Translations under genes and position numbers: made by a program
Shown: one piece after another, positions 1 to 64,000 of the stretch
Position numbering within the stretch: position 1 is the first letter of the stretch
How the letters are laid out: each line of letters begins with the position of its first letter
NCBI RefSeq assembly: GCF_035621495.1
Contig: NZ_CP141821.1
Location: 1,206,760-1,270,759 of the forward strand
Direction of reading: 5' to 3'
DNA length: 64,000 bases
Source of the DNA: Thermococcus sp. SY098
GTDB lineage: Archaea > Methanobacteriota_B > Thermococci > Thermococcales > Thermococcaceae
Notes under the pieces: generated by a model
Seen by the model: only the letters and a program-made list of their open reading frames with translations
Database searches by the model: none
Told to the model about the DNA's origin: nothing

Positions 1-376
1 CTCTAATTGCTTGTCTCAAAACATCGATGAACTCCCTCAAATCTGTCAAGTCATGGACGATGTATTTTTCATACTCCTTTGATCTGCCAATTCCTGCTGT
101 GAATGCATCAACCATTGCAAATAAGCCCTCCTCCTCATATTTTTTCACATCCCAGCCAAATTGAGCCATGTTCTGCCTCACTTGGACTGGATGCTCTTCC
201 AAAGCAACATATATGCCTGGCTCACCCATTTGGAGACCGTTCCACAAGAACTGCTGGCTGAAAATCGTCTTACCAGTTCCTGGCCCACCGCTCAGTAAAA
301 CAACGTTTCTCTCAGGTATTCCTCCGTGGAGTATTTCATCCATTCCCGGAATTCCCGTCTTAACACGTTTAACCAT
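1..376 (-). CDS. KaiC-like RecA-superfamily ATPase (3' part outside window)
   Basis: The gene reads leftward from an ATG at 376 and runs off the left edge, so about 125 N-terminal residues are visible. They contain a P-loop, SGGPGTGKT, at about residues 29-37, preceded by the GIPGMDEIL segment typical of single-domain KaiC/RadA-like ATPases of Thermococcales. A strong Shine-Dalgarno, GGAGGTG, lies 6 bases before the ATG and fixes the start. The family binds ATP and often acts in signalling or motility-related ATPase systems, but the exact role of this member cannot be told from the fragment. The identification of the fold is safe; the function is inference. Confidence 0.85.
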
Positions 377-478
377 CTTCACCACCTCCATCATCAAAAT
401 TAGGTTATTTTAACTTAATCAGAAAAAGCCCCGATTTTAATTACCGAAAGATACTATAAATATTGAGGTATATAAAAG

Positions 479-991
479 TTACGCTTTTCTATGACGCCGT
501 ATAAACTCTCCAACGTCTGTAATGTTTTTGATAAAAGCTCTCTCACTGTTAGGCTGAATTCTGCCAATTCCCAAAATTATCCCATTCTCATCGAAGAGAA
601 CAAGCTTTTTTGTGCCTTCCCATATGTACTCCTTAATGCCCCTTTTTGGAACATCTTTGCCTGTTGTGAAAAGGAAAGCGGCCTTTGGCTTCAAGATGGC
701 ATAGTTCTTTTTGATATCAACGAAGTAGAAGAACTCAATGTTTGGATAGAACTTCTCCACCAAATTTTCATCAACTTTTATCGTTCCAACAAAAGTCCCA
801 AAGGAATAGGGCTTGAGCTTTAAATTTTCAATCTCTCCCCAAACTTTCTCGTTCACAGCATAAACATCTCTGAATTTGCCCTCAACAACTGCAAAAAAGC
901 TGTGTCTAAGCTCGCCATATTTTTCTGCTTCTCTCAAAATTAAGTCAAACTCCCATGAGGAAGCCCTTCGATATCTAAGCCCCTGCACCAT
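479..991 (-). CDS. PUA-domain RNA-binding protein (NIP7-like)
   Basis: A protein of 170 residues. The C-terminal third ([15 protein letters not shown], then [10 protein letters not shown]) reads as a PUA domain, and the preceding beta-rich part resembles the archaeal NIP7-type RNA-binding proteins that help large-subunit maturation. I chose the ATG at 991 over the GTG two codons upstream. It shares the strand of the small membrane protein upstream (1023-1379). The PUA call is from motif recognition only; the role in ribosome biogenesis is inferred from the family. Confidence 0.6.
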
Positions 992-1022
992 TTTCACTCA
1001 AAATTAACTAACACAATGGCCC

Positions 1023-1379
1023 TTAAAAGGTTAGCTTGAGGTCGTGAGATTTGGGGGAGGCACTTAATATGGGAGTTTCCACGGGAGTCCTCATAAAATA
1101 AAACAAAGCCCAGAGAGACCCAAATAAGCCAAATAGGAAGTAAACTGCTCCAAACTTCTTTGCTCTTTTGAAATTCGTAGCAATTCCCAAGTAGTAAAGC
1201 GAAATCGTTCCTAAAGCAAAGTAACCAAGTATAAGGAACGGTAAAGACCATGCAATATGCCGATAAGCATAACTTGGAACAATTGTAGAGAACATAATTG
1301 GCACAAAGCCGTAGAACGCAAGGTTGACAACTGCCTGAATCATAAAACATGCCAACAAGATGGTGGACTTCCACCTCAT
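1023..1379 (-). CDS. Small integral membrane protein, unknown function
   Basis: A 118-residue protein with three to four hydrophobic segments (about residues 6-30, 42-65 and 76-95) and a polar C-terminal tail of about 20 residues. I do not recognise the family. It lies between the PUA-domain gene and the YkgJ-type gene, all on the minus strand with short gaps, so they may be co-transcribed. The hydrophobic pattern and codon use support a real gene. An overlapping alternative frame (994-1374) is less convincing. Confidence 0.65.
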   Translation of the reverse strand: MRWKSTILLACFMIQAVVNLAFYGFVPIMFSTIVPSYAYRHIAWSLPFLILGYFALGTISLYYLGIATNFKRAKKFGAVYFLFGLFGSLWALFYFMRTPVETPILSASPKSHDLKLTF

Positions 1380-1407
1380 ACCAAAAATTAAGGGTGGAGC
1401 GTTATAT

Positions 1408-1917
1408 TTACTTTTTGGCTTCGTCTAAAATCTTGCTCAGCCCATCCAAATCACTCTTATCAAACTCCTCCTTGAATTTCAAACCAAGCTCAGCTATCTC
1501 TTCTCTTGTGATGATTTCTTTTCCTTCCCCTATTCCCGGACAGCTTTCATCATAATACAGCCAGAGCTTTTCACCTTTATATTCAAAAGGCTCTTCCCCT
1601 TCAACGCCCAGAGGTCTGTGAGAGACCATAAAAGGATAAATCCGACAAACTAAGGGATTGTAATCATGGATTTTGCATTTGCCCGTTTCTGGATCATGAA
1701 AGACGCAACCCAAATCCCACTCCCTGTAAGCCAGGACAAACCTGATTTTCCTGTTTTCAGCTGTGAAGAGAACGAAGTCTTGAGGATCATGGCCATGCTC
1801 CGCTATCCTTTTGATGTCGTAAAGTGTGAGGTAGATAAAGCGCCCTCGGCAACAATCTACACAGAATTTGCATTCAAATTTAACGTCACTTTTGAGGGGT
1901 TTTGGTTTAAAGCGCAT
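1408..1917 (-). CDS. YkgJ-family cysteine-cluster protein
   Basis: A 169-residue protein with an N-terminal CKFCVDCCRG motif (cysteines 16, 19, 22, 23), a second set in GCVFHDPETGKCKIHD, and the family signature PLVCRIYPF. This arrangement is that of the YkgJ/Fli-B-type cysteine-cluster family, which probably binds a metal or Fe-S centre. Its substrate is unknown. It ends 28 bp from the membrane protein gene at 1379 and is divergent from the surface peptidase at 1982. Confidence 0.8.
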   Translation of the reverse strand: MRFKPKPLKSDVKFECKFCVDCCRGRFIYLTLYDIKRIAEHGHDPQDFVLFTAENRKIRFVLAYREWDLGCVFHDPETGKCKIHDYNPLVCRIYPFMVSHRPLGVEGEEPFEYKGEKLWLYYDESCPGIGEGKEIITREEIAELGLKFKEEFDKSDLDGLSKILDEAKK

Positions 1918-1981
1918 TTTTAACCCTCATGAAAACCTGTCTCCAAAACTTTTAAATCTCTCGGAATGGAAAAATGAACAT

Positions 1982-3664
1982 ATGGCGGCACGTTTTATCA
2001 TCGTGATAATTTTAATAACCCTTATAGTTATGTGTATCAGTCCCCATAGAACCGAGCTTAGAGAATTCCAATTCTCAAAGACTACAAACGCCAAACGTCT
2101 TTTTGAAATGAACTGGAAGAATAACACCGCTAACGAAAGCATATCCCTCAATATAATCTTTGATGGATGGAATGTCACAATTAAAGGAACTCAAGAGATT
2201 GAGCTTTCCTTAAGCTCTCCCTCTGTAATACCTTTTCTCTTTGAGAATTCGTCCATTTTAAGGTTTGATCTTGAGAAAATAGAGGTCTATGGTGCAAAAG
2301 TAAGTGTAAAAGCATTCTATGATGGGAAATACGGCCTTTTGCTGCTCAACGTGACTCCCACCAAGAGCACACAAAAGATTAGGCTCCTCTATACTTCGCA
2401 TTATCAGCCTCTGCTCGATATCAACATGGGAGACCCTATTGAGTGGCACATGAAATCAACTAAGGATTACTTTTACATTCCACCGGAGGCTTATATGCTT
2501 CTCTCCAAGCTGAGGGGAAATTTTACAATTAGAGTTTCTCATTATCCAACAAATTACACTCTTGCGGGTATTTTGAAACTCCCAAATGGTAAATACAAGC
2601 CACTCCTTCCGGAAGAGAATACGTTCCACACAGACAGCAGAAGATTCTACATCCTGCTTGGAAGATGGGACGTTTATGAGAAAACAATAAAAATTAATGA
2701 CAGAAAAATAAAGATCATAGCCTTCACTGATGAAGAGGATGTAACGGATGAACTCTCAAAAATACTGGAAATCTATTCCTCCCACCTCATTCCATATCCT
2801 TACGATGAGCTGATCTACATAAGGTTCAAAGGGCATAGAAGCGAGTATGAAGGATATGGTCTGTATGGAGGAGCATTGGGGACACAATTCAAAAGTGTTA
2901 TTCCTCATGAAGTTGCCCATAACTGGTTTGCGATATATGCTGACCTTGGGATTCTAAACGAACCTTTTGCCACATATGTATCAGTTTCCCTGTATAATCT
3001 GACACCTGAGAAGTTAAATAAATGGGAAGCACTCTGTTTTAGCTCAAAAAAGAGAACACCAATAGTAGAGATAAAAAATATTGAAGCGTTCCGGATGATA
3101 AAGATAACCTCGAATCTCTATTATCGTGGTGCTTTCATTCTCCGCTCCCTTCAGTTTGTCGTAGGAAATGAGACATTTTTTAAAGGGCTCAGAGAGCTCC
3201 TTGAGATTTGCCACGCTAAAGAGTGTACCAAAACCGAAGAAACACTAACCCTGATAGAAGAAATCTATGAGAACATGACTAATAAAGACTTAAATTGGTT
3301 CTTCAAAAAGTGGTTCTACACAGCAGATTACCCAAACTTCACGGTCTCCAGCTTGAAAGTCATTCAAAACGGCAACAACTATAGGTTAATACTCAACATA
3401 ACTGAGAAAAACGGTTTTACGATGCCGCTTGAAGTAAAAATTGTAACTCCCACCGAGAACATCACGAAGAGGATCTTTGTAAATGGCTCAGCTATTTTGA
3501 GAGTTGAGTTAAAGGAAAAGCCACTCAAGGTAATCATCGATCCAAATGACTGGATTGCCAATGTTGGTGGTTCCTCGTATAGAATAAACTGGGAAAAACA
3601 AAAATTTGAGAAGATTGGGAAGGAAAAGATGGAGATAAATGGGATTGAGATAGTTGTAAACTGA
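1982..3664 (+). CDS. Membrane-anchored M1-family-like metallopeptidase
   Basis: A protein of 560 residues starting MAARFIIVIILI, with a single N-terminal hydrophobic anchor. The active-site motif HEVAHNW lies near residue 309, and the third zinc ligand is probably the glutamate of NEPFATY about 19 residues later (HExxH-x18-E gluzincin pattern, as in M1 aminopeptidases). A beta-rich N-terminal half and C-terminal Ig-like part flank the catalytic centre, and there are many N-glycosylation sequons, fitting an extracellular enzyme. The reading frame is open upstream to 1868, but the hydrophobic start at 1982 makes a better signal anchor. The TATA region is not clear. Confidence 0.75.
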   Translation: MAARFIIVIILITLIVMCISPHRTELREFQFSKTTNAKRLFEMNWKNNTANESISLNIIFDGWNVTIKGTQEIELSLSSPSVIPFLFENSSILRFDLEKIEVYGAKVSVKAFYDGKYGLLLLNVTPTKSTQKIRLLYTSHYQPLLDINMGDPIEWHMKSTKDYFYIPPEAYMLLSKLRGNFTIRVSHYPTNYTLAGILKLPNGKYKPLLPEENTFHTDSRRFYILLGRWDVYEKTIKINDRKIKIIAFTDEEDVTDELSKILEIYSSHLIPYPYDELIYIRFKGHRSEYEGYGLYGGALGTQFKSVIPHEVAHNWFAIYADLGILNEPFATYVSVSLYNLTPEKLNKWEALCFSSKKRTPIVEIKNIEAFRMIKITSNLYYRGAFILRSLQFVVGNETFFKGLRELLEICHAKECTKTEETLTLIEEIYENMTNKDLNWFFKKWFYTADYPNFTVSSLKVIQNGNNYRLILNITEKNGFTMPLEVKIVTPTENITKRIFVNGSAILRVELKEKPLKVIIDPNDWIANVGGSSYRINWEKQKFEKIGKEKMEINGIEIVVN

Positions 3665-3665
3665 T

Positions 3666-5435
3666 TCAGGTATTCAAATGCGCATCGAACTCTCTGCTCT
3701 TTCCAAAGTCAGCATAGCTTTTATCTAAGCGTTTGCTCACATAGGGGCCGTCTTTTCTATAACCGAACTTTCTGTAATATTCTCTAACTCCAACGCCGCT
3801 GATGACAAGCATCTTCTTGACGTCAAACTCCTCCCTTGCTATTCTCTCCGCCTCTGCCAAAAGCTCCCTGCCGTAGCCACGGTGCTGCCACTCATATTTA
3901 GGTCTGCCCCCAATTGGCACCAATGGACCGTAAACGTGAAGCTCTCTAACAATTGCAGAGGGACAGCAGTTAATCTCTTTGCGGTGGGCTTTTTCGCTCG
4001 GAATCCTCAACCTAAGGAATCCAATTAGAATGTCGTTCTTAACATCTTCAAAGCTGAGGAAAAGTTCTCTGCCCTCGCTTGCCTCATACTCTTCCCTCAA
4101 AAGCTTTATATGCTCCACCTCAGGCTGAATTCCAAACTTCTGCATCACATGACCGACTTCTCTGAATCTAATCTCTCTTGGCCTTATGCCCCTCCTGATG
4201 AGCTCGTTGAAGACAAGCTGTCCCAAGTTGGAGTGCTTAACTCCAGCAGCAATTAGAGGAACGGGAATGTCTCTTTGGATCCTCATAACGCGAACCCACT
4301 TTGGAATTATCTTGTAAACCTCCACTAAGAGCTCAACTGCTTCTTCAGTAGTGTATGGTCTGTATTTGCCCTCTTTGTACCACTTGTACAGGATTGTGTC
4401 CTCAGTTACGAGCGTCGGATAAATCTTCAGCATATCTGGTTTAAAGCGAGAATCTTCGAAAATTATCTGAAAGGCTTTTAAATCCCTCTCAAAGTTGCTT
4501 CCCGGCAAACCGGGCATCATGTGATAGTTTATTTTAAGCCCAGCATCCTTCAAAAGCTGAGTCGCTCTAACAACGTCTTCAACGGTATGTCCCCTCTTAA
4601 CCCTTTCATATATGAAGTTGAAAACAGTTTGGACACCAAGCTCTACTCTTGTAGTACCAAAGGCAAGCATTCTATCAATATGCCTTTCAAAAGACCAATC
4701 TGGACGGGTTTCAATGGTCAAGCCAACCATTCTGACCTTTGCCTTCTCATTCTTTCTCTGCTCGTCTTCGAGGTGGTAGTACTTTTTCTTATGGGTTCTC
4801 TCCCAAGCGGCTTTAAACTTTGGGTCTTCGTCAAATACCGAGTGGTCTTTTTTAACTAAAACCCTAATCAGCTTCTCTTCAAGGTTCTCTATGTCCCTAA
4901 AGTAAGGAAAGTCGTTCATCGCCTTAAACGCATTTTTTATGAACCATTCCTGATAATCCAAGTCCATTGCGGGAAATGTTCCGCCTTGAACAATCACTTC
5001 GACCTTGTCAATGTCATGCCCTATATCATAGAGTTGCTTTAAACGGCGGAGCATGATTATGTAAGGGTGATAAGCACTTTGAATTGCTCTCAAAGCTGAT
5101 GGTTCTTTTCCAGTGTAGCTCTGTGGCGAACCTTCACTCGGCCCACCAGGACAGTAAATGCATCTGCCGTGAGGACATGGAAAAGGCTTTGTCATCATTG
5201 CAACAACTGCAACACCGCTTATTGTCCTCGTGGGCTTCTTCTTAAGGAAGTCTTTGAACTTCTCCCTATCATCTTTGCTCATAACCCTTAAGATGTCAGC
5301 GTTACCGGGAAGCTTGCTCAAATGATATTTTCTCGCAACTCTAACCTTAACTTTGTTCAATTCCTCTCTGCTTTTAATCTCACCCGAAATTATCATTCGA
5401 GCGATTTCCTCGCAGGCTTTTCTATAAGCATCCAT
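3666..5435 (-). CDS. elp3: Elp3: radical SAM tRNA uridine(34) carboxymethyl transferase
   Basis: This 589-residue protein matches archaeal Elp3. The radical-SAM cluster is CPHGRCIYC (C87, C92, C95), followed by a central SAM-binding region and a C-terminal GNAT acetyltransferase domain (about 440-580). Elp3 uses acetyl-CoA and SAM chemistry to make the cm5U-type modification at the wobble uridine of tRNA. In archaea it acts alone rather than in the Elongator complex. The gene is convergent with the peptidase gene, with stop codons one base apart, and divergent from the Nif3-family gene. Confidence 0.95.
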   Translation of the reverse strand: MDAYRKACEEIARMIISGEIKSREELNKVKVRVARKYHLSKLPGNADILRVMSKDDREKFKDFLKKKPTRTISGVAVVAMMTKPFPCPHGRCIYCPGGPSEGSPQSYTGKEPSALRAIQSAYHPYIIMLRRLKQLYDIGHDIDKVEVIVQGGTFPAMDLDYQEWFIKNAFKAMNDFPYFRDIENLEEKLIRVLVKKDHSVFDEDPKFKAAWERTHKKKYYHLEDEQRKNEKAKVRMVGLTIETRPDWSFERHIDRMLAFGTTRVELGVQTVFNFIYERVKRGHTVEDVVRATQLLKDAGLKINYHMMPGLPGSNFERDLKAFQIIFEDSRFKPDMLKIYPTLVTEDTILYKWYKEGKYRPYTTEEAVELLVEVYKIIPKWVRVMRIQRDIPVPLIAAGVKHSNLGQLVFNELIRRGIRPREIRFREVGHVMQKFGIQPEVEHIKLLREEYEASEGRELFLSFEDVKNDILIGFLRLRIPSEKAHRKEINCCPSAIVRELHVYGPLVPIGGRPKYEWQHRGYGRELLAEAERIAREEFDVKKMLVISGVGVREYYRKFGYRKDGPYVSKRLDKSYADFGKSREFDAHLNT

Positions 5436-5515
5436 CTCTCACACCTCGGTTTAAGGAAAGCAGGTTAGCTTAAAAAGGTTGTCAGTTTATATTCACTTAG
5501 GGAGGGTGAATAAAA

Positions 5516-6274
5516 ATGGCGAGCAGAGACGAGATTGTAAGCTTTCTCGATGAATATTTGAATATAAAAGCCTTCCCGGACAAATCGAAAAATGGCCTCC
5601 AAGTTGAAGGAAAGGGCGAAGTCAACACAATAGCCTTTGCCGTCGATGCGTGCTTAGATACTTTTGTGAAAGCAAAGGCATTCAAGGCTGACATGGTAAT
5701 AGTTCACCACGGCATAGTTTGGGGCGGGGTTGAGTATGTAACGGGGCTCATTCAAAAGAGGCTCAAGTTCCTTCTCGAGAACGACATAAACCTCTACGTT
5801 GCTCATGTCCCCTTAGATGCTCACCCAGAAGTTGGAAACAACGCTCAGATCTTAAAGCTTCTCGATTTAGAGCCCAAAGAACCTTTCGGAGACTATGGAG
5901 GAGTTACAATTGGATTTATCGGCGAATTTGAAGAGCCAAAGCCTCTACCGTTGATAGCACAAATTTTGGTGGAAAAGTTGAAAATTGACTATGTGAAGAG
6001 CTATGAGTTCGGGAAACAGGAAATTAAGAGGGTTGGAGTCATAAGCGGAGCTGGAGGATTTGCAATTGAAGAAGCTGTAAAGAAAAACGTTGACCTCTTC
6101 ATAACGGGCGAGTTCACCCATGGAAGCTATAGAACGGCTGAAGACTTAAGGCTGAGCGTTCTCGCAGCTGGACACTATGCAACAGAAACTTTAGGTGTTA
6201 AGGCACTAATGCCTCTCTTGAGAGAGAAGTTTAGTGTTAAGACGGTTTTCATTGACAACCCAACAGGTCTTTGA
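5516..6274 (+). CDS. Nif3-like dinuclear metal-centre protein
   Basis: A 252-residue protein with the Nif3/DUF34 signatures: VHHGIVWGG near residue 64, HVPLDAHPEVGNN near 102, and a C-terminal TGEFTHG plus GHYATE pair that complete the two-metal site. Nif3 proteins form hexamers; their reaction is not settled, with GTP cyclohydrolase- or metal-chaperone-like roles proposed. A good Shine-Dalgarno (GGAGGGTG) precedes the ATG. Its 3' end overlaps the convergent gene at 6206 by 69 bp. Confidence 0.9.
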   Translation: MASRDEIVSFLDEYLNIKAFPDKSKNGLQVEGKGEVNTIAFAVDACLDTFVKAKAFKADMVIVHHGIVWGGVEYVTGLIQKRLKFLLENDINLYVAHVPLDAHPEVGNNAQILKLLDLEPKEPFGDYGGVTIGFIGEFEEPKPLPLIAQILVEKLKIDYVKSYEFGKQEIKRVGVISGAGGFAIEEAVKKNVDLFITGEFTHGSYRTAEDLRLSVLAAGHYATETLGVKALMPLLREKFSVKTVFIDNPTGL

Positions 6275-6649
6275 TTTTAAGCTTTCTTTTAATGCCGAAA
6301 GAAAGCCATCAGGCTTAACAAGAATTAGTTCAACCTTTAATTCTTCTTTTGCATATTCTTCAACCCAGCTTCTGCTTAAAGGGTCATTGTTAAAGGGGTA
6401 AACTATCATAAGCCTGCTGAACCCAGCTCTTTTAGCTTTCACAGCATTGTATAGGATGCGCTGCTTTATCCACTTGTAGGAGTTTTCAAATTCAATTGCG
6501 AGGACTTTCTCATCCTCTCTAAGAATTACCAAGTCAATCCTGCTCCCATCTTTACCTTGGAATTCCTTAACTGCCCTAAGCCCATGGAGAGCACAGAGTT
6601 CTTCAGCTTCTTTTAGAAGAGATTTAATCTTAATTTCCAAAACCTCCAA
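6206..6649 (-). CDS. Putative PD-(D/E)XK nuclease-like protein
   Basis: A protein of 147 residues. The central stretch, SRIDLVILRED followed by VLAIEFENS, resembles the acidic core of restriction-endonuclease-like folds (D, then E-x-E/N on the next strand), and helices follow. The usual lysine of the motif is not clear, so activity is doubtful. The last 23 codons overlap the convergent Nif3-family gene, which is unusual for a chromosomal gene and could indicate a recent 3' extension. The alaS gene lies 12 bp upstream on the same strand. Function is inferred from the motif only. Confidence 0.55.
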   Translation of the reverse strand: MEVLEIKIKSLLKEAEELCALHGLRAVKEFQGKDGSRIDLVILREDEKVLAIEFENSYKWIKQRILYNAVKAKRAGFSRLMIVYPFNNDPLSRSWVEEYAKEELKVELILVKPDGFLSALKESLKSKTCWVVNENRLNTKLLSQERH

Positions 6650-6661
6650 AATAAAGATGAA

Positions 6662-9397
6662 TCAAGAAGAGAGCCTCCTCCTAAGCTCCTCCAGAGCTTC
6701 TCTTGCCTTTCTTACATCTTTTATCTTTCCTTGAGCTAAGTCCTTCTTTCCTCCACCGCCGCCGCCGGCTATTGATGTTATTATTCTTATAAGCTCACCA
6801 GCTTTGAATGGAACTTCGTCTCCCACAGCAACGACAACAGCGTTTGTGTCTTCGCTTATGAGTGCAGTAACTCTCTTGGGTTTCTTCAGCTTGAGTGCTG
6901 CCTCTCTTAAGTGGTCCAAGTCCCCTTCAACAACCTCTCCAATGAACTCGATTTCGCCAATCTTTTCGACTTTGTTCTCAAGCTCGTAAACGAGGAGCTT
7001 AGCCAATTCTTTCTTGAGCTTCTCAACCTCTTTCCTTGCCTGCTTCCACTCCTCGAAGAATTTCTCAGCTGTTTCCGGCAGCTTTTCAGGTGGAACTCTG
7101 AAGACTTCACTTGTTTTCTTTATTATGTCTCTCTCCCTCTGCCACTCCTTTATTGCAGCTTCACCGCAGGCGAAAATAATTCTTTCAACTCCATCCTGAA
7201 TCCTTTCAGTTCTAAGTATCTTTATTGGACCAATCAATCCAGTGCTTGGTAAATGAGTTCCACCACATGCCTGAACATCCCAGTCTTCAATGTTAAGTAT
7301 CCTAATGATTCTCCCCGGCACAATGCCACCTTGATAAAGCCTAAAGCCATACTTCTGCTCCGCCTCTGTTCTTGGCAACCACTCCCAAGCGACCTTCCTG
7401 TCTTCCATGACGATCCTGTTGGCGAGCCTCTCTATTTCCTTCAGCTCCTCTTCACTAATGCGCTTGTAGTGGGAAATATCCAGCCTCGCCCACTCTGTGC
7501 TAAGCTGTGAGCCAGCTTGCCAAACGTGTTTACCGAGAACCCTAACTAAAGCCCCCATTAAAACGTGGGTTCCTGTGTGGTGCCTCATATGCTGAATCCT
7601 TCTCTCCCAGTCAATTTTTCCGTGAACCCTCATTCCCTCTTTGAACTTCCCTGGCTCCTTGACCCTGTGAAGTATCACCTTTCCAACCTTCTGAACCTCA
7701 AGGACTTCAACACCGTTAAGCTCACCAGTGTCGTATGGCTGTCCACCACCTTCTGGATAGAATGCCGTTTTATCAAGAACGACCCAATCATCAATGACCT
7801 TGAGAACTTCAGCGTCGAACTCCCTCATGAACGGGTCTTCATAGTAGAGAGTTCTCGTGTCTGGCAAGTCCCTCACAAGCTCAAAATCTACGATTTGCTC
7901 TTCTTTTTCCTCTTTTGCCGTCTTCTCCGCTTCCTTTGCTACCAAGCTATAGAAGTTGTCGGGTATGTGAACCTTTATGCCCTCTTTCTCTGCTATCTCC
8001 TTAACAATTTCCGGCGTTAAGCCGTGGCTCTCGTAGAACAGTATGAGCTTCTCCAGCGGTATTTCGTCTTTGCCTTCTTTCCTGAGCTTCTTAATTTCTC
8101 TTCTGACCAAATCAGAACCTCTCTTAAGGGTTTCTTGATATCTCTTCTCTTCCACATTAACCATGTCCAAAATGACATCCTCCATCTCCTTGAACTCTGG
8201 GAAAGTCTTGTGGAGTGCTTTTATGTGCATGGCAACGATTTCGCTGAGCGGAATTTGTAAGCCAAGCTCTCTCAAATGCCTGATGCTCTTCCTTATCAAC
8301 AAACGGGCAAGGTAACCGGCTTTAACATTTGAAGGAACAACACCATCAGCCAGCATGAAAGTTAACGCTTTTGTGTGATCGGCTATTGCATAGATAAGTT
8401 CGTAAGGCCTTATTAATCTCTCAAGTTCCTCAACGCTTATCCCTACTCTGCTCGCAACTTCCCTTCTCAAAACTTTAAGGTCGCCCATGTCCTCAATGTC
8501 AAACATTCCAGCCAGCCTTGAGTTTTCCATTAGAATCCTGTCATCAATCTTCTCAATGCCAGCCATCCTCTTGAGGGGTTCAACAACATAACCTAAGACA
8601 GCGTCATAAGCCGTTGGAGTGCCCTGACTCATCCAGACCAATCTCTCAAGACCGTAACCTGTATCAACGACCTTAGTATCCATTGGAACGTATCTATCCC
8701 CTTTGATGATTACGACTTGATCATCTGGAGTTCCCGGTGGAGCCAACTTGTACTGCATAAAAACAAGAGTAGCAACCTCCAACCCTCTGTAAAGGACTTC
8801 AAAAGCAGGTCCGGCGTTTCCTCCACCTGCCCATGGGTTCTCCTTGAACGTTATGTCTTCAGGCTTCATCTTTAGATCCTTAGTGAAGAACTCAAAAGCA
8901 AGCTCAACAGTTTCATCCATCCAGTATATCGGCTTACCTGGATAGTTGAAGGCATGATGTGCCATCATTTCAAAGATTGTGAAGTGTCTCCCGGTTATTC
9001 CAACGTTGTCAATATCCGTGAATCTAATTGATGGCTGGGAAATTGTGAGAGGATTTGCTGGAGGATCAGCTTCCCCGCTGATGACCCAAGGCTGAAAGTC
9101 CATGATGCTTGCCCCTACTAAGAGCACGTCATCTCTCCATCTCGGCAGAACTGGATATCTTTTCACCCTACCATGTCCATGTCTCTCAAAGAAGCTTAAG
9201 AATGCCTCTCTCATTTCTTCAAGGGTGTACTTCTTTGGAATACCTGGTTTTCCAATAAACTGATATTCATCACATGGAGGGTCTCCACAGGTCTCTCTAT
9301 CTGGATCAAGTGTCCAGAAAGGTTTTCCACAGACTTTACATGTTTTCCGTATCCAGCCTTCCTCTTTAAACATCTTCGTAGTCATGTCCATTGACAT
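6662..9397 (-). CDS. alaS: Alanyl-tRNA synthetase, archaeal type
   Basis: This 911-residue protein begins [10 protein letters not shown] with an N-terminal zinc site (CKVCGKPFW and CGDPPC). The class II catalytic core follows ([21 protein letters not shown]), then the editing domain with HHTGTH and [10 protein letters not shown], and a C-terminal domain with a glycine run ([10 protein letters not shown]) near residue 888. It charges tRNA-Ala and clears mischarged Ser and Gly. I chose the ATG at 9397 because GGTGAT lies 4 bases before it and the protein then starts like other Thermococcales AlaRS. The frame is open 13 codons further upstream. Confidence 0.97.
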
Positions 9398-9471
9398 TTT
9401 GATCACCTTCCAAAATTGACCGTGAAATGAACTCACCTTAAAAACAACAGAAGGGTGAAGTTATATTAAGT

Positions 9472-9732
9472 TTACTCATCTTCGTTCTCATTGATTATGA
9501 TGATCGGAAAGTTCATCTTCTTGAGCATTTCTATGAGCCGTTCGTGAGTTCTCCTCAAACGCTCAAGCTTGTACCTCAGGTTTTGATTTTCAATTGCTAA
9601 ACTGGTGACTTCTTCAGTTTTGGCTCTAAGCTGTGCCTTAAGCTCTATTATCTCATCCTCAAGCTCAATTATTGAACGTTCAAGTCTTTCAATTTCCTCA
9701 TACAAGTCTTTGCATATCTTTTCTTTGAGCAT
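9472..9732 (-). CDS. Small coiled-coil protein, unknown function
   Basis: An 86-residue, highly charged protein, almost entirely predicted coiled coil (heptads of I/L from about residue 8 to 75, with the run LERSIIELEDEIIELK) and an acidic tail NENEDE. I do not recognise the family. GGTG lies 8 bases before the ATG at 9732. A box C/D guide RNA (9743-9800) lies directly upstream on the same strand and could share its transcript. alaS lies 74 bp downstream. Confidence 0.65.
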   Translation of the reverse strand: MLKEKICKDLYEEIERLERSIIELEDEIIELKAQLRAKTEEVTSLAIENQNLRYKLERLRRTHERLIEMLKKMNFPIIIINENEDE

Positions 9733-9742
9733 GAACAACACC

Positions 9743-9800
9743 GGTCAGACCCGCGAAACTTCATCACAGATTTTCAGGGGGCTCCAGACTCATCATTCCC
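9743..9800 (-). ncRNA. Box C/D guide sRNA
   Basis: On the minus strand the four boxes are in ideal archaeal order: C box ATGATGA (9796-9790), a 12-nt guide GTCTGGAGCCCC, D' box CTGA (9777-9774), a 6-nt spacer, C' box GTGATGA (9767-9761), a 12-nt guide AGTTTCGCGGGT, and D box CTGA (9748-9745). Such RNAs direct Nop56/Nop58-fibrillarin-L7Ae to 2'-O-methylate rRNA or tRNA at the base paired 5 nt upstream of D or D'. A TATA-like element at 9828-9837 is at the right distance. The targets were not identified. Confidence 0.9.
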
Positions 9801-9827
9801 TTAATATGATCCTAAGCCCACACTCCA

Positions 9828-9837
9828 ATATATAGTT
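9828..9837 (-). promoter_or_regulatory. TATA-like promoter for the sRNA and coiled-coil gene
   Basis: ACTATATATT on the minus strand, centred about 30 bases upstream of the expected 5' end of the guide RNA near 9803. Its position makes it the likely promoter for the sRNA and possibly for the gene at 9472-9732. Confidence 0.55.
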
Positions 9838-10057
9838 TATCCTTCTTGAGGTTTACAATTGTTCACAAAAATATCCGTCATATCTAATTTGACATGAGCA
9901 ATGTAAAAATTACTTGAGCTCAATTTCAACAAATAGCCAAAACTCTTAAATATTTTGTCGATACTAAGATAAGTTTGTAAAGTACACTGATGCAGAAAAT
10001 CCTACCCTACAGCACAGTACAATGCATGACTAATAAACTATGTTTGGAGGTGTCTGT
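9838..10057 (+). other. AT-rich intergenic leader of the symporter gene
   Basis: No gene is visible here. A TATA-like run CTTAAATATT (9945-9954) would start transcription near 9980 and leave a 5' leader of about 75 nt before the symporter ATG. The leader carries a strong ribosome binding site (TTTGGAGGTG). No riboswitch fold is recognisable by eye. Confidence 0.4.
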
Positions 10058-11605
10058 ATGGGAGCAATAATGGAGTTTATTAACTGGTTGGATGGTATGG
10101 TCTGGGGTCCACCCATAATGATTTTGCTTTTGGGCACAGGTCTCTTCTTAACAATAGTGCTTAGGGGAATACAGTTCAGAAGACTTGGATGGTCTATTAG
10201 ATACACCCTATTTGAGGGTAGAAAGAAGCAGGGTGAGGGAGACATTACACCCTTCCAGGCACTGATGGCAACTATAGCCGGAACTGTAGGTATTGGAAAC
10301 ATCGCTGGTGTTGCAACTGCAATTCACCTTGGTGGTCCTGGAGCACTCTTTTGGATGTGGATGACAGCACTTGTCGGTATGGCAACCAGATATTCGGAAG
10401 GTCTCTTAGGTGTTGCTTTCAGAAGCAAGTTGCCAGATGGGACAATGATAGGTGGTTCATTCAACGCATTGGAGAGGGGATTTGCGGAAGTAAAGGTATC
10501 TAAAACCGGCAGAACTATAGCAACAATTTTCATGCTGATATTTGCAGCTTTTATCGGATATGAAGCAACAAAGCTCAGCGGCGGACTGATGATACTTGCC
10601 GTAATAATAGCTATCTTGTTTGCAATTCTCGCATTGTACCTCCAAAAGGAAAGCTCTCTGCCCACCCTTGGAAAAGTGCTTGCAATTCTCTTCGCACTCT
10701 TTGCGGCAATCTCAGCATTCGGTATTGGAAACATGACACAGTCAAACTCATTGGCACTTGGTATGGAAGTTGCATTTAACGTCCCACACTGGGTTACAGG
10801 AATAATATTCGCAATCCTTACATTCATAGTTACAATAGGAGGAATTAAGAGAATCGGTGAATTTACAGAGGCGTTAGTGCCATTCATGGCAATAGTGTAC
10901 TTCATATTTGCAATTGGAGTCTGGATTAAGTTCGCCGGACAGCTACCAAGCGCAATTTCTCTGATCCTCAAGGATGCATTTACCGGAAGTGCAGTTGCTG
11001 GTGGTGCAGTTGGTACGACCATAAGATGGGGTGTGGCAAGAGGTCTGTTCTCCAATGAAGCAGGTCTCGGAACAGCAAGTATGGCACACGCCGCTGCAAG
11101 AACAGACAACCCCTCAAGACAGGCGCACGTTGCTATGCTTGGACCGTTCATTGATACAATCATAATCTGTTCTCTGACAGGAATTTCAATCGTTGCAACA
11201 GGAGCATGGCAAACCGGCAAAACGAGCACTGCACTGACACAGGAGGCATTTGCAAGGGCCTTTGGACACATCGGTGAGATAATGGTCGTTATAGGCGTCA
11301 TACTCTTCGCCTATTCAACGGTCCTTGCATGGAACTTCTACGGCAGACAGAACATCATGTACTTAGCCAAGTGGATTGAAGGAGATCCAGAGAAGTTTGC
11401 AAGGCTGTATCCAAGGCTTCACTTAGTCTACAACATTCTCTTCGTGATCTTCATCTACATAGGTGCAACAACAGTTCTTGAGAGCGTGTGGACGTTCTCA
11501 GACATGATGAACGGACTCATGGCAATACCAAACTTGGTTGGTCTGCTGGTGCTCTACAGTGTTATCAAGAAATACACTGACGAGTTCATAAAGGAGAATC
11601 CATGA
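10058..11605 (+). CDS. Sodium:alanine/amino-acid symporter (AGCS family)
   Basis: A 515-residue polytopic membrane protein with about ten hydrophobic helices. It carries the AGCS signatures: QALMATIAGTVGIGNIAGVA near residue 72 and RGLFSNEAGLGTASMAHAAA near residue 328. The family imports alanine or glycine with Na+. I start at MGAIMEFINW because GGAGGTG lies 6 bases upstream. The aminotransferase or racemase gene that follows 67 bp later suggests uptake and conversion of the same amino acid; that link is inference. Confidence 0.92.
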   Translation: MGAIMEFINWLDGMVWGPPIMILLLGTGLFLTIVLRGIQFRRLGWSIRYTLFEGRKKQGEGDITPFQALMATIAGTVGIGNIAGVATAIHLGGPGALFWMWMTALVGMATRYSEGLLGVAFRSKLPDGTMIGGSFNALERGFAEVKVSKTGRTIATIFMLIFAAFIGYEATKLSGGLMILAVIIAILFAILALYLQKESSLPTLGKVLAILFALFAAISAFGIGNMTQSNSLALGMEVAFNVPHWVTGIIFAILTFIVTIGGIKRIGEFTEALVPFMAIVYFIFAIGVWIKFAGQLPSAISLILKDAFTGSAVAGGAVGTTIRWGVARGLFSNEAGLGTASMAHAAARTDNPSRQAHVAMLGPFIDTIIICSLTGISIVATGAWQTGKTSTALTQEAFARAFGHIGEIMVVIGVILFAYSTVLAWNFYGRQNIMYLAKWIEGDPEKFARLYPRLHLVYNILFVIFIYIGATTVLESVWTFSDMMNGLMAIPNLVGLLVLYSVIKKYTDEFIKENP

Positions 11606-11672
11606 GATTTTGCTTCTTTTTAATCTTTGTGTTTTTCTATTTACTTTTGAAAAATCTGCGAGGTGATTTTTA

Positions 11673-13055
11673 ATGAGTTTTAACGAGTTTCCAAAGATAG
11701 TTGTTAAGCCTCCAGGATCAAAGGCGAAAGAGCTCATTGAGAGAGAAAAGAAGGTTATCTCTTCTGGTCTTGGTGTTAAGCTTTTTCCCGTTGTACCCGA
11801 GAGGGGCTATGGTGCGTTAATAGAGGATGTCGATGGAAATGTTTTCATCGACTTCTTAGCCGGAGCAGCTGCAGCATCAACAGGCTACGCCCATCCTAAG
11901 CTTGTAAAAGAAGTTCAAGAGCAGGTAGCAAAGATCCAGCACTCCATGATAGGCTATACCTACAGCAAAAGAGCCATAGAAGTTGCAGAGATTTTAGCAG
12001 AAAAAGCTCCAATTGAAAATCCAAAGATACTCTTCGGTTTGAGCGGGAGCGATGCGATGGATCTGACCATGAAGGTAGCACGCTTTGCCACAAGGAAGCC
12101 ATGGTTCATAGCATTCATCGGGGCTTATCATGGGCAAACTTACGGTGCTACATCAATAGCAGCATTCCAGAGCTCCCAGAAGAGAGGGTTCTCGCCATTA
12201 GTTCCCAACGTAGTCTGGATCCCATACCCCAATCCCTACCGAAACGTCTGGGGAATCAACGGCTATGAAGAACCAGATGAGCTGATAAATCGCTTTTTGG
12301 ATTACCTTGAGAGCTATATTTTAGCCCATGTAGTTCCCCCAGATGAAGTTGCCGCTTTGATAGCGGAGCCAATTCAAGGCGATGCTGGCATAGTTGTCCC
12401 GCCGGAGAACTTTTTCAAAGAGCTAAAGGAGGTCTTAGACGAACACGGCATTCTCTTGGCAATGGATGAGGTTCAGACGGGCATTGGAAGAACCGGAAAG
12501 TGGTTTGCAACCGAGCATTTTAAAGTAGAGCCAGACTTTATCTCCTTTGGAAAGGGAGTAGCAAGTGGAATGGGGCTGAGCGGGGTTATAGGGAAGGCTG
12601 AGCTGATGGACATGACGAGCGGCTCAGCTCTGTTGACTCCAGCGGCAAATCCAGTGATTTCAGCAGCAGCCTATGCTACGCTGAAGATAATTGAGGAGGA
12701 AAAGATCATTGAGAACGCCCAGAAGGTTGGAGCATTCATAATGAAACGCTTAAAGGAAATGCAGGAAAAGTTTGATGTCATTGGTGACGTTAGAGGAAAA
12801 GGACTAATGATTGGCGTTGAAATCGTTAAGCCAGATGGCAAACCAGACCCGGAGCTAACCGGAAAGATATGCTGGAGAGCCTTTGAACTCGGCTTAATTC
12901 TGCCGAGCTATGGAATGTTTGGAAATGTCATCAGAATTACGCCCCCATTGGTTATAACTGAAGAGATAGCAGAGAAAGGATTGGAGATCATGGAGCAGGC
13001 TTTGAAAGATGCATTGGCTGGAAAAGTGACTCATAAAGTCGTTACTTGGCACTGA
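11673..13055 (+). CDS. Class III PLP aminotransferase (GABA/ornithine type, possibly amino-acid racemase)
   Basis: A 460-residue class III aminotransferase. The PLP-binding features are visible: LLAMDEVQTGIGRTG near residue 260 (the aspartate that binds the pyridine nitrogen) and SFGKGVASGMGLSG near 290 (Schiff-base lysine). Several Thermococcales proteins of this length and family are omega-aminotransferases or broad amino-acid racemases, so the substrate is open. GAGGTGATTTTTA precedes the ATG. It follows the AGCS symporter and may use the imported amino acid. Confidence 0.9.
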   Translation: MSFNEFPKIVVKPPGSKAKELIEREKKVISSGLGVKLFPVVPERGYGALIEDVDGNVFIDFLAGAAAASTGYAHPKLVKEVQEQVAKIQHSMIGYTYSKRAIEVAEILAEKAPIENPKILFGLSGSDAMDLTMKVARFATRKPWFIAFIGAYHGQTYGATSIAAFQSSQKRGFSPLVPNVVWIPYPNPYRNVWGINGYEEPDELINRFLDYLESYILAHVVPPDEVAALIAEPIQGDAGIVVPPENFFKELKEVLDEHGILLAMDEVQTGIGRTGKWFATEHFKVEPDFISFGKGVASGMGLSGVIGKAELMDMTSGSALLTPAANPVISAAAYATLKIIEEEKIIENAQKVGAFIMKRLKEMQEKFDVIGDVRGKGLMIGVEIVKPDGKPDPELTGKICWRAFELGLILPSYGMFGNVIRITPPLVITEEIAEKGLEIMEQALKDALAGKVTHKVVTWH

Positions 13056-13116
13056 TGAATTTTTCTTCATGATTTAATTTTTAAACCGCTTTTCAGTTCA
13101 TTAATTGGGTGAAAGC

Positions 13117-13236
13117 ATGGGGCTTAAAGAATTCTTTGCCGAGTGGAGAAGGAGATGTCCATTCATAAGAGCGATCGAGAAGTGGCGCTTTGAAAGGAAG
13201 AAAAATAAGTTTGAAGTTAAAAGGAAGAACAGCTAA
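13117..13236 (+). CDS. Small basic protein, 39 residues, unknown
   Basis: A short frame starting MGLKEFFAEWRRRCP and ending in a Lys/Arg-rich tail. GGGTGAAAGC precedes the ATG and an AT-rich TTTTTAAACC promoter-like run lies about 35 bases upstream, so it is probably expressed. It ends 2 bases before the convergent membrane protein gene. No family is recognised. Confidence 0.6.
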   Translation: MGLKEFFAEWRRRCPFIRAIEKWRFERKKNKFEVKRKNS

Positions 13237-13238
13237 AG

Positions 13239-13556
13239 TTATGGGTTTCGAGAATACGATATGGCAAACTTGACACCTACAAATAGAGGGGTTATTAGGA
13301 AAAGAAGGGCATTTTTAAGCTGGGCATTCAGGAGGTAGTAAAATTCAATTCCAAGAGACAGCAAAAGCGACAGCAAAAACATTCCGTAAATTACTGCCTT
13401 CTTAACGCCGTAGAGATGCAGGCCAAAGAGGAGAAAAGCTGAGAAGAATATTGGGTTAATCGGGTTTGGTGGGTAAAATCCAGGATATAGTAGAGTTGCT
13501 GTTATTCCCACCACGCCAAATAAAATATAGAGAGGAGCGAGGATTTTTCTGCTCAT
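13239..13556 (-). CDS. Small membrane protein, unknown
   Basis: A 105-residue protein with four hydrophobic segments (about 5-24, 34-50, 55-75 and 80-98) and few charged residues. No family is recognised. It lies just downstream of hisS and of a box C/D RNA on the same strand, and is convergent with the 39-residue basic protein. Confidence 0.65.
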   Translation of the reverse strand: MSRKILAPLYILFGVVGITATLLYPGFYPPNPINPIFFSAFLLFGLHLYGVKKAVIYGMFLLSLLLSLGIEFYYLLNAQLKNALLFLITPLFVGVKFAISYSRNP

Positions 13557-13562
13557 GTTAAT

Positions 13563-13620
13563 CCCGTCAGCTAGTCAGTCCTCTCATCACCGCTCAGCAA
13601 CGGGTTTAATCATCACCCAA
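13563..13620 (-). ncRNA. Box C/D guide sRNA overlapping the hisS stop codon
   Basis: On the minus strand: C box GTGATGA (13616-13610), 12-nt guide TTAAACCCGTTG, D' box CTGA (13597-13594), a 3-nt spacer, C' box GTGATGA (13590-13584), 13-nt guide GAGGACTGACTAG, and D box CTGA (13570-13567). All four boxes are consensus. The hisS stop codon TGA lies inside the C box, so the RNA is probably cut from, or shares sequence with, the end of the hisS transcript. Methylation targets were not identified. Confidence 0.9.
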
Positions 13621-14926
13621 GCATTTCCTTAACTTCCTCAACTATCTTTTCAATTGCAACGCTCCTCTGCTCTCCAGTTGCCATATCCCTAATCGTGGCT
13701 TTCCCTTCAGCCAAATCCCTCTTTCCAAGTATCACAACAACGGGTATTTCAAGCTTATCCGCATACTCCAAAGCTTTCCTGAGCTTTCTGCCCTGCAAGT
13801 CATACTCCGCCTTTATTCCAGCTTTTCTGAGGGCTTGGGTTATCTCTATAGCCTTGGCTTTAACCTCAAGCTCCTTTCCAATGTAGACCACAAAAACGTC
13901 TGGACTTAACCTAAAGCTGGGCAAAAGCTCTTTGCTTTCTAAGATTGGAATCAATCTTTCAATTCCAATAGCGAAGCCTGTAGCTGGTGTCGGCTTTCCA
14001 CCGAAGACCTCTATTAGGTTGTCATACCTACCGCCGCCCCCGATGGAGCCTATGCCCAGATCGTTGGGAGCTATTGCCTCAAACACAATGCTCGTGTAGT
14101 AGTCAAAGCCTCTTGCGATCCCAAAGTCGATTAAAGCGTAATCATAAACGCCATAAGCTTTCAAAAGCTCAAATAATTCCTCAATTTTTTTCAACTCATT
14201 CTTAGCTGCTTCACTTGTAAACAGCTCATAAGCTTTGGGCAAAATTTCATCGGGCTTTCCTTTAAGCTCAATCAAAAAGAGAACTTTGTCAATGGCATCA
14301 TCACTCAGTCCAAAATCCTTGAGTGAAGCGATGAAATCTTCTCTGCTCATCTTGTCTTTCTTATCAATTAATCTCATCAATCCAATGTCATCCTCAACAC
14401 CAAGCATTTTAGCAAACTCATCCAAAAGAACTCTGTCACCTATATTAACGGTGAACTCCTTAAGACCTGTTGCAAGATAGCTTTCAATCATTAGGGCTAT
14501 TACCTCAGCATCAGCCTCGATGTTCGCTGAACCTATCAGCTCAACGCCAGCCTGCCAGAACTCCCTCAAGCGACCGCTCTGAGGTTCTTCGTAGCGGAAC
14601 ATGTTTGTTATGTAGTACCACTTCACAGGTTTCGGAGCGTTCTGGAATTTATTGACAAATAAGCGAGCTACGCTTGAAGTCAGATCTGGCCTAAGAGAGA
14701 TGTCCCTCCCACCTTTGTCCTTAAATGCATAGAGCTGCTTTACAACTTCCTCTCCGCTCCTAAGCTGAAAGAGTTTGGTGTACTCAAATGTTGGAGTGAG
14801 GATTTCTTTAAAGCCATAAACCTCAAAGACCTCTCTTATCCTCTCGAACACCCATCTTCTTTTAGCCATGTCCTCTGGAAGCAAATCTCTCGTTCCCTTT
14901 ACTCTTTCAATTCTCTCCTTTACCAT
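13613..14926 (-). CDS. hisS: Histidyl-tRNA synthetase
   Basis: A 437-residue class II synthetase. Motif 2 (TNMFRYEEPQSGRLREFWQ) is near residue 107. The HisRS signature GIARGFDYYTS lies near 269, motif 3 GFAIGIERL near 321, and the C-terminal anticodon-binding domain starts near 345. It charges tRNA-His. A GGTAAAATGG start with GGAAGGTGG upstream supports the ATG at 14926. The stop codon falls inside a box C/D guide RNA. Confidence 0.96.
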   Translation of the reverse strand: MVKERIERVKGTRDLLPEDMAKRRWVFERIREVFEVYGFKEILTPTFEYTKLFQLRSGEEVVKQLYAFKDKGGRDISLRPDLTSSVARLFVNKFQNAPKPVKWYYITNMFRYEEPQSGRLREFWQAGVELIGSANIEADAEVIALMIESYLATGLKEFTVNIGDRVLLDEFAKMLGVEDDIGLMRLIDKKDKMSREDFIASLKDFGLSDDAIDKVLFLIELKGKPDEILPKAYELFTSEAAKNELKKIEELFELLKAYGVYDYALIDFGIARGFDYYTSIVFEAIAPNDLGIGSIGGGGRYDNLIEVFGGKPTPATGFAIGIERLIPILESKELLPSFRLSPDVFVVYIGKELEVKAKAIEITQALRKAGIKAEYDLQGRKLRKALEYADKLEIPVVVILGKRDLAEGKATIRDMATGEQRSVAIEKIVEEVKEMLG

Positions 14927-14978
14927 TTTACCACCTTCCTGCCATTAAAGATGCAAAAAACCTTAAAAGTTATTTGCC

Positions 14979-15590
14979 TCAAGCAGAGCTCTCAAGCAGT
15001 CTGAGGAAAATTCCGCCAACACCTTCAACCATCATCTGCGCACCGATTGCCATAGTAAAGAGACCAATTATCCTGATGAAGACACCCAAAGTTGTCTTGC
15101 TTATGTTCTCTATCATGTAGAGAGTCACAAACATCAGCAGAGCAGTCAGCAAAATCGCTATCAAGATTGCCGAGGCGGAGACCTTTATACCATACTCCGC
15201 TGTCAGGGTGATTGCAGTTGTTATCGCAGCAGGTCCTGCTATAAGGGGAGTCGCAACAGGAACGGCAGCCAAGGCTAAGATGTTCTTCTCCTTCTTGAGC
15301 GTTACCATACCGCCGCCTTCCAGTGCCTCAAGACCTATTTTAAACAGAACGAATCCTCCAGCAATCTTCAAGGCGTTCAAATCAATGTGAAAAATGTCCT
15401 GGAGGATTATTTTACCAGCCACTGCAAAAATTATGAGCAGGATAAAGCCGATTAGGTTTGCCCTGATGATGAGCTGCTTTATGTCCTCTATATGAAAGTC
15501 CTCTCTAAGTAGGCTGACCAGGAGTATCTTATCGCTCGGATCAATCATAATTAGCATCAGCAGTGAGGCGCTAAGGATTTCTCCAATCAT
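14979..15590 (-). CDS. MarC-family membrane protein
   Basis: A 203-residue protein with six hydrophobic helices in the MarC (NAAT) pattern. The conserved segments are [11 protein letters not shown] in helix 1 and [19 protein letters not shown] in the centre. MarC proteins are predicted transporters of unknown substrate; the old multidrug-resistance link is not supported. AGGTTGA lies 5 bases before the ATG at 15590; the frame is open 7 codons further upstream. Confidence 0.85.
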
Positions 15591-15632
15591 CGACATCAAC
15601 CTTTTGAACAATGGTCAGCTTATAAAGTTATG

Positions 15633-16034
15633 CTACTTGTCTTTCATTAGCTTCATGAATTCATTGGGAGTGTAAACTTTGCTGTACCATTCAAAGTCTT
15701 TCTTGTTGTTTGTTATCAACGGGGCGTTAAGCTTCACTGCCAATGCCCCTATCATGTAATCTCTTGCGTTTTTTGAAAAATCCCATCTACCAAGAGCATT
15801 TTTCACAACGATCTTGGCACACTCATCATCAAATGGATAAACCCTTATTCCCAAGACATTAAGAAAGGCATCAACATAGGCTTTACCTTCCTCATAACTA
15901 CCACGCTTTTTTGCATGATGATAGAGATATTCTGTATACGCCACTGCGCTCAGTATAGGTTCATGAGGACTTTTCTTAAGCCATTTGAGGAACTCTTTAT
16001 CATGAAGAACGTTTGTGTCAAGAACTACCTTCAT
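15633..16034 (-). CDS. vapC: VapC-type PIN-domain toxin ribonuclease
   Basis: A 133-residue PIN domain. Acidic active-site residues are visible in VVLDTNVLHD (D6), TEYLY (E about 50) and ARDYMIGALAV (D about 100). VapC toxins cut specific RNAs when not held by their antitoxin. The start overlaps the upstream AbrB-type antitoxin gene by 17 bp, the usual toxin-antitoxin arrangement. Confidence 0.88.
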   Translation of the reverse strand: MKVVLDTNVLHDKEFLKWLKKSPHEPILSAVAYTEYLYHHAKKRGSYEEGKAYVDAFLNVLGIRVYPFDDECAKIVVKNALGRWDFSKNARDYMIGALAVKLNAPLITNNKKDFEWYSKVYTPNEFMKLMKDK

Positions 16035-16260
16035 CTGCTTTCCTCCTGAAAAGTTTGCTAAGTCCTTCTCTCATCTCTTCAATGGTCTCATCAATGTCCT
16101 TTGAAAGCTCAGTCATTTCTTCAAGAAGGTCTTCGAATTTCATGATCACATACCCTTCTTTAGTCTTGACAAAAACAACCTCATCACCAGCCTTTATATT
16201 GAGTGCCTCCCTAACCTCCTTGGGAATTGTTACTTGGTATTTCCTTGTAACAGTTACCAT
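16018..16260 (-). CDS. vapB: VapB-type AbrB-family antitoxin
   Basis: An 80-residue protein with an N-terminal AbrB/SpoVT swapped-hairpin domain (VTVTRKYQVTIPKEVREAL, then KAGDEVVFVKTK) and a charged C-terminal tail that would wrap the toxin. I chose the ATG at 16260 because GGTGA lies 5 bases upstream. It should repress its own promoter together with VapC, as is known for the family. Confidence 0.88.
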   Translation of the reverse strand: MVTVTRKYQVTIPKEVREALNIKAGDEVVFVKTKEGYVIMKFEDLLEEMTELSKDIDETIEEMREGLSKLFRRKADEGSS

Positions 16261-16340
16261 TACACTCACCAAAATGTAATACCAAAATGAAGTTAATAAG
16301 ACTATCGCCATTTATTTTAATATGCGTCGCGAAGAATAAG

Positions 16341-16396
16341 GTATGCGATGATGAAACCGGCACTGGATGATTGGTGATTAGCGCTCGGTTGGCTGA
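16341..16396 (+). ncRNA. Possible degenerate box C/D sRNA
   Basis: On the plus strand a C-like box (GCGATGA/ATGATGA, 16344-16353), a D'-like CTGG, a C'-like GGTGATT and a good D box CTGA follow in order, with guide-like intervals of about 11 and 13 nt. A TATA-like run (TTATTTTAA, about 16312-16320) lies about 25 bases upstream. Three of the boxes deviate from consensus and the D box lies inside the METTL5-like gene's 3' end, so this is only a candidate. Confidence 0.33.
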
Positions 16397-17004
16397 GCCC
16401 TTTCAAAACGGTATATGTCAACCTTTATTCTCTCCAATCTCTTTCGATGGAAAAAGAACTGAGCTGGAATTTCAAAGTCAACTGTTAGTCGGTGCGTTAT
16501 TGTAAAGCCATTATCCCTCACAAAGGCCTCGATGAATTTCCTAACCTCCGGCTTTGCCAGATGGATTGAGTATACAACTTTGCTTATTTCAAAAGCCTTT
16601 AGAAGAAAAGGTCTGTCCGCTTTTGGATTTTGAGAGCCAAATGGAGGATTCATGATTACAGTATCAGCTCGCCTATCAAAAAAGCTCACATCAGATAAAA
16701 TCAACTCAACACAGGTTTCTACATTCAATGCCTTTACGTTTTCTTCTGCTATTCTCAAAGCACTCTCATCTATTTCAACGGCATATACCTTTTTTGCCCC
16801 CAAAAGGCAAGCTCCCACACTTAAAACTCCCGTGCCGGCACCCAAATCAGCTATAACTTTGCCTTCAACATCGCCCAAAGAATAAGCCAGCCATAACAGC
16901 TCAGCTGCAACGTTTCCCGGAGTTCTATACTGCTCCAGCTCTGCTTTAGGATTTCTAAACCCTTTGAGCTTTGAGAGGAGCATTGCAAGATGCTTCTTCT
17001 TCAT
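16378..17004 (-). CDS. METTL5-type N6-adenine rRNA methyltransferase
   Basis: A 208-residue Rossmann methyltransferase. It has the SAM motif ADLGAGTGVLSVGA near residue 49, the acidic AVEIDESAL, and the catalytic NPPFGSQNPKADRPFL near 118, as in archaeal relatives of METTL5. That family methylates N6 of an adenine in small-subunit rRNA; the site here is not shown. The gene is followed closely by the vapBC region and lies 2 bases downstream of a membrane protein gene. Confidence 0.88.
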   Translation of the reverse strand: MKKKHLAMLLSKLKGFRNPKAELEQYRTPGNVAAELLWLAYSLGDVEGKVIADLGAGTGVLSVGACLLGAKKVYAVEIDESALRIAEENVKALNVETCVELILSDVSFFDRRADTVIMNPPFGSQNPKADRPFLLKAFEISKVVYSIHLAKPEVRKFIEAFVRDNGFTITHRLTVDFEIPAQFFFHRKRLERIKVDIYRFERAQPTER

Positions 17005-17006
17005 AG

Positions 17007-17387
17007 CTAACCCCTCATGTAGCGGAGCAGCTCCTCAAAGCGTATCTCAAATCTGAAGCCCGGAATGTTGTAAATTGTGCCAATTGTCGTTAAGATGAAC
17101 ATTACAACAACGAGAGCTATTATAAAGCCAAACTCCGCTGTTAAAGCCGATACAATAGCTTCCCTTGAGTTTAAGCCTGTGATGAGCAACATAATGAAAA
17201 GGAAGAAAAAGCCAAGGAAGATATCAATGTAAAGAGAAATAAAAACACCAAATATTGAAATGGTTAGGAGCAGAAGCTTTCTTGGCTTTTTATACGTGAA
17301 AACTTCTATAGCGGTCTTTAAGAAGCTGTAGTACATGAAAATTAGCAAAACGTGAAGCGCAGAGTCCAGCATTATTCTAAGCATCAT
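17007..17387 (-). CDS. Small membrane protein, unknown
   Basis: A 126-residue protein with four hydrophobic segments (about 8-25, 39-60, 58-72 and 82-104) and a charged C-terminus. GAGGTGA precedes the ATG. It lies 1-2 bases from its neighbours dph2 and the METTL5-like gene, so the three probably form an operon. No family is recognised. Confidence 0.65.
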   Translation of the reverse strand: MMLRIMLDSALHVLLIFMYYSFLKTAIEVFTYKKPRKLLLLTISIFGVFISLYIDIFLGFFFLFIMLLITGLNSREAIVSALTAEFGFIIALVVVMFILTTIGTIYNIPGFRFEIRFEELLRYMRG

Positions 17388-17388
17388 T

Positions 17389-18432
17389 TCACCTCTTTGG
17401 AAGCTTTAGACTTATTCCAAACGGCTCGTCTTTTTCTCTCTTACCCCCAAGAATTTCATCAAACTCATACTCCTCTCTCAAGCCAAGCAACAGTTCAACT
17501 TCAGGAGGAGTTAATATGGGCTTTCTCCATCTCTCTGCATCGTCTATTGGAACTCTCGGACAAGCAACCACAACATAGGCATCAAAATCAAAGCCTTCCA
17601 AAGCTTCCGGGTTTATGTAGTTCATTGCTATCAGTTGTGCTTCTCTCCCGTGCTCTTTCAAGAGTTTCATTATTCTCTTAGCTTCCCCCAAGCGTAGCTG
17701 TCCCCTCTTGATGCTTATTATTACACCAAATTTTTTGGCATCATAAGCCTTAGCAATCATTCCCCATCTCTTTCTCGCGATCCTCTCCGTATTTATCCAA
17801 GCGAAGTCTCCACTGTAAGGGTTGATGGCTAACGTTGGCTTTTTTGTAGCTAAAGCAACACCAATTGGATGAAAATAGCCAGCACCAATGAATAAAATCC
17901 CATCAACATCTCTTCCAACCCTTGCCGCTGTAAAGTTGCACCCCAAAATCTGTCCAGCAAATGAAACCCTATTATCTCCTTTGCCAATGAAAACTTGGAA
18001 GCCTTTCCCTTCTAAAAACTGCTTTACTCTTTCCAAATCCCTTATGTGCTGAACTGTGGTTACGAGAGCAATTTTTCTGCCAAGCTTTTTAATCTCGTTT
18101 AAATTCTTCTCCAAAGCTTTCACAACATCAGCCTTGGCAAAAGCAGGGACAAAAAGGGTTGGAACTTCCAGATTGAGCTGCATGTAAGAGTGACCCAAAT
18201 GGATCAGAGCATCACAGCCGAGCATCTTAGCATCTCTATCCGCTAAATCGCAAGCTCCATAATTTACATCCCCACTTATTATTCCCTCAATTCCGTTATT
18301 TTCCAAAAATTCAGCTAAAGCCTGGGCTTCTTTCTTTAACCCTTCTGGAGCCTGAATCAACACTTTCTTAGCATTCAGCTCTCTGATCTTTTGAAGTATC
18401 TCTTGGAAAGGAATCTCATGCAAGATACTCAC
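17389..18432 (-). CDS. dph2: Diphthamide biosynthesis enzyme Dph2
   Basis: A protein of about 347 residues with the three-domain Dph2 layout. The three cluster cysteines are likely in GACDLAD, near residue 240 of the GCNF region, and in VACPRVPID. Archaeal Dph2 is a homodimeric non-canonical radical-SAM enzyme that transfers the aminocarboxypropyl group of SAM to a histidine of elongation factor 2. I prefer the GTG at 18432, because a TATA element (AAATATAAAG, about 18470-18479) leaves too little leader for the upstream open frame to 18465. Confidence 0.92.
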   Translation of the reverse strand: MSILHEIPFQEILQKIRELNAKKVLIQAPEGLKKEAQALAEFLENNGIEGIISGDVNYGACDLADRDAKMLGCDALIHLGHSYMQLNLEVPTLFVPAFAKADVVKALEKNLNEIKKLGRKIALVTTVQHIRDLERVKQFLEGKGFQVFIGKGDNRVSFAGQILGCNFTAARVGRDVDGILFIGAGYFHPIGVALATKKPTLAINPYSGDFAWINTERIARKRWGMIAKAYDAKKFGVIISIKRGQLRLGEAKRIMKLLKEHGREAQLIAMNYINPEALEGFDFDAYVVVACPRVPIDDAERWRKPILTPPEVELLLGLREEYEFDEILGGKREKDEPFGISLKLPKR

Positions 18433-18521
18433 TTTAACCCCTCTGTGGAGAAGCTTTGACCACAAGCTTTATATTTCTAATGCTCCCATAATACATCGAA
18501 GTCCGAGGTATGGTGATTAAG

Positions 18522-19619
18522 ATGAGAAAGGTTGCACTAATTTTTATCATAACAATGCTCGCTTTTTATGCTCTTGCCCAACAGCCTTATGATGAAGTTG
18601 CAAAAGCAGTTTTTGAAAGCCTAAAAACTGGAAACTACTCAATTCTTGAGCCATATTTGGACGAAAGGATGAAAGAGGCTTTTAATGAAAAAGCCTTCAA
18701 TGCTTTAAGGGAACAAATGAGTTCAAAATACGGCGGTCTTAAAAGCTTTGAATTCATTGAAGAGGAAAAATCCGGAAAATTTGTAGTGGCGTATTATCGT
18801 TTTGAGTTTGAAAAAGCTGACGTTACACTGAAACTCGTTTTTAGTCAAACCAATGGAGAATATAAACTTTCCGGAATCTGGATTCAGAAAGTTGTCTGGC
18901 GGGAGAAGGGAATTCCCCTTCCGTTGGCAGTCGGTTTACCTATTTTAGGTGGAATTTTAGCTCTGTTAACATTCTACACTGCCGGATTCAAAAAAATCAA
19001 AGGAGCAGAATTAATTTTGGGCTTCTTTTTGGTTGCAATAACACTTTTCATTCAGCCAATAATTCAGCAGGCTCCATTCTTGGCTTTAGGGATTAAATCA
19101 AACGCAGATATAATTGCTAAAGGGTTTGCCTTTACAGTTATCACAAGTGTCTGGCTTGGATTTGTTGCAGGGTTCTTCCAAGAGGGCCTGAAGTATGCCT
19201 TTGTGAGGAACAAAGGACTTAAAGAGGTACTTTTTGTTGGAATTGGATTTGGGCTTGGAGAAGCGGTTTTAGTACCCCTGATTCAGATAGTGCAGAGCTT
19301 TATGATTGGAGTTCCTCCAATTCAGCTAACACAAGCACTGCTTAGCTCATTTGAAAGATACATGGCAACTCTTTTCCATGGAGGAACCACTATTACATTG
19401 GCATACGCTTATAAGAATGGATTTGGAAGGAAAGCGTTGGTTGTCCTAAGCATTGCTCACGGTGTTATCGATACGTTTGCATCATACTATCAGCTCACGA
19501 ACTCCCAGATAAGCTTAATAATGACTTACAGCACAATCACCGCTATTACTCTCATACTACTGCGGTATGGCATTCCAAAAGCAAAAGTAGAAGGGGAGGA
19601 AGAAAAGGTTGTTTGGTGA
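18522..19619 (+). CDS. YhfC-like intramembrane protease with lumenal DUF3887-like domain
   Basis: A 365-residue protein: signal peptide (1-20, ending at ALAQ), an extracellular alpha/beta domain resembling DUF3887 (about 22-125), then seven or so transmembrane helices. The helices carry FFQEGLKYAFV, GFGLGEAVL, LFHGGTTITLAYA and LSIAHGVIDTFASYY, the E/E/H/H pattern of YhfC/CPBP-like intramembrane proteases. GGTGATT lies 3 bases before the ATG at 18522. It is the first gene of an operon with a PadR regulator and an SdpI-like protein. Confidence 0.75.
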   Translation: MRKVALIFIITMLAFYALAQQPYDEVAKAVFESLKTGNYSILEPYLDERMKEAFNEKAFNALREQMSSKYGGLKSFEFIEEEKSGKFVVAYYRFEFEKADVTLKLVFSQTNGEYKLSGIWIQKVVWREKGIPLPLAVGLPILGGILALLTFYTAGFKKIKGAELILGFFLVAITLFIQPIIQQAPFLALGIKSNADIIAKGFAFTVITSVWLGFVAGFFQEGLKYAFVRNKGLKEVLFVGIGFGLGEAVLVPLIQIVQSFMIGVPPIQLTQALLSSFERYMATLFHGGTTITLAYAYKNGFGRKALVVLSIAHGVIDTFASYYQLTNSQISLIMTYSTITAITLILLRYGIPKAKVEGEEEKVVW

Positions 19620-19980
19620 TCCAAAAGAAAAAGCCTTAAAAAAGCTGAGGAGGGAGCTCAGGGCTGGTACTTATTCCTTTATTATCCTATCCATTCTGGA
19701 AAATAAAGGGGACATGCATGGCTACGCAATTAGGAAGGAGTTTGAAAAACTGAGTAATGGTAAAATAGTGCCCAGTGAAGGAACTCTCTATGATCTGCTC
19801 AAGAGTTTGGAAAGATACAAGCTTATAGAAGGGTTTTGGGCTGAAGTTGGGGGGAGAGCAAGAAAATATTACCGGATAACTCCCCTTGGAAAAGACGTTC
19901 TTGAAGAGCTTAGGAAAGAGATAGAATCAGTCAGCAGAATGATGAAAAAGCTGACAGGTGATGAATATGGCTGGGATTGA
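19609..19980 (+). CDS. PadR-family transcriptional regulator
   Basis: A 123-residue winged-helix protein with the PadR signature: GTYSFIILSILENKGDMHGYAI, then PSEGTLYDLLKSLERYKLI and RKYYRITPLGKDVL. It starts with TTG at 19609 behind GGGGAGG and overlaps the end of the protease gene by 11 bp. It probably represses the operon it lies in and may respond to a ligand or membrane signal, but no operator was recognised. Confidence 0.88.
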   Translation: MFGDPKEKALKKLRRELRAGTYSFIILSILENKGDMHGYAIRKEFEKLSNGKIVPSEGTLYDLLKSLERYKLIEGFWAEVGGRARKYYRITPLGKDVLEELRKEIESVSRMMKKLTGDEYGWD

Positions 19981-20782
19981 AGTTTTCAACATGATGTTTG
20001 AGATATTTATTGCCTCCTTAATGTTTGTAAGCGGTTTGCTGACCTACATTTTCAGAAACAAACCAAACACAGCAATAGGCTTTCGTTTTGGCTATACGTT
20101 TTCATCCAAGGAAGCATGGGTGAGGGTAAATACGTTTGGAGGGAAGGCATTCATGGTCTTTGGTGTTCTGCTCTTTGTTCTGAGCCTAAAGGTTCGCAAC
20201 ATCCTAATCTTTTTCATTGTGATGATTGCCGGGGTTTTATTGATTACTATCTATGCCTATAAGATGGCAAGAGAAATCGTTGAAAAAGAAAGCCTTAAAG
20301 AACCCGCTTTTGGTGAGCCCAAACCCATTGAAGGTATAAACGTAAAGCCGTATCTCGCAATTCAAATCGGAGCATTAACCTTCAGCCTTATATTTTTAGT
20401 TTTCAGCTGGGATAGGCTCCCCGACATAGTTGCAATCCACTTCAACATCGCTGGTGAGCCGGATAACTTTGCACAGAAGACCCTTGGAGTGTTCCTATTT
20501 CCTCTGGCAGCATCTCTGCTTCCAATTGCTCTCACATACATGGCCAAGGATCCTATGATATTGAGAACAGCTCCAAAAATGAGTAAAAAGGGATTAAAGA
20601 TACTTGCTGAAATGATGACGATAATTGCGATAATGCTGGCTTGGGCAAATGTATACTTGATTCTTTATAACGCTTACAATTTCCATTCTAATGCCTTACT
20701 GTCTGCAACACTGCTCGGCGGCATTGGACTGCTGTTAATTGAAACTTTTAGACTCCTACTTGCCGCTGGAACTTCCGAATAA
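19967..20782 (+). CDS. SdpI-like / DUF1648 membrane protein
   Basis: A 271-residue protein with about seven hydrophobic helices. It carries the SdpI-like segment NTAIGFRFGYTFSSKEAWVRVN near residue 27 and the DUF1648 segment DRLPDIVAIHFNIAGEPDNF near 148. SdpI of Bacillus is an immunity protein and signal transducer paired with an autorepressor. GGTGATGAAT lies before the ATG at 19967, which overlaps padR by 14 bp. Function as an immunity or peptide-sensing protein is inference. Confidence 0.8.
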   Translation: MAGIEVFNMMFEIFIASLMFVSGLLTYIFRNKPNTAIGFRFGYTFSSKEAWVRVNTFGGKAFMVFGVLLFVLSLKVRNILIFFIVMIAGVLLITIYAYKMAREIVEKESLKEPAFGEPKPIEGINVKPYLAIQIGALTFSLIFLVFSWDRLPDIVAIHFNIAGEPDNFAQKTLGVFLFPLAASLLPIALTYMAKDPMILRTAPKMSKKGLKILAEMMTIIAIMLAWANVYLILYNAYNFHSNALLSATLLGGIGLLLIETFRLLLAAGTSE

Positions 20783-20800
20783 AAAACAAACAAAAGAGGA

Positions 20801-21595
20801 TCAGACAAAATAGTACTTAGGTTGTCTATCCTTGAATATATCATTGTAATCGTTTATCTTTTTGTTTCTTGCCTCTTCTATGTTTATCTCAACAATACCA
20901 ACTTCTTCCCTGTCTTCACTCGCTCTGAGCAGAATTTCAGCCTTTGGTGAATTGATTTGGCTCATCCCAATGAACCTGAGCCCTCTCTCTTCCCCAATCC
21001 TATTGGTAGTAATTGAAAAGACCCTGTTTTCCAAGCTTCTAATCGGCATTGCCCTTGGGGCATACGGCATCACAAGATTTGCTGGATGAGCCACTATGTC
21101 GGCACCTTTTAATGCCAGTGTCCTCATGGCTTCTGGGAAGAACCAGTCAAAGCAAATCATTATGCCCACTTTTGCCACTCCGATGTTAAACACATGGAAC
21201 CCCAAATTTCCCGGCTCAAAGAACAGTTTTTCTCTGTAGAATAGATGAATCTTGCGGTATTTTCCAATGTATCCCCACCCAATTGGCCCAACAAGGACAG
21301 CTGAATTATAAAGCCTTCCTTTTTCATCTTTTTCTGCAGTCCCGGCAACAATGAACATATCATGCTCTCTTGCCTGCTCAATTAAGAACTGCGTCGTCTC
21401 CCCATCTGGTATCTGCTGGGCAATGCTTTCAACTTCTTCCCTGCTCTCGAAGTTATAGCCAGTATCAAAGAGTTCGGGAAGAACAACCAATTGAGCCTCT
21501 TGCTTGGCAGCATCTTTTAAAAGCTTCTCAGCCCTGCTCAAATTAGCGTTTAAATCCAAAAGCTTAGGCTCCATCTGAATGAACCCGACCCTCAT
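20801..21595 (-). CDS. Carbon-nitrogen hydrolase (nitrilase superfamily)
   Basis: A 264-residue hydrolase with the Glu-Lys-Cys triad visible as E41 (VLPELFDTGY), K115 (YRKIHLFYREK) and C148 (MICFDWFFPE). It resembles the characterised Pyrococcus abyssi nitrilase in length and motifs. It may hydrolyse small aliphatic nitriles or amides. I start at MRVGFIQMEP, the usual N-terminal strand, not at the more upstream ATG. It is divergent from the surface protein at 21652. Confidence 0.9.
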   Translation of the reverse strand: MRVGFIQMEPKLLDLNANLSRAEKLLKDAAKQEAQLVVLPELFDTGYNFESREEVESIAQQIPDGETTQFLIEQAREHDMFIVAGTAEKDEKGRLYNSAVLVGPIGWGYIGKYRKIHLFYREKLFFEPGNLGFHVFNIGVAKVGIMICFDWFFPEAMRTLALKGADIVAHPANLVMPYAPRAMPIRSLENRVFSITTNRIGEERGLRFIGMSQINSPKAEILLRASEDREEVGIVEINIEEARNKKINDYNDIFKDRQPKYYFV

Positions 21596-21651
21596 ACCTA
21601 TCACCAGCAAAGAATTAATAAGAATTGAACCTAATAAAACTGGTGGCAAAA

Positions 21652-23520
21652 ATGAAAAAGGTCGTTGTCATTTTGATGTTACTTCTTTGTTTCTCCCTTC
21701 CCGTGAGTGCCCAAAATGAGAGTAAAATTTTTGTGTGGCTCAGAATTGGAGAAAGCGTGACCATTGGTACTTACACTATAAAAGTTGTTGATGTTGACAA
21801 AGACTTTACAAAAGCCCTAATACAAGTATACAGATACGGTCTGCTTTATAGAATGGGAACAATTTCCTTTAATGAGGGGCTGATGGTAGATAATATCCAA
21901 ATTTATCTGGAAGATTCCTTCAAGTCCGAGATATATCCAGCAGTTCTTCTTGAGATCGATGTTCCGTATTTCAAAGTTGGGGAAAGTATAGTTCTCAAGA
22001 ACAAGCAGATTGAAGTTATTAAAGCTAATGAAAGTTATGCAGAGCTTGATTTAGGATATGCAAATGTAACCCTCTCTAAAGAGAGAACATACTATAAGGA
22101 CAAAAACTTTGAAATAAAGCTGAATCCCCTCAATTATCTCTTCAGAGAATACATATACAAAGACCAAAGCGGAGATATTATATACAAAGGTATCAGCGAT
22201 GGAAAAGCCCTCTTAGTTATCAAGAATAAAACATACGAGCTTTCCAAAGGTGAAAAAATATATGTAGATGACGTAACGTTGTTAACTTTGCTTGAATTTG
22301 ATGAGAATCGCGCATTAGTTCGTTTGGATTTGGTAAATGCCACGTATTTAACAGTAAAAGAAATGCCATATTTTGAAGGATTCATCGCTGAGCATGAGAA
22401 GGTCAGATTATCAAAGCTATATGAGCTTGAGGTCTCTAAGTTCATTGACGAAAATCATGTTGAAGTAGCCCTCTACAGGGCTGGGAATATGGTTGAGAAA
22501 AAAGTTCTAAGCACAGATAGCCCCTATTTAGTATATTACCCATTAGCAATAAAGTTCAAGTATGGATTTGCAGGCGTCAGGAATAATCTTGCATACTTCG
22601 TTATATTTGCTGATGAAAAAGCTTTGAAAAAAGAGGAAGAGGGTATTAGGATTCCTATATTGGATATTAAAGCTAAGCTTCCAGAAAAAGTTCACCTCGG
22701 GGAGAATATACCCCTCAATTTGACAATAAGAAACATCGGAGATGCTCCTGCTAAAAACCTGGAGATATTGATATTCACAGATGATATGAAATCAAGAACC
22801 TTAACCCCCTCATTTTTACCGAATGCAACCATCATAGACAACTCTACGATCACAATCGAGAAGGAAAACCAAAGTCTCATAATCGAGATTTTATATGATT
22901 ACAATGGAAAAGCATACCGTAGAATCATTAAGCACAAATTTGAAGTCTTGGATCCGGAGATTACCTTTTCCGCAAAACTCAATCTTCCAGACAACGCAAC
23001 ATTAGGCGTTCCATTTAACGCCACGATAACCTATACTGTCTATACGAACTATTCAAGCTCTTTTGTTTTGGCAATAGAGGGAGAAGGAATTACTTATTTG
23101 TCATCCCCGATAATGACAGCAGAGAGTCCTTCAGAAGGAACATTCACAGTGGAGATAGCTCCAGTAAAAACTGGGAACTTAACATTGAAGCTTGAAAGTT
23201 CATTTCCAAAGAAACAAATCCTTGACACTGCCACAATTCCAGTTTACCAATTTAAGAAAGTTCAAACAGTTGAAAAAGTTGTCGAAAAATACATAAACTG
23301 CGAAAACACAACTCAGAATATCACAACACAAAATCCGCCTGCAATTCAGTGTCCAAATGAAACAAAAATCATCTACACACCAGTAGAAAAAGTAGTTGAA
23401 AAGGAAGTGCTTCCAATCGGTAAAGCAAGCTTAATAGCGATAATCTCGCTTCTTTTAGGCATTGTTTTAGGTTCATTGCTTTTAGGAGAAAAGCTTAAAA
23501 ATATACTTGAGAGAGCTTAG
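21652..23520 (+). CDS. S-layer-associated surface protein with C-terminal membrane anchor
   Basis: A 622-residue protein with a signal peptide (1-20, PVSAQ), several beta-sandwich repeats of the Thermococcales S-layer type (for example GESVTIGTYTIKVVDVDKDF and repeats near 100, 190 and 260), and CARDB-like Ig domains from about 350. Near the C-terminus a stalk with two VEKVVEK copies flanks C541/C559-type residues, then one membrane helix. It probably sits in the cell envelope. It is divergent from the nitrilase gene. A similar beta domain recurs in two proteins of the integrated element. Confidence 0.75.
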   Translation: MKKVVVILMLLLCFSLPVSAQNESKIFVWLRIGESVTIGTYTIKVVDVDKDFTKALIQVYRYGLLYRMGTISFNEGLMVDNIQIYLEDSFKSEIYPAVLLEIDVPYFKVGESIVLKNKQIEVIKANESYAELDLGYANVTLSKERTYYKDKNFEIKLNPLNYLFREYIYKDQSGDIIYKGISDGKALLVIKNKTYELSKGEKIYVDDVTLLTLLEFDENRALVRLDLVNATYLTVKEMPYFEGFIAEHEKVRLSKLYELEVSKFIDENHVEVALYRAGNMVEKKVLSTDSPYLVYYPLAIKFKYGFAGVRNNLAYFVIFADEKALKKEEEGIRIPILDIKAKLPEKVHLGENIPLNLTIRNIGDAPAKNLEILIFTDDMKSRTLTPSFLPNATIIDNSTITIEKENQSLIIEILYDYNGKAYRRIIKHKFEVLDPEITFSAKLNLPDNATLGVPFNATITYTVYTNYSSSFVLAIEGEGITYLSSPIMTAESPSEGTFTVEIAPVKTGNLTLKLESSFPKKQILDTATIPVYQFKKVQTVEKVVEKYINCENTTQNITTQNPPAIQCPNETKIIYTPVEKVVEKEVLPIGKASLIAIISLLLGIVLGSLLLGEKLKNILERA

Positions 23521-23547
23521 AGCGGAGCGATCATAGGAGGGATCATC

Positions 23548-23661
23548 ATGAAGAGGAGACCAAGGAAGTGGAAAAAGAAGGGCAGGATGAGGTGGAAGTG
23601 GATCAAGAAGAGGATTAGGAGACTCAAGAGACAGAGGAAGAAGGAAAGGGGATTAATCTGA
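23548..23661 (+). CDS. rpl41e: Ribosomal protein L41e
   Basis: A 37-residue, extremely basic protein beginning [16 protein letters not shown] and ending ERGLI, which matches archaeal L41e. It is too short for most gene finders. GGAGGGATCATC precedes the ATG. It follows the surface protein gene by 27 bases and lies 49 bases before the phosphoesterase gene. L41e is a single-helix protein at the subunit bridge. Confidence 0.92.
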
Positions 23662-23710
23662 CATCTTCAGTTCTTTTTCTATCCCTTTCATTATCTGGGG
23701 GTTCTCCAAC

Positions 23711-24364
23711 TTGGAGGTTGAAAGAACCTTTGAGAATCTTTCTATTGAACTTGAAACATCAAGAGGAAAAGTTTTGGTGTTTGCTGATCCACACATAGCT
23801 TTTGAGCTTTCAAGGGGATTAAGAATAAGAACAAAATTTGAAAGGAAGCTTGCTGAGTTTGTAAAGGCTAAAAAACCCGATTTTATAATTATTCTTGGTG
23901 ATGTTAAAGAACCACTTGGAATTAACACGTTTACAAAAAGGCTCCTCTTAGGGTTCTTTTCCGAGCTTAGGGACTTTGAGGTAATAATAACAAGGGGAAA
24001 TCACGACGGAAAAATTGAAGAGGTTTTAAAAAACTTTGAAAATGTGAAAGTGGTTGGATACTATACAATAGACAATCTCCTTTTCCTTCATGGTCATCAA
24101 ACTCTCCCTCCCGAGGCAAAATTTGAAAAAGCCTTTCTTGGCCATATTCACCCTGCGGTTATCATAAAATTTGGTAGCACGGCAAAAAGAGTAAAATGTT
24201 TTTTGAGGATTGAAAAATTTCTAATTCTCCCCACAATAAACCCTTACATAGAAGGATTTGATGTAAGAGAAGGAATTAAAATGATACCTTTCCTGAAAAA
24301 TAGTAAAGAAGGAGATGCATATTTACCGGAAGGAACCTATATTGGTAGAATAAATTTCATCTAA
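23711..24364 (+). CDS. Metallophosphoesterase (SbcD-related archaeal family)
   Basis: A 217-residue calcineurin-like phosphoesterase. The metal motifs are in order: FADPHI (about 26), IILGDVKE (about 61), TRGNHDG (about 95), and FLHGHQT plus LGHIHP (about 130-150). It resembles the archaeal SbcD-related family of unknown substrate. The start used is TTG at 23711; no better start is visible upstream because L41e ends at 23661. Confidence 0.85.
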   Translation: MEVERTFENLSIELETSRGKVLVFADPHIAFELSRGLRIRTKFERKLAEFVKAKKPDFIIILGDVKEPLGINTFTKRLLLGFFSELRDFEVIITRGNHDGKIEEVLKNFENVKVVGYYTIDNLLFLHGHQTLPPEAKFEKAFLGHIHPAVIIKFGSTAKRVKCFLRIEKFLILPTINPYIEGFDVREGIKMIPFLKNSKEGDAYLPEGTYIGRINFI

Positions 24365-24420
24365 AACCGCAACATTTATGAAGTTTAAATATGAAGATAA
24401 ATTTGCAGAGGTGTGAGAAA

Positions 24421-24753
24421 ATGAGCGAGATACATGAAAAGCTTGAAAGCTTATTGAGATCACTGGGGATTAAAAAAACTGAAATCAGAATTTATAGGTT
24501 GCTTCTCGAGAAGAAAGTTCCTATGAGGATTACAGAAATCCAGAAGGAGCTGGGCATAAGTGAAAGGAGCGTAAGAGAGCACGTGCTTAATCTTTATAGA
24601 AAAGGGCTCCTAAAAAGAGAATTAATTCAAAAAGGATGGCTTGGCTATGTTTATACAGCAACTTCTCCAACAGAACTCCTTGAAAAGCTGAAAGAAAATA
24701 TCGTCAAAAAAATAAACGAGCTGGAAAAGGAATTGAAAGAGAGAGAAATTTAA
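24421..24753 (+). CDS. TrmB-like winged-helix regulator
   Basis: A 110-residue protein with a winged-helix domain (KTEIRIYRLLLEKKVPMRI, then ELGISERSVREHVLNLYRKGLL) and a C-terminal coiled coil that could dimerise. GAGGTGTGAGAAA precedes the ATG at 24421. Its target is unknown. Its stop overlaps the convergent M28 peptidase by 4 bp. Confidence 0.8.
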   Translation: MSEIHEKLESLLRSLGIKKTEIRIYRLLLEKKVPMRITEIQKELGISERSVREHVLNLYRKGLLKRELIQKGWLGYVYTATSPTELLEKLKENIVKKINELEKELKEREI

Positions 24754-26432
24754 CACTCAATAAAGCCCAGCTTTTTCAAAATTTCAAGGGCTTTGTTGAG
24801 CTTTTCCCTGTCAATTTTTCCGAATTCTTCTTCAAGGGTTTTAAACGCCTCTTCCTTTGGTAAGATTTCTCCCAGCATCAGAAGCTCATGCAGATGGATT
24901 GAGAACTTTTTGTCTTCCATAAATTCTTCAAGCTCCTTTGCCGCTTTTTCATCAAACTCCTTAATTGTCCTAACTGAGACTAATCCCTTCTTTTCCCAAT
25001 TTATCCAAGCTTTAAACTCAAAATCATGACCTATATTAATTCCCAAAAACTTCCCATCCCTCGCAAGACCCTTCATAACAAGCTTTTCTGCAACTTCAAC
25101 CTCCCTATCCATGCCAAGTTCTCCCAGATATTTCATAGCATAGCCTCTTGCAAATCTCTGCAGTTTTTCTTTCTCAGCTTTCGCCAGCGCTAAGGCTGTA
25201 GCTAAAACAGCCTTCCCAATTACTTCGAGAGAATCTTTGCTTATCTTCTCTATGCTATCTTCACTTGAGTGATAAAACTTGTCAGGCCAAGTTATTGGCA
25301 TGACTCCGGGAACTCCAAAGAAGTTGAAAATGTCGTGGTCGCTTCCCATCTGATAAGAGTAGCTTTTAACTTTCAGCTTGGGCATCCCTTCACCGCCAAA
25401 GCTCTCACTTTGAACGTTTGCCAGATTGAGGTAGTACTCCAAAAGCCCGCTAACAATTGAGAACCGTGATAGCGGTGTTCTTACAATCATTATTGTTGAA
25501 TTTGAGCGATCTTCACTTCCTCCTACCATGTCGAGATTTATTACCACATAATAGTTCTCAAGCTCAGCGAACTTTTCAATGAATGCTTGTGTTCCATGAT
25601 ACTCTGGAACCCATAAGAATGCAAAGCCGAATCTGAAATCTTCGCTGTATTTTTCTTTCAATGCTTTTGCCAGCTCTATGAGCATTGCTGAACCGCTTGC
25701 GTTGTCATTTGCCCCTGGCTTTGGATGACAGATGTGAGCTGTGAAGAGAATATACGGTGGCTTTCCAATTTTTGCATAAACCATTGGCAAAATTTGTTTA
25801 TCTTTAATCTCCGTTTGAACTTTCATCTTGACTTTTACGCTTTCCCCTTTCTTTAACTTGCCAATTATTTTATTCGCAATCTCTTCACTCACGGCAACAG
25901 CTGGAATCTTCGCCCACTCTAAATCTTTCTTTGAGAGAAACAGCCCCATATATGGAAATGCTTTCCCAGTTCCTTTGCGATAGGCTATAAAACCAATGGC
26001 ACCGCTTTTGTTAGCTTTTTCATAATTATCCTTCCATTTCTTGCCAACTAAGACTATTTTTCCCTCTGCTTTCTCCCAGTCCTCTTCTCTTTCAACGTGA
26101 ACTATCTCTCCCTCAGCTTCTCCGCTTGGTGAGTGTGCCATCACAATGAGGGGAATTTCCTCAGTGGTGAATTTTTGGTGAAAAATCTCAATTTCACCGT
26201 AAATTAGATCCCATGCAATTGGAGATCTCAATGTTAGATGCCAGGTTTCTCCATCATAGACATCTTTCAAAAGCTGGGCGTCAATTCCAGCTTTTTTAAG
26301 CTCCCCAATAACATACTCCGCTGCATCAACGATTTCTTTTGAACCCTGGATTCTATGGAACTGAGAGATGTTCATTATGTGCCTCAAAATTTCATCAACA
26401 TTTATTCTTGCTTCCTCAAGAAACTCCTTCAT
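24750..26432 (-). CDS. M28-family aminopeptidase with PA domain
   Basis: A 560-residue protein. A protease-associated domain (about 70-200) precedes an M28-type catalytic core with HICHPKPGANDNASGSAM (about 233, first zinc ligands), WVPEYHGTQAF (catalytic Glu), and QMGSDHDIFNFFGVPGVM. A C-terminal helical domain follows. No signal peptide is visible, so it is probably cytoplasmic and degrades peptides. It lies downstream of the DPMS-like gene, which is 57 bp away. Confidence 0.85.
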   Translation of the reverse strand: MKEFLEEARINVDEILRHIMNISQFHRIQGSKEIVDAAEYVIGELKKAGIDAQLLKDVYDGETWHLTLRSPIAWDLIYGEIEIFHQKFTTEEIPLIVMAHSPSGEAEGEIVHVEREEDWEKAEGKIVLVGKKWKDNYEKANKSGAIGFIAYRKGTGKAFPYMGLFLSKKDLEWAKIPAVAVSEEIANKIIGKLKKGESVKVKMKVQTEIKDKQILPMVYAKIGKPPYILFTAHICHPKPGANDNASGSAMLIELAKALKEKYSEDFRFGFAFLWVPEYHGTQAFIEKFAELENYYVVINLDMVGGSEDRSNSTIMIVRTPLSRFSIVSGLLEYYLNLANVQSESFGGEGMPKLKVKSYSYQMGSDHDIFNFFGVPGVMPITWPDKFYHSSEDSIEKISKDSLEVIGKAVLATALALAKAEKEKLQRFARGYAMKYLGELGMDREVEVAEKLVMKGLARDGKFLGINIGHDFEFKAWINWEKKGLVSVRTIKEFDEKAAKELEEFMEDKKFSIHLHELLMLGEILPKEEAFKTLEEEFGKIDREKLNKALEILKKLGFIEC

Positions 26433-26489
26433 AATATCACCAAAAATAATTTCGCAATGCTTATTTAAGTTGCTCGCTTAGTTGGAGCA

Positions 26490-27554
26490 TCAGCCCCAAG
26501 TAATGTGCCTGTTAACCAGAAACCTAACGATAAACGAGAATCCAATTCCAATTAAGTTCGCTATTAGATAATGCATGCCAAGGTAAACAAGGGCTCCAAA
26601 TATTACCCACTGGACAACAGCCCCACTTAAGGCAGCCAAGTGGAAGCTGAAGAGCCTCCTATAAAGCGGTTTGTTCTTCAAATCCCTAAACGTCCACAGA
26701 TCATTCCATGTGAAATTGTTGAGGATTGCAAGCTCAGTCGCAAAGAAATTAGCAATCATTAAATTAGCAATCCCCCCACCGAGAATGTTTGCAAAAAGCC
26801 AGAGGAAAAACTGATTTACAACTATTCCGCTCATTCCCACAATTGAGAACTTAATCAAACGGTCAATCTCACCCTCCCATTTCATCAAACGATAGAGATG
26901 CCTCAAATAGTTGAAAATCTGCTTTTGGCTGAGTTTGCTTTCTCCAGCGTGTCTTAAACCAAAAGCGTATGGAACCTCAACTACCCTGCTGTATTTCCCC
27001 TTTATGAGAATCTCAAGGAGGATTTTAAAGCCCACTGGGTTCAGCTTAACATTCTCCACAACTCCTCTTCTGAGAGCAAAGAATCCGCTCACAGGGTCTT
27101 TTATGTTCCTAATTTTCGGCAGCGCAACACGACCAATCATTATTGCACCTTTTGAGATTAACTTCCTCCACCAGTACCAGTTCTCAACCTTTCCACCCTT
27201 TACATAGCGGGAGCCAATTGCAATGTCAGCCCCACTCTCGATTGCCTCAATGAGCCTTGGAATTACTTCCGGAGGATGCTGTAAATCAGCATCCATGACT
27301 ACAAAAATATCACCCCTTGCCTCTTTAAATCCTCTAATCACAGCAGAAGAGAGACCTTTCTCTTTTGTCCTCCTGATAACTCTAACTGGATATTTTTGCG
27401 CCAATTCTTGAGCTTTCTCCCATGTTTTATCTGGAGAGTCATCATCAACGATTATAATCTCAAACTCATAGCCTTCTAATGCTTTGCTTATTCTACTCAC
27501 AAGCTCCTCAAGGTTTTCCCGCTCGTTGTACGTTGGTACTATAATCGAAATCAT
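26490..27554 (-). CDS. Dolichol-phosphate mannose synthase-GtrA fusion
   Basis: A 354-residue protein: an N-terminal GT2 domain (MISIIVPTYNERENL, IVDDDSPD and the metal motif DADLQHPP near 92) is followed by four transmembrane helices of the GtrA type (about 230-350). Length and domain order match the characterised Pyrococcus furiosus DPMS. It transfers mannose from GDP-mannose to dolichol phosphate on the inner face of the membrane, feeding N-glycosylation. I chose the ATG at 27554, 5 bases after GGAAGGGA. Confidence 0.92.
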   Translation of the reverse strand: MISIIVPTYNERENLEELVSRISKALEGYEFEIIIVDDDSPDKTWEKAQELAQKYPVRVIRRTKEKGLSSAVIRGFKEARGDIFVVMDADLQHPPEVIPRLIEAIESGADIAIGSRYVKGGKVENWYWWRKLISKGAIMIGRVALPKIRNIKDPVSGFFALRRGVVENVKLNPVGFKILLEILIKGKYSRVVEVPYAFGLRHAGESKLSQKQIFNYLRHLYRLMKWEGEIDRLIKFSIVGMSGIVVNQFFLWLFANILGGGIANLMIANFFATELAILNNFTWNDLWTFRDLKNKPLYRRLFSFHLAALSGAVVQWVIFGALVYLGMHYLIANLIGIGFSFIVRFLVNRHITWG

Positions 27555-27592
27555 GACAATCCCTTCCTTGTCCAATTTCTCGTTGCGAAATC

Positions 27593-27599
27593 TTTATAA
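27593..27599 (+). promoter_or_regulatory. TATA box of tRNA-Pro
   Basis: TTTATAA lies about 26-32 bases before the first base of the tRNA gene, the standard archaeal spacing. Confidence 0.75.
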
Positions 27600-27624
27600 C
27601 AGTTTCCTTAAACTTCATTCTCGA

Positions 27625-27702
27625 GGGGCCGTGGGGTAGCTTGGCCTATCCTTCCGGCTTCGGGAGCCGGGGACCCGGGTTCAAATCCCGGCGGCCCCAC
27701 CA
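27625..27702 (+). tRNA. tRNA-Pro (CGG), host of the integrated element
   Basis: The cloverleaf folds: acceptor stem GGGGCCG pairs with CGGCCCC, the anticodon stem CCGGC/GCCGG encloses the loop TTCGGGA with anticodon CGG at 27661-27663, and the T arm reads CCGGG-TTCAAAT-CCCGG. The discriminator is A and CCA is encoded (27700-27702). The 3' 47 bases from the anticodon stem on are repeated at 48812-48858, and the integration keeps the gene intact. Confidence 0.97.
27656..27702 (+). repeat. Attachment site, left copy (tRNA side)
   Basis: A 47-bp sequence running from the anticodon stem of tRNA-Pro to its CCA end, identical to 48812-48858. The bases outside differ at both ends (C versus A before, A versus T after), so this is the exact core duplication left by site-specific integration. 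Confidence 0.95.
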
Positions 27703-27965
27703 AATTTAACTTCTTGAGCAATTCTGGTGGTTCCTCATCAAAGAAAACCCATCTCGCCATTTGATTGAAAAACTGCGACTTGTTAATGGCTAAGGCATTC
27801 ATTTCCTCGACCACCTCTCTATCTAGAGTGATGTGTAAGCGTTTCTTTCGCTTCTTTTGCGCCCTAACTCCTTTGTGAGAGCCGCTATTTTTATGCCCAC
27901 TCCTACGCATATAGACCCACTACTTGGAGTATGGCCGAGGATGTTAATATTTGTTGGCATTAGAA

Positions 27966-28319
27966 TCACCAGATTTCTTCGACTTTGCCTATTTTGAATA
28001 GCCAGAGTTTGCTCAAATGTTCCATTCTATCGCAGAATTTCTTGCTGAGGATGTAAGTGTGGTAGGCTCCTCTTGAAATGAAGCCAAGGGCTTCAAGCCT
28101 TTTGATGACTCTAAAGTACAAGTAATGCTTTTCTGGTGGAAATAGTTCTTTGTACTCATCCCATCCCATGCGACCATTCTTCTTAATGTACTCAATGATT
28201 TCCTCAGCCATGTTCTTGGCTTCCTCGCTCTCAAAAACAACATCAAAGACGTCATCCGGTGGTTGGTAAACGGGTATTTTAATACTCACAACATCGGGCA
28301 AACGCCTTTTCCTCGGCAT
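27966..28319 (-). CDS. Element winged-helix-like protein
   Basis: A 117-residue protein with a basic N-terminus (MPRKRRLPDVV) and a likely winged-helix region (about 50-105: AEEIIEYIKKNGRMGWDEYK, then YLYFRVIKRLEALGFIS). GGGGGTG lies about 6 bases before the ATG at 28319. It is the last gene before the integrase remnant and could control excision or replication; that is inference. Confidence 0.65.
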   Translation of the reverse strand: MPRKRRLPDVVSIKIPVYQPPDDVFDVVFESEEAKNMAEEIIEYIKKNGRMGWDEYKELFPPEKHYLYFRVIKRLEALGFISRGAYHTYILSKKFCDRMEHLSKLWLFKIGKVEEIW

Positions 28320-28469
28320 AATTACACCCCCATAGTTATTAGCTTCCACTAAACATGTAATTATTCTTTGAGATCCACTCACGAAGTTGGGGGAAGATAC
28401 TGCACAAGGGTGCAAGTATTTTGGTTATGTTGCTTGCAAGCTTGCTTGTGCTGGAAAGATGTTTAGGGA

Positions 28470-28502
28470 AAAATGATAATAACATGAAGTTGTTATTATT
28501 CA
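28470..28502 (-). terminator. Hairpin terminator at the end of the left operon
   Basis: A 10-bp stem (28475-28484 with 28491-28500, one G-T pair) encloses a 6-base loop, and on the minus strand it is followed by ATTTTTCCC. The stem contains the stop codon of the gene at 28496. A related GTTATTATC hairpin occurs at 34285-34334. Confidence 0.6.
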
Positions 28503-28909
28503 TCTTTAGCCACCTCTTTGACTGCCTTCACAATGCTGTAGAACTTCTCAGGTTCCATGGCGCACTTTATTTCCTCATAATAACGTTCTCCAGTCTCAGT
28601 TAGTCCAACCTTATAGTTTACAAGCTCAAAAGCATCTTCAAGATAGAGTGGAGCATCTATGATATCATAGACTTCATCAAAAGTCCACTTGGGGCTAAAA
28701 TACCTTGCGAAAATTTCATGCCTCTCTGCAAGCTTTCTAACAAGTGTCACTAGCTTTCTCCGTGACAACTTCCTCGGAAGACTACCTACCACAAGAACCA
28801 TAAGAATCTCCATCGCAAGCAAATCCTCATTACCATCCCTCTTTGCCATTTCCACAGAGTCATAAACAGTAATCAACTCAGCCACGGCCCTCACGCTCCT
28901 CTTCGTCAT
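28496..28909 (-). CDS. Element protein with winged-helix-like C-terminus
   Basis: A 137-residue protein. The N-terminal 70 residues are helical with basic clusters (LPRKLSRRKLVTLVRKL), and VGLTETGERYYEEI near residue 105 looks like the wing of a winged-helix domain. I prefer the ATG at 28909; GTG starts exist further upstream, and either way it overlaps the previous gene by about 30 bp. The stop codon is in a hairpin terminator. Function unknown. Confidence 0.6.
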   Translation of the reverse strand: MTKRSVRAVAELITVYDSVEMAKRDGNEDLLAMEILMVLVVGSLPRKLSRRKLVTLVRKLAERHEIFARYFSPKWTFDEVYDIIDAPLYLEDAFELVNYKVGLTETGERYYEEIKCAMEPEKFYSIVKAVKEVAKDE

Positions 28910-29060
28910 TTTGTTTTGCAAGTTCCTCGCAAACCTCTCTGAATTCACAGACCTCACAAATTTCCCCGTATGCTATGTTGATTAGTCCCAAGCACTCCAT
29001 TTCTTCCCATTCGTCTTCCTCTTCCCAAAATTCTTCTTCCTCAAACTCTTCCTCAACCAT
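28878..29060 (-). CDS. Small acidic four-cysteine protein
   Basis: A 60-residue protein: the first 22 residues are almost all Glu/Asp with aromatic residues, then four cysteines (C23, C35, C38, C44) in the order C-x11-C-x2-C-x5-C. The last three copy the CxxCx5C spacing of Cas4/AddB-type Fe-S clusters, but zinc binding is equally possible. The acidic part could mimic DNA. It lies three genes downstream of the PD-(D/E)XK-like protein of the same operon. Confidence 0.6.
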   Translation of the reverse strand: MVEEEFEEEEFWEEEDEWEEMECLGLINIAYGEICEVCEFREVCEELAKQNDEEEREGRG

Positions 29061-29433
29061 GGCTCTCACGCTCCTTCAATTTCTCTTTTGCAAGTCTAAT
29101 TGCAAGGATAGGGTTCCTCTCCGCTTCCTCGAACAATTCCTTTGTTATGACGACACTAAAGAACGTCAAAGCACGCTCATACTCTTTCCAGTCCCCATAG
29201 TCTCGAACCCACGTTTCAATTAAATGCCCTTCAATGAGAATCAGCCCGTCCTTACCCTCAGCATACCAAGCGCTCTCCCCCCACTTCTCATAACGCTTTG
29301 CCTTTTTAAGAAAATCAATAGCATCCTTGAAACCAAGCGCCCTGTATATTGCCTCCTTATCTTCATCACTTACTCCTAACTCATTCACAATGGGCACGAT
29401 TGCAACCTGAAAATAAAGAACATCAGAGACCAT
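29053..29433 (-). CDS. Element protein of unknown function
   Basis: A 126-residue mixed alpha/beta protein, MVSDVLYFQVAIVPIVNEL at the start and a helical charged C-terminus. I start at the ATG at 29433; a TTG three codons upstream overlaps the previous stop. It overlaps the acidic cysteine protein by 8 bp, so translation is probably coupled. The gene junction at its start resembles CRISPR spacer 3. Confidence 0.6.
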   Translation of the reverse strand: MVSDVLYFQVAIVPIVNELGVSDEDKEAIYRALGFKDAIDFLKKAKRYEKWGESAWYAEGKDGLILIEGHLIETWVRDYGDWKEYERALTFFSVVITKELFEEAERNPILAIRLAKEKLKERESHG

Positions 29434-29438
29434 CCTCG

Positions 29439-29633
29439 TCAAGCCTCCTCTAACTTTGACAACTTGTCAAATATCTCAGCAGCTTTTCTCCTTGACGTTG
29501 AGAGTGCAACTAAAGTTCCCCTTCTAACAACTTTGTACATATCTGAGATGCCATCGTTGAAATGTACCCACAGCTCAATACCCAAACTTCTTTTACTTGC
29601 AAGTATATACCAACCCTCCAACCTAAACGCCAT
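29439..29633 (-). CDS. Small element protein, unknown
   Basis: A 64-residue beta-rich protein with a basic patch (KVVRRGTLVALSTSRRKAAEIF). GGAGGTGGTTTG precedes the ATG, whose first base is the last base of the upstream stop codon. No family is recognised. Confidence 0.6.
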   Translation of the reverse strand: MAFRLEGWYILASKRSLGIELWVHFNDGISDMYKVVRRGTLVALSTSRRKAAEIFDKLSKLEEA

Positions 29634-30220
29634 CAAACCACCTCCTCGGCGAATAATTGTTGGAGGGTGGGGATTACTTCGTAAGGCTTCATTCTAACAA
29701 CTTCATCCTTTCTTATGACTGCATAATTGTCCTTGGAAATGCCCTCCCCACGGTGTTCTTTTTTGGGTGCAATGCGAAAAGCATTGAATGCATAAAACTC
29801 CCTCCAGCCAACGTTGATAATGTACCACAAGTCCTTATCGAGGATTTTTGAAAAGTAATACAGCGTCTCAAACTGCATCCAATTAATTAAGACTTCAGAG
29901 CCCTTAACAGTCCAAGGCTCCTTATACTTTAACTCAAAAAAGCCAAGATAACGCTTTCCTCTGCCATTACCAAGAATAAGCACTGGAATAGCATCAATGT
30001 CATAGATGACAAGACCCCTCGGATAAAGCCTCCTCATCAATGCCGAGAACAACAGCTTATTCTGCGCATCATTCAACTGATTAATCAAGAACTTCCTGAG
30101 CGTCAAATCCCGAACAGTACTCCTCACATGAGCCTTCAAAGCCTCAATCTCCCGAATCGGCCTAGGAGTATTATACTTAGAAAGCTGAGAATAATAAACA
30201 GAAAGAACCTGCTTCCTCAT
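29633..30220 (-). CDS. Candidate PD-(D/E)XK nuclease
   Basis: A 195-residue protein. An N-terminal helical region is followed by YDIDAIPVLIL (about 74-84), a short basic turn, and LGFFELKYKEP (about 93-103). The aspartate, then E-x-K on the next strand, fits the PD-(D/E)XK core of RecB- and Hjc-like nucleases, and a QFETLYYF helix follows as in those folds. GAGGTGG lies 5 bases before the ATG at 30220. It would act on element or host DNA; the activity is inferred from the motif only. Confidence 0.5.
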   Translation of the reverse strand: MRKQVLSVYYSQLSKYNTPRPIREIEALKAHVRSTVRDLTLRKFLINQLNDAQNKLLFSALMRRLYPRGLVIYDIDAIPVLILGNGRGKRYLGFFELKYKEPWTVKGSEVLINWMQFETLYYFSKILDKDLWYIINVGWREFYAFNAFRIAPKKEHRGEGISKDNYAVIRKDEVVRMKPYEVIPTLQQLFAEEVV

Positions 30221-30570
30221 CTCCTCCACCTCTTCACTACAATTGCTCTTTTTTCCCTACTCCACTCCGCCTTAACCCAATGCCCACGCCTCAGAAAATC
30301 TGAGAGGGAGTAAATGAACTCCTTAAACTCCTCATAAGGCACGTGCTTCCTCAACCGGATGAGGTAGTTCTCTCCAGCAATGTGAACCCTCACCGGAATG
30401 GGCTGCTGCTCAAGGAACTCAATCAAAGATTCAAGAGGAAGGTACTGAGCATCAGAGGGAATCTCGTCATCGTCAATGAGAACCTGAACATGCTGAGCAT
30501 TCCACTCTGCCATCGCTCTGGCAACAATGTCCTCCTCTTCGGGAATTGTCAAGGTGTTGACTTCGCTCAT
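30217..30570 (-). CDS. Element protein of unknown function
   Basis: A 117-residue protein, acidic at its start (TIPEEEDIVARAMAEWN) and basic at its end (REKRAIVVKRWRR). It begins on an ATGA overlap with the upstream 48-residue gene and overlaps the nuclease-like gene by 4 bp, so these genes are translated as a coupled chain. No domain is recognised. Confidence 0.6.
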   Translation of the reverse strand: MSEVNTLTIPEEEDIVARAMAEWNAQHVQVLIDDDEIPSDAQYLPLESLIEFLEQQPIPVRVHIAGENYLIRLRKHVPYEEFKEFIYSLSDFLRRGHWVKAEWSREKRAIVVKRWRR

Positions 30571-30713
30571 GCGCTCACCCCTTTCCTCAGCTCTTCAAGC
30601 TCATCGTAGAGATCCCTCAACAGCTCAGTCAACATTCTGATAGCCTCCTCCTTGCTGTACCTTGCCTCAATCTTTACCTCCCTCAGCCGAGCCTCAAACT
30701 CAATCCTGTCCAT
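30567..30713 (-). CDS. Small charged helical protein, 48 residues
   Basis: A short frame starting MDRIEFEARLREVK, a single charged helix or coiled coil. GGGCTGAGG lies just before the ATG at 30713, the stop overlaps the next start (ATGA), and codon use matches its neighbours. It is probably real despite its length. Function unknown. Confidence 0.6.
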   Translation of the reverse strand: MDRIEFEARLREVKIEARYSKEEAIRMLTELLRDLYDELEELRKGVSA

Positions 30714-30715
30714 CC

Positions 30716-31030
30716 TCAGCCCTCCCTATCCATGTTTGAGTAAAAGTCAAGCTGAGGATCAACATCAATAGGCAGCACATCATTAGCCATGTCTATCAGC
30801 TCTTCTTCACCAAAGAAGCCCTCCACTGGCTTTTTGATATGCTGCATATCAACCAAGTAGTAGAACCCACTCTCGGCCCTATCCACAACGCCCTTCCTCC
30901 TGAGTGCTTCCAGCAAAGCCTTGACCTCCTGCGCCGGCATTCTGAGCTCTTGCACGAGGTCGCTAACCAAAGCCGGAGCCCTCTCCAAAGCCTCCAAAAC
31001 CTGCAACACCTCAACACCCCTAACCTGCAT
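30716..31030 (-). CDS. Winged-helix DNA-binding protein; homologue targeted by CRISPR spacer 5
   Basis: A 104-residue protein with a MarR/ArsR-like winged-helix domain (APALVSDLVQELRMPAQEV, then VKALLEALRRKGVVDRAESG and a wing to about 62) and an acidic tail. The start is coupled to the upstream stop by TGATG. The segment encoding LVSDLVQELRMP (30936-30973) is a divergent match to a host CRISPR spacer. Confidence 0.75.
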   Translation of the reverse strand: MQVRGVEVLQVLEALERAPALVSDLVQELRMPAQEVKALLEALRRKGVVDRAESGFYYLVDMQHIKKPVEGFFGEEELIDMANDVLPIDVDPQLDFYSNMDREG

Positions 31031-31440
31031 CACAAATCACCCCCAATGCGCTTGAAGTCAGCCAAATCGTTCATTATGATACAATCCTCTCTCCTGAAGA
31101 ATTCAGAAATGTCAAGATACCAGCCTTGAGCTGGAGCATTCTTGAATTTAGTCTTGCCCAAGGAGTGAATGAGGACTGTTCCAATTGGAATGCAAGTGTC
31201 CTCCATTTTCTCTGGATGCCAGTCAACGACCAACGGGAACAACAGAGCCTGAGCTTTTGGAGGACTGCCTGCAAGGCTGACAACAATAGTGTAATACTTA
31301 TCATAGGAGTCCTTAAGGAAGGCTACCACGAGCTTCCTGCTCTCCAAATCATCACTTATACACCTTGGATATTTGCCACAATGCAACCGAGCCATCCACA
31401 ACTTCAAATCATCAACACTAATACGAACACCCCTCTGCAT
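31030..31440 (-). CDS. Element protein of unknown function
   Basis: A 136-residue protein with beta-rich pattern (KYYTIVVSLAG, TCIPIGTVLIHSLG) and cysteines in LHCGKYPRC near residue 20. Behind GGAGGT. Its stop is coupled to the start of the winged-helix gene. No family is recognised. Confidence 0.6.
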   Translation of the reverse strand: MQRGVRISVDDLKLWMARLHCGKYPRCISDDLESRKLVVAFLKDSYDKYYTIVVSLAGSPPKAQALLFPLVVDWHPEKMEDTCIPIGTVLIHSLGKTKFKNAPAQGWYLDISEFFRREDCIIMNDLADFKRIGGDL

Positions 31441-31443
31441 GGC

Positions 31444-31932
31444 TCAAACCTCCAAGTATTCCTCAGTTAGGCGTGAGAAGAGTTCGTAAATTTCCAACTC
31501 TTCGTTAGTGAGACGCTTGAGGATTTCGGCACTGTTGGGTCTAAAATATGCGGCTTGGAACAATTTTTGATAGCGTACAGCTTTCAATTGTTTGTACTTG
31601 CGCTTTAAATTTGCAAGCGTTATTAACTTAACATTCAAGATTTTCGGGCTCAGAATACTGTTCTTAACTATTTCTTCTGCAAGAAGAATATAGTCCTCGA
31701 TTTCTTTGTAAAACTCTCTCTTCAACTCCTGTAAAACCCTTTCCTCCTTTTCCTTGAACAATGCCATGTCAACCTCAGCAATCAGTCTCTGCACACCCTC
31801 CCAAAACGGAGTCAAATCAATGAAACCCTTCTTCCACAATTCCCTGGCACTTTCAACAGAATCAAGGAGCACATAATCACCCTCTTTGTAATTTTCAAAC
31901 GGCTTGAGAACCTTAGCCGGAATCAAAGTCAT
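31444..31932 (-). CDS. Element helical protein, unknown
   Basis: A 162-residue protein. The first 45 residues resemble a KOW/SH3-like barrel (VLKPFENYKEGDYVLLDSVE), and the rest is helical and charged. GGGAGGTG precedes the ATG, which overlaps the upstream gene by 4 bp. The barrel is a guess from pattern. Function unknown. Confidence 0.6.
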   Translation of the reverse strand: MTLIPAKVLKPFENYKEGDYVLLDSVESARELWKKGFIDLTPFWEGVQRLIAEVDMALFKEKEERVLQELKREFYKEIEDYILLAEEIVKNSILSPKILNVKLITLANLKRKYKQLKAVRYQKLFQAAYFRPNSAEILKRLTNEELEIYELFSRLTEEYLEV

Positions 31933-32210
31933 GCAAACACCTCCCTCAGCATTCTCTTAACATCTTCAAGAGCGTCCAAATAGCCGTTCCAATACTCGAT
32001 GTCCTTCTCAACCTTCTCCAGCTCGGCTTTCTGCTTCTTTGCCTTCAAAACAGCGGCTTCTCTTTCCAGCCTTGCCTTAGTCTCCAAGGCCTTCTCAATT
32101 TCCTGCTCAAGCCATTCTTCCAAGGTGGTGGGCTCTTCCTTAACAACACGGGCTTGCGCCCGCTCTTGGGCGACAAAAGCCCAAAACGCCTTTTCAGTTT
32201 CCAAACTCAT
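31929..32210 (-). CDS. Element coiled-coil protein
   Basis: A 93-residue protein, nearly all helical, with a coiled coil from about residue 25 to 90 (LEQEIEKALETKARLEREAA). GGAGGTGAAAGC lies directly before the ATG at 32210. It overlaps its neighbours by 4 bp on both sides. Possibly an adaptor protein; unproven. Confidence 0.65.
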   Translation of the reverse strand: MSLETEKAFWAFVAQERAQARVVKEEPTTLEEWLEQEIEKALETKARLEREAAVLKAKKQKAELEKVEKDIEYWNGYLDALEDVKRMLREVFA

Positions 32211-32560
32211 GCTTTCACCTCCTTTAACAAACATTGAGAGATTTGAGATGTGAGAGTAAGCAGAAAGAGGACATCATAATCAATAGTTTTCTTTGTTGTT
32301 TCCTTGTGGAGGGTTATTCCAAAAGCCTCCAACCCTTTAACCTCAATCCAATAGACCTTTACCTCAAGCTCCGGTGGCTTTCCTCGCTCCCATGTATATG
32401 AAATCTGAATATTCTTACCAGTCTTTAAATCCTTCAAAACAGCCCAATCAATGATGTAGCTCCTCCTGTACTTCTTTGGAGAGGTGTGTATTTCTTCAAT
32501 CTCAAGCTCCGGAATTTCCCGAACGACCTTTTTGACTAAACGCTCAATCAAATAACTCAT
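32207..32560 (-). CDS. Element protein of unknown function
   Basis: A 117-residue protein with a beta-strand-rich middle (SYIIDWAVLKD, VKVYWIEVKG) between helices. GGAGGTGGTTGA precedes the ATG. Overlaps of 4 bp on both sides place it in the chain of coupled genes 30.2-33.2 kb. No family is recognised. Confidence 0.6.
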   Translation of the reverse strand: MSYLIERLVKKVVREIPELEIEEIHTSPKKYRRSYIIDWAVLKDLKTGKNIQISYTWERGKPPELEVKVYWIEVKGLEAFGITLHKETTKKTIDYDVLFLLTLTSQISQCLLKEVKA

Positions 32561-33201
32561 TCAACCACCTCCATGGATGTGGGATTAGAAGAGGATGGAA
32601 GCCTCCTAACTTCCCAAGCAAGCTCCCCAAACTTATGATGCGGAATTATCACCAGCCCAAGCTCATAAGAAACGTAAACCTTGCCTTCCTTCACAAACCA
32701 TTGCTCCAAGAACTCCTTAGCATGCTTAAGCAATTCGCCAGAATAGCCAAGCCTTTTCATTAGTTCAACCATCTTTATCTTGCCATCCCTACTATAACGA
32801 TCAATAACCTCGTAGATTTCCTTCTTGAAGTCCTCAGCCCTTCTTTCTCTTGCAGACATCTTGAGCTGTCTCTCAAGCTCCCTAATTCTCTGCTTGAGTT
32901 CTTTGTTCTCCTCCTTGAGAGCTTGATTTTCAACACAGAGCTTTTCATTTTCTTGTTGAGTCTTAAACAGCTTTTCTTCAAGATTAGAAACAAGCTTTTC
33001 AAGTTCAACAACGTGCTTTTTCAGTCCCTCATACTCAGCAACCATGCGAACAACTCTTTCTTCTTTCGTTAGCCAAATCTCGATCAAATCTCCTAATGAA
33101 AGACCTGTCTCTTTTGAAATCTCCACTACTTTTTCCAATGCCCATCTTTCGAGATATACTGTTGTGATTTTGCCGTCCTGCTTTTTCCTTGGTCTTGGCA
33201 T
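32557..33201 (-). CDS. RHH-type DNA-binding protein with long coiled coil
   Basis: A 214-residue protein starting MPRPRKKQDGKITTVYLERW. A ribbon-helix-helix-like head (about 10-50) is followed by a coiled coil (about 58-115: LEKLVSNLEEKLFKTQQEN) and a C-terminal winged-helix-like part. I use the ATG at 33201, which starts 11 bases after the stop of the small RHH gene. It could be a plasmid- or virus-type partition or replication accessory protein; this is inference. Confidence 0.65.
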   Translation of the reverse strand: MPRPRKKQDGKITTVYLERWALEKVVEISKETGLSLGDLIEIWLTKEERVVRMVAEYEGLKKHVVELEKLVSNLEEKLFKTQQENEKLCVENQALKEENKELKQRIRELERQLKMSARERRAEDFKKEIYEVIDRYSRDGKIKMVELMKRLGYSGELLKHAKEFLEQWFVKEGKVYVSYELGLVIIPHHKFGELAWEVRRLPSSSNPTSMEVVE

Positions 33202-33211
33202 GGTTGTTCCC

Positions 33212-33376
33212 TCAGTGCCTGTAGTGTTCCAGAAGAAGGCTGATGAACTCACCTCTTGAAAGAGAAAGAGCCTTTCTTTCCCTGTCAAGCTTCTCAAGAA
33301 CTTCTTTTGGTAGGGTTATGGTCACTACAACAACTCCATGCGGATATTTTCGAGGCCTTCCCGGACCTTTCTTCAT
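33212..33376 (-). CDS. Small ribbon-helix-helix (CopG-like) repressor, 54 residues
   Basis: A short gene starting MKKGPGRPRKYPHG with an AT-hook-like GRPRK, then VVVTITLPKEVLEKLDRERK and LSRGEFISLLLEHY, a complete RHH unit. GGTGA lies 5 bases before the ATG at 33376. Two near-identical palindromes upstream (33408-33424 and 33478-33494) are likely its operators and cover the promoter region. As first gene of the left operon it may repress it. Confidence 0.8.
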   Translation of the reverse strand: MKKGPGRPRKYPHGVVVVTITLPKEVLEKLDRERKALSLSRGEFISLLLEHYRH

Positions 33377-33405
33377 AGACATCACCTTTGGACGATAATA
33401 TTGGA

Positions 33406-33495
33406 TTGGACAATATAATTGTCCATATTTAACTATTTAACTTTTTTGGAAAAATCGTTGAACAAACATTCAAAATTGGACAACATTATTGTCCA
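33406..33495 (-). promoter_or_regulatory. Twin-palindrome operator of the left operon
   Basis: Two copies of ATTGGACAA-(C/T)AT-(A/T)-ATTGTCCA, at 33406-33425 and 33476-33495, 70 bp apart. The first is a perfect palindrome of 7-bp arms and contains the TATA-like ATTATATT for the RHH gene at 33376, so binding would block the promoter. The first copy lies about 30 bp from the gene start. Confidence 0.65.
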
Positions 33496-33775
33496 CTCAA
33501 TGAACATGCGTTCAAAAACTGTCCCAAAATGTCTAAGAATCAAAGTCTGTCTCAGAATACTACACTACTGTTCTATATTTCAACGAGTTTTTTATTTATT
33601 TTATAACAAACCCTGAGAAAAGCAGTAAGATCACTGATTTAATACAAATACACTGATTAGCGAAGAGTTTGAGAAAATGCCTTATTTTTTAATAAAAAAC
33701 TCCATAGGTTTTTAACTACGTTGTGTAAAACGAGCATGTTTTTTATTAAAAAACTCGAAGCTTGTTATTTAATAA
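33496..33775. other. AT-rich non-coding region with terminator-like palindromes
   Basis: No gene is convincing here. Two AT palindromes with the shared end AAAAAACTC lie at 33685-33702 and 33739-33756, just downstream of the AbrB-type gene, and may end its transcript. An 8-base direct repeat CACTGATT occurs at about 33633 and 33650. Together with the operators this is the longest non-coding stretch of the element and a candidate replication origin, without proof. Confidence 0.4.
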
Positions 33776-34195
33776 TTAACCAACCCTCCTCACGTGCATG
33801 TTAAGTATTTCCCTTTCTTGGTGTTCATCTATGATTTCAAAACCATTTTCAACAAAGTGGAGCAAGTGCTTATATTCATCTTTAACTAAATCCTCAAGGG
33901 TATAATAATTTATAAGTAGGATTTCTAATATATCACCAATTTCAATGTCCAATTCTTGCCTTATTTGTTTGTTTATCGTAAACATTCCCCTACTTGTTAG
34001 CTTTACGAGAGTGTGAACACGTTTTAATGGCTTAAAATTAGAAGGATTGATTTTGCGAATGATTATTTCAATATAAGTTCCCTTATTCAAGCCAAACAGC
34101 TCTTTTTCACCCTCAGGAATAACTACCCTAAACTTAGATATCACAGGAACATGAAATTTCGCTAGTGGTTCGATGATTTGCTGGTTTTCTGGCAT
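33776..34195 (-). CDS. Double AbrB-type transcriptional regulator
   Basis: A 139-residue protein with two swapped-hairpin AbrB/SpoVT units: ISKFRVVIPEGEKELFGLNKG (about 20-40) and LTSRGMFTINKQIRQELDIE (about 66-85), each followed by a strand ending in acidic residues. AbrB proteins bind DNA as dimers; one chain with two units could be pseudo-dimeric. A TATA element (CATATATAAG, about 34225) lies about 30 bases upstream. Its targets are probably the two operons on either side. Confidence 0.75.
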   Translation of the reverse strand: MPENQQIIEPLAKFHVPVISKFRVVIPEGEKELFGLNKGTYIEIIIRKINPSNFKPLKRVHTLVKLTSRGMFTINKQIRQELDIEIGDILEILLINYYTLEDLVKDEYKHLLHFVENGFEIIDEHQEREILNMHVRRVG

Positions 34196-34284
34196 TGTGG
34201 TCGCCTCTTATAGTTAATGCATTGCTTATATATGGAGGTTTCGGTGGACATTTATTAGGTTTGCGAAATTTTTGTTTGTTTGTG

Positions 34285-34334
34285 TAGCGTGATAATAACA
34301 AAAACAAAAGAAAAAGTGAGAATTGTTATCATGC
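34285..34334 (-). terminator. Inverted repeat and T-run after the 34.3-kb gene
   Basis: AGCATGATAACAA (34334-34322) pairs with TTGTTATTATCACGCT (34300-34285) with a small bulge, around a T-rich stretch CTTTTTCTTTTGTTTTT. It begins at the stop codon of the upstream gene and should end the middle operon. Confidence 0.5.
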
Positions 34335-34651
34335 TAACTTTTTGGTTTTAGGATTCCTGGAAAGAGGTCTTTGTTCTCGGCTATTATGACTTTGAGGAAT
34401 CTTGCTGCTCTTTCGGCGCTTTTAACAATGTCTGGCTGGTAGCTTGTGCTGGCAATGTACTTCAGCTCTCGCAGAACTTCTTTCATTAGTTCTGCATATA
34501 TTGATGTTGGTGTATGTTTGTTTTCCGCGTCCGGGATTTTTGGTTTCTCTTTGTCTGTTGGTTTTTTGGTGGTATTTTGCAGTAGCTCTTCTTTATTGAT
34601 GTTTGTTGCAAGTTCATTGAAGGCTTCTTTTGCAACTATGGTCTCGCTCAT
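34334..34651 (-). CDS. Element protein, unknown, partly disordered
   Basis: A 105-residue protein. Residues 25-50 are rich in Lys, Pro and Thr (KKPTDKEKPKIPDAENKHTP) and probably unfolded, and the C-terminal half is helical. The start at 34651 overlaps the upstream stop (ATGA). It is the last gene of the HerA operon. Confidence 0.6.
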   Translation of the reverse strand: MSETIVAKEAFNELATNINKEELLQNTTKKPTDKEKPKIPDAENKHTPTSIYAELMKEVLRELKYIASTSYQPDIVKSAERAARFLKVIIAENKDLFPGILKPKS

Positions 34652-35433
34652 AGGTTGAATTCCTCCCAAATTCCTTTTTCTTTTTGTGGTGGTTGGTTGA
34701 ATGTTATCTCTTCGCCTTCGGCGTATTTTATGAGGCTCAGCTTCTTTCTTGGATCTTTCTTCTTTTCGAGTACGTTGTATGACTTGAGGTATGGGTTGAT
34801 ATTAAGTGCTGCGTCAATTAATCTGTGTAGTTCGTCTTCGAGGAGTGTTCTAAGTGTTTCTTCGAGTGCGTTTGCCTTCATGTAAATTGCTTCGAACAGT
34901 GCCTTCTCTTCTTCTGTCTCAGCTGGTGGAAATGCAAATTGCCCGTATTCTGTTTCTCTTATTTCTGATGCCTCGACTATGACGGTGTAGTCAAGCGCTG
35001 GTATTGTTACGAACTGTTCAAATGCCCACAGGACTTTCAGGTGTTTATACCTTGCGACTGTTCTGGTTATGCTCAAAAACACTTCATCAAGCCAGCTTGG
35101 TGCTTTGGGTAAGTATGCGATTGCGTAGAAGCCGTTTGGAGCCATTGCAATCCCTTGGATGTAGCCAAGGGTTATTATTTCTCTGCGTTTGGTCTCTGGT
35201 CGCTTGAACATAATCTTTAGAACTTCGTGCTGTGTTTTCTTAAAGTTGAGTTGTTTGAAAATGTCTTCATAGCTTTGTTTTGCTGGTTTGTATTCGTCAA
35301 GTGGTGTTTCTTCGAATGATAGTGTTTCAACTCTTTCCTCTGCTTTGGGAACTATTTTCTCTTCAACAATGTTTCGCTTCTTTGGTATTCCTCCGCTTCT
35401 TTTTCTTTTTCCAAATAAGTTGAATTTTAACAT
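34648..35433 (-). CDS. Element protein linked to the HerA-like ATPase, unknown
   Basis: A 261-residue protein with a basic N-terminus (LFGKRKRSGGIPKKRN), a central alpha/beta part (about 60-170) and a helical acidic stretch. GGAGGTGAGAGA precedes the ATG. It is 11 bp downstream of the ATPase gene, so it may be its partner, as in conjugation or packaging machines; no family is recognised. Confidence 0.6.
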   Translation of the reverse strand: MLKFNLFGKRKRSGGIPKKRNIVEEKIVPKAEERVETLSFEETPLDEYKPAKQSYEDIFKQLNFKKTQHEVLKIMFKRPETKRREIITLGYIQGIAMAPNGFYAIAYLPKAPSWLDEVFLSITRTVARYKHLKVLWAFEQFVTIPALDYTVIVEASEIRETEYGQFAFPPAETEEEKALFEAIYMKANALEETLRTLLEDELHRLIDAALNINPYLKSYNVLEKKKDPRKKLSLIKYAEGEEITFNQPPQKEKGIWEEFNL

Positions 35434-35444
35434 TCTCTCACCTC

Positions 35445-36872
35445 CTAAAGGGTTTGTGAGGGTCGGAAGAATATTCTCTCAGTGTAAAACTTGTTGTAAG
35501 AAAAATATCCCCTACCACGGTACTTTTTCTTTAACTTTTCAAGCTCAAGTGGGCTTCTTGCAACAATTTTCTCGTATTTTTCGTCAAAATCCTCGATGAG
35601 GTTGTTTAGAATCTGGAAGTCTGTTTTGCTGGCTAATGCTCCCATGATTGCTATGTGTGTTGCTCCGTAAACGAGATCGTGGGGTAGTCTGTGCAGGTAT
35701 TGGGTTGCTGTTATTAATGCTACTTGGTTGCTCCTCCCCTCACGGAAGAGTTTATTTACTGCATACCAGCCCCATTTGTCTCTGAGGTAATTCTGCACCT
35801 CGTCAACAAAAACAAAAACTGCAGTGTCTCTTTTTCTTGCGAATTCGTCTATTGCATAGTCTATTACTTTCTTGAAAATTAACAGTTCTTCCTTTTCTGT
35901 GAGCTGGCTGTTTTGAGAAAAGTCTATGACGTTGATTTTGTCATTGTCGATGATTTGGAAAATATCTTGTCTTTTGTCATCGTTTTTAATCAAGATTTTG
36001 CTACGTTTTAACAGGGTCATGACGCTTTTAACGCCCATGTAGGTGCTCTTTTTTGCATCTTTGCCAGCTTTTTGGATGAGTTCTATGTATGCATCCCTTA
36101 TGACTTCATCTGGATCTCTCATTCTCCTGTAATCCCACCGTTCTTCGATTTCTCTTCCATAGATGCTACTCAATGGGATTGTGGTGAAACGGGCTACTTC
36201 TCTGTAATTTAGATGTTTATATCTGAGGTAGCCGGTGGTTACTTCTGCTGTTGGCCCGCTGTCGAGTGCTATGTCTTTTAGATCTCTTGTTGGGTTGAAG
36301 ACTATTCTTCGCATTGGATAAGCTTCTGGTTTGAGTCCGAAGTGGCCGAGGAGTGTGTTCCCCTTGCTTCTTTTCTTTAAGCCAAGGATGTTGGGCCAGG
36401 CCAATGCAAAGTCTCCCATTAAGCCTACTCTTACTGTTCTCTCTTCATTACCAACGAGTATTTTCTGTCCTGAGTGTTCGAGCAGGTATATGTATACTAG
36501 AAAGTCTTTGTAGTTAGGGAGCCTTTTCTCTAAACCTGCCTCGCTGTATTTGTCAAGTAGTTCATAAAATGTTTCTCTAACGAGGATTGCTTTACTTTTG
36601 TCGTATTTTCTTTCAAACACTAAGATAAGGGGTTTTTCATTATGTTGTCCCCATGTTGTGTGCCAAAGTTCTTGGATTAGCGCCCTCATGAACGCTGTCT
36701 TCCAGAATCCCGATGGTCCTAAGATTAGCATGTGCGTTGCCTCATCTGGTTTGAGTATCAGGTGTCTTTTCACGCCTTCTTCCTCTTCTTTTGTGTTCCC
36801 ATGTCCTATGAATATCCTCTGCTCAATATTGTTATGTAGTTGTATGTTTGGAGTTTCAACAGCTTCAGCCAT
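35445..36872 (-). CDS. HerA/FtsK-type P-loop ATPase
   Basis: A 475-residue ATPase. Walker A is GPSGFWKT (about 52-59), with a tryptophan where most P-loops have glycine. Walker B is AVFVFVDEVQNY (about 345), followed by a sensor-like ALITATQYLHRLP. The layout matches HerA/VirB4/FtsK-like motors that move DNA or assemble surface structures. GAGGTG lies 6 bases before the ATG at 36872, and a TATA-like GGTATAATTT is upstream. In such elements this ATPase is thought to drive packaging or transfer; that is inference. Confidence 0.85.
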   Translation of the reverse strand: MAEAVETPNIQLHNNIEQRIFIGHGNTKEEEEGVKRHLILKPDEATHMLILGPSGFWKTAFMRALIQELWHTTWGQHNEKPLILVFERKYDKSKAILVRETFYELLDKYSEAGLEKRLPNYKDFLVYIYLLEHSGQKILVGNEERTVRVGLMGDFALAWPNILGLKKRSKGNTLLGHFGLKPEAYPMRRIVFNPTRDLKDIALDSGPTAEVTTGYLRYKHLNYREVARFTTIPLSSIYGREIEERWDYRRMRDPDEVIRDAYIELIQKAGKDAKKSTYMGVKSVMTLLKRSKILIKNDDKRQDIFQIIDNDKINVIDFSQNSQLTEKEELLIFKKVIDYAIDEFARKRDTAVFVFVDEVQNYLRDKWGWYAVNKLFREGRSNQVALITATQYLHRLPHDLVYGATHIAIMGALASKTDFQILNNLIEDFDEKYEKIVARSPLELEKLKKKYRGRGYFSYNKFYTERIFFRPSQTL

Positions 36873-37015
36873 TTTCCACACCTCTATATCTCAAACTAAC
36901 CCGTTCATTTTACTAAAACAAAAATTATACCCTCTCAGGTGATTTTTAATATTTTCAACTTTTTCGGCAATCATCCAGCTTCTTTTTCAAAATGAACATC
37001 TTTCCCACCACCTGA

Positions 37016-37840
37016 TTATGTTCTGAGATATTTACGGCGTTTTCTTTCGAGAATAAGCCCTAACCCGCCGACAAATAGCCCGCTTAGGATTAATGCTCCC
37101 CACAATCGTTTGGCACTCTTTTTTTCACTCTTGGCTTCGTCAATGTAGTTGCTCTCTGATTGCTGCTCAATTTGCTGAACAAGCCCGGAGAAAACAGCCT
37201 GATATGTCTTCAATTGTTCTTTGAGATACTGACTTTCCCCTTTTAATGCATTGTATTTCTGCGTGAGGTTTGCTAACTTTTCTTTAAGCTTTCTGTTCTC
37301 TTTCGTTAGATTTAGAAGCTTTAACTGTAGTTTATTAAAATCTGTTTGTTGGGAAGGCTTTGTTTTGCTCTGCTGCGGTTTTTGCTGCTGGCTTGTTTGA
37401 GAAGTTAAGCTCTTGATTTTCTCTTTCAGTTGCTCGTTCTCTTTTGTGAGCTCTGCAATCTTGTCCTTGAGTTTTGAAATCTCTGCAAGGTATTTGCTAA
37501 TTGAGAATTTGCCTTCTTTGGGATTTACTGCAACACTCAATGCTTGGCCGCTTTGGATTGAGACAACAGTATAGTTGTTGAATTCCGTGAAGGAAAGTTG
37601 TACGCCAACTAAATTTACACTCTCAGTTTGATTTATTACAAGAAAATCTCTCCTGCTTGGTGTTTCAATTATTGCAAAGTAAACGTGCTTGTTCTTGTCA
37701 TAATCAACTGTCACAGTAATGTTCTCATTGATTACAATTTTATCTCCAGCCTTGAGATAGCCAGTGTATGACCAAGTTGCAGCCTCAACAGTTCCTATTA
37801 ATATTAATAGGAATATTAAAGGAATAAGAGAGCGCTTCAT
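37016..37840 (-). CDS. Surface protein with S-layer-like beta domain, coiled coil and C-terminal anchor
   Basis: A 274-residue protein: signal peptide (1-20, GTVEA), a beta domain (YLKAGDKIVINENITVTVDY), a long coiled coil (about 115-210, with a Gln-rich hinge near 150), and a C-terminal membrane helix (ALILSGLFVGGLGLILE) followed by basic residues. It is the last gene of the right operon. Its fold resembles the host surface protein at 21652. It probably sits on the virion or host envelope. Confidence 0.7.
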   Translation of the reverse strand: MKRSLIPLIFLLILIGTVEAATWSYTGYLKAGDKIVINENITVTVDYDKNKHVYFAIIETPSRRDFLVINQTESVNLVGVQLSFTEFNNYTVVSIQSGQALSVAVNPKEGKFSISKYLAEISKLKDKIAELTKENEQLKEKIKSLTSQTSQQQKPQQSKTKPSQQTDFNKLQLKLLNLTKENRKLKEKLANLTQKYNALKGESQYLKEQLKTYQAVFSGLVQQIEQQSESNYIDEAKSEKKSAKRLWGALILSGLFVGGLGLILERKRRKYLRT

Positions 37841-37843
37841 GCT

Positions 37844-38281
37844 TTATCCCTCCGGGTTGTTTACGGTGATTGTAAGCTCTCTTGGGCTGACGATGGTGAT
37901 GTTCGCAATGTAAACGCTAGTTCCGGCGAAGTACTCTTTTCCAAGAATCGTTATGTTATCGATTGTGATGTTCATAGGCTCCCAAAAGATTCCCTTTGGC
38001 GTGATAAAGAAGAACTTGCCCTTGCTTACGTCATAGTCGGGCTTAATCGTAAAGTCTAGCTCCTTGATTGTTAAGTTACCTCCAACGTAAACAAGCTCTT
38101 CGTAAACATGTAACTGTGTTTGATTGCTGGTCTGATTTCCGCTTTCTGTCTGATTGCTTACTTTTTCTGTTAAATTACTAAGTTCGCTCAGGTCAATGAT
38201 TATCAAAGAGCCTTCCTTTCTTATGCATCCGGCTGATAAGACCATTAATCCAATTAAAACAAATACGAAAGCCCTCTTCAT
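37844..38281 (-). CDS. Secreted lipoprotein with S-layer-like beta domain
   Basis: A 145-residue protein with a lipobox, LSAGC, near residue 18, a Thr/Asn-rich spacer with N-glycosylation sequons, and one beta domain (VGGNLTIKELDFTIKPDYD, then VYIANITIVS). GGGTGATGAGA precedes the ATG at 38281. The domain resembles that of the neighbouring 274-residue protein. Confidence 0.7.
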   Translation of the reverse strand: MKRAFVFVLIGLMVLSAGCIRKEGSLIIIDLSELSNLTEKVSNQTESGNQTSNQTQLHVYEELVYVGGNLTIKELDFTIKPDYDVSKGKFFFITPKGIFWEPMNITIDNITILGKEYFAGTSVYIANITIVSPRELTITVNNPEG

Positions 38282-38286
38282 TCTCA

Positions 38287-38817
38287 TCACCCCAAGCTTA
38301 TCGATTCAAATGGACTTTCAACAACAACGGCTCCGGTTTGTCTGTTCACGCAAACAACATTGTATGTGTTCAGTTTCGTGCCTTGAACCTCCTGCCAGAC
38401 CTCAAAACACCAGTACCAGCCTGTTTTCTTTTCTTTCTCTGTCAAAGTTTCTGGCTTAACAAAGAACCGAATATCAATGTTCGCTTCTTTCAGCTTTTGA
38501 TTTAGCGGAGCAAAGTGCTGTCTTGCAAGAGTGTAAGCCTCTTCAGCCGTGACATTGTAGAATTCTAAGTGCTGTCCGGTTTTGGCAACTAACAAGCCGC
38601 CAGCATACTTTAGAATCAGTGTTGAGTTTTCTTTGTATGCAATGAATCCTTCTTTGGGATAGCCAAGCTCCCACAATCGCTTTTCAATCGGGTTTGGACG
38701 ATTGTCGATATACTCTTTAGCGGCGTAAATGATGAGCGTTGAAAAAATGAAGAGTGCTAAGAGGATTTTTGCTAAGCTCGGTTGTCGTGGAGAATAAGTG
38801 TAAGGGGAGAGGCTCAT
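38287..38817 (-). CDS. Membrane-anchored extracellular protein, unknown
   Basis: A 176-residue protein with one N-terminal membrane helix (ILLALFIFSTLIIYAA, about 18-33) and an alpha/beta exterior domain with two cysteines, one in WYWCFEVW and one in VVCVNRQTG, that could form a disulfide. The C-terminal half resembles PepSY-type domains in pattern (RQTGAVVVE). GGAGGTGA lies directly before the ATG. Confidence 0.65.
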   Translation of the reverse strand: MSLSPYTYSPRQPSLAKILLALFIFSTLIIYAAKEYIDNRPNPIEKRLWELGYPKEGFIAYKENSTLILKYAGGLLVAKTGQHLEFYNVTAEEAYTLARQHFAPLNQKLKEANIDIRFFVKPETLTEKEKKTGWYWCFEVWQEVQGTKLNTYNVVCVNRQTGAVVVESPFESISLG

Positions 38818-38828
38818 TCACCTCCCCC

Positions 38829-39638
38829 CTAACCGGATTCAGAAGAGACTGTTACGGGCCATGTGGAGGAGGCATTGGCTTGGAGAATGAGTGGACTTGT
38901 CTCGTTGAACAGCATTGCTGTATTGCCTGATAGATCCTTGACCTCGAACCAGAATGCGTAGTAGTTGCCTTCAGTGATGTTGCTTAGTGTTATTGGGCTT
39001 GTAGTGCTGTTTACAATGCTAAATGTAACATTGGCAAAGTCGTTAACGCTGTTCCCGGCGTAATGAACTATGTACTCGGCAATTGCATCGTTGTCAGTTG
39101 CATTGAAGCTGATTGTGAATGTTTGTGCAGTTGCATTGTAGTCAATGCTAACGCTGTTGATTACAGGATCAAATGTGTCTTTAACTGTCAGGCTGTAAAC
39201 GTCAGTCTTGTAGGTTTTGGTCTCGTTGTTGGCTAAATACATGACTTCAATGTAGTAATAAACAACATCACCGTATTGTGTTGGAATTGTTGCCGTGTAG
39301 GTTTTATTATTCTCGGTAGCTTGAACAGCTGTGTAAGTTGCATTGGCTGGATCGGCAACATTAAGTGCATAGTAAACGCTGACATTTTGCACTTCAGCAC
39401 CCTCTGAAGCTACAACAACAAAGGTAACTGCAACGCTTGCGTCAGCGTTAACGGCAGCTGATAAGTTTTCAACAGCAACGGTTGGCTCTGAAGTCTGCTC
39501 TTCTGTTGTGTTGCTGTTTAAGATGTTGTTAAGGTCAACTACTGAACCAATGTTGGGCTTTGCCACGATAAAGTACCCCGCAACTAACAACAGCACCAAA
39601 AACCCCGCCACAATCCAATTTTGCATGCTTTTCTTCAT
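38829..39638 (-). CDS. Anchored surface protein with Ig/FN3-like domains
   Basis: A 269-residue protein with an N-terminal helix (WIVAGFLVLLLVAGYFIVA) and two Ig- or fibronectin-type beta domains (about 52-150 and 155-250; the second starts DTFDPVINSVSIDYN). It has more than a dozen N-x-S/T sequons, so it should be heavily glycosylated outside the cell or on the virion. GGGGGTGTTTTGA precedes the ATG. Possibly a spike or pilin-like protein. Confidence 0.7.
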   Translation of the reverse strand: MKKSMQNWIVAGFLVLLLVAGYFIVAKPNIGSVVDLNNILNSNTTEEQTSEPTVAVENLSAAVNADASVAVTFVVVASEGAEVQNVSVYYALNVADPANATYTAVQATENNKTYTATIPTQYGDVVYYYIEVMYLANNETKTYKTDVYSLTVKDTFDPVINSVSIDYNATAQTFTISFNATDNDAIAEYIVHYAGNSVNDFANVTFSIVNSTTSPITLSNITEGNYYAFWFEVKDLSGNTAMLFNETSPLILQANASSTWPVTVSSESG

Positions 39639-39899
39639 TCAAAACACCCCCTTAAACGCGTTAGCAATATCTTCTAGGAGCGAGGGGATCGACTTGAGGA
39701 GATTCACAAAAGCATCAAACAACGAAAATTCCTTCATAAACGCAAATGCCGCTAAAATGCCAAAGGTAAGTTTGAGTCCTCTGCTCCCGCTGGCGAAGCT
39801 TAGAACTAAGAAGACAATGCCTAAGATGAGGTAGGGATGAGTTCCTGCCAAGTTCTGCATTCCATTGATGATTGCATTAATTGTTCCAGCGTCCACCAT
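39639..39899 (-). CDS. Two-helix membrane protein, candidate major coat protein
   Basis: An 86-residue protein with two hydrophobic stretches (YLILGIVFLVLSFA and LKLTFGILAAFAFM) separated by a short basic turn, flanked by amphipathic ends. This size and pattern resemble the coat proteins of spindle-shaped archaeal viruses such as PAV1 and SSV1. GGTGATTGGCA precedes the ATG at 39899. The coat role is inference from size, fold and operon position. Confidence 0.6.
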   Translation of the reverse strand: MVDAGTINAIINGMQNLAGTHPYLILGIVFLVLSFASGSRGLKLTFGILAAFAFMKEFSLFDAFVNLLKSIPSLLEDIANAFKGVF

Positions 39900-39905
39900 T
39901 GCCAA

Positions 39906-40244
39906 TCACCTTCCTTGCCTAGATGCAAGTCCCATGAGTATTCCAGCAGTTGCAAAACCGACAACGCTCTTGAGAAGTTCTGCAACAACTTGAGTTGGAT
40001 TGTTGTAAATTGCAACAAGGTAGACTCCTGCAATAGTTCCAAGAGCTAAGAGATCTGCAAGTCCCCACTGCGGGCTGATGAATCTTAAAAACGCTAACGT
40101 GAGCAACACTGCAAGCCCAACGACATAATACCACTCAGCGCCAAACCCAAGTATTGTGAGAGTAGTTTTCAGCGTATTCTGGAGCACTGTAATGTTCAAG
40201 AGATAAAAGATGAAAGCAGCTGCAAGCCTCTGCCAGTCCTTCAT
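39906..40244 (-). CDS. Multi-pass membrane protein of the virion-like operon
   Basis: A 112-residue protein with four hydrophobic helices (about 8-25, 35-56, 61-78 and 88-106). GGTGATGACA precedes the ATG at 40244, and its start overlaps the upstream gene's stop region. Its fold pattern matches the two larger membrane proteins upstream but I see no clear sequence similarity. Function unknown. Confidence 0.65.
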   Translation of the reverse strand: MKDWQRLAAAFIFYLLNITVLQNTLKTTLTILGFGAEWYYVVGLAVLLTLAFLRFISPQWGLADLLALGTIAGVYLVAIYNNPTQVVAELLKSVVGFATAGILMGLASRQGR

Positions 40245-40249
40245 TGTCA

Positions 40250-40759
40250 TCACCCGAGTAGTCCTGCTGGCAGAATCACAACATTGTGGAAGCCACCAAT
40301 GAGCTGTGCTGCCAACCAGATTATTGTCATCCAAGGTTCATCGCCAGTCTCTGGAAGCATTGCGTAAGCACTCATTATGCCAACCCAAACCAAAACGCCA
40401 GGATTGTATTCTCCAAGATTTAGCGTTACTGCCCCACCAAGCATTGCAAGCATGCCAAAGAATATTGCCGCACTAACTATCACTGGAGCAAAGATTGCGG
40501 CAAGATCATTCCTTTGCCCGCCAGTCATTCTCTGGTAAACAACGTTGTACATGCGGTAGTATGCCGTCTTGTCAATGAAGTAGTCCATTGCATCAAGAAA
40601 GAGCACTACTGCTAGTGGGGTTGCTCGGACTGCTTCAACAAAATTACCTGCTGTTACTGACTTATCAACTGCATACTTCATAATGAATGCAAACATGCCT
40701 ATTGCAATTGCTGTTCTAATGAGAACTCTCCCAATTGCGAGCTTCTTGTAATCAGCCAA
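40250..40759 (-). CDS. Membrane protein, paralogue of the next gene
   Basis: A 169-residue protein with four to five helices. It aligns along its length with the protein at 40752-41264: AVTLNLG with AITLNF, LPETGD with WPKTGT, and AQLIGGFHNVVIL with VQLVTGFKFLTLF. It starts with TTG at 40759, 6 bases after GGAGGTG, inside the end of its paralogue. It is probably a structural or channel-like protein of the virion-like operon. Confidence 0.65.
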   Translation of the reverse strand: MADYKKLAIGRVLIRTAIAIGMFAFIMKYAVDKSVTAGNFVEAVRATPLAVVLFLDAMDYFIDKTAYYRMYNVVYQRMTGGQRNDLAAIFAPVIVSAAIFFGMLAMLGGAVTLNLGEYNPGVLVWVGIMSAYAMLPETGDEPWMTIIWLAAQLIGGFHNVVILPAGLLG

Positions 40760-41264
40760 CGCCAACACCTCCAAACAGGGTCAGGAATTTGAAGCCCGTA
40801 ACAAGTTGCACGGCAAGCCAATACAAGAGGGAGAATTCGCTTGTTCCAGTCTTTGGCCAGAGCAAGAGGAGCGTTAGGACTCCTGCGACGACATAAGTTA
40901 TTGGGCTGATGATGGCGAAGTTTAGGGTGATTGCTCCAGCGAGCAGCCATGTAACGACGATGAAAAATAGCCCGGCAACTGCAAATGCTGACAGCACTCC
41001 AGCAAAACTCTTCTGCCTACCCCAAACTTTTTTGTAAAGGCTGCCTGTGTCAAAGAGGTAATCCATGATGACGACGAATCCAATTATTGGCAATGGGATG
41101 CTTGCAAATGCTTGGTTGAACTGTGCTGCCGTAATTGAGTGCTCTTGCGCATACCAAGAGATGCCAGCCATTATCAGTGCTATTACTGCTTTGTAAATCA
41201 AATTTGGAAGGAAAGAGCCTCCAAAGAGGCTCTTATTTTTAGATGCGTTTTCAGCCGTTTTCAC
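40752..41264 (-). CDS. Membrane protein, paralogue of the downstream gene
   Basis: A 170-residue protein starting at GTG 41264, 8 bases after the stop of the 695-residue surface gene and next to GGAGGTG. An ATG frame extends 47 codons into that gene but is unlikely, since the GTG start gives the same length as the paralogue. Four to five helices (about 22-38, 48-70, 90-112, 115-130 and 140-160). Confidence 0.65.
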   Translation of the reverse strand: MKTAENASKNKSLFGGSFLPNLIYKAVIALIMAGISWYAQEHSITAAQFNQAFASIPLPIIGFVVIMDYLFDTGSLYKKVWGRQKSFAGVLSAFAVAGLFFIVVTWLLAGAITLNFAIISPITYVVAGVLTLLLLWPKTGTSEFSLLYWLAVQLVTGFKFLTLFGGVGVG

Positions 41265-41272
41265 CACCTCCA

Positions 41273-43360
41273 CTACCAGAATTTGAGTTTGCTGATTAAT
41301 GGTCCCAATAAGTGCTCTCCAACAAACTTGCCAGAGAACCATCCCACGAGGATCACCAATCCAAGGAAAGAACCCATAGGTCCAAGGAATTGTCTGCCGA
41401 ACCAAGTAACGGCTGCTGCAATCATTATTACAACCAAGTCAGCCATTGTAAGCCCGAATGGAAGGCTGATGCCACTTAAAAAGTTTGAAAAGTCCCAATG
41501 GGGTTCATATTGTTTTGCAAGAGCCTCAATGTTTTGTGCTTGTTCTGCGTTCCATTTTGCCTGTTCTTTGAGCCCGTTGGTTGCTTTTATTGCCGCATTA
41601 AGCCAAAAGTCACCAGCGTCTTCCATTTTTCTTGCATAATTTAACCAGTTGAGGGCCCATTTTTTATCTTTGCCCTTCTTTACCTCTTCGAGATATTTGT
41701 CGAGGCCCTTTTCTGCTTTGTCGTAAGCTTCTTTCGCCCTCTTTGCATATTCAATGCCTTCAGGAATGTTCATTGTCTCGGCCTTTGCTCTTAGCTCGTC
41801 TGCTTGTAGTTTTTTCTTTTCAAGTTCTTGCTTGATTGTGTTGACAAGCTGTTGTGCTGCTTCTATATCAGCCGCAGTTACTTGTGACTTATTCGTTAGT
41901 TCAACAAGGGGCTTAACCCTCGAATCCTTGAAAGCAATCTCAATGTTCTCTTGCACGGAAACTTTTGGAACGACCATAAACCATATTGGAATCTTGACCC
42001 CATCATCACGAGTCAATTCAAGATAGGCAAGTCCAGCAACAACATAGTCAATAGTATCATTCGTTGAAGTGTACTTGACTGGTAAACCAAGTTCATAAGA
42101 AGTTGTGAAATCAGTCATCTTAGTTGACTTCGTGTAAGCTATCTCCCATTCTCCTCCTTTAATAACTCTCGCAACAATGATTCTGAAGTCATCGCCGAAA
42201 ACTGGAGGTTTTCCATTGACTTTTATCAGCGGATCAAAGTACTCAGGAACCGCTTGGAAAATGAACTTCCAGTTTGCTGTTGAATCCATCACATGAATTG
42301 GTGTCGCCATGCTGATGACTTCAAAGTTTGATAGGGCTCCATAAAGCCGTTGTTGGAATATTTGATACATGTCAACATACTCAGAATTCAACATACTTTT
42401 TGGAGCGCTGGCAGTTAGGTTTCCAAACTGTCCAAAATCTGGAACTCCAGAAGTATGCATGTAAGCGCTCGTGGTTTCTCCAACAACGTCAGTATCAGCC
42501 ATACCAGTGAAGATATAACAGGTCTTCGTAGTATTATCGTAAACGTATTTGCTACCTCCAGCAAGACTGCTACACTCTTCTTGACTGTCTGCTGTCTTCC
42601 ACTCCCACATCTCCCTTTGAGCCTGAACCTCAACGCCTATCTCAAAACGAGGAACAACCGCATTGGTGAGGTTATGGTAAATATTTCTGTTAAAAGTACC
42701 AGAGTAAACTGCATCTCTCACCATGTAAACGTAATCATCTGGAACTTTCAGCACTGTTCCAAGAACAAATTCTTCACCGTTTAACAGTGGGACATCATCA
42801 CCGCTCCAAGACCACGTCCTTGTCCAGAGCTTTTGACCTGTTTCCGTATCAATTACATAAACTTTGACGCTGTACAAGTGCAGATAAGCCCAATCCGGGT
42901 TCTTCTTTGCAACAGTGATCTTGACCTGAACAGGGAAGGCACTGAATCCATAAACTTTATCGGGCCCATACACTTCGACCTTTAAATCTCCAAGAGAGCC
43001 CTGCTGCTGGTAATCATAGCTCACAAAATCGCTCATCAGCATCTGAGTGTACTTTGCAAGCTGCTTGTACGCCTCCTGCTGTGCTTCCTTGGAAAGCTTT
43101 AGCCACTCCTCATAATCCTTTCCCTCTAAAACGTCTTCCGTTGTTGCATTTTTATCTGCAGTTTCTGTTTCTCTGGATGTAGGTGCTTTCTCTTTCCCCC
43201 CTCCCCCATGAGTTACAACATATGTAGTTCCGGCTCCAGCAATAAATGCCAATATTAAAGCCACAACAACCCATACCGCAAACCTGTAAACTACGAACCT
43301 CTTGAGCTTTCTTGGATTCATATTAACAGAAATAAACGGAAAAGGAAAATTCACGTACAC
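41273..43360 (-). CDS. Large anchored surface protein with C-terminal coiled coil and two helices
   Basis: A 695-residue protein. An N-terminal helix (VVALILAFIAGAGTTYVV, about 33-50) anchors it, a large extracellular beta-rich region follows (about 100-500) with two cysteines near 276 and 292, then a coiled coil (about 530-625) and two C-terminal helices (MADLVVIMIAAAVTWFG and FLGLVILVGWFSG). GGAGGTG lies 7 bases before the GTG start at 43360; a further ATG at 43321 is possible. It is the largest protein of the element and may form the spike or a fusion-like machine. Confidence 0.75.
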   Translation of the reverse strand: MYVNFPFPFISVNMNPRKLKRFVVYRFAVWVVVALILAFIAGAGTTYVVTHGGGGKEKAPTSRETETADKNATTEDVLEGKDYEEWLKLSKEAQQEAYKQLAKYTQMLMSDFVSYDYQQQGSLGDLKVEVYGPDKVYGFSAFPVQVKITVAKKNPDWAYLHLYSVKVYVIDTETGQKLWTRTWSWSGDDVPLLNGEEFVLGTVLKVPDDYVYMVRDAVYSGTFNRNIYHNLTNAVVPRFEIGVEVQAQREMWEWKTADSQEECSSLAGGSKYVYDNTTKTCYIFTGMADTDVVGETTSAYMHTSGVPDFGQFGNLTASAPKSMLNSEYVDMYQIFQQRLYGALSNFEVISMATPIHVMDSTANWKFIFQAVPEYFDPLIKVNGKPPVFGDDFRIIVARVIKGGEWEIAYTKSTKMTDFTTSYELGLPVKYTSTNDTIDYVVAGLAYLELTRDDGVKIPIWFMVVPKVSVQENIEIAFKDSRVKPLVELTNKSQVTAADIEAAQQLVNTIKQELEKKKLQADELRAKAETMNIPEGIEYAKRAKEAYDKAEKGLDKYLEEVKKGKDKKWALNWLNYARKMEDAGDFWLNAAIKATNGLKEQAKWNAEQAQNIEALAKQYEPHWDFSNFLSGISLPFGLTMADLVVIMIAAAVTWFGRQFLGPMGSFLGLVILVGWFSGKFVGEHLLGPLISKLKFW

Positions 43361-43366
43361 TATGCA

Positions 43367-45337
43367 TCACCTCCTTGCCAGGGCTGCCAAAATAGCAATT
43401 ATGATTAAACCCGCAATTGCGTAAATGAGCCAGCTGTTGTCTCCAGAACCGCCACCAAGCAATGAGAATCCTGAATCCTCGGAAATCGTGACGGCAACCT
43501 TGTCGCTGAAGACTACAGCATCCCCTTGGAGAACTTGGACGTTCAGTTCATATGCGTCATAGGTAAGCTCGGAAGGCACGGCGAAGGCTATCGAAACGTC
43601 CTTCTCAGTGAACGGAGCGACGCTGATACTCTGGTTGATTTCCTTTGTCAGGAAGCCACCACTCACTTTGATGGTGTAGTACTGCACGCTACTCGACGGG
43701 TTCTTGAAGTGGAGCGTTATCGAGCCCTCGCCACCCTTCTGCACTGTTATCTGCTTCGTGACGAGCGTAATAGCAGGATTGACTTGAATGTCAAAGACTG
43801 CAACAGTTGAGAGGAATTGGAACTCTAAGGTGTAGCTTCCCTCTGCAGGAACATTGACCTGGAATGTGTAAGCCTCATAAGGCGAGAATGCATGAGAATC
43901 GCTCCAGACCTCGTTGCCTTGACTGTCCTTGAGGATTGCAGTTACCACGATGCTTTGCCCTGAACTTTCACTTACTCTCACTTCATTCGCTCCCACCGTC
44001 CACTCTGAAGGCATTTGCACCGAGAAGGGAAGCGGAACAACCTCATAAACAACTTGCTTGCTCGTGGTATAGGTTTGGCTCATGATGGCGTCATTTGAGG
44101 TAAGAGTGAGTGTGAATGAGTGAGTTCCAACGCTTCCAGCCTTAAATTTGATTGTGATTTGAGTATCTCCGCTTATATCACCTAGATAGTATTTTCCTGA
44201 TTCTGGAGAGATTGTTTGTCCATCCTTGCGGACTTCGAAGACGTCAGAAAGCCCGCTAAGACTTAGGTAAGTGTTGTAAGTTGCTTGGGTTGAAATTGGA
44301 CTTAGCGTGAACGTTAGCTCGTAAATAGAGTTCTCATAAACTTGAATGTCGCTTGGGAAGTTCAAGAACTGGAATGCTGCTGATGAAGGATACATTACAA
44401 CGCTAACGCTCATATCACTTTGAACGTTGATAGTTTTCGTAACGCTCCAATAGCCTTGCTTTTCAAAAGTTAGAGTGTGAGTGCCTTTTGTGAGCTCCAA
44501 GCTTTGCCCGTCGTCAATCGTTCCAATTGTAGTATTTCCTTCCTTTATTGTTACACCAGTAAGAGATTGACCGCTTAGGGCATCTTTTAAGTTAAATATT
44601 ACAATACCTGTTTCTTCTTTCACTGTTACGCTTTTCAACCATACCTGTGCATTCACATCATACAACACAAGACCAAAATACACTCTGATATATGCTATAT
44701 CATTTGGATTAAGTGAAACTCCCTTTGAAGCCAAATCTTGTATTGGGTTAACGGTTACATTAGTAAATCCAGCTTCTATCGCAGTTTTATCAAGCACATA
44801 AAACCTATACTCCGTATCTGCAGCAACAGAAGCATAATACGTAGTTCCATCTCTTGAGCCGGGTTCCAAGTTTGAACCCGCCGTGGCATATCTCAAGCCC
44901 ACAACTGTTCCATCTTTTCTGAAAATCAAAACACCAACAACATACGCCCTATTTGCTCCAGAGCCAAAGATCTGAAACGTTACAGTAAAATTAGTGCTTA
45001 CTTCTATTGACTGATTAAGAACAGCAACAACACCCCTAGCATGCCCTGTTGATCCACCATAACCCTCCCAAAGCTTCATAGCACCCTTTGTGCTATCATA
45101 CCCAAAAGACCATACGGGAGGATTACTTGTTTGTCCTCTAATATACCAATAAACACCGTCTTTACTGTTCAACCATGTTCCACCACTGTCCATGCTTTCC
45201 CTCAAATAAGACCATGTGTCTTGTGAAAAATCAATCGTAAGCCCTGCTCCAGCTATTAGTTCTGCCCTAGTTCCTACTATCAAAATGCTAAAAAGCAACA
45301 ATAAACCAAACAAAACGCTTAACGCCCTTCTTTTCAT
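43367..45337 (-). CDS. Large secreted surface protein with concanavalin-like and Ig-like domains
   Basis: A 656-residue protein with a signal peptide (1-25, GTRAE), an N-terminal beta-sandwich that looks like a LamG/concanavalin-type domain (about 30-240; WSYLRESMDSGG and TFQIFGSGANRAYVVG), a PEGA-like repeat (about 250-320), two or three Ig-like domains, and a C-terminal membrane helix (WLIYAIAGLIIIAILAALARR). Large LamG-bearing surface proteins are also known in PAV1. GGGGAGATGAAGA precedes the ATG. Confidence 0.75.
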   Translation of the reverse strand: MKRRALSVLFGLLLLFSILIVGTRAELIAGAGLTIDFSQDTWSYLRESMDSGGTWLNSKDGVYWYIRGQTSNPPVWSFGYDSTKGAMKLWEGYGGSTGHARGVVAVLNQSIEVSTNFTVTFQIFGSGANRAYVVGVLIFRKDGTVVGLRYATAGSNLEPGSRDGTTYYASVAADTEYRFYVLDKTAIEAGFTNVTVNPIQDLASKGVSLNPNDIAYIRVYFGLVLYDVNAQVWLKSVTVKEETGIVIFNLKDALSGQSLTGVTIKEGNTTIGTIDDGQSLELTKGTHTLTFEKQGYWSVTKTINVQSDMSVSVVMYPSSAAFQFLNFPSDIQVYENSIYELTFTLSPISTQATYNTYLSLSGLSDVFEVRKDGQTISPESGKYYLGDISGDTQITIKFKAGSVGTHSFTLTLTSNDAIMSQTYTTSKQVVYEVVPLPFSVQMPSEWTVGANEVRVSESSGQSIVVTAILKDSQGNEVWSDSHAFSPYEAYTFQVNVPAEGSYTLEFQFLSTVAVFDIQVNPAITLVTKQITVQKGGEGSITLHFKNPSSSVQYYTIKVSGGFLTKEINQSISVAPFTEKDVSIAFAVPSELTYDAYELNVQVLQGDAVVFSDKVAVTISEDSGFSLLGGGSGDNSWLIYAIAGLIIIAILAALARR

Positions 45338-45340
45338 TCT

Positions 45341-45703
45341 TCATCTCCCCACAGCATAGTCAGTAATTATGCCAGCCACAAGAGCTACAACAACGAGAGC
45401 AGTTTTTTCATTCAAAGCAGCCAAAGAGCTTAGAAAAGTGCTGAAGCTTCCAGCCTGCTGAAGTAACGCTATGAGAAAAGTGCATAGCAGAATGTCGTAA
45501 ATTAGAACTCGCCAGCCTGCCGAGAGCGGTCTTATATTAATAATATTCCTGTTCCCCTTGTTCGTGAGTGCCCAATGAAGAATAAGCCCTCCAATAGCTC
45601 CAAAGAATGCTGCTTCTTTTGTAATAATGCTCCAACCAAACTTTGCAAAGATTCCAATGACAGTTATGAATAGAATCAGTTGAATCAAGCTCTTGCTCTT
45701 CAT
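45341..45703 (-). CDS. Membrane protein of the virion-like operon
   Basis: A 120-residue protein with four hydrophobic helices (about 5-24, 29-45, 66-84 and 98-115). GGTGGTTGCAGT precedes the ATG. The stop of this gene is 3 bp before the large surface gene, and its start overlaps the previous gene. Function unknown. Confidence 0.65.
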   Translation of the reverse strand: MKSKSLIQLILFITVIGIFAKFGWSIITKEAAFFGAIGGLILHWALTNKGNRNIINIRPLSAGWRVLIYDILLCTFLIALLQQAGSFSTFLSSLAALNEKTALVVVALVAGIITDYAVGR

Positions 45704-45867
45704 ACTGCAACCACCTGCCTTGCTCTCCTCAAATCCTCAAGAACCTGCTTCAGTTCCCTTTCTACCCTAATCTTCTCTTCCAGAATCCTATGATACTCCT
45801 GCTCAAGCCTTGCCTTCCTCTTTTTCAGCCTCCTAAGCCTCTTCTCCAGCTTCTCAACAGAATCCAT
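45700..45867 (-). CDS. Short coiled-coil protein, first gene of the right operon
   Basis: A 55-residue basic coiled coil (MDSVEKLEKRLRRLKKRKA). GGAGGCGGTGGT directly precedes the ATG at 45867, a very strong ribosome site. An upstream ATG at 45927 is also in frame, but it lies in the predicted promoter region. It is a likely helper or DNA-binding protein, inferred only from charge and position. Confidence 0.6.
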   Translation of the reverse strand: MDSVEKLEKRLRRLKKRKARLEQEYHRILEEKIRVERELKQVLEDLRRARQVVAV

Positions 45868-45924
45868 ACCACCGCCTCCCAATCCGAAATAGTTCAAGAA
45901 AAGTTGGAAGAACTCATTTAAGTT

Positions 45925-45959
45925 CATATAAGCTAAGATTTAGCTAAAATTTAGCTAAA
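45925..45959 (-). promoter_or_regulatory. Promoter with three AGCTA boxes of the virion-like operon
   Basis: On the minus strand two perfect palindromes TTTAGCTAAA (45950-45959 and 45939-45948) and a degenerate third copy (45929-45938) follow each other at exactly 11 bp, one helical turn. The last overlaps the TATA-like CTTATATG (45925-45932). A regulator binding them would sit on one face of the DNA and control all genes from 45867 down to 37016. Confidence 0.6.
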
Positions 45960-45987
45960 ACCAAAAATTGATAAAACAATTAGAGTG

Positions 45988-47502
45988 TTACTTCTTTGTC
46001 TCCAGAATATAGAACTCGTCCCATTGGAATACAATCCTAAATTCGTCCCTTTCAAAATTTTCAACAGTTACATTATAATATTTTTGAGTAAGGGGGCATA
46101 AGATTACATATTTGATGCCATATTTTTGTATTATTTCTTTTCTTTTGCTAGGGGTCATGAAGAATTCCTCAGTATCAATTCTTCTTCGCCTCATATCTAA
46201 GAAAGGATTCCCATGCCCATAAGTTACAGCAACAACTGGTCGTCCTGTAAACGCTGCTATGTACTCTCCAATTGTTAAAGGATGACCAATTAAATAGTCA
46301 TCACGTTTGGAATTTTGAATTAACCATTCAGAGACTTTAATTACCCCTTTACTATAATTTTGGAGCCCTAATAATGTCAACTCTTCAAAATTGTGGTATG
46401 TGGAAAGAGAGTAATAGGAAGAGTAATTATATTCAATAAACGTAATAGAGCCATAGATTATAAAAATAAAACTAAATAGAAGGGCAAAGACTTTCTTTGG
46501 TAAAGATTTGGGAAGATAGCTAAGAATAGACTGAATTCCATAAAAATAAACAATTAAATATGTATATTTTAGTGGTATAAAGAAACGCCGTGAAAATATA
46601 AAGATTTTGAAAGATTTTAGGAGCTCTGGAAATATTATTGATATTGATATACCTAACATCATTGCAAGAACTATTTCAGAATTCTTATCTTTGTCTTTTC
46701 CTCTATACATGGAATACAAGCCGAACAACCACAATGGGACAAAGTATAATGAAGGTACAATACCCCTTAATTTTGTAAATATTGTATCCGTTTGTTCATG
46801 AAAGTATATATCCTCAATCGCTTTTGGAGTGACTTCTTTGTTTATTATTATGTTAACATAAAACGGCAAGCTAATTATCAATCCAAGAGTAGCTACTTTC
46901 AATAACTTGCGATCTGTTTTTAGTAAACCATAAATTAAGACCGAACTGAGTAGTGCTATTGCAAGAGAGTGCGTCAAAAGTGTTAAACCTAGAATCATGC
47001 CTGCCAGTAAAGTATATCTCCGAGAGCTCTTATATCTTTGAGAATTAAGCAGCTCAAGATAAAATAATGGCAAAAATATAGTAATAAGCTCTTTTGGATT
47101 CGGGAATAAATGCCTCTTCAATATCAGAAATGATAAAGAACCTAATACTAGTCCACCATACTCCTCGTTTAGTGACTCCCCGAGTTTATACCAGGCATAT
47201 GTCATAAATACAGAAAATACTAATGGTGTCCATATCATCAAGTCCCAAATACTATATCGAGTAATCTTAGCTAAAAATGCTATTAGTATATGATATAGAA
47301 AAGGATACCAGTTGGGGAAAACATTATAATGTTGATCCAGGAATGGATTTCTACCAAGATAAATCCCTCTAATCATTGCCATATGGATTAAGGTATCCCC
47401 TCCAGTACCCCCTACTGGAAATTTTCTTCCATGGATAACTGCAAAATTTACGATAAAAGCAATTAATAAGAGCCAAAGCAAATCTGCTTTCACTCTTTTC
47501 AT
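45988..47502 (-). CDS. GT-C-like multipass glycosyltransferase
   Basis: A 504-residue protein with about eleven helices. The first loop has GGTGGDTLIHMAMIRGIYLG near residue 31, resembling the catalytic acidic loop of GT-C enzymes (STT3/AglB, PMT), and a soluble C-terminal domain follows (from about 400). Such enzymes use lipid-linked sugars and work outside the membrane. The gene is visibly more AT-rich than its neighbours. The element's surface proteins are rich in N-x-S/T sites, so it may glycosylate them; this is inference. Confidence 0.65.
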   Translation of the reverse strand: MKRVKADLLWLLLIAFIVNFAVIHGRKFPVGGTGGDTLIHMAMIRGIYLGRNPFLDQHYNVFPNWYPFLYHILIAFLAKITRYSIWDLMIWTPLVFSVFMTYAWYKLGESLNEEYGGLVLGSLSFLILKRHLFPNPKELITIFLPLFYLELLNSQRYKSSRRYTLLAGMILGLTLLTHSLAIALLSSVLIYGLLKTDRKLLKVATLGLIISLPFYVNIIINKEVTPKAIEDIYFHEQTDTIFTKLRGIVPSLYFVPLWLFGLYSMYRGKDKDKNSEIVLAMMLGISISIIFPELLKSFKIFIFSRRFFIPLKYTYLIVYFYGIQSILSYLPKSLPKKVFALLFSFIFIIYGSITFIEYNYSSYYSLSTYHNFEELTLLGLQNYSKGVIKVSEWLIQNSKRDDYLIGHPLTIGEYIAAFTGRPVVAVTYGHGNPFLDMRRRRIDTEEFFMTPSKRKEIIQKYGIKYVILCPLTQKYYNVTVENFERDEFRIVFQWDEFYILETKK

Positions 47503-47705
47503 ATCTCAACCCCTAGCTCTTTAATTACTTGTTGGATGCTCTTATTTCCAAATTCTTCTCTAAATAGTTTTGCCACTGCCTCCCTATAAATTTGAGCTTT
47601 AGATGACCTTTTTACTATTGCTAACAACTTTGCCATCATCTCAGTGTCTATATCTGTGGAAATTCCTCGAACAATGACGCCTTTTTCACCAACCCTTTGT
47701 GCCAA
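47499..47705 (-). CDS. Small RHH-like protein
   Basis: A 68-residue protein with TDIDTEMMAKLLAIVKRSSKAQIYREAVAKL, similar to the helical part of ribbon-helix-helix proteins. The start is TTG at 47705, after GGAGGTGATGAAGG. It overlaps the GT-C-like gene by 4 bp. It could regulate the integrase region; unproven. Confidence 0.55.
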   Translation of the reverse strand: MAQRVGEKGVIVRGISTDIDTEMMAKLLAIVKRSSKAQIYREAVAKLFREEFGNKSIQQVIKELGVEI

Positions 47706-47711
47706 CCTTCA

Positions 47712-47981
47712 TCACCTCCTTAAAAGGGCATAAATTGCGAGTTCCCTCTGTTTCAGGCTTTTTCTCATTCTCAAGAACTCCTTTGTCTTCTCAACATTTC
47801 CTTTGAGCCATGGCGCAATCATAAAAGCGTGTAATCTTGCAAAACGCCCATTCAAGAGTTCTAGCTGCTTTTCAATGTCCTCTAATTCCGTCTTAACAAA
47901 CTTCCAAGGTCTAAAAAGTGCATCATACGCAACCAACAAAAGTACCCCACCAACAAGAATTACGCCGAGAACCTCAATCAT
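47712..47981 (-). CDS. Small membrane-anchored coiled-coil protein
   Basis: An 89-residue protein with an N-terminal helix (VLGVILVGGVLLLVAYDALF) and a coiled coil (KTELEDIEKQLELLNGRF). The start ATG overlaps the integrase stop codon (ATGA), so translation is coupled to the integrase gene in the excised form. Function unknown. Confidence 0.6.
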   Translation of the reverse strand: MIEVLGVILVGGVLLLVAYDALFRPWKFVKTELEDIEKQLELLNGRFARLHAFMIAPWLKGNVEKTKEFLRMRKSLKQRELAIYALLRR

Positions 47982-48856
47982 CCTCCCACCTCCAACACAT
48001 TCTTTAACTCATCAACCACCCGAGAATAAGCCTCGTCTGCCTCGAACTCTAAGTCAAGATAGTGCTCCTCGAGAACGGTCTGCCCAACTTGCCCAATGAT
48101 AAATTTGATAACGTGATCCTTCACTCCACGTCTTGAGAGAAACGTTGCAAACCATCCTCTTATTGAGCGAGCAGAAACTTTCTTGTATGCTACTTTCTTG
48201 TGTAGAGTTCCATACTTGATTTTCTTAACTTTCCTCAATTCCTGTAGAAGTTCTTTAGGCATGTAAATAAATGGCGTTGATTTCTTACCGAGACGCCTGC
48301 CAAGATGGTACTTAATGAAGTTCTCATGCACCTCAACCCTATCAGGGTCAAACTCCTCAAGCATCGCTTGAATTGCTTTTAAGCGTGCTCCACTAAAGAC
48401 CAAGATTTTGAAATACAGTTGGATAACTTCATCACTATGCTCGAGGTGATACCTCCAAGCTTCTGCAATTTCATGATCTTTTGGCTTTGGCTCAGCTTTC
48501 TCCTTCCGAGTTTTCTTTAGCGGCGTAAGTTCATAGTAAAGTTCATACTCATCCCTCGAGATTATGTTACGCTTTTTGAGAAAAGTGTAGAACTTCCTTA
48601 ATGCTTTACACAAATTCTTTGCATAGTTCCTTTTCCTTAGAGCTTTCTCCAAATCCTCGTGAGTTCTGACTTTGAATTTGTCAAAAAAGCTCTCCAGCAA
48701 CCTGAGATATTCCTCCGCAGTTTCTTTTCCCAACTCTCCAAGCTCCACTTGCCCCGAGAGCCACTCTAAGAACTGCGGCCTAAATAAGACCCACAAATCG
48801 GAGAGACTGGAGGCTTCGGGAGCCGGGGACCCGGGTTCAAATCCCGGCGGCCCCAC
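47978..48856 (-). pseudogene. Integrase catalytic fragment, Int(C), SSV-type tyrosine recombinase
   Basis: The 292 residues from the attachment site on carry the catalytic core: the box I arginine is in SGARLKAI, the second arginine region is SARSIRGWFATFLSRRG, and the nucleophile is the tyrosine in EEHYLDL. The gene has no start of its own while integrated; the open frame extends about 27 residues further into host sequence. Joined to the N-terminal fragment at 27608-27910 it makes an integrase of about 362 residues, so the enzyme is inactivated by integration and restored by excision. Confidence 0.93.
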
Positions 48857-48858
48857 CA
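48812..48858 (+). repeat. Attachment site, right copy
   Basis: A second, identical 47-bp copy of the tRNA-Pro 3' part. It marks the right end of the element. Only 100 bp of host sequence (48859-48958) separate it from the first CRISPR repeat; I see no gene in that stretch. Confidence 0.95.
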
Positions 48859-48958
48859 TCACTACTTCTGGCTGTTCTTTGTCAAAGAAGAGAAAATTTA
48901 AGCAGACAAGTTTTATTGAAATTGTCCAACAGATCAAGACTGCACAATCAGAGCAGTA

Positions 48959-50515
48959 CTTTCAATTCTCTTGAAGTCTTATTGGAACTTTAACTTTATT
49001 TTATTCCAGGAGGTGGAAAAATGAAACTTTCAATTCTTCTAAAGTCTTATTGGAACCAGGACTGGAGCCTGAGACTGAAGAAATAGTGAGCTACTTTCAA
49101 TTCTCTTGAAGTCTTATTGGAACACGTGAGGCATACCCGTCAAGCCTCCTCTTCAATGCCTTTCAATTCTCTTGAAGTCTTATTGGAACGTAGCTTGACT
49201 CAACGCTCTCAACTGTAAAGCCATCAGAACTTTCAATTCTCTTGAAGTCTTATTGGAACGGCATTCTGAGCTCTATTGCAAGGTCACTAACAAGGGCCTT
49301 TCAATTCTCTTGAAGTCTTATTGGAACAATCCGCTTATCCTCACTTAATATTAGTGAATCAATTCTTTCAATTCTCTTGAAGTCTTATTGGAACTCTTAA
49401 TTTCAGAAAATACAGAAAATAAGCCAACTCTTCTTTCAATTCTCTTGAAGTCTTATTGGAACCAGCCTTTCGTTGAACCAATTTTCAGACCCGCTCAGTT
49501 CTTTCAATTCTCTTGAAGTCTTATTGGAACCAAAAGAAGTTGTCTCTGGAGGAATGCTTAGTAATCCAGCTTTCAATTCTCTTGAAGTCTTATTGGAACC
49601 TCTCATATAGGCTTGTGCACAGGCTTGACGATCTGTTTGCTTTCAATTCTCTTGAAGTCTTATTGGAACTTGGTTAGACAGATTAGGGTGGTGATAAAGA
49701 TGAGGAAAAATATCTTTCAATTCTCTTGAAGTCTTATTGGAACCATTAAGCGGGTGATGTAATCAGTTGAAAGCTTTTCATGCTTTCAATTCTCTTGAAG
49801 TCTTATTGGAACCCGTGAGGCAGAACATAGTAACAAGACAAGCGATAACTAACTCTTTCAATTCTCTTGAAGTCTTATTGGAACGCTTCTTTTGAAGCTC
49901 TGAATAAATTCTGCTGAGCATTAAGCTTTCAATTCTCTTGAAGTCTTATTGGAACTAAGCGACATCATCAATAAAGCGACTGCTAAGACATTTCTTTCAA
50001 TTCTCTTGAAGTCTTATTGGAACCAGGAGTGAAAGCTTTTCTCTGCTTTTTACATAATTTGCTTTCAATTCTCTTGAAGTCTTATTGGAACTTTGCGTTT
50101 AGTTATGACAACCCGTTATACATAATATATGCTAACTTTCAATTCTCTTGAAGTCTTATTGGAACCCAAGTTTCATGACAGCCTCAAGAAGAGGCTTAAA
50201 CTGCTTTCAATTCTCTTGAAGTCTTATTGGAACAGGCAAAGCCTCGATGTCCACCATAAGCGTGTGTTCGTCTTTCAATTCTCTTGAAGTCTTATTGGAA
50301 CACACAGCATGGCCAAGAAGGTCGCCGATGAATACGGCTCTTTCAATTCTCTTGAAGTCTTATTGGAACTCGTCGGGAGGAAAGCCGATATCAAGGAGAT
50401 AAGCTCTGATGGCGCTCTTTCAATTCTCTTGAAGTCTTATTGGAACGCGTTATTGATGTTTACATTAACATCACTCTCCTGGCTTCTTTCAATTCTCTTG
50501 AAGTCTTATTGGAAC
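48959..50515 (-). CRISPR. CRISPR array, 23 repeats and 22 spacers
   Basis: A 30-bp repeat, on the plus strand beginning CTTTCAATTCTCTTGAAG and ending CTTATTGGAAC, occurs 23 times (first 48959-48988, last 50486-50515). Spacers are 36-47 bp. Read on the minus strand the repeat begins GTTCCAATAAGACT, as in Thermococcales arrays, so the leader is on the right. The second repeat from the left end (49027-49056) differs at 3 positions, while the terminal one is perfect. No cas gene lies in the window, so processing depends on distant cas loci. Spacer 5 (49260-49297) resembles the resident element. Confidence 0.98.
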
Positions 50516-51001
50516 AGGGCGCAATTTTGCCCCATTTCCCCAATAAGACTATAAAAACGCTTAAATTATAAAAGCTTTTTGCTAAAGGGTTAATAACAAA
50601 GCCAAGACAAGCTTCAGATTTGAGTGCTGTTGTTGCTTTCCATGGCAAATTAATTCCACAACTTGCTCCAATTTGTTAGTGCACAAAAATATACAGAAGA
50701 CTTCCAACGCCTAAACAAACCATTAATTTCAAAAATCTCGTCTTAAATTCCCTTAAATCCAAAATGGTCAGATTTCGATGAGGAATGCCCACAAAATAAG
50801 TCCTAAAAATTCCCAAATCCAAATGTACACATTTAAAACGTTATAATTTTAAGAAAAATCTGTAACACAAAGTAATTTAACAACAAACAATTACTAAAAA
50901 CATCCAAAGAACTCACAAACCCCCATTTTGAAATTAGCTCTTTTTAACAGCCAAAAACTGCAAAAACAGAAAAATAAACAAAAATCGAAAAATCTTCAAA
51001 A
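50516..51001 (-). promoter_or_regulatory. CRISPR leader
   Basis: About 490 bp of AT-rich, gene-free sequence next to the newest-end repeat. On the minus strand TTTTTATA (50557-50550) makes a TATA box that would start transcription near 50527, just before the first repeat. The stretch next to the repeat contains GGGGCAAAATTGCGCCCT and an 11-base inverted copy of part of the repeat. Longer A-rich runs fill 50680-51000. Confidence 0.8.
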
Positions 51002-52069
51002 TCAGCCTTGCCTCTCTTTAATTATTTCCTCCGGAGTCTTGCCCTCAATCATGAGCTTTGTCCACTCTTCAAGCCACCTTGAGTAGTTCTGCTCAATTTC
51101 TTTTGGATCAAGGCTCACAAGCTTATCTGGCTTAACTGCATACTTGAAAACATCTGGAAGCTGGACGTTCTTGTTCACTGGAAACATCCAGTTTGTTAGC
51201 GGTATCTCCTTCTGGAAGTCCTCACTGAGAACGAACTCAATGAACTTCTTAGCCAGATCCGGATGCTTTGCTCCTTTAACAAGACCAATCCCCTCAATCT
51301 GTGGGTAACCCCCCTCCTTAAAGATTATTGCCCCAATATCCGGTTCTTTACCGCTTTCATAAGCAGAATAAGCCGGGTCTGTTGCATAGCTGACAAACAG
51401 CGGCGCTTCACCTTTGTCCCACATCTCCCATCCAGCATCCCATCCCTTGGTTATTTGGTAGATGTTCGGCTTAAGCTTCTCCCAGAAGTAGAGCCATCCC
51501 GGATCTCCATAAACGGCAATTGTCCACAGCAAGAATGCCGCTCCTGTTGAACTTGTTCTTGGGTCTTCAACAATTAAGCTCTTCTTCCACTCAGGCTTTG
51601 TTAGGTCATCAAAGCTCTGCGGTGGGTTTGAAACCTCACTCTTCTTGTACACGACTGCAATGAATCCATAGTCGAATGGAACTACATGATAAGTCGGATC
51701 AAGTGCATCTATTAGCTCCTTTGGAACGACATCAATGTTCTTTGGCTTGTATGGTTCGAGAACTCCAGCTTCAATAGCCTTTGCTATGAGGTTGTTGTCA
51801 ATTCCGATTACAACATCCGCTCTCGGATTGTCCTTTTCCAAGATGAGTCTGTTCAAAACCTCTCCAGCATCTCCCACTGTAATTATCTTGACTTTTACAT
51901 TGTACATCTTCTCGAACTTTGGTATCGTTGCATTTGCTAATCCCCAGCTGACGAAGCTGTCATAAGCATAAACAACAAGCTCCTTGGATGTCTGCTCTTT
52001 ATTACTGCTGATACAACCCAATCCACCGGCTACAATCATTAAAGCCAGGATTAAAGCAAGCTTTTTCAT
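51002..52069 (-). CDS. Thiamine-type ABC transporter substrate-binding lipoprotein
   Basis: A 355-residue protein with a lipobox (GGLGC, about residue 18) and a periplasmic-binding fold of the TbpA/ThiB type (LVVYAYDSFVSWG, then DVVIGIDNNL and PFDYGFIAVVYKK). It would bind thiamine or a related compound outside the cell. GGTGGTGAAA precedes the ATG at 52069. The permease and ATPase genes expected next to it are not in the window; the CRISPR leader directly follows. Confidence 0.85.
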   Translation of the reverse strand: MKKLALILALMIVAGGLGCISSNKEQTSKELVVYAYDSFVSWGLANATIPKFEKMYNVKVKIITVGDAGEVLNRLILEKDNPRADVVIGIDNNLIAKAIEAGVLEPYKPKNIDVVPKELIDALDPTYHVVPFDYGFIAVVYKKSEVSNPPQSFDDLTKPEWKKSLIVEDPRTSSTGAAFLLWTIAVYGDPGWLYFWEKLKPNIYQITKGWDAGWEMWDKGEAPLFVSYATDPAYSAYESGKEPDIGAIIFKEGGYPQIEGIGLVKGAKHPDLAKKFIEFVLSEDFQKEIPLTNWMFPVNKNVQLPDVFKYAVKPDKLVSLDPKEIEQNYSRWLEEWTKLMIEGKTPEEIIKERQG

Positions 52070-52155
52070 TTTCACCACCTACAACCAATTTTTAAATTCC
52101 CATGAATCAGTAATAAAAAGGTGTTTAAAACTTTATTGTGCACATAATTGGGAAA

Positions 52156-53076
52156 TCAGAATTGGGAGTAAAGAAAGTAGGCGTATATAGCAAGAAGTAC
52201 GGCACTGACTGTTCTGCTGATTTTGTTGGTCATTCTTAGGGATAGGGTTAGAATCCCCATAACGAACAGTGTGAGGGGCATTGTAAATGAGAAAATACTT
52301 GCATCAACTGTTATTGGCCTGATCATGGAGGCTATGCCGATCACCATGAGAATATCGAGGATGTTTGCTCCCACTATGTTTCCAACGCTTATATTTGGTA
52401 TCTTTTTTAGGGTCGCTGCCAGAGAGTTGGCAAGCTCAGGAAGTGAAGTGCCGATTGAAACAAGGGTCAACCCAATAACAACTTCCGAAATGCCCAATGA
52501 CCTCGCTATGGTAACGGCACTCGTAACTACCATTCTTGCCCCAATCACAACGACTGCACCGCTCAAGAACAGGATCACAACATCTCTCCTAACACTTCCG
52601 CCTTTTCCTCCCTCAATGTCTTCAATGGCAATATGCTTCTTGTAAAGATAATACAGAAAACTGAGATAAATTAGAATCAGGGTAAACCCTTCAAACCTTG
52701 AAATTACTCCATCCCTCATCAAAAACCAAGCATAGAATGTGACAAGAAGCATGAATAAAGAATTTCGCCAAGCTATTTCATCAACCTTAAGCGGCATTAT
52801 CATTGCAGAAATCCCAAGAATCAGTGCTATATTTGCCAATGCACTACCAACAGCATTTCCCAGCGCAATTCCACTGTTGCCCTCAAATGCTGCTATTGCC
52901 GAGACTGTCACTTCCGGAAGTGTTGTGGCTATACTTGCCAGTATCAGTGCAATTAAAAATTCACTTACTCCAAATCCCTTAGCCACCCTGCTTCCAGCCT
53001 CAACAAACTCGTCGCTCCCTTTAATCAGCAGAATCAAGCCCACTATGAACACAATGAACTCCTGGATCATTGGCAT
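52156..53076 (-). CDS. Calcium/sodium:cation antiporter (CaCA family)
   Basis: A 306-residue membrane protein with ten helices and the two inverted alpha repeats of the CaCA family: SIATTLPEVTVSAIAAFEGNSGIALGN (about 50) and VSIGTSLPELANSLAATLKKI with VGNIVGANILDIL (about 205-245). It exchanges Ca2+ (or another cation) for Na+ or H+. The conserved glutamates are present in both repeats, so it should be active. Confidence 0.92.
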   Translation of the reverse strand: MPMIQEFIVFIVGLILLIKGSDEFVEAGSRVAKGFGVSEFLIALILASIATTLPEVTVSAIAAFEGNSGIALGNAVGSALANIALILGISAMIMPLKVDEIAWRNSLFMLLVTFYAWFLMRDGVISRFEGFTLILIYLSFLYYLYKKHIAIEDIEGGKGGSVRRDVVILFLSGAVVVIGARMVVTSAVTIARSLGISEVVIGLTLVSIGTSLPELANSLAATLKKIPNISVGNIVGANILDILMVIGIASMIRPITVDASIFSFTMPLTLFVMGILTLSLRMTNKISRTVSAVLLAIYAYFLYSQF

Positions 53077-53112
53077 CGCCGTTACTCTGTAAGTGGTGCG
53101 GGGCTTAAAAAA

Positions 53113-53643
53113 CTATGCCCCATGGATTTTATGGTTTTTTCCATAGCCTACTCCTTCCCCTCTGCCCTCCATTTTTATAACATAATCAGCTGCATTTTGA
53201 AGGGCAACGCTGAAACCTGGCTCAACCCCTATGACAATTGTCTCCTTTCCCTTCCTTTTGGCTTCACTGATTATGGGGAGAAAATCGGCATCTCTTGTTG
53301 CCAGGGCGATTATGTCAACATCTGAGTTGTATATTAGCTCCATAGCCTCTATGGCAATTCTAACATCCGCATCCCCGGCGACGATTATCGGCTCAAAGCC
53401 TTGGTTTACAACAGCCTCGATTAATCCCTGAGGAGCGTACTGATTCAAAACAACCTTCGCAACTCTGATCTTTCCAATTCTTTCAAGTGCTTCTTTAATG
53501 TCCTCTAATCTAATCCCAAATTCCTTCCTGAGGATGTTCGGTCCATCAATGATAAGCCCAATTGTCTTTTTTGGCTCCTCTTTTTTTTCTTTAACCTCTC
53601 TTTCTTCTCTCTTTAAAATTCTGAATATCTTTTCTTTCACCAC
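53113..53643 (-). CDS. NYN/PIN-domain protein (second copy)
   Basis: A 176-residue protein with the NYN signatures [27 protein letters not shown] and [15 protein letters not shown], the acidic residues of a PIN-like RNase. It starts with GTG at 53643, 5 bases after GAGGTGG, inside the upstream paralogue. The two proteins share most residues of the domain but differ at both ends. Members of this archaeal family are putative ribonucleases without a known target. Confidence 0.85.
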
Positions 53644-54148
53644 TCTCTCCACCTCTTGGAGTCAGGACTATAACATAATCAGCCCCATGTTTTAAGGCAG
53701 CGCTAAATCCGGGTTCAATGCCAATTATCACGGTTTCCTTACCCTTTTCCTTTGCTTTAAGGATTATGGGGAGAAATTCGGCATTCCTTGTTGCCAGAGC
53801 AATTATGTCAATGTTTGGATTGTATATCTCACGCATAGCTTCAACTGCCAGCTTAACTCCCGTTTCTCCAGGAACAATTATCGGCTCAAAACCTTGGTTG
53901 GCTACAGCCTCGATTAATCCCTGAGGAGCATATTGGTTGAGAATAACCTTCGCAACTCTAATGTTTCCAAGCTGTTCAAGTGCTTCAACAATGTCCTCAA
54001 GATGGATGTTGAATTCCTTTCTCAAAATGTTGGGACCATCAATCAGAAGAGCAATCTTCTTGCCCCTCCGCATTTTGCGCTTCATCATTGCTATGCTCCG
54101 CATTCCCTCCTTTGTAATCGCCATAATCCTCTCCCAATTGCTGGGCAT
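53591..54148 (-). CDS. NYN/PIN-domain protein (first copy)
   Basis: A 185-residue paralogue of the downstream gene with [34 protein letters not shown] and [15 protein letters not shown]. In this copy the last aspartate of the DADFLP motif is replaced by Asn-Ala-Glu, so the metal site is changed. An ATG at 54160 is also possible. The 3' end overlaps the second copy by 53 bp. Tandem duplication with altered active site suggests a heterodimer or functional split; inference. Confidence 0.85.
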
Positions 54149-54221
54149 TCCAATCACCATCGTTGCGATCAGGCATCGCTAAAATCTTACTTTTAAATAG
54201 CACACTTGAAGTATAAAAAAG

Positions 54222-56675
54222 TTAGCCGGAAAAGCCCTTGATTATGTGCTTATAGTAGTACCAAAGACCCCGAATTATGTCCCTAACCTCTATCATTGTG
54301 AAGAGAGGTGTTCTGTCAATGAACTTGGCAGTTTCTTCCCAAGTGTGTGCTTGAAGAACACGATAGATCAGGAGCAAAATTTGACGCTCATCTAAATATG
54401 GCCTCATCCAGCCATCAAGGAAGTAGAGCTTTACTATTGGCTTCACAGCATCAACCACGGTATCGTAAGTCAGGACTTTGCCAACGAACATTTCTAATCT
54501 CCTTATCTGGGTCTTTGTCAGATGTACTGGATAATCAACCGCCTCACCGAAGGGACTTTCAAAGAGCCATCTTGCAATCTCCGGCTCTAAATCCCTGTGA
54601 GTGTCTCCAAGCCAGTCTAACAGTCTGATCCTGAACTCTGCATTTGCCTGCTTCACAATCTCCTTGGCCTTTTCACTTATTGGCTTAATCACTATTGCCG
54701 TATATTCACCGCTAACTGGGTTTCTTGAGGGACTTAGATGAACAACTGCAAAGCCGTTTCTAATCCAGAACCTAATCAGCTCTTCGCTTGCCCCAAAGCC
54801 TGAGCCAACCCAGTCGTAGCCTTTCTCTTCAGCTTCCTTTATGAGCAGTTCAAGGGCTTTGCTTCCAAGCCCCATGTCCATGGCATCTGGATGAGTGGCA
54901 ATTCTCACAACCCTATATCCTTTAAGCTTTGCGAATTCTTTGGCATAATGGTGTTTGACCATCATATCCGGGATTATGTTTCCTCTCGGTTTGTAGCCCT
55001 TCGCCATCTTTTCAATTACACCCTTCGGAATTCCTCCTTCCTTTGCAATTTGAATGGCACACACTATCTTCCCGTTTTTCAGTCTCAGTACACGGGCTTC
55101 ATGGTGGGGAGCATCTGCAAGCAAAGCTACATCGCTTGGCCTGTTGCGGTAGTGAGCCAAAACATAAATCCCAACGAAGTGCTTCAAGTCCTCTCTGTCA
55201 TTCTCGAACCAGTCATCCAGGTCTGGCTCTTCAAAGTAAACTTCCTTTTTCCTAATCAGCTCATAATCTTCCTTGGTTAAAGGAGCTGGCTCAGCATCAA
55301 GCAAAAGCACATCAAAGAGCCACTTTTCAATTGGGTCTCCGCTGGAGTACCTGATTGGAACTGAGAGGTGGATTTCTTTAAATTCTCGCTTTTCCTTCGC
55401 TTTCTTTAGGAATTTAACAGAAAACCCTCTTCCCGCACCCTCGTAGCCATGAATGGTTGAGGAATAAATAACTTTTGGCTTTTCAAGGTATTTGTGGAGG
55501 ATTGGAACGTGAATACCGGCAGCTTCGTCGAGAACATAAACATCAGCATTTTTCTTGTATCCCTGAGTCGGCGGGTAATATCTCAGTCCGATGCCTTTGG
55601 CATAGAGCTCCTTTATGAGGTTCTTCTCAGTAACGACTTTGACTTTATAGCCGAGAATCTCTAAGCTCTTCTTTGCAAATCTGAATAAGCTCTGGACATT
55701 CTCTAATTCTGGAGCCGTTATTACTGCTCTGAATCTTCTCCTCTTTGAAGACAAAGCTAGGCCAACGATACCAATACCAACGCTCACACTTTTTCCTCTT
55801 CCCCTGTCTGCTGTCAGAACGACCATACCATCATCCTCTATCAGCTCCTCGAGATTCCTGAGAACCTCAACCTGCCCATTTGTGAGGCACATTTCATAAA
55901 GCTCTCTTGGAAATCTAATTTCCTCAGGAACATCAATTTTTTCCCTCTCTGGAAGCTTTGCCTGGCTCTTGTTTTTCTCTGGCTTCTTCAGAAGCTTTTG
56001 ATTTTCGGCATTCACTATGTATATTCCTTCATGCTCCTCAAATTTTCTGATTAATCTCCTGTTAAATCTCTTTTTCACGTCATCAATGGTGTATGGAGGA
56101 GTTACAAGGTTCTTGTGGAAGCCAGTCCACATATTTTTCCACTTTTCAAATGGGTTTGTGAGGACAAATATTAATCCCCCACCCCTGACGGTCTCAATTA
56201 TTCTGCCCAAATCATTAGGAGAGAAGTCATAGCTCAAATCGAGAATTAGCAAATCAAACGTCCTGCCAAGAATATCGCTCGTATATTTGAACGTAACCCG
56301 AGTAAGCTCAGCATTTTCACCTGCCAAAATGTCAAAATGCTTCCTGAACTCTTCATATCGCGCCCTTCCAAACGTTCCCTCTCCAAGAGCATCTGTAGCA
56401 TACAACACCTCAACCTTTTCCTCACTCTCATCTCTTAACTTTCTCGCAATTAATTCATCAATTAGGGAGGATAAAACCTTTGCAGAAGCTCCAGCCAAAA
56501 TTCCAGCCAGCTTTGCTTTGTTCATGCTCTCTCCTTGAAGAACGATCATCCTTCTGTGAAAGTTCCCCAGTGCCTCAGCCAGAGCTGTTTCGGTGAGCTT
56601 TAACAGTGAATCCTTAACCTTCTCTCCCTTTGCATACTCTCTCACTTCTTTGTCAAATCTAATTTTTACCGTCAT
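54222..56675 (-). CDS. tmcA: tRNA(Met) cytidine acetyltransferase TmcA
   Basis: An 817-residue enzyme of the TmcA/Nat10 family: an N-terminal helicase-like part with Walker A TADRGRGKSVS (about 285) and DEAAGIHVPIL, a GNAT domain (about 560-690, GSGFGASEELIRFW), and a C-terminal tRNA-binding part. It makes N4-acetylcytidine using acetyl-CoA and ATP. Thermococcales acetylate many rRNA and tRNA sites with this enzyme. GGAGGTGAGAGA lies before the ATG. Confidence 0.95.
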   Translation of the reverse strand: MTVKIRFDKEVREYAKGEKVKDSLLKLTETALAEALGNFHRRMIVLQGESMNKAKLAGILAGASAKVLSSLIDELIARKLRDESEEKVEVLYATDALGEGTFGRARYEEFRKHFDILAGENAELTRVTFKYTSDILGRTFDLLILDLSYDFSPNDLGRIIETVRGGGLIFVLTNPFEKWKNMWTGFHKNLVTPPYTIDDVKKRFNRRLIRKFEEHEGIYIVNAENQKLLKKPEKNKSQAKLPEREKIDVPEEIRFPRELYEMCLTNGQVEVLRNLEELIEDDGMVVLTADRGRGKSVSVGIGIVGLALSSKRRRFRAVITAPELENVQSLFRFAKKSLEILGYKVKVVTEKNLIKELYAKGIGLRYYPPTQGYKKNADVYVLDEAAGIHVPILHKYLEKPKVIYSSTIHGYEGAGRGFSVKFLKKAKEKREFKEIHLSVPIRYSSGDPIEKWLFDVLLLDAEPAPLTKEDYELIRKKEVYFEEPDLDDWFENDREDLKHFVGIYVLAHYRNRPSDVALLADAPHHEARVLRLKNGKIVCAIQIAKEGGIPKGVIEKMAKGYKPRGNIIPDMMVKHHYAKEFAKLKGYRVVRIATHPDAMDMGLGSKALELLIKEAEEKGYDWVGSGFGASEELIRFWIRNGFAVVHLSPSRNPVSGEYTAIVIKPISEKAKEIVKQANAEFRIRLLDWLGDTHRDLEPEIARWLFESPFGEAVDYPVHLTKTQIRRLEMFVGKVLTYDTVVDAVKPIVKLYFLDGWMRPYLDERQILLLIYRVLQAHTWEETAKFIDRTPLFTMIEVRDIIRGLWYYYKHIIKGFSG

Positions 56676-56780
56676 TCTCTCACCTCCGTAAAAAGATGGG
56701 AAGGAAGTTTAAAAAGTTGTTTAGCTCATGCATTTTCAATTCGCCAGCATATTTTAAAACAAACATCGAAACGCTAAATT

Positions 56781-56788
56781 TTTATATA
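56781..56788 (+). promoter_or_regulatory. TATA box of the S9 peptidase gene
   Basis: TTTATATA, 31 bases before the ATG at 56819, which gives a very short leader containing GGTGGT. This also argues against the upstream in-frame ATG at 56696. Confidence 0.65.
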
Positions 56789-56818
56789 AACGACTTCAAA
56801 TTTTTTGTGGTGGTTTTA

Positions 56819-58726
56819 ATGAAAAAGCTTGACATCAAGGACTTGGGAAAATTCAAACTCATTGGCGGGTTGGATGTCCACAAGAACAAGACGGCGTTCA
56901 CAGTTACTGAAATAAGCCTTGAAAAAGACGACTACTTCAGCAAAATCTACCTCTATGATGGTAGAAAGATCATGCAGTTCACAGCCGGTCCTAAGGATTC
57001 GAATCCAAAGTTCTCGCCAGATGGAAAGTTCATAGCATTCACTTCAAAAAGAGATAAAGAAAGCAAGGAGAGTGAACTTTATTTAATTCCAACGGGCGGT
57101 GGAGAAGCCAAGCTTTTAACGAGGTTCAAATACGGGATCAACGACTTTGAATTCTCCCCTGATGGAAAAACATTAGCTGTTATCTCACCAGTAGAAATTG
57201 AACGCAGAAAGGAGAAGGATGATGTCCACATAATCAAAGAGATACCCTTCTGGTTCAACGGGATAGGCTGGATTTACGGAAAGAGAGCTCAAATTTTCTT
57301 AGTTAACACAGAGAGCGGGAGAAAGAGAAAGCTAACTAAGGGAAAACTGAACATTCTAACTCTCAAGTGGAGCGGCGATGGAAGCAAAATTTACTTCGTT
57401 GCTCAAGAAGACAGAGAAAGGAAGCCAATGATAAGCGACCTTTACGTTTTAGATGTTAAAAGCAAGAAGATTGAAAAGCTCACCGATTCTAAGTGGCGCA
57501 TTGGAGACTTTGTGGTAATTGATGAGAAGCACTTTGTTTTAAGGATGAGCACCCTTGAGAGGGGAATACCAACAAATACCCACATTTATCTCTTCAATGT
57601 CGAGACAAAGGAGATTAAAAAGCTTACTGAAAAGCTCGATCGCTCAGCTTACAACTCACTTAACTGCGATGTGAGAGGAAAGTCGAGAAATCCGCTGATT
57701 TACAAGAATGGCTGGGTTTACTACATAGCAACAGATGGACCAAGGGCGAACCTCTTTAGGGTAGATTTGGAAGGAAACATTGAACGTGTTATTGCCGGTG
57801 ATAGGAGTATTGAAACTTTTGGAATTGGAAACTACATAGCGTTTATTGCTCAAGATGCTGTGACTCCAACGGAGCTTTATATCTTGAGAGACGGCAAAGA
57901 AAAGAGGGTCACAAACTTCAACGAGTGGATCAAGGAGTATACGCTCTCAAAACCCGAGCACTTCAAGGTTAAGGCAAGCGATGGCGTGGAAATCGATGCA
58001 TGGATAATGAGACCGGTGGACTTTAAAGAAGGCAAAAAGTATCCTGCCATTCTCGAAATCCACGGAGGGCCAAAGACAGCCTATGGCTACTCCTTCATGC
58101 ATGAGTTCCACGTTTTAACGTCTAAGGGATTTGCAGTGATATTCAGCAATCCAAGGGGAAGCGACGGCTATGGGGAGGAGTTTGCCGATATAAGAAAACA
58201 CTACGGCGAAAGGGATTATCAAGATTTAATGGAAGTCGTGGATGAAGCTTTGAAAAGATTCGACTTCATTGATGCTGAAAGAATCGGAGTTACCGGCGGT
58301 TCCTATGGCGGCTTCATGACGAACTGGATAGTTGGGCACACAAATAGATTTAAGGCAGCGGTCACTCAAAGATCAATTTCTAACTGGGTGAGCTTCTTTG
58401 GAACGACTGATATAGGCTACTACTTCGCTCCAGATCAAATCGGAGAAGACCCATGGAGCAATTTTAAAGAGTACTGGGAGAAATCGCCTCTGAAATATGC
58501 TCCCAATGTTGAAACACCGCTTTTGATAATTCACAGCGTGGAAGATTACCGCTGCTGGCTTCCGGAGGCTCTTCAGTTCTTCACTGCATTAAAGTATTTT
58601 GGAAAAACTGTTGAGCTGGCAGTGTTTCCGGGAGAAAATCACGACTTATCAAGGAGTGGAAAGCCGAAACATAGAATCAAGAGGCTTGAGCTGATTGTTG
58701 GGTGGTTTGAGAGATGGCTTAAGTAA
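56819..58726 (+). CDS. Acylaminoacyl-peptidase-like serine peptidase (family S9)
   Basis: A 635-residue protein: a beta-propeller (about 20-370) and an alpha/beta hydrolase domain with the catalytic serine in GGSYGGFM, aspartate in HSVEDYRCW and histidine in GENHDLSRSG. It resembles the acylaminoacyl peptidases of Pyrococcus, which release N-acylated residues or act as oligopeptidases. GGTGGTTTTA precedes the ATG. No signal peptide, so it is cytoplasmic. Confidence 0.92.
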   Translation: MKKLDIKDLGKFKLIGGLDVHKNKTAFTVTEISLEKDDYFSKIYLYDGRKIMQFTAGPKDSNPKFSPDGKFIAFTSKRDKESKESELYLIPTGGGEAKLLTRFKYGINDFEFSPDGKTLAVISPVEIERRKEKDDVHIIKEIPFWFNGIGWIYGKRAQIFLVNTESGRKRKLTKGKLNILTLKWSGDGSKIYFVAQEDRERKPMISDLYVLDVKSKKIEKLTDSKWRIGDFVVIDEKHFVLRMSTLERGIPTNTHIYLFNVETKEIKKLTEKLDRSAYNSLNCDVRGKSRNPLIYKNGWVYYIATDGPRANLFRVDLEGNIERVIAGDRSIETFGIGNYIAFIAQDAVTPTELYILRDGKEKRVTNFNEWIKEYTLSKPEHFKVKASDGVEIDAWIMRPVDFKEGKKYPAILEIHGGPKTAYGYSFMHEFHVLTSKGFAVIFSNPRGSDGYGEEFADIRKHYGERDYQDLMEVVDEALKRFDFIDAERIGVTGGSYGGFMTNWIVGHTNRFKAAVTQRSISNWVSFFGTTDIGYYFAPDQIGEDPWSNFKEYWEKSPLKYAPNVETPLLIIHSVEDYRCWLPEALQFFTALKYFGKTVELAVFPGENHDLSRSGKPKHRIKRLELIVGWFERWLK

Positions 58727-58886
58727 ATGCCTCATATCCGTCTCTTAAATTTTTAGCAATGAAGGACTCAATTCACAGAATATAAAACCTTAAAAATTCC
58801 TACAGTACAAATTATCCTACGTATGACACTAAAAAAGCAGATAATGAAAGTCCTGTTAACATTTGGACAAGAAAGCGACTATATAA

Positions 58887-59246
58887 GTGCAAAACTCGGA
58901 GAGATGTTTTTTTGTTATTGTCATAATATGGGTAAGTTTAGGGGTTATAGGGTACACCTCATTTAATGAGCTTTCTACTGCCATGACTATAATGACAATT
59001 ATAATGGCTATAATTTTTGTAATAGTGGTTTGGGCATATTCTGGACTCGCAAACACAGAGGAAGAGAAAGATAGGATAAAAGCAACATTTGACATGCTTT
59101 TAGGAGGTATGGTATGGATTTCAATATTCATTCTTGCCTTGGTCTCTGCGTTTAAGTCAGATAATGTCTTAACAAGAATCGGAGGAGTTATACTCGGACT
59201 CCTCATTATCGTTCTGCCTCTTATAAGTACAAATACAAAAGAATAA
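58887..59246 (+). CDS. Small membrane protein with possible frameshifted start
   Basis: A 119-residue frame (GTG start at 58887) with four hydrophobic helices (about 9-24, 32-50, 72-88 and 98-112). The GTG is awkward: a TATA-like CTATATAAG ends just before it. An ATG at 58904 is behind CGGAG, but a run of seven T's puts it out of frame; with six T's it would start MFFVIVIIWVSLG. A sequencing error, a real slip or phase variation would explain this. Family unknown. Confidence 0.55.
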   Translation: MQNSERCFFVIVIIWVSLGVIGYTSFNELSTAMTIMTIIMAIIFVIVVWAYSGLANTEEEKDRIKATFDMLLGGMVWISIFILALVSAFKSDNVLTRIGGVILGLLIIVLPLISTNTKE

Positions 59247-59264
59247 AGCAAGAGGACATCGTTT

Positions 59265-59726
59265 TTATAGTGTATAATCCAGAACCCTCTTAGCCTCTTC
59301 AATGTGCTCTGGGTAAACATTCTTAACCTCTGGGTGCAAAGCCTTGATAACCCTTCCAACGAGCACGAACAGCGTTCCTGTTATAATGGGCAGCTCGTTA
59401 ACAACCTCCTCGTCAAGCGGCAGATCAGAGGGTATCTTCTTAAGAACGAACTTCCTTATCGGCTCAATTTCCACTTTTTCATCCTCAATGACAGCTCTAA
59501 AGAGATTCATCGAATTCTTGAATCCTTTTGTTAGCGGAAGGTGTCTGAGCTTTATTATTCCGGTATTTTCAGCTTTTGCGTTCTCATAGGCAACTTCAAA
59601 CAAATCACTGAGCTTCTTCTCAACTATCTCCATCATATCTTCAGCTCTTGGCTTTATTACTGCCAACTCACATGTTCTCTCAAGAATCTTTTGAAGCTGT
59701 GGATATGGGATTATCATCTCTGCCAT
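59265..59726 (-). CDS. DUF1931 histone-fold protein
   Basis: A 153-residue protein that matches the DUF1931 family, whose known structures are a single-chain doubled histone fold. Visible are two helix-strand sets ([21 protein letters not shown], then [19 protein letters not shown] and [12 protein letters not shown]). GGGGGTGAGAACA precedes the ATG at 59726. It lacks the basic surface typical of histones, so a DNA-compacting role is not assured. Confidence 0.8.
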
Positions 59727-59775
59727 TGTTCTCACCCCCAATAATATTTTAGTAACTAAGAGTATATAAAATTTT

Positions 59776-61206
59776 CTATCCCAAGAATTCCCTAATGCTC
59801 GCTGCTTTGATTATTAATTCCTCATTAATCTCGCCATCCAGTATTTTGCTTGTAATCTCATAGTGCTCCTCATTTCTCTCAAATTCGAACAGTTGGCTCA
59901 TTTTCAAAATTCCCCTTAAAAATTTAAATTTCTCAGCTGATTTAGGGTTGAAATAACTGAATGCGAAGCTTAAATCTTTGTAAATGCCTTTGTAAACATC
60001 ACTTATGACTTCAATGTCCTTTTCGCTAAGTGCATTCAATCCAAGAACCTCTGGAGGTATGCCAAGAGAATAAAGAGATGCAGTGAACTTTATTGCCCTT
60101 GGAAGTGCAAAACCATTGACATCCCTGGCATAACCGAACAACCCAATGTGGAGCTTTCTCTTTCTTCTGGAGGGAACAAACTTTGCAATTTCTCTTATTG
60201 AGCTTGCCAAAGCCTTAATCTGCCTGGAATATTCAATTTCATATTTTCTGAGAATTGAGAGGATTTGCCCATCAATCGGCTCAGCTTCCTTGCTCTTTGA
60301 GCTTTTAATTTTCTCAACGGCTTTTATAGCTTCCCTTGGTGGATTGTCATATTTAAATGAGCTTTGAATTGTAAACGTCCGAACTCCTCTATACTCTTCC
60401 AAAACATTTTCAACATTTTCAGGGACGAGGTGGCCTCTAAAAGGCGCACTGCCAACACCAATAATTGGGTAAATACTAACACTCTCCAGCTCTTCAAGCT
60501 CCTGAAGCTTAAAAAGGGCATATTTATCATATACGACAGCGCTTATTAGCCCATAGTTCATGGCAGGGTCGCTCCTTGCCAAGAAAACACGCTGATATTC
60601 AAAGTCCTTCCCTTGTAAATATTCTCTCAGTAGTTCAGCTGAGTTTAGTATTGCCTCTTTTGTCTCAAAGAGAGGTATTACGCTGATCTCCTCAGGAAAG
60701 AATTCCCCAATCCACTCGTAGAGCTTTACGTCATAGACTCTCTTATACTGCTTTCCAACAATATAGTGTTTATACAGCTCGTAGACTCTGTTAATTTCGT
60801 TTGCTGAAGTTGTCATCGGAAGAATAACTTCAAATATCGGGGCAATTTCTTCCTCATAGAATATCTTTGAATAATCAGCTGAACGGGAAATGCTCTCAAG
60901 CGTTTCAAGTAAAAGTTTTGCTTCAGCCTTCTCAACGGTGGGATTGGGTACTCTTGGGGTCAACCTAAAATCCTCTCCAAGCTTATGCTTTTGAAAGAAG
61001 TGAGGATACCTCTCCAGAAGCTTTTTAACAACAAACTCATCGACCTCTTTTCCCTCGAAATCCCACATCTGCTCTTCTATGCCGAGAACGCTGAAAGCAT
61101 AAAACGCTTCAATTATTTCATCCTCACCACCTACCTGAGGTTCCCGAGCAAAGAAAGGTATGTATACATTGTCAGGGTGTTGAGTGCTCATAGTTCTTGG
61201 TATCAT
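59776..61206 (-). CDS. ppcA: Phosphoenolpyruvate carboxylase, archaeal type
   Basis: A 476-residue enzyme of the short archaeal PEPC family. It begins [13 protein letters not shown], with [12 protein letters not shown] near 208, and [11 protein letters not shown] near 251, the conserved segments of this family. It carboxylates PEP to oxaloacetate and has a far shorter chain than bacterial PEPC. GGTGGGCTAA precedes the ATG. Confidence 0.93.
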
Positions 61207-61321
61207 TTAGCCCACCAAGGATGCAAAAAATACAAATAACTTAAGTTTTTTGCATGAATTTTCGACTAAATGACAAAAATTAGCAAAAATCTTTTTAAAG
61301 CTACCTTAGTACCAATATCCC

Positions 61322-61927
61322 ATGCGTGCTTACATTTTAGCATTCCCAGAAAAAAGGTGGGAGAGCTATCTCACACCTTTGGATGAAGATCCTCTCGTTA
61401 AGATAGTTGAGCAAAGGCTCAGAATGGCAAAGAGGATTGATAAAGTCTACACAATCATAAGAAAGGGACAGCTGAAGCGCTTTTCTCTTCACGTCTCAAA
61501 CCCCGTTGAAGTTAAAGCCAAAAACAAAATCGAAGCGCTTTACAAAGCTTTACCAGCTTCTGGAGAGCTCCTCCTTGTTGAAGGAAATATGCCGCTGATA
61601 ATGCCCTTTCTGGTAAATTACCTCTCAACACTGTTTTTAGATTCAGACAGCGAAGCATTAATTCCATCATGGAGCGATGGGACATTAGAGGTTACACATG
61701 CGTTTTATGACGCAAAAGCATTAAAGAGTGCCTTAGAGGCTTGTCTGGCAGAAAACGAGAAAAAGCTGAGCTGCATTAAGGAATATCTGGATTATGAAAC
61801 AGTGAGCATTGAAGAGCTTGCTAAGAAAAATCCCAAGGTAACGCTGAGCTTCTTTAAAGTTAAGAGCAGCTTTGATTTAAGATTCGCTGAAGAAACACTC
61901 AAAAAGATTGAAAGAGGGGACATTTAA
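61322..61927 (+). CDS. MobA-like nucleotidyltransferase-fold protein
   Basis: A 201-residue protein. The segments GELLLVEGNMPLIMPFLVNYL and ALIPSWSDGTLEVTHAFYDAKAL match the middle of MobA-type NTP transferases, but the N-terminal nucleotide-binding GxGxS loop is missing, so the classic reaction is doubtful. The plus-strand ATG follows an AT-rich promoter region. It overlaps convergent bioY by 4 bp. Confidence 0.65.
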   Translation: MRAYILAFPEKRWESYLTPLDEDPLVKIVEQRLRMAKRIDKVYTIIRKGQLKRFSLHVSNPVEVKAKNKIEALYKALPASGELLLVEGNMPLIMPFLVNYLSTLFLDSDSEALIPSWSDGTLEVTHAFYDAKALKSALEACLAENEKKLSCIKEYLDYETVSIEELAKKNPKVTLSFFKVKSSFDLRFAEETLKKIERGDI

Positions 61928-62439
61928 ATAATCCCAGATTTTTTCACCCTGTCCGCAACCACCACAGCAACCCCAGCTTTAATCAGGTCAATAACAACAA
62001 AGGGTGCAACGCCCACTGCAAAGGCTTTTCCGAAGTTTCCTCCGAAGTAGAAACCCAGTCTAAGCCAGCCCAAGAGATAGATAACACCAATGCCAGTTAA
62101 AGAACCCAGGATATAGCCTTTTAGATTCTCATATCTCTCACTTATCAGACCAACCAAAAATGCGGCTACTGGGAAAGCTATTAAATAACCTCCCGTTGGA
62201 CCATAGAGGTAAACAAATCCCCCTTTAAATCCCGCAAAAACAGGGAGTCCTATAGCACCCATCAGGAGGTATATCGCCTGACTTAGGAAACCCAAACGCG
62301 CTCCCAAAATCAATCCGCTGAGCAGGACGAAGAGAACCTGCAGAGTTACCGGTACTTCCCCAATTGGAATGCTTATTTGAGCTCCAACTGCAGTTAATGC
62401 GGCAAATAAGGCTGAGTATGCAATTTCCTTTGCCTTCAT
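61924..62439 (-). CDS. bioY: Biotin transporter subunit BioY
   Basis: A 171-residue membrane protein with six helices and the BioY signatures GEVPVTLQVLFVLLSGLILG near residue 27 and YGPTGGYLIAFPVAAFLVG near 79. It is the biotin-binding component of an ECF transporter or works alone. Partner ECF genes are not in the window. The AT-rich upstream region has no clear biotin-repressor site. Confidence 0.92.
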   Translation of the reverse strand: MKAKEIAYSALFAALTAVGAQISIPIGEVPVTLQVLFVLLSGLILGARLGFLSQAIYLLMGAIGLPVFAGFKGGFVYLYGPTGGYLIAFPVAAFLVGLISERYENLKGYILGSLTGIGVIYLLGWLRLGFYFGGNFGKAFAVGVAPFVVIDLIKAGVAVVVADRVKKSGII

Positions 62440-62682
62440 TTTAGCATCCTCCAGTGTTTTATTTTGGTTAACTTTTAAAATTTTAACTTCTCTAAAAAAG
62501 AACTCAGAAAAGAGATCAATCTTCTCGAATTCTCAAAGAAACTGTTTGCTAATCTAATGAAAGGAATGAGAGAACAGAGATTCTGAGGTTATTATAGCTG
62601 AACAGTAACCAAACAAGGTAATCTGACATTACTAAAATAGGTCGAGAGCATAAAGTATACCATACAACTCGGAGGGAAGTTT
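62440..62682. other. Intergenic region between bioY and a secreted-protein gene
   Basis: No gene is visible in 243 bp. It contains the divergent promoters: an AT run TTTTAAAATTTT at about 62475-62486 for bioY on the minus strand, and TAAAGTATAC at about 62650-62659 for the plus-strand gene, whose ribosome site GGAGGG lies at 62671-62676. Confidence 0.45.
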
Positions 62683-64000
62683 ATGAAAAAAATAGCAAGT
62701 TTAGTGATCGTATTCTTATTTCTAGCGAGCAGCATTGGATTTGGTAGTTTTCCAGAAGTTTCTGCTCAAAGTAATTACAGCAACCAACGAGTTTTATTGT
62801 TGAAAAATGTTGATGCTTGGGGCTCAAATGCCGTCGAAGAAATGTTAGATGAAATCGGTGTTCCATACGATGTCCTTTCATCTTCTGAGTTCGCGCCTTT
62901 AACGGCTTCAGATCTCATAAATAAATACGACGTGATCATCATAGAAAGTGATCAGCCCCAAAATTTCTATGACGAACTTGCCCCAGAAATGGGGGACATT
63001 GAAGAGTTTGTCAAAGCAGGGAAAGTCCTACAGGTACATGCTGCAAACTGGGGATGGCACGGAGGAGTATGGAAAACCCCTCTGCCAGGAGGAGTTGAAA
63101 TAGTGAAGAGCTACTCAAACTATGACTACAACGTCGAAAAAGATTTGTGGTATTACAGCACCTTTGCCAGCCATGGTTACCTTACAAACCTGCCGCAGGA
63201 TGCCAAAATTATAACCGTGCAATCCGATACAAGATACTCCCAAGGAAATCCAGACTACACAAAACCGAGTGCAGTCACATACACATTTGGAAAGGGACTT
63301 GTGTTTGCAACCGGGCTTACTTTGGAATACAGTGCAGAATATAGGGGGGCTATGTGGAAAGAATTCCTTAAGGAAATCATTATCGGCAGCCTTGAGTTTA
63401 AACCAGCTAAAAAAGTTGAATATTTTGACTACGCAATGATGAACTACATATGGTACATGCTCTACAACAGGTATACTGAGAAATTTGATGAGATGTACAA
63501 GGAAACTGAACAATATAACATAACAAACTCAACAATCCCCCAAGTAGCTGAGTACAAATCACTTGCAGAAAAGCACTATGAACTGGGCTGGCAATACGGA
63601 CATCCGATTAAAGGCCACATACAAGCGTTGCCACATATGAGAAGGGCATACATGAACATAAAGAAGGCATACGTTCTGCTCGACTACTCTCTGAAGGGAT
63701 TGAAACATTGGCAAGCACTTGAGAACAACAACTTAACTGCACTGATTCAACAGAACAATGATGCATCGACGCTTTACTGGGTTGGAGGACCACTCAATGG
63801 CACATATAAAGGGATAGAGAATGCAAAAGCGACATGGAGCAGATTCTTGGGTGGCAATAACGTGACTAAAGTAGATGTATACAACATAACACTTGCAAAA
63901 AGTGAAGAGGGTATGACAGGCATACGTGCCGTTGTGATAGTATCAACCAAGGAAGGCAAGAGGATTCCGCTGAGATATGAGATCTACTTCAAAGATGACA
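62683..64000 (+). CDS. Secreted protein, 3' end outside window
   Basis: About 439 residues are visible. They begin with a signal peptide (1-28: MKKIASLVIVFLFLASSIG, cut after SAQ) followed by a Rossmann-like domain (about 33-205; RVLLLKNVDAWGSNAVEEML, YDVIIIESDQPQNFYDEL) that recalls class I glutamine-amidotransferase-like surface domains, then a helical region. GGAGGGAAGTTT precedes the ATG. I do not recognise the complete protein. Confidence 0.7.
   Translation, partial: MKKIASLVIVFLFLASSIGFGSFPEVSAQSNYSNQRVLLLKNVDAWGSNAVEEMLDEIGVPYDVLSSSEFAPLTASDLINKYDVIIIESDQPQNFYDELAPEMGDIEEFVKAGKVLQVHAANWGWHGGVWKTPLPGGVEIVKSYSNYDYNVEKDLWYYSTFASHGYLTNLPQDAKIITVQSDTRYSQGNPDYTKPSAVTYTFGKGLVFATGLTLEYSAEYRGAMWKEFLKEIIIGSLEFKPAKKVEYFDYAMMNYIWYMLYNRYTEKFDEMYKETEQYNITNSTIPQVAEYKSLAEKHYELGWQYGHPIKGHIQALPHMRRAYMNIKKAYVLLDYSLKGLKHWQALENNNLTALIQQNNDASTLYWVGGPLNGTYKGIENAKATWSRFLGGNNVTKVDVYNITLAKSEEGMTGIRAVVIVSTKEGKRIPLRYEIYFKDD

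Follow-up and report, generated by a model that had tools for sequence, protein, structure and literature searches.

A CRISPR spacer resembling a gene of the resident pT26-2-family element in Thermococcus sp. SY098

Spacers against pT26-2 plasmids occur in 30% of Thermococcales genomes, and among 12 Thermococcales that carry such a plasmid, five have a spacer directed at another plasmid of this family (Badel et al. 2019, PMC6972569). In Pyrococcus furiosus, CCN is the reported motif of the type I-B system for targeting and uptake alike (PMC8406132), and partial matches can prime uptake (reviewed in PMC7694759). We analyzed a stretch of 64,000 nucleotides from Thermococcus sp. SY098 (hereafter the window) in which an integrated element of the pT26-2 family lies beside a host CRISPR array, one spacer of which resembles a gene of that same element. 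The following features define the element and the array.

27608-27910, minus strand: probable N-terminal part of the integrase, overlapping the tRNA gene (from its position)
27625-27702, plus strand: intact tRNA-Pro (CGG), the integration site, with one att copy at 27656-27702 (tRNA gene and direct repeat)
27703-48858: integrated pT26-2-family element, 21,156 bp (T26-6p domains, 47-bp direct repeat, empty site in a relative)
41273-43360, minus strand: homologue of T26-6p, the signature protein of the pT26-2 family (Pfam 7.7e-35, 1.9e-26 and 1.6e-23)
47978-48937, minus strand: C-terminal part of the integrase, Phage_integr_3 (Pfam), apparently split by integration, judging from its position
48812-48858, plus strand: second att copy, 47 bp of the tRNA 3' end (direct repeat)
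48959-50515, minus strand: CRISPR array with 22 spacers between 23 repeats and the leader at its right end (Rfam CRISPR-DR6; leader comparison)
49260-49297, minus strand: spacer 5, counted from the left, or the 18th of 22 when counting starts at the leader (array order)

The integrated element and the adjoining array

Membership in the pT26-2 family is carried by the signature protein, in which all three T26-6p Pfam domains score above the cut-off; among the seven core genes of the family, Pfam recognized only this one and a DUF87/HerA-like ATPase (35445-36881). The Thermococcales branch is marked by site-specific integration, a split type I integrase and att sequences of about 44-53 bp, and the element shows a 47-bp att, a Phage_integr_3 domain, an empty counterpart site and an integrase whose position suggests the split. 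The DNA of one element end found nothing in plasmid and phage collections. In the sister genome G087, which represents the empty site, the intact tRNA gene joins the left flank directly to the right flank, and a CRISPR array follows about 100 bp further. The tRNA gene and the array were thus already neighbours when the element inserted between them. The tRNA-Pro gene and an array are also near each other in G090 and G091, and by comparison of these sequences the pairing is an old neighbourhood.

The sequence to the right of the window array (past 50515) recurs beside two further arrays of the same genome, on their leader side. With the leader on this side, crRNAs are read on the minus strand, and spacer 5, as the 18th of 22 from the leader, is among the older spacers of its array. 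The second-last repeat (49027-49056) is the repeat variant of the array at 1035 kb of the host genome, GTTCCAATAAGACTTTAGAAGAATTGAAAG, which suggests exchange between arrays.

Spacer 5 and its counterparts in the winged-helix gene

The gene resembled by spacer 5 encodes a small winged-helix protein, and the matching site lies within it as follows.

30716-31030, minus strand: gene of the element for a small winged-helix (MarR_2-like) protein with an MQVRG start (Pfam MarR_2 2.3e-6; homologues start at or near MQVRG)
30936-30973, minus strand: imperfect protospacer, 29 of 38 bases identical to spacer 5 (ungapped alignment)
30974-30976, minus strand: CCG PAM, adjoining the 5' end of the protospacer in the crRNA sense (sequence)

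Re-alignment bore out the original observation of an ungapped match at 29 of 38 bases (0.763 identity), including 15 consecutive identities, which fall at the PAM-distal end. The CCG motif stands where it had been placed, immediately 5' to the minus-strand protospacer. The orientation of the array, fixed through the shared leader, puts this motif on the correct side for a type I system. Nine mismatches separate spacer 5 from the resident gene, at crRNA positions 3, 4, 6, 12, 18, 20, 21, 22 and 23 counted from the PAM; the PAM-proximal three had been anticipated. The differences had also been described as mostly synonymous, which holds for four of the six changed codons (five of nine bases), no more than a slight majority in the comparison with the resident; the other two change A to V and I to Q. 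Shuffled spacers (n=880, whole window) never equalled the score of spacer 5, reaching a top identity of 0.69, and when all spacers of the genome were reversed or complemented (n=222, over 727 kb), the best result was 26/37.

Among 94 genomes of the Thermococcaceae, close orthologues of the winged-helix gene were found in only two others, and a search of a named genome collection led to the same contigs again, three in all and each from a MAG. Together with the resident copy these give four known alleles, L065, L068 and L069 being the others, of which L068 and L069 are two contigs of one MAG (G064). Spacer 5 is closer to two of them than to the resident: the protospacer in L069 (G064:C251) matches at 33/38 and that in L065 (G091:C10) at 31/38, both with a CCA PAM, while L068 is weaker (27/38, PAM CCG). 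A CCN motif thus stands at the protospacer site in all four alleles. In translation the spacer reads ALVSDLAIELRMP against ALVSDLAMELRMP in L069, a single change of I to M. No perfect source protospacer was found, 33/38 being the best, and no perfect match was seen in an unrelated genome region. Searches of plasmid and phage records gave chance-level matches only, and viral contigs held neither a relative of the winged-helix protein nor an exact match to the degenerate protospacer pattern. The presence of closer protospacers in orthologues agrees with the earlier proposal that spacer 5 came from a relative with the same gene, and the spacer most likely descends from another, diverged allele.

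Spacer 5 is accompanied by others with affinity to the family. A search for repeats within three mismatches, which would miss arrays with more distant repeats, found four arrays with 111 spacers in the host genome. These were scanned against loci taken as stretches of DNA around the family's T26-6p genes; as element borders were not drawn individually, a given match may in principle lie just outside an element. Seven of the 111 spacers match pT26-2 elements or the surrounding loci above every control (p below 1e-10).

A1035k.14: 35/38 against T26-6p loci, three of three changes synonymous
A283k.7: 32/36 against T26-6p loci
W.18 (spacer 5): 33/38 against T26-6p loci
A98k.7: 33/40 against T26-6p loci, seven of seven changes synonymous
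A98k.19: 31/37 against T26-6p loci, six of six changes synonymous
A98k.6 (spacer 6 of the array at 98-101 kb of the host genome): 31/38 against the resident element itself, a second imperfect protospacer at 28962-28999, plus strand, flanked by AAT and lacking a CCN PAM
W.21 (spacer 2 of the window array, 49057-49093, minus strand): 30/37 with PAM CCA, against a nuclease-like gene on G011:C8, a contig that also carries T26-6p

Most changes across the seven are synonymous in the coding frame, and a CCN PAM accompanies four of them (chance about 6e-5). The resident element is matched better by A98k.6 than by spacer 5 (31/38 against 29/38). None of the 111 host spacers matches it perfectly, which leaves no trace of uptake from it, primed or not. 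Spacers of neighbouring arrays in sister species reach at best 27/37 against the element. A single DnaQ-like gene on G011:C8 (L116, 6189-6705) is matched by both A98k.7 and W.21, each with PAM CCA. A candidate match of spacer 2 to 32481-32517 in the window (25/37) was rejected as chance level; its better relative lies on G011:C8 (30/37). The weak matches of A1035k.7, A1035k.10, A1035k.3, A98k.12 and W.9 were left out because their translations disagree.

Expected failure of interference and alternative explanations

The host genome encodes type I-A (Cas7/Csa2, Cas8a2/Csx9, Cas5a, Cas3', Cas3'', Csa3 and Cas6) and type I-B genes (Cas7/Cst2, Cas5, Cas3, Cas4, Cas1 and Cas6) at 81-98 kb. For type III, no Cmr2 was found in the genome, and Csm1 gave only a 24-bit match, below the cut-off. 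Type III targeting calls for a Cas10 gene and a crRNA complementary to the target RNA; the crRNA of spacer 5 has the same sense as the mRNA of the matched gene, which such an effector could not use in any case. With no recognized type III system and a crRNA of mRNA sense, DNA targeting alone applies. In type I-E systems, crRNA position 6 is flipped out, and it probably does not count as seed here. With nine mismatches, two of them at the unambiguous seed positions 3 and 4, interference is expected to fail despite the PAM, and the seed match of the resident protospacer would appear insufficient. We propose that the host took its 38-base spacer from a pT26-2-family plasmid whose winged-helix allele differed from that of the resident. 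The resident copy would be a diverged homologue that keeps a usable CCG PAM, and the Cascades of the two subtypes would most probably not permit cleavage by Cas3, leaving the chromosome unattacked; the element would then have entered or stayed because of this presumed failure of interference at nine mismatches. We hold this reading as a whole, a spacer from another allele and a resident too diverged for attack, to be highly probable. Within it, the persistence of the resident may reasonably be owed to the mismatches; other causes might be an anti-CRISPR or cas genes that are poorly expressed or no longer functional.

That the similarity of spacer 5 is fortuitous, or would be shared by any winged-helix gene with the same motif, draws on the recognition-helix region being common among winged-helix proteins and on the imperfect match to the resident taken alone. 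Chance alone is expected to give about 1e-4 matches of at least 29/38; the figure is 4e-5 when 22 spacers are set against the element and 7e-4 when all 111 are set against the window. The similarity is one of DNA, rises to 33/38 in an orthologue and comes with a PAM. A codon-degenerate pattern of the spacer, run over the 94 family genomes, matches nothing beyond spacer 5, the resident gene and two orthologues, and no equally good match was found in an unrelated gene, which makes coincidence extremely unlikely. A block on CRISPR interference by the element or another locus, as through an anti-CRISPR, would explain the persistence of the resident in place of the mismatches; the resemblance of a second spacer to the element (31/38) and the many uncharacterised small genes in the element speak for it. 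Tolerance at nine mismatches, or at seven without a CCN PAM, needs no extra cause and no anti-CRISPR was identified, so that we regard such a block as very unlikely.

Spacer 5 might instead have been taken from the resident element's own lineage, which then escaped through mutations in the protospacer. Mismatches at PAM-proximal positions 3, 4 and 6 alongside a preserved PAM are what such escape might leave, and the two G064 alleles are unusually divergent within the protospacer (11/38 against 9/133 outside; permutation p 0.006 before correction for six pairs). The resident itself is no more different inside the protospacer than in the gene core around it when compared with L065 (6/38 and 33/133), L068 (5/38 and 35/133) or L069 (11/38 and 34/133), and in no pair of the resident and a relative are differences significantly denser inside. 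Its seed differences from spacer 5 are synonymous, and its TTTGG and CTCCG bases also occur in L068, from a different genome, so the seed bases predate this host. The seed mismatches are synonymous and no more concentrated than the differences in the remainder of the gene. They show no sign of escape selection and look like lineage divergence, and we judge an origin in the resident's own lineage to be a distinctly improbable account. The two G064 alleles (L068 1623-1820 and L069 524-727) are nearly identical outside a strongly different central patch that covers the protospacer. In an alignment of few sequences, the winged-helix alleles look like a mosaic. Recombination among plasmids could reshuffle the gene, with exchanged patches at the protospacer evading spacers by allele exchange and not by point mutation, an idea that we consider very improbable.

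Comparison with known systems

This locus is a further and well-documented instance of a published pattern, and as the pattern was already described, the general view is unchanged; the new part is that the homologous site is still recognizable in the resident element. With its PAM, orientation and graded orthologous protospacers, it is a clean case in which the CRISPR memory of a host and the plasmid it carries point to different members of the same plasmid family. As a naturally occurring near-miss target, the site could also serve to measure mismatch tolerance and priming by the I-A and I-B systems of hyperthermophiles.

Like Pyrococcus furiosus with its I-A and I-B (I-G) systems, the host combines a repeat matching Rfam CRISPR-DR6, a CCN PAM and cas genes of both subtypes, but it differs in having no Cmr (III-B) in its genome. 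The element resembles TKV2/TKV3, PHV1, TGV1 and TbaCH5, integrated pT26-2-family elements of Thermococcales of similar size and att length, whereas its own site is a tRNA-Pro gene with a CRISPR array some 100 bp away, a pairing present in an element-free relative. The carriers described by Badel et al. 2019 (PMC6972569) likewise join an integrated pT26-2 plasmid to a spacer against another family member; the coordinates of the present element are absent from their Table 2, and to their pattern the present analysis adds a comparison of alleles and the likeness that spacer 5 still retains to the resident copy.
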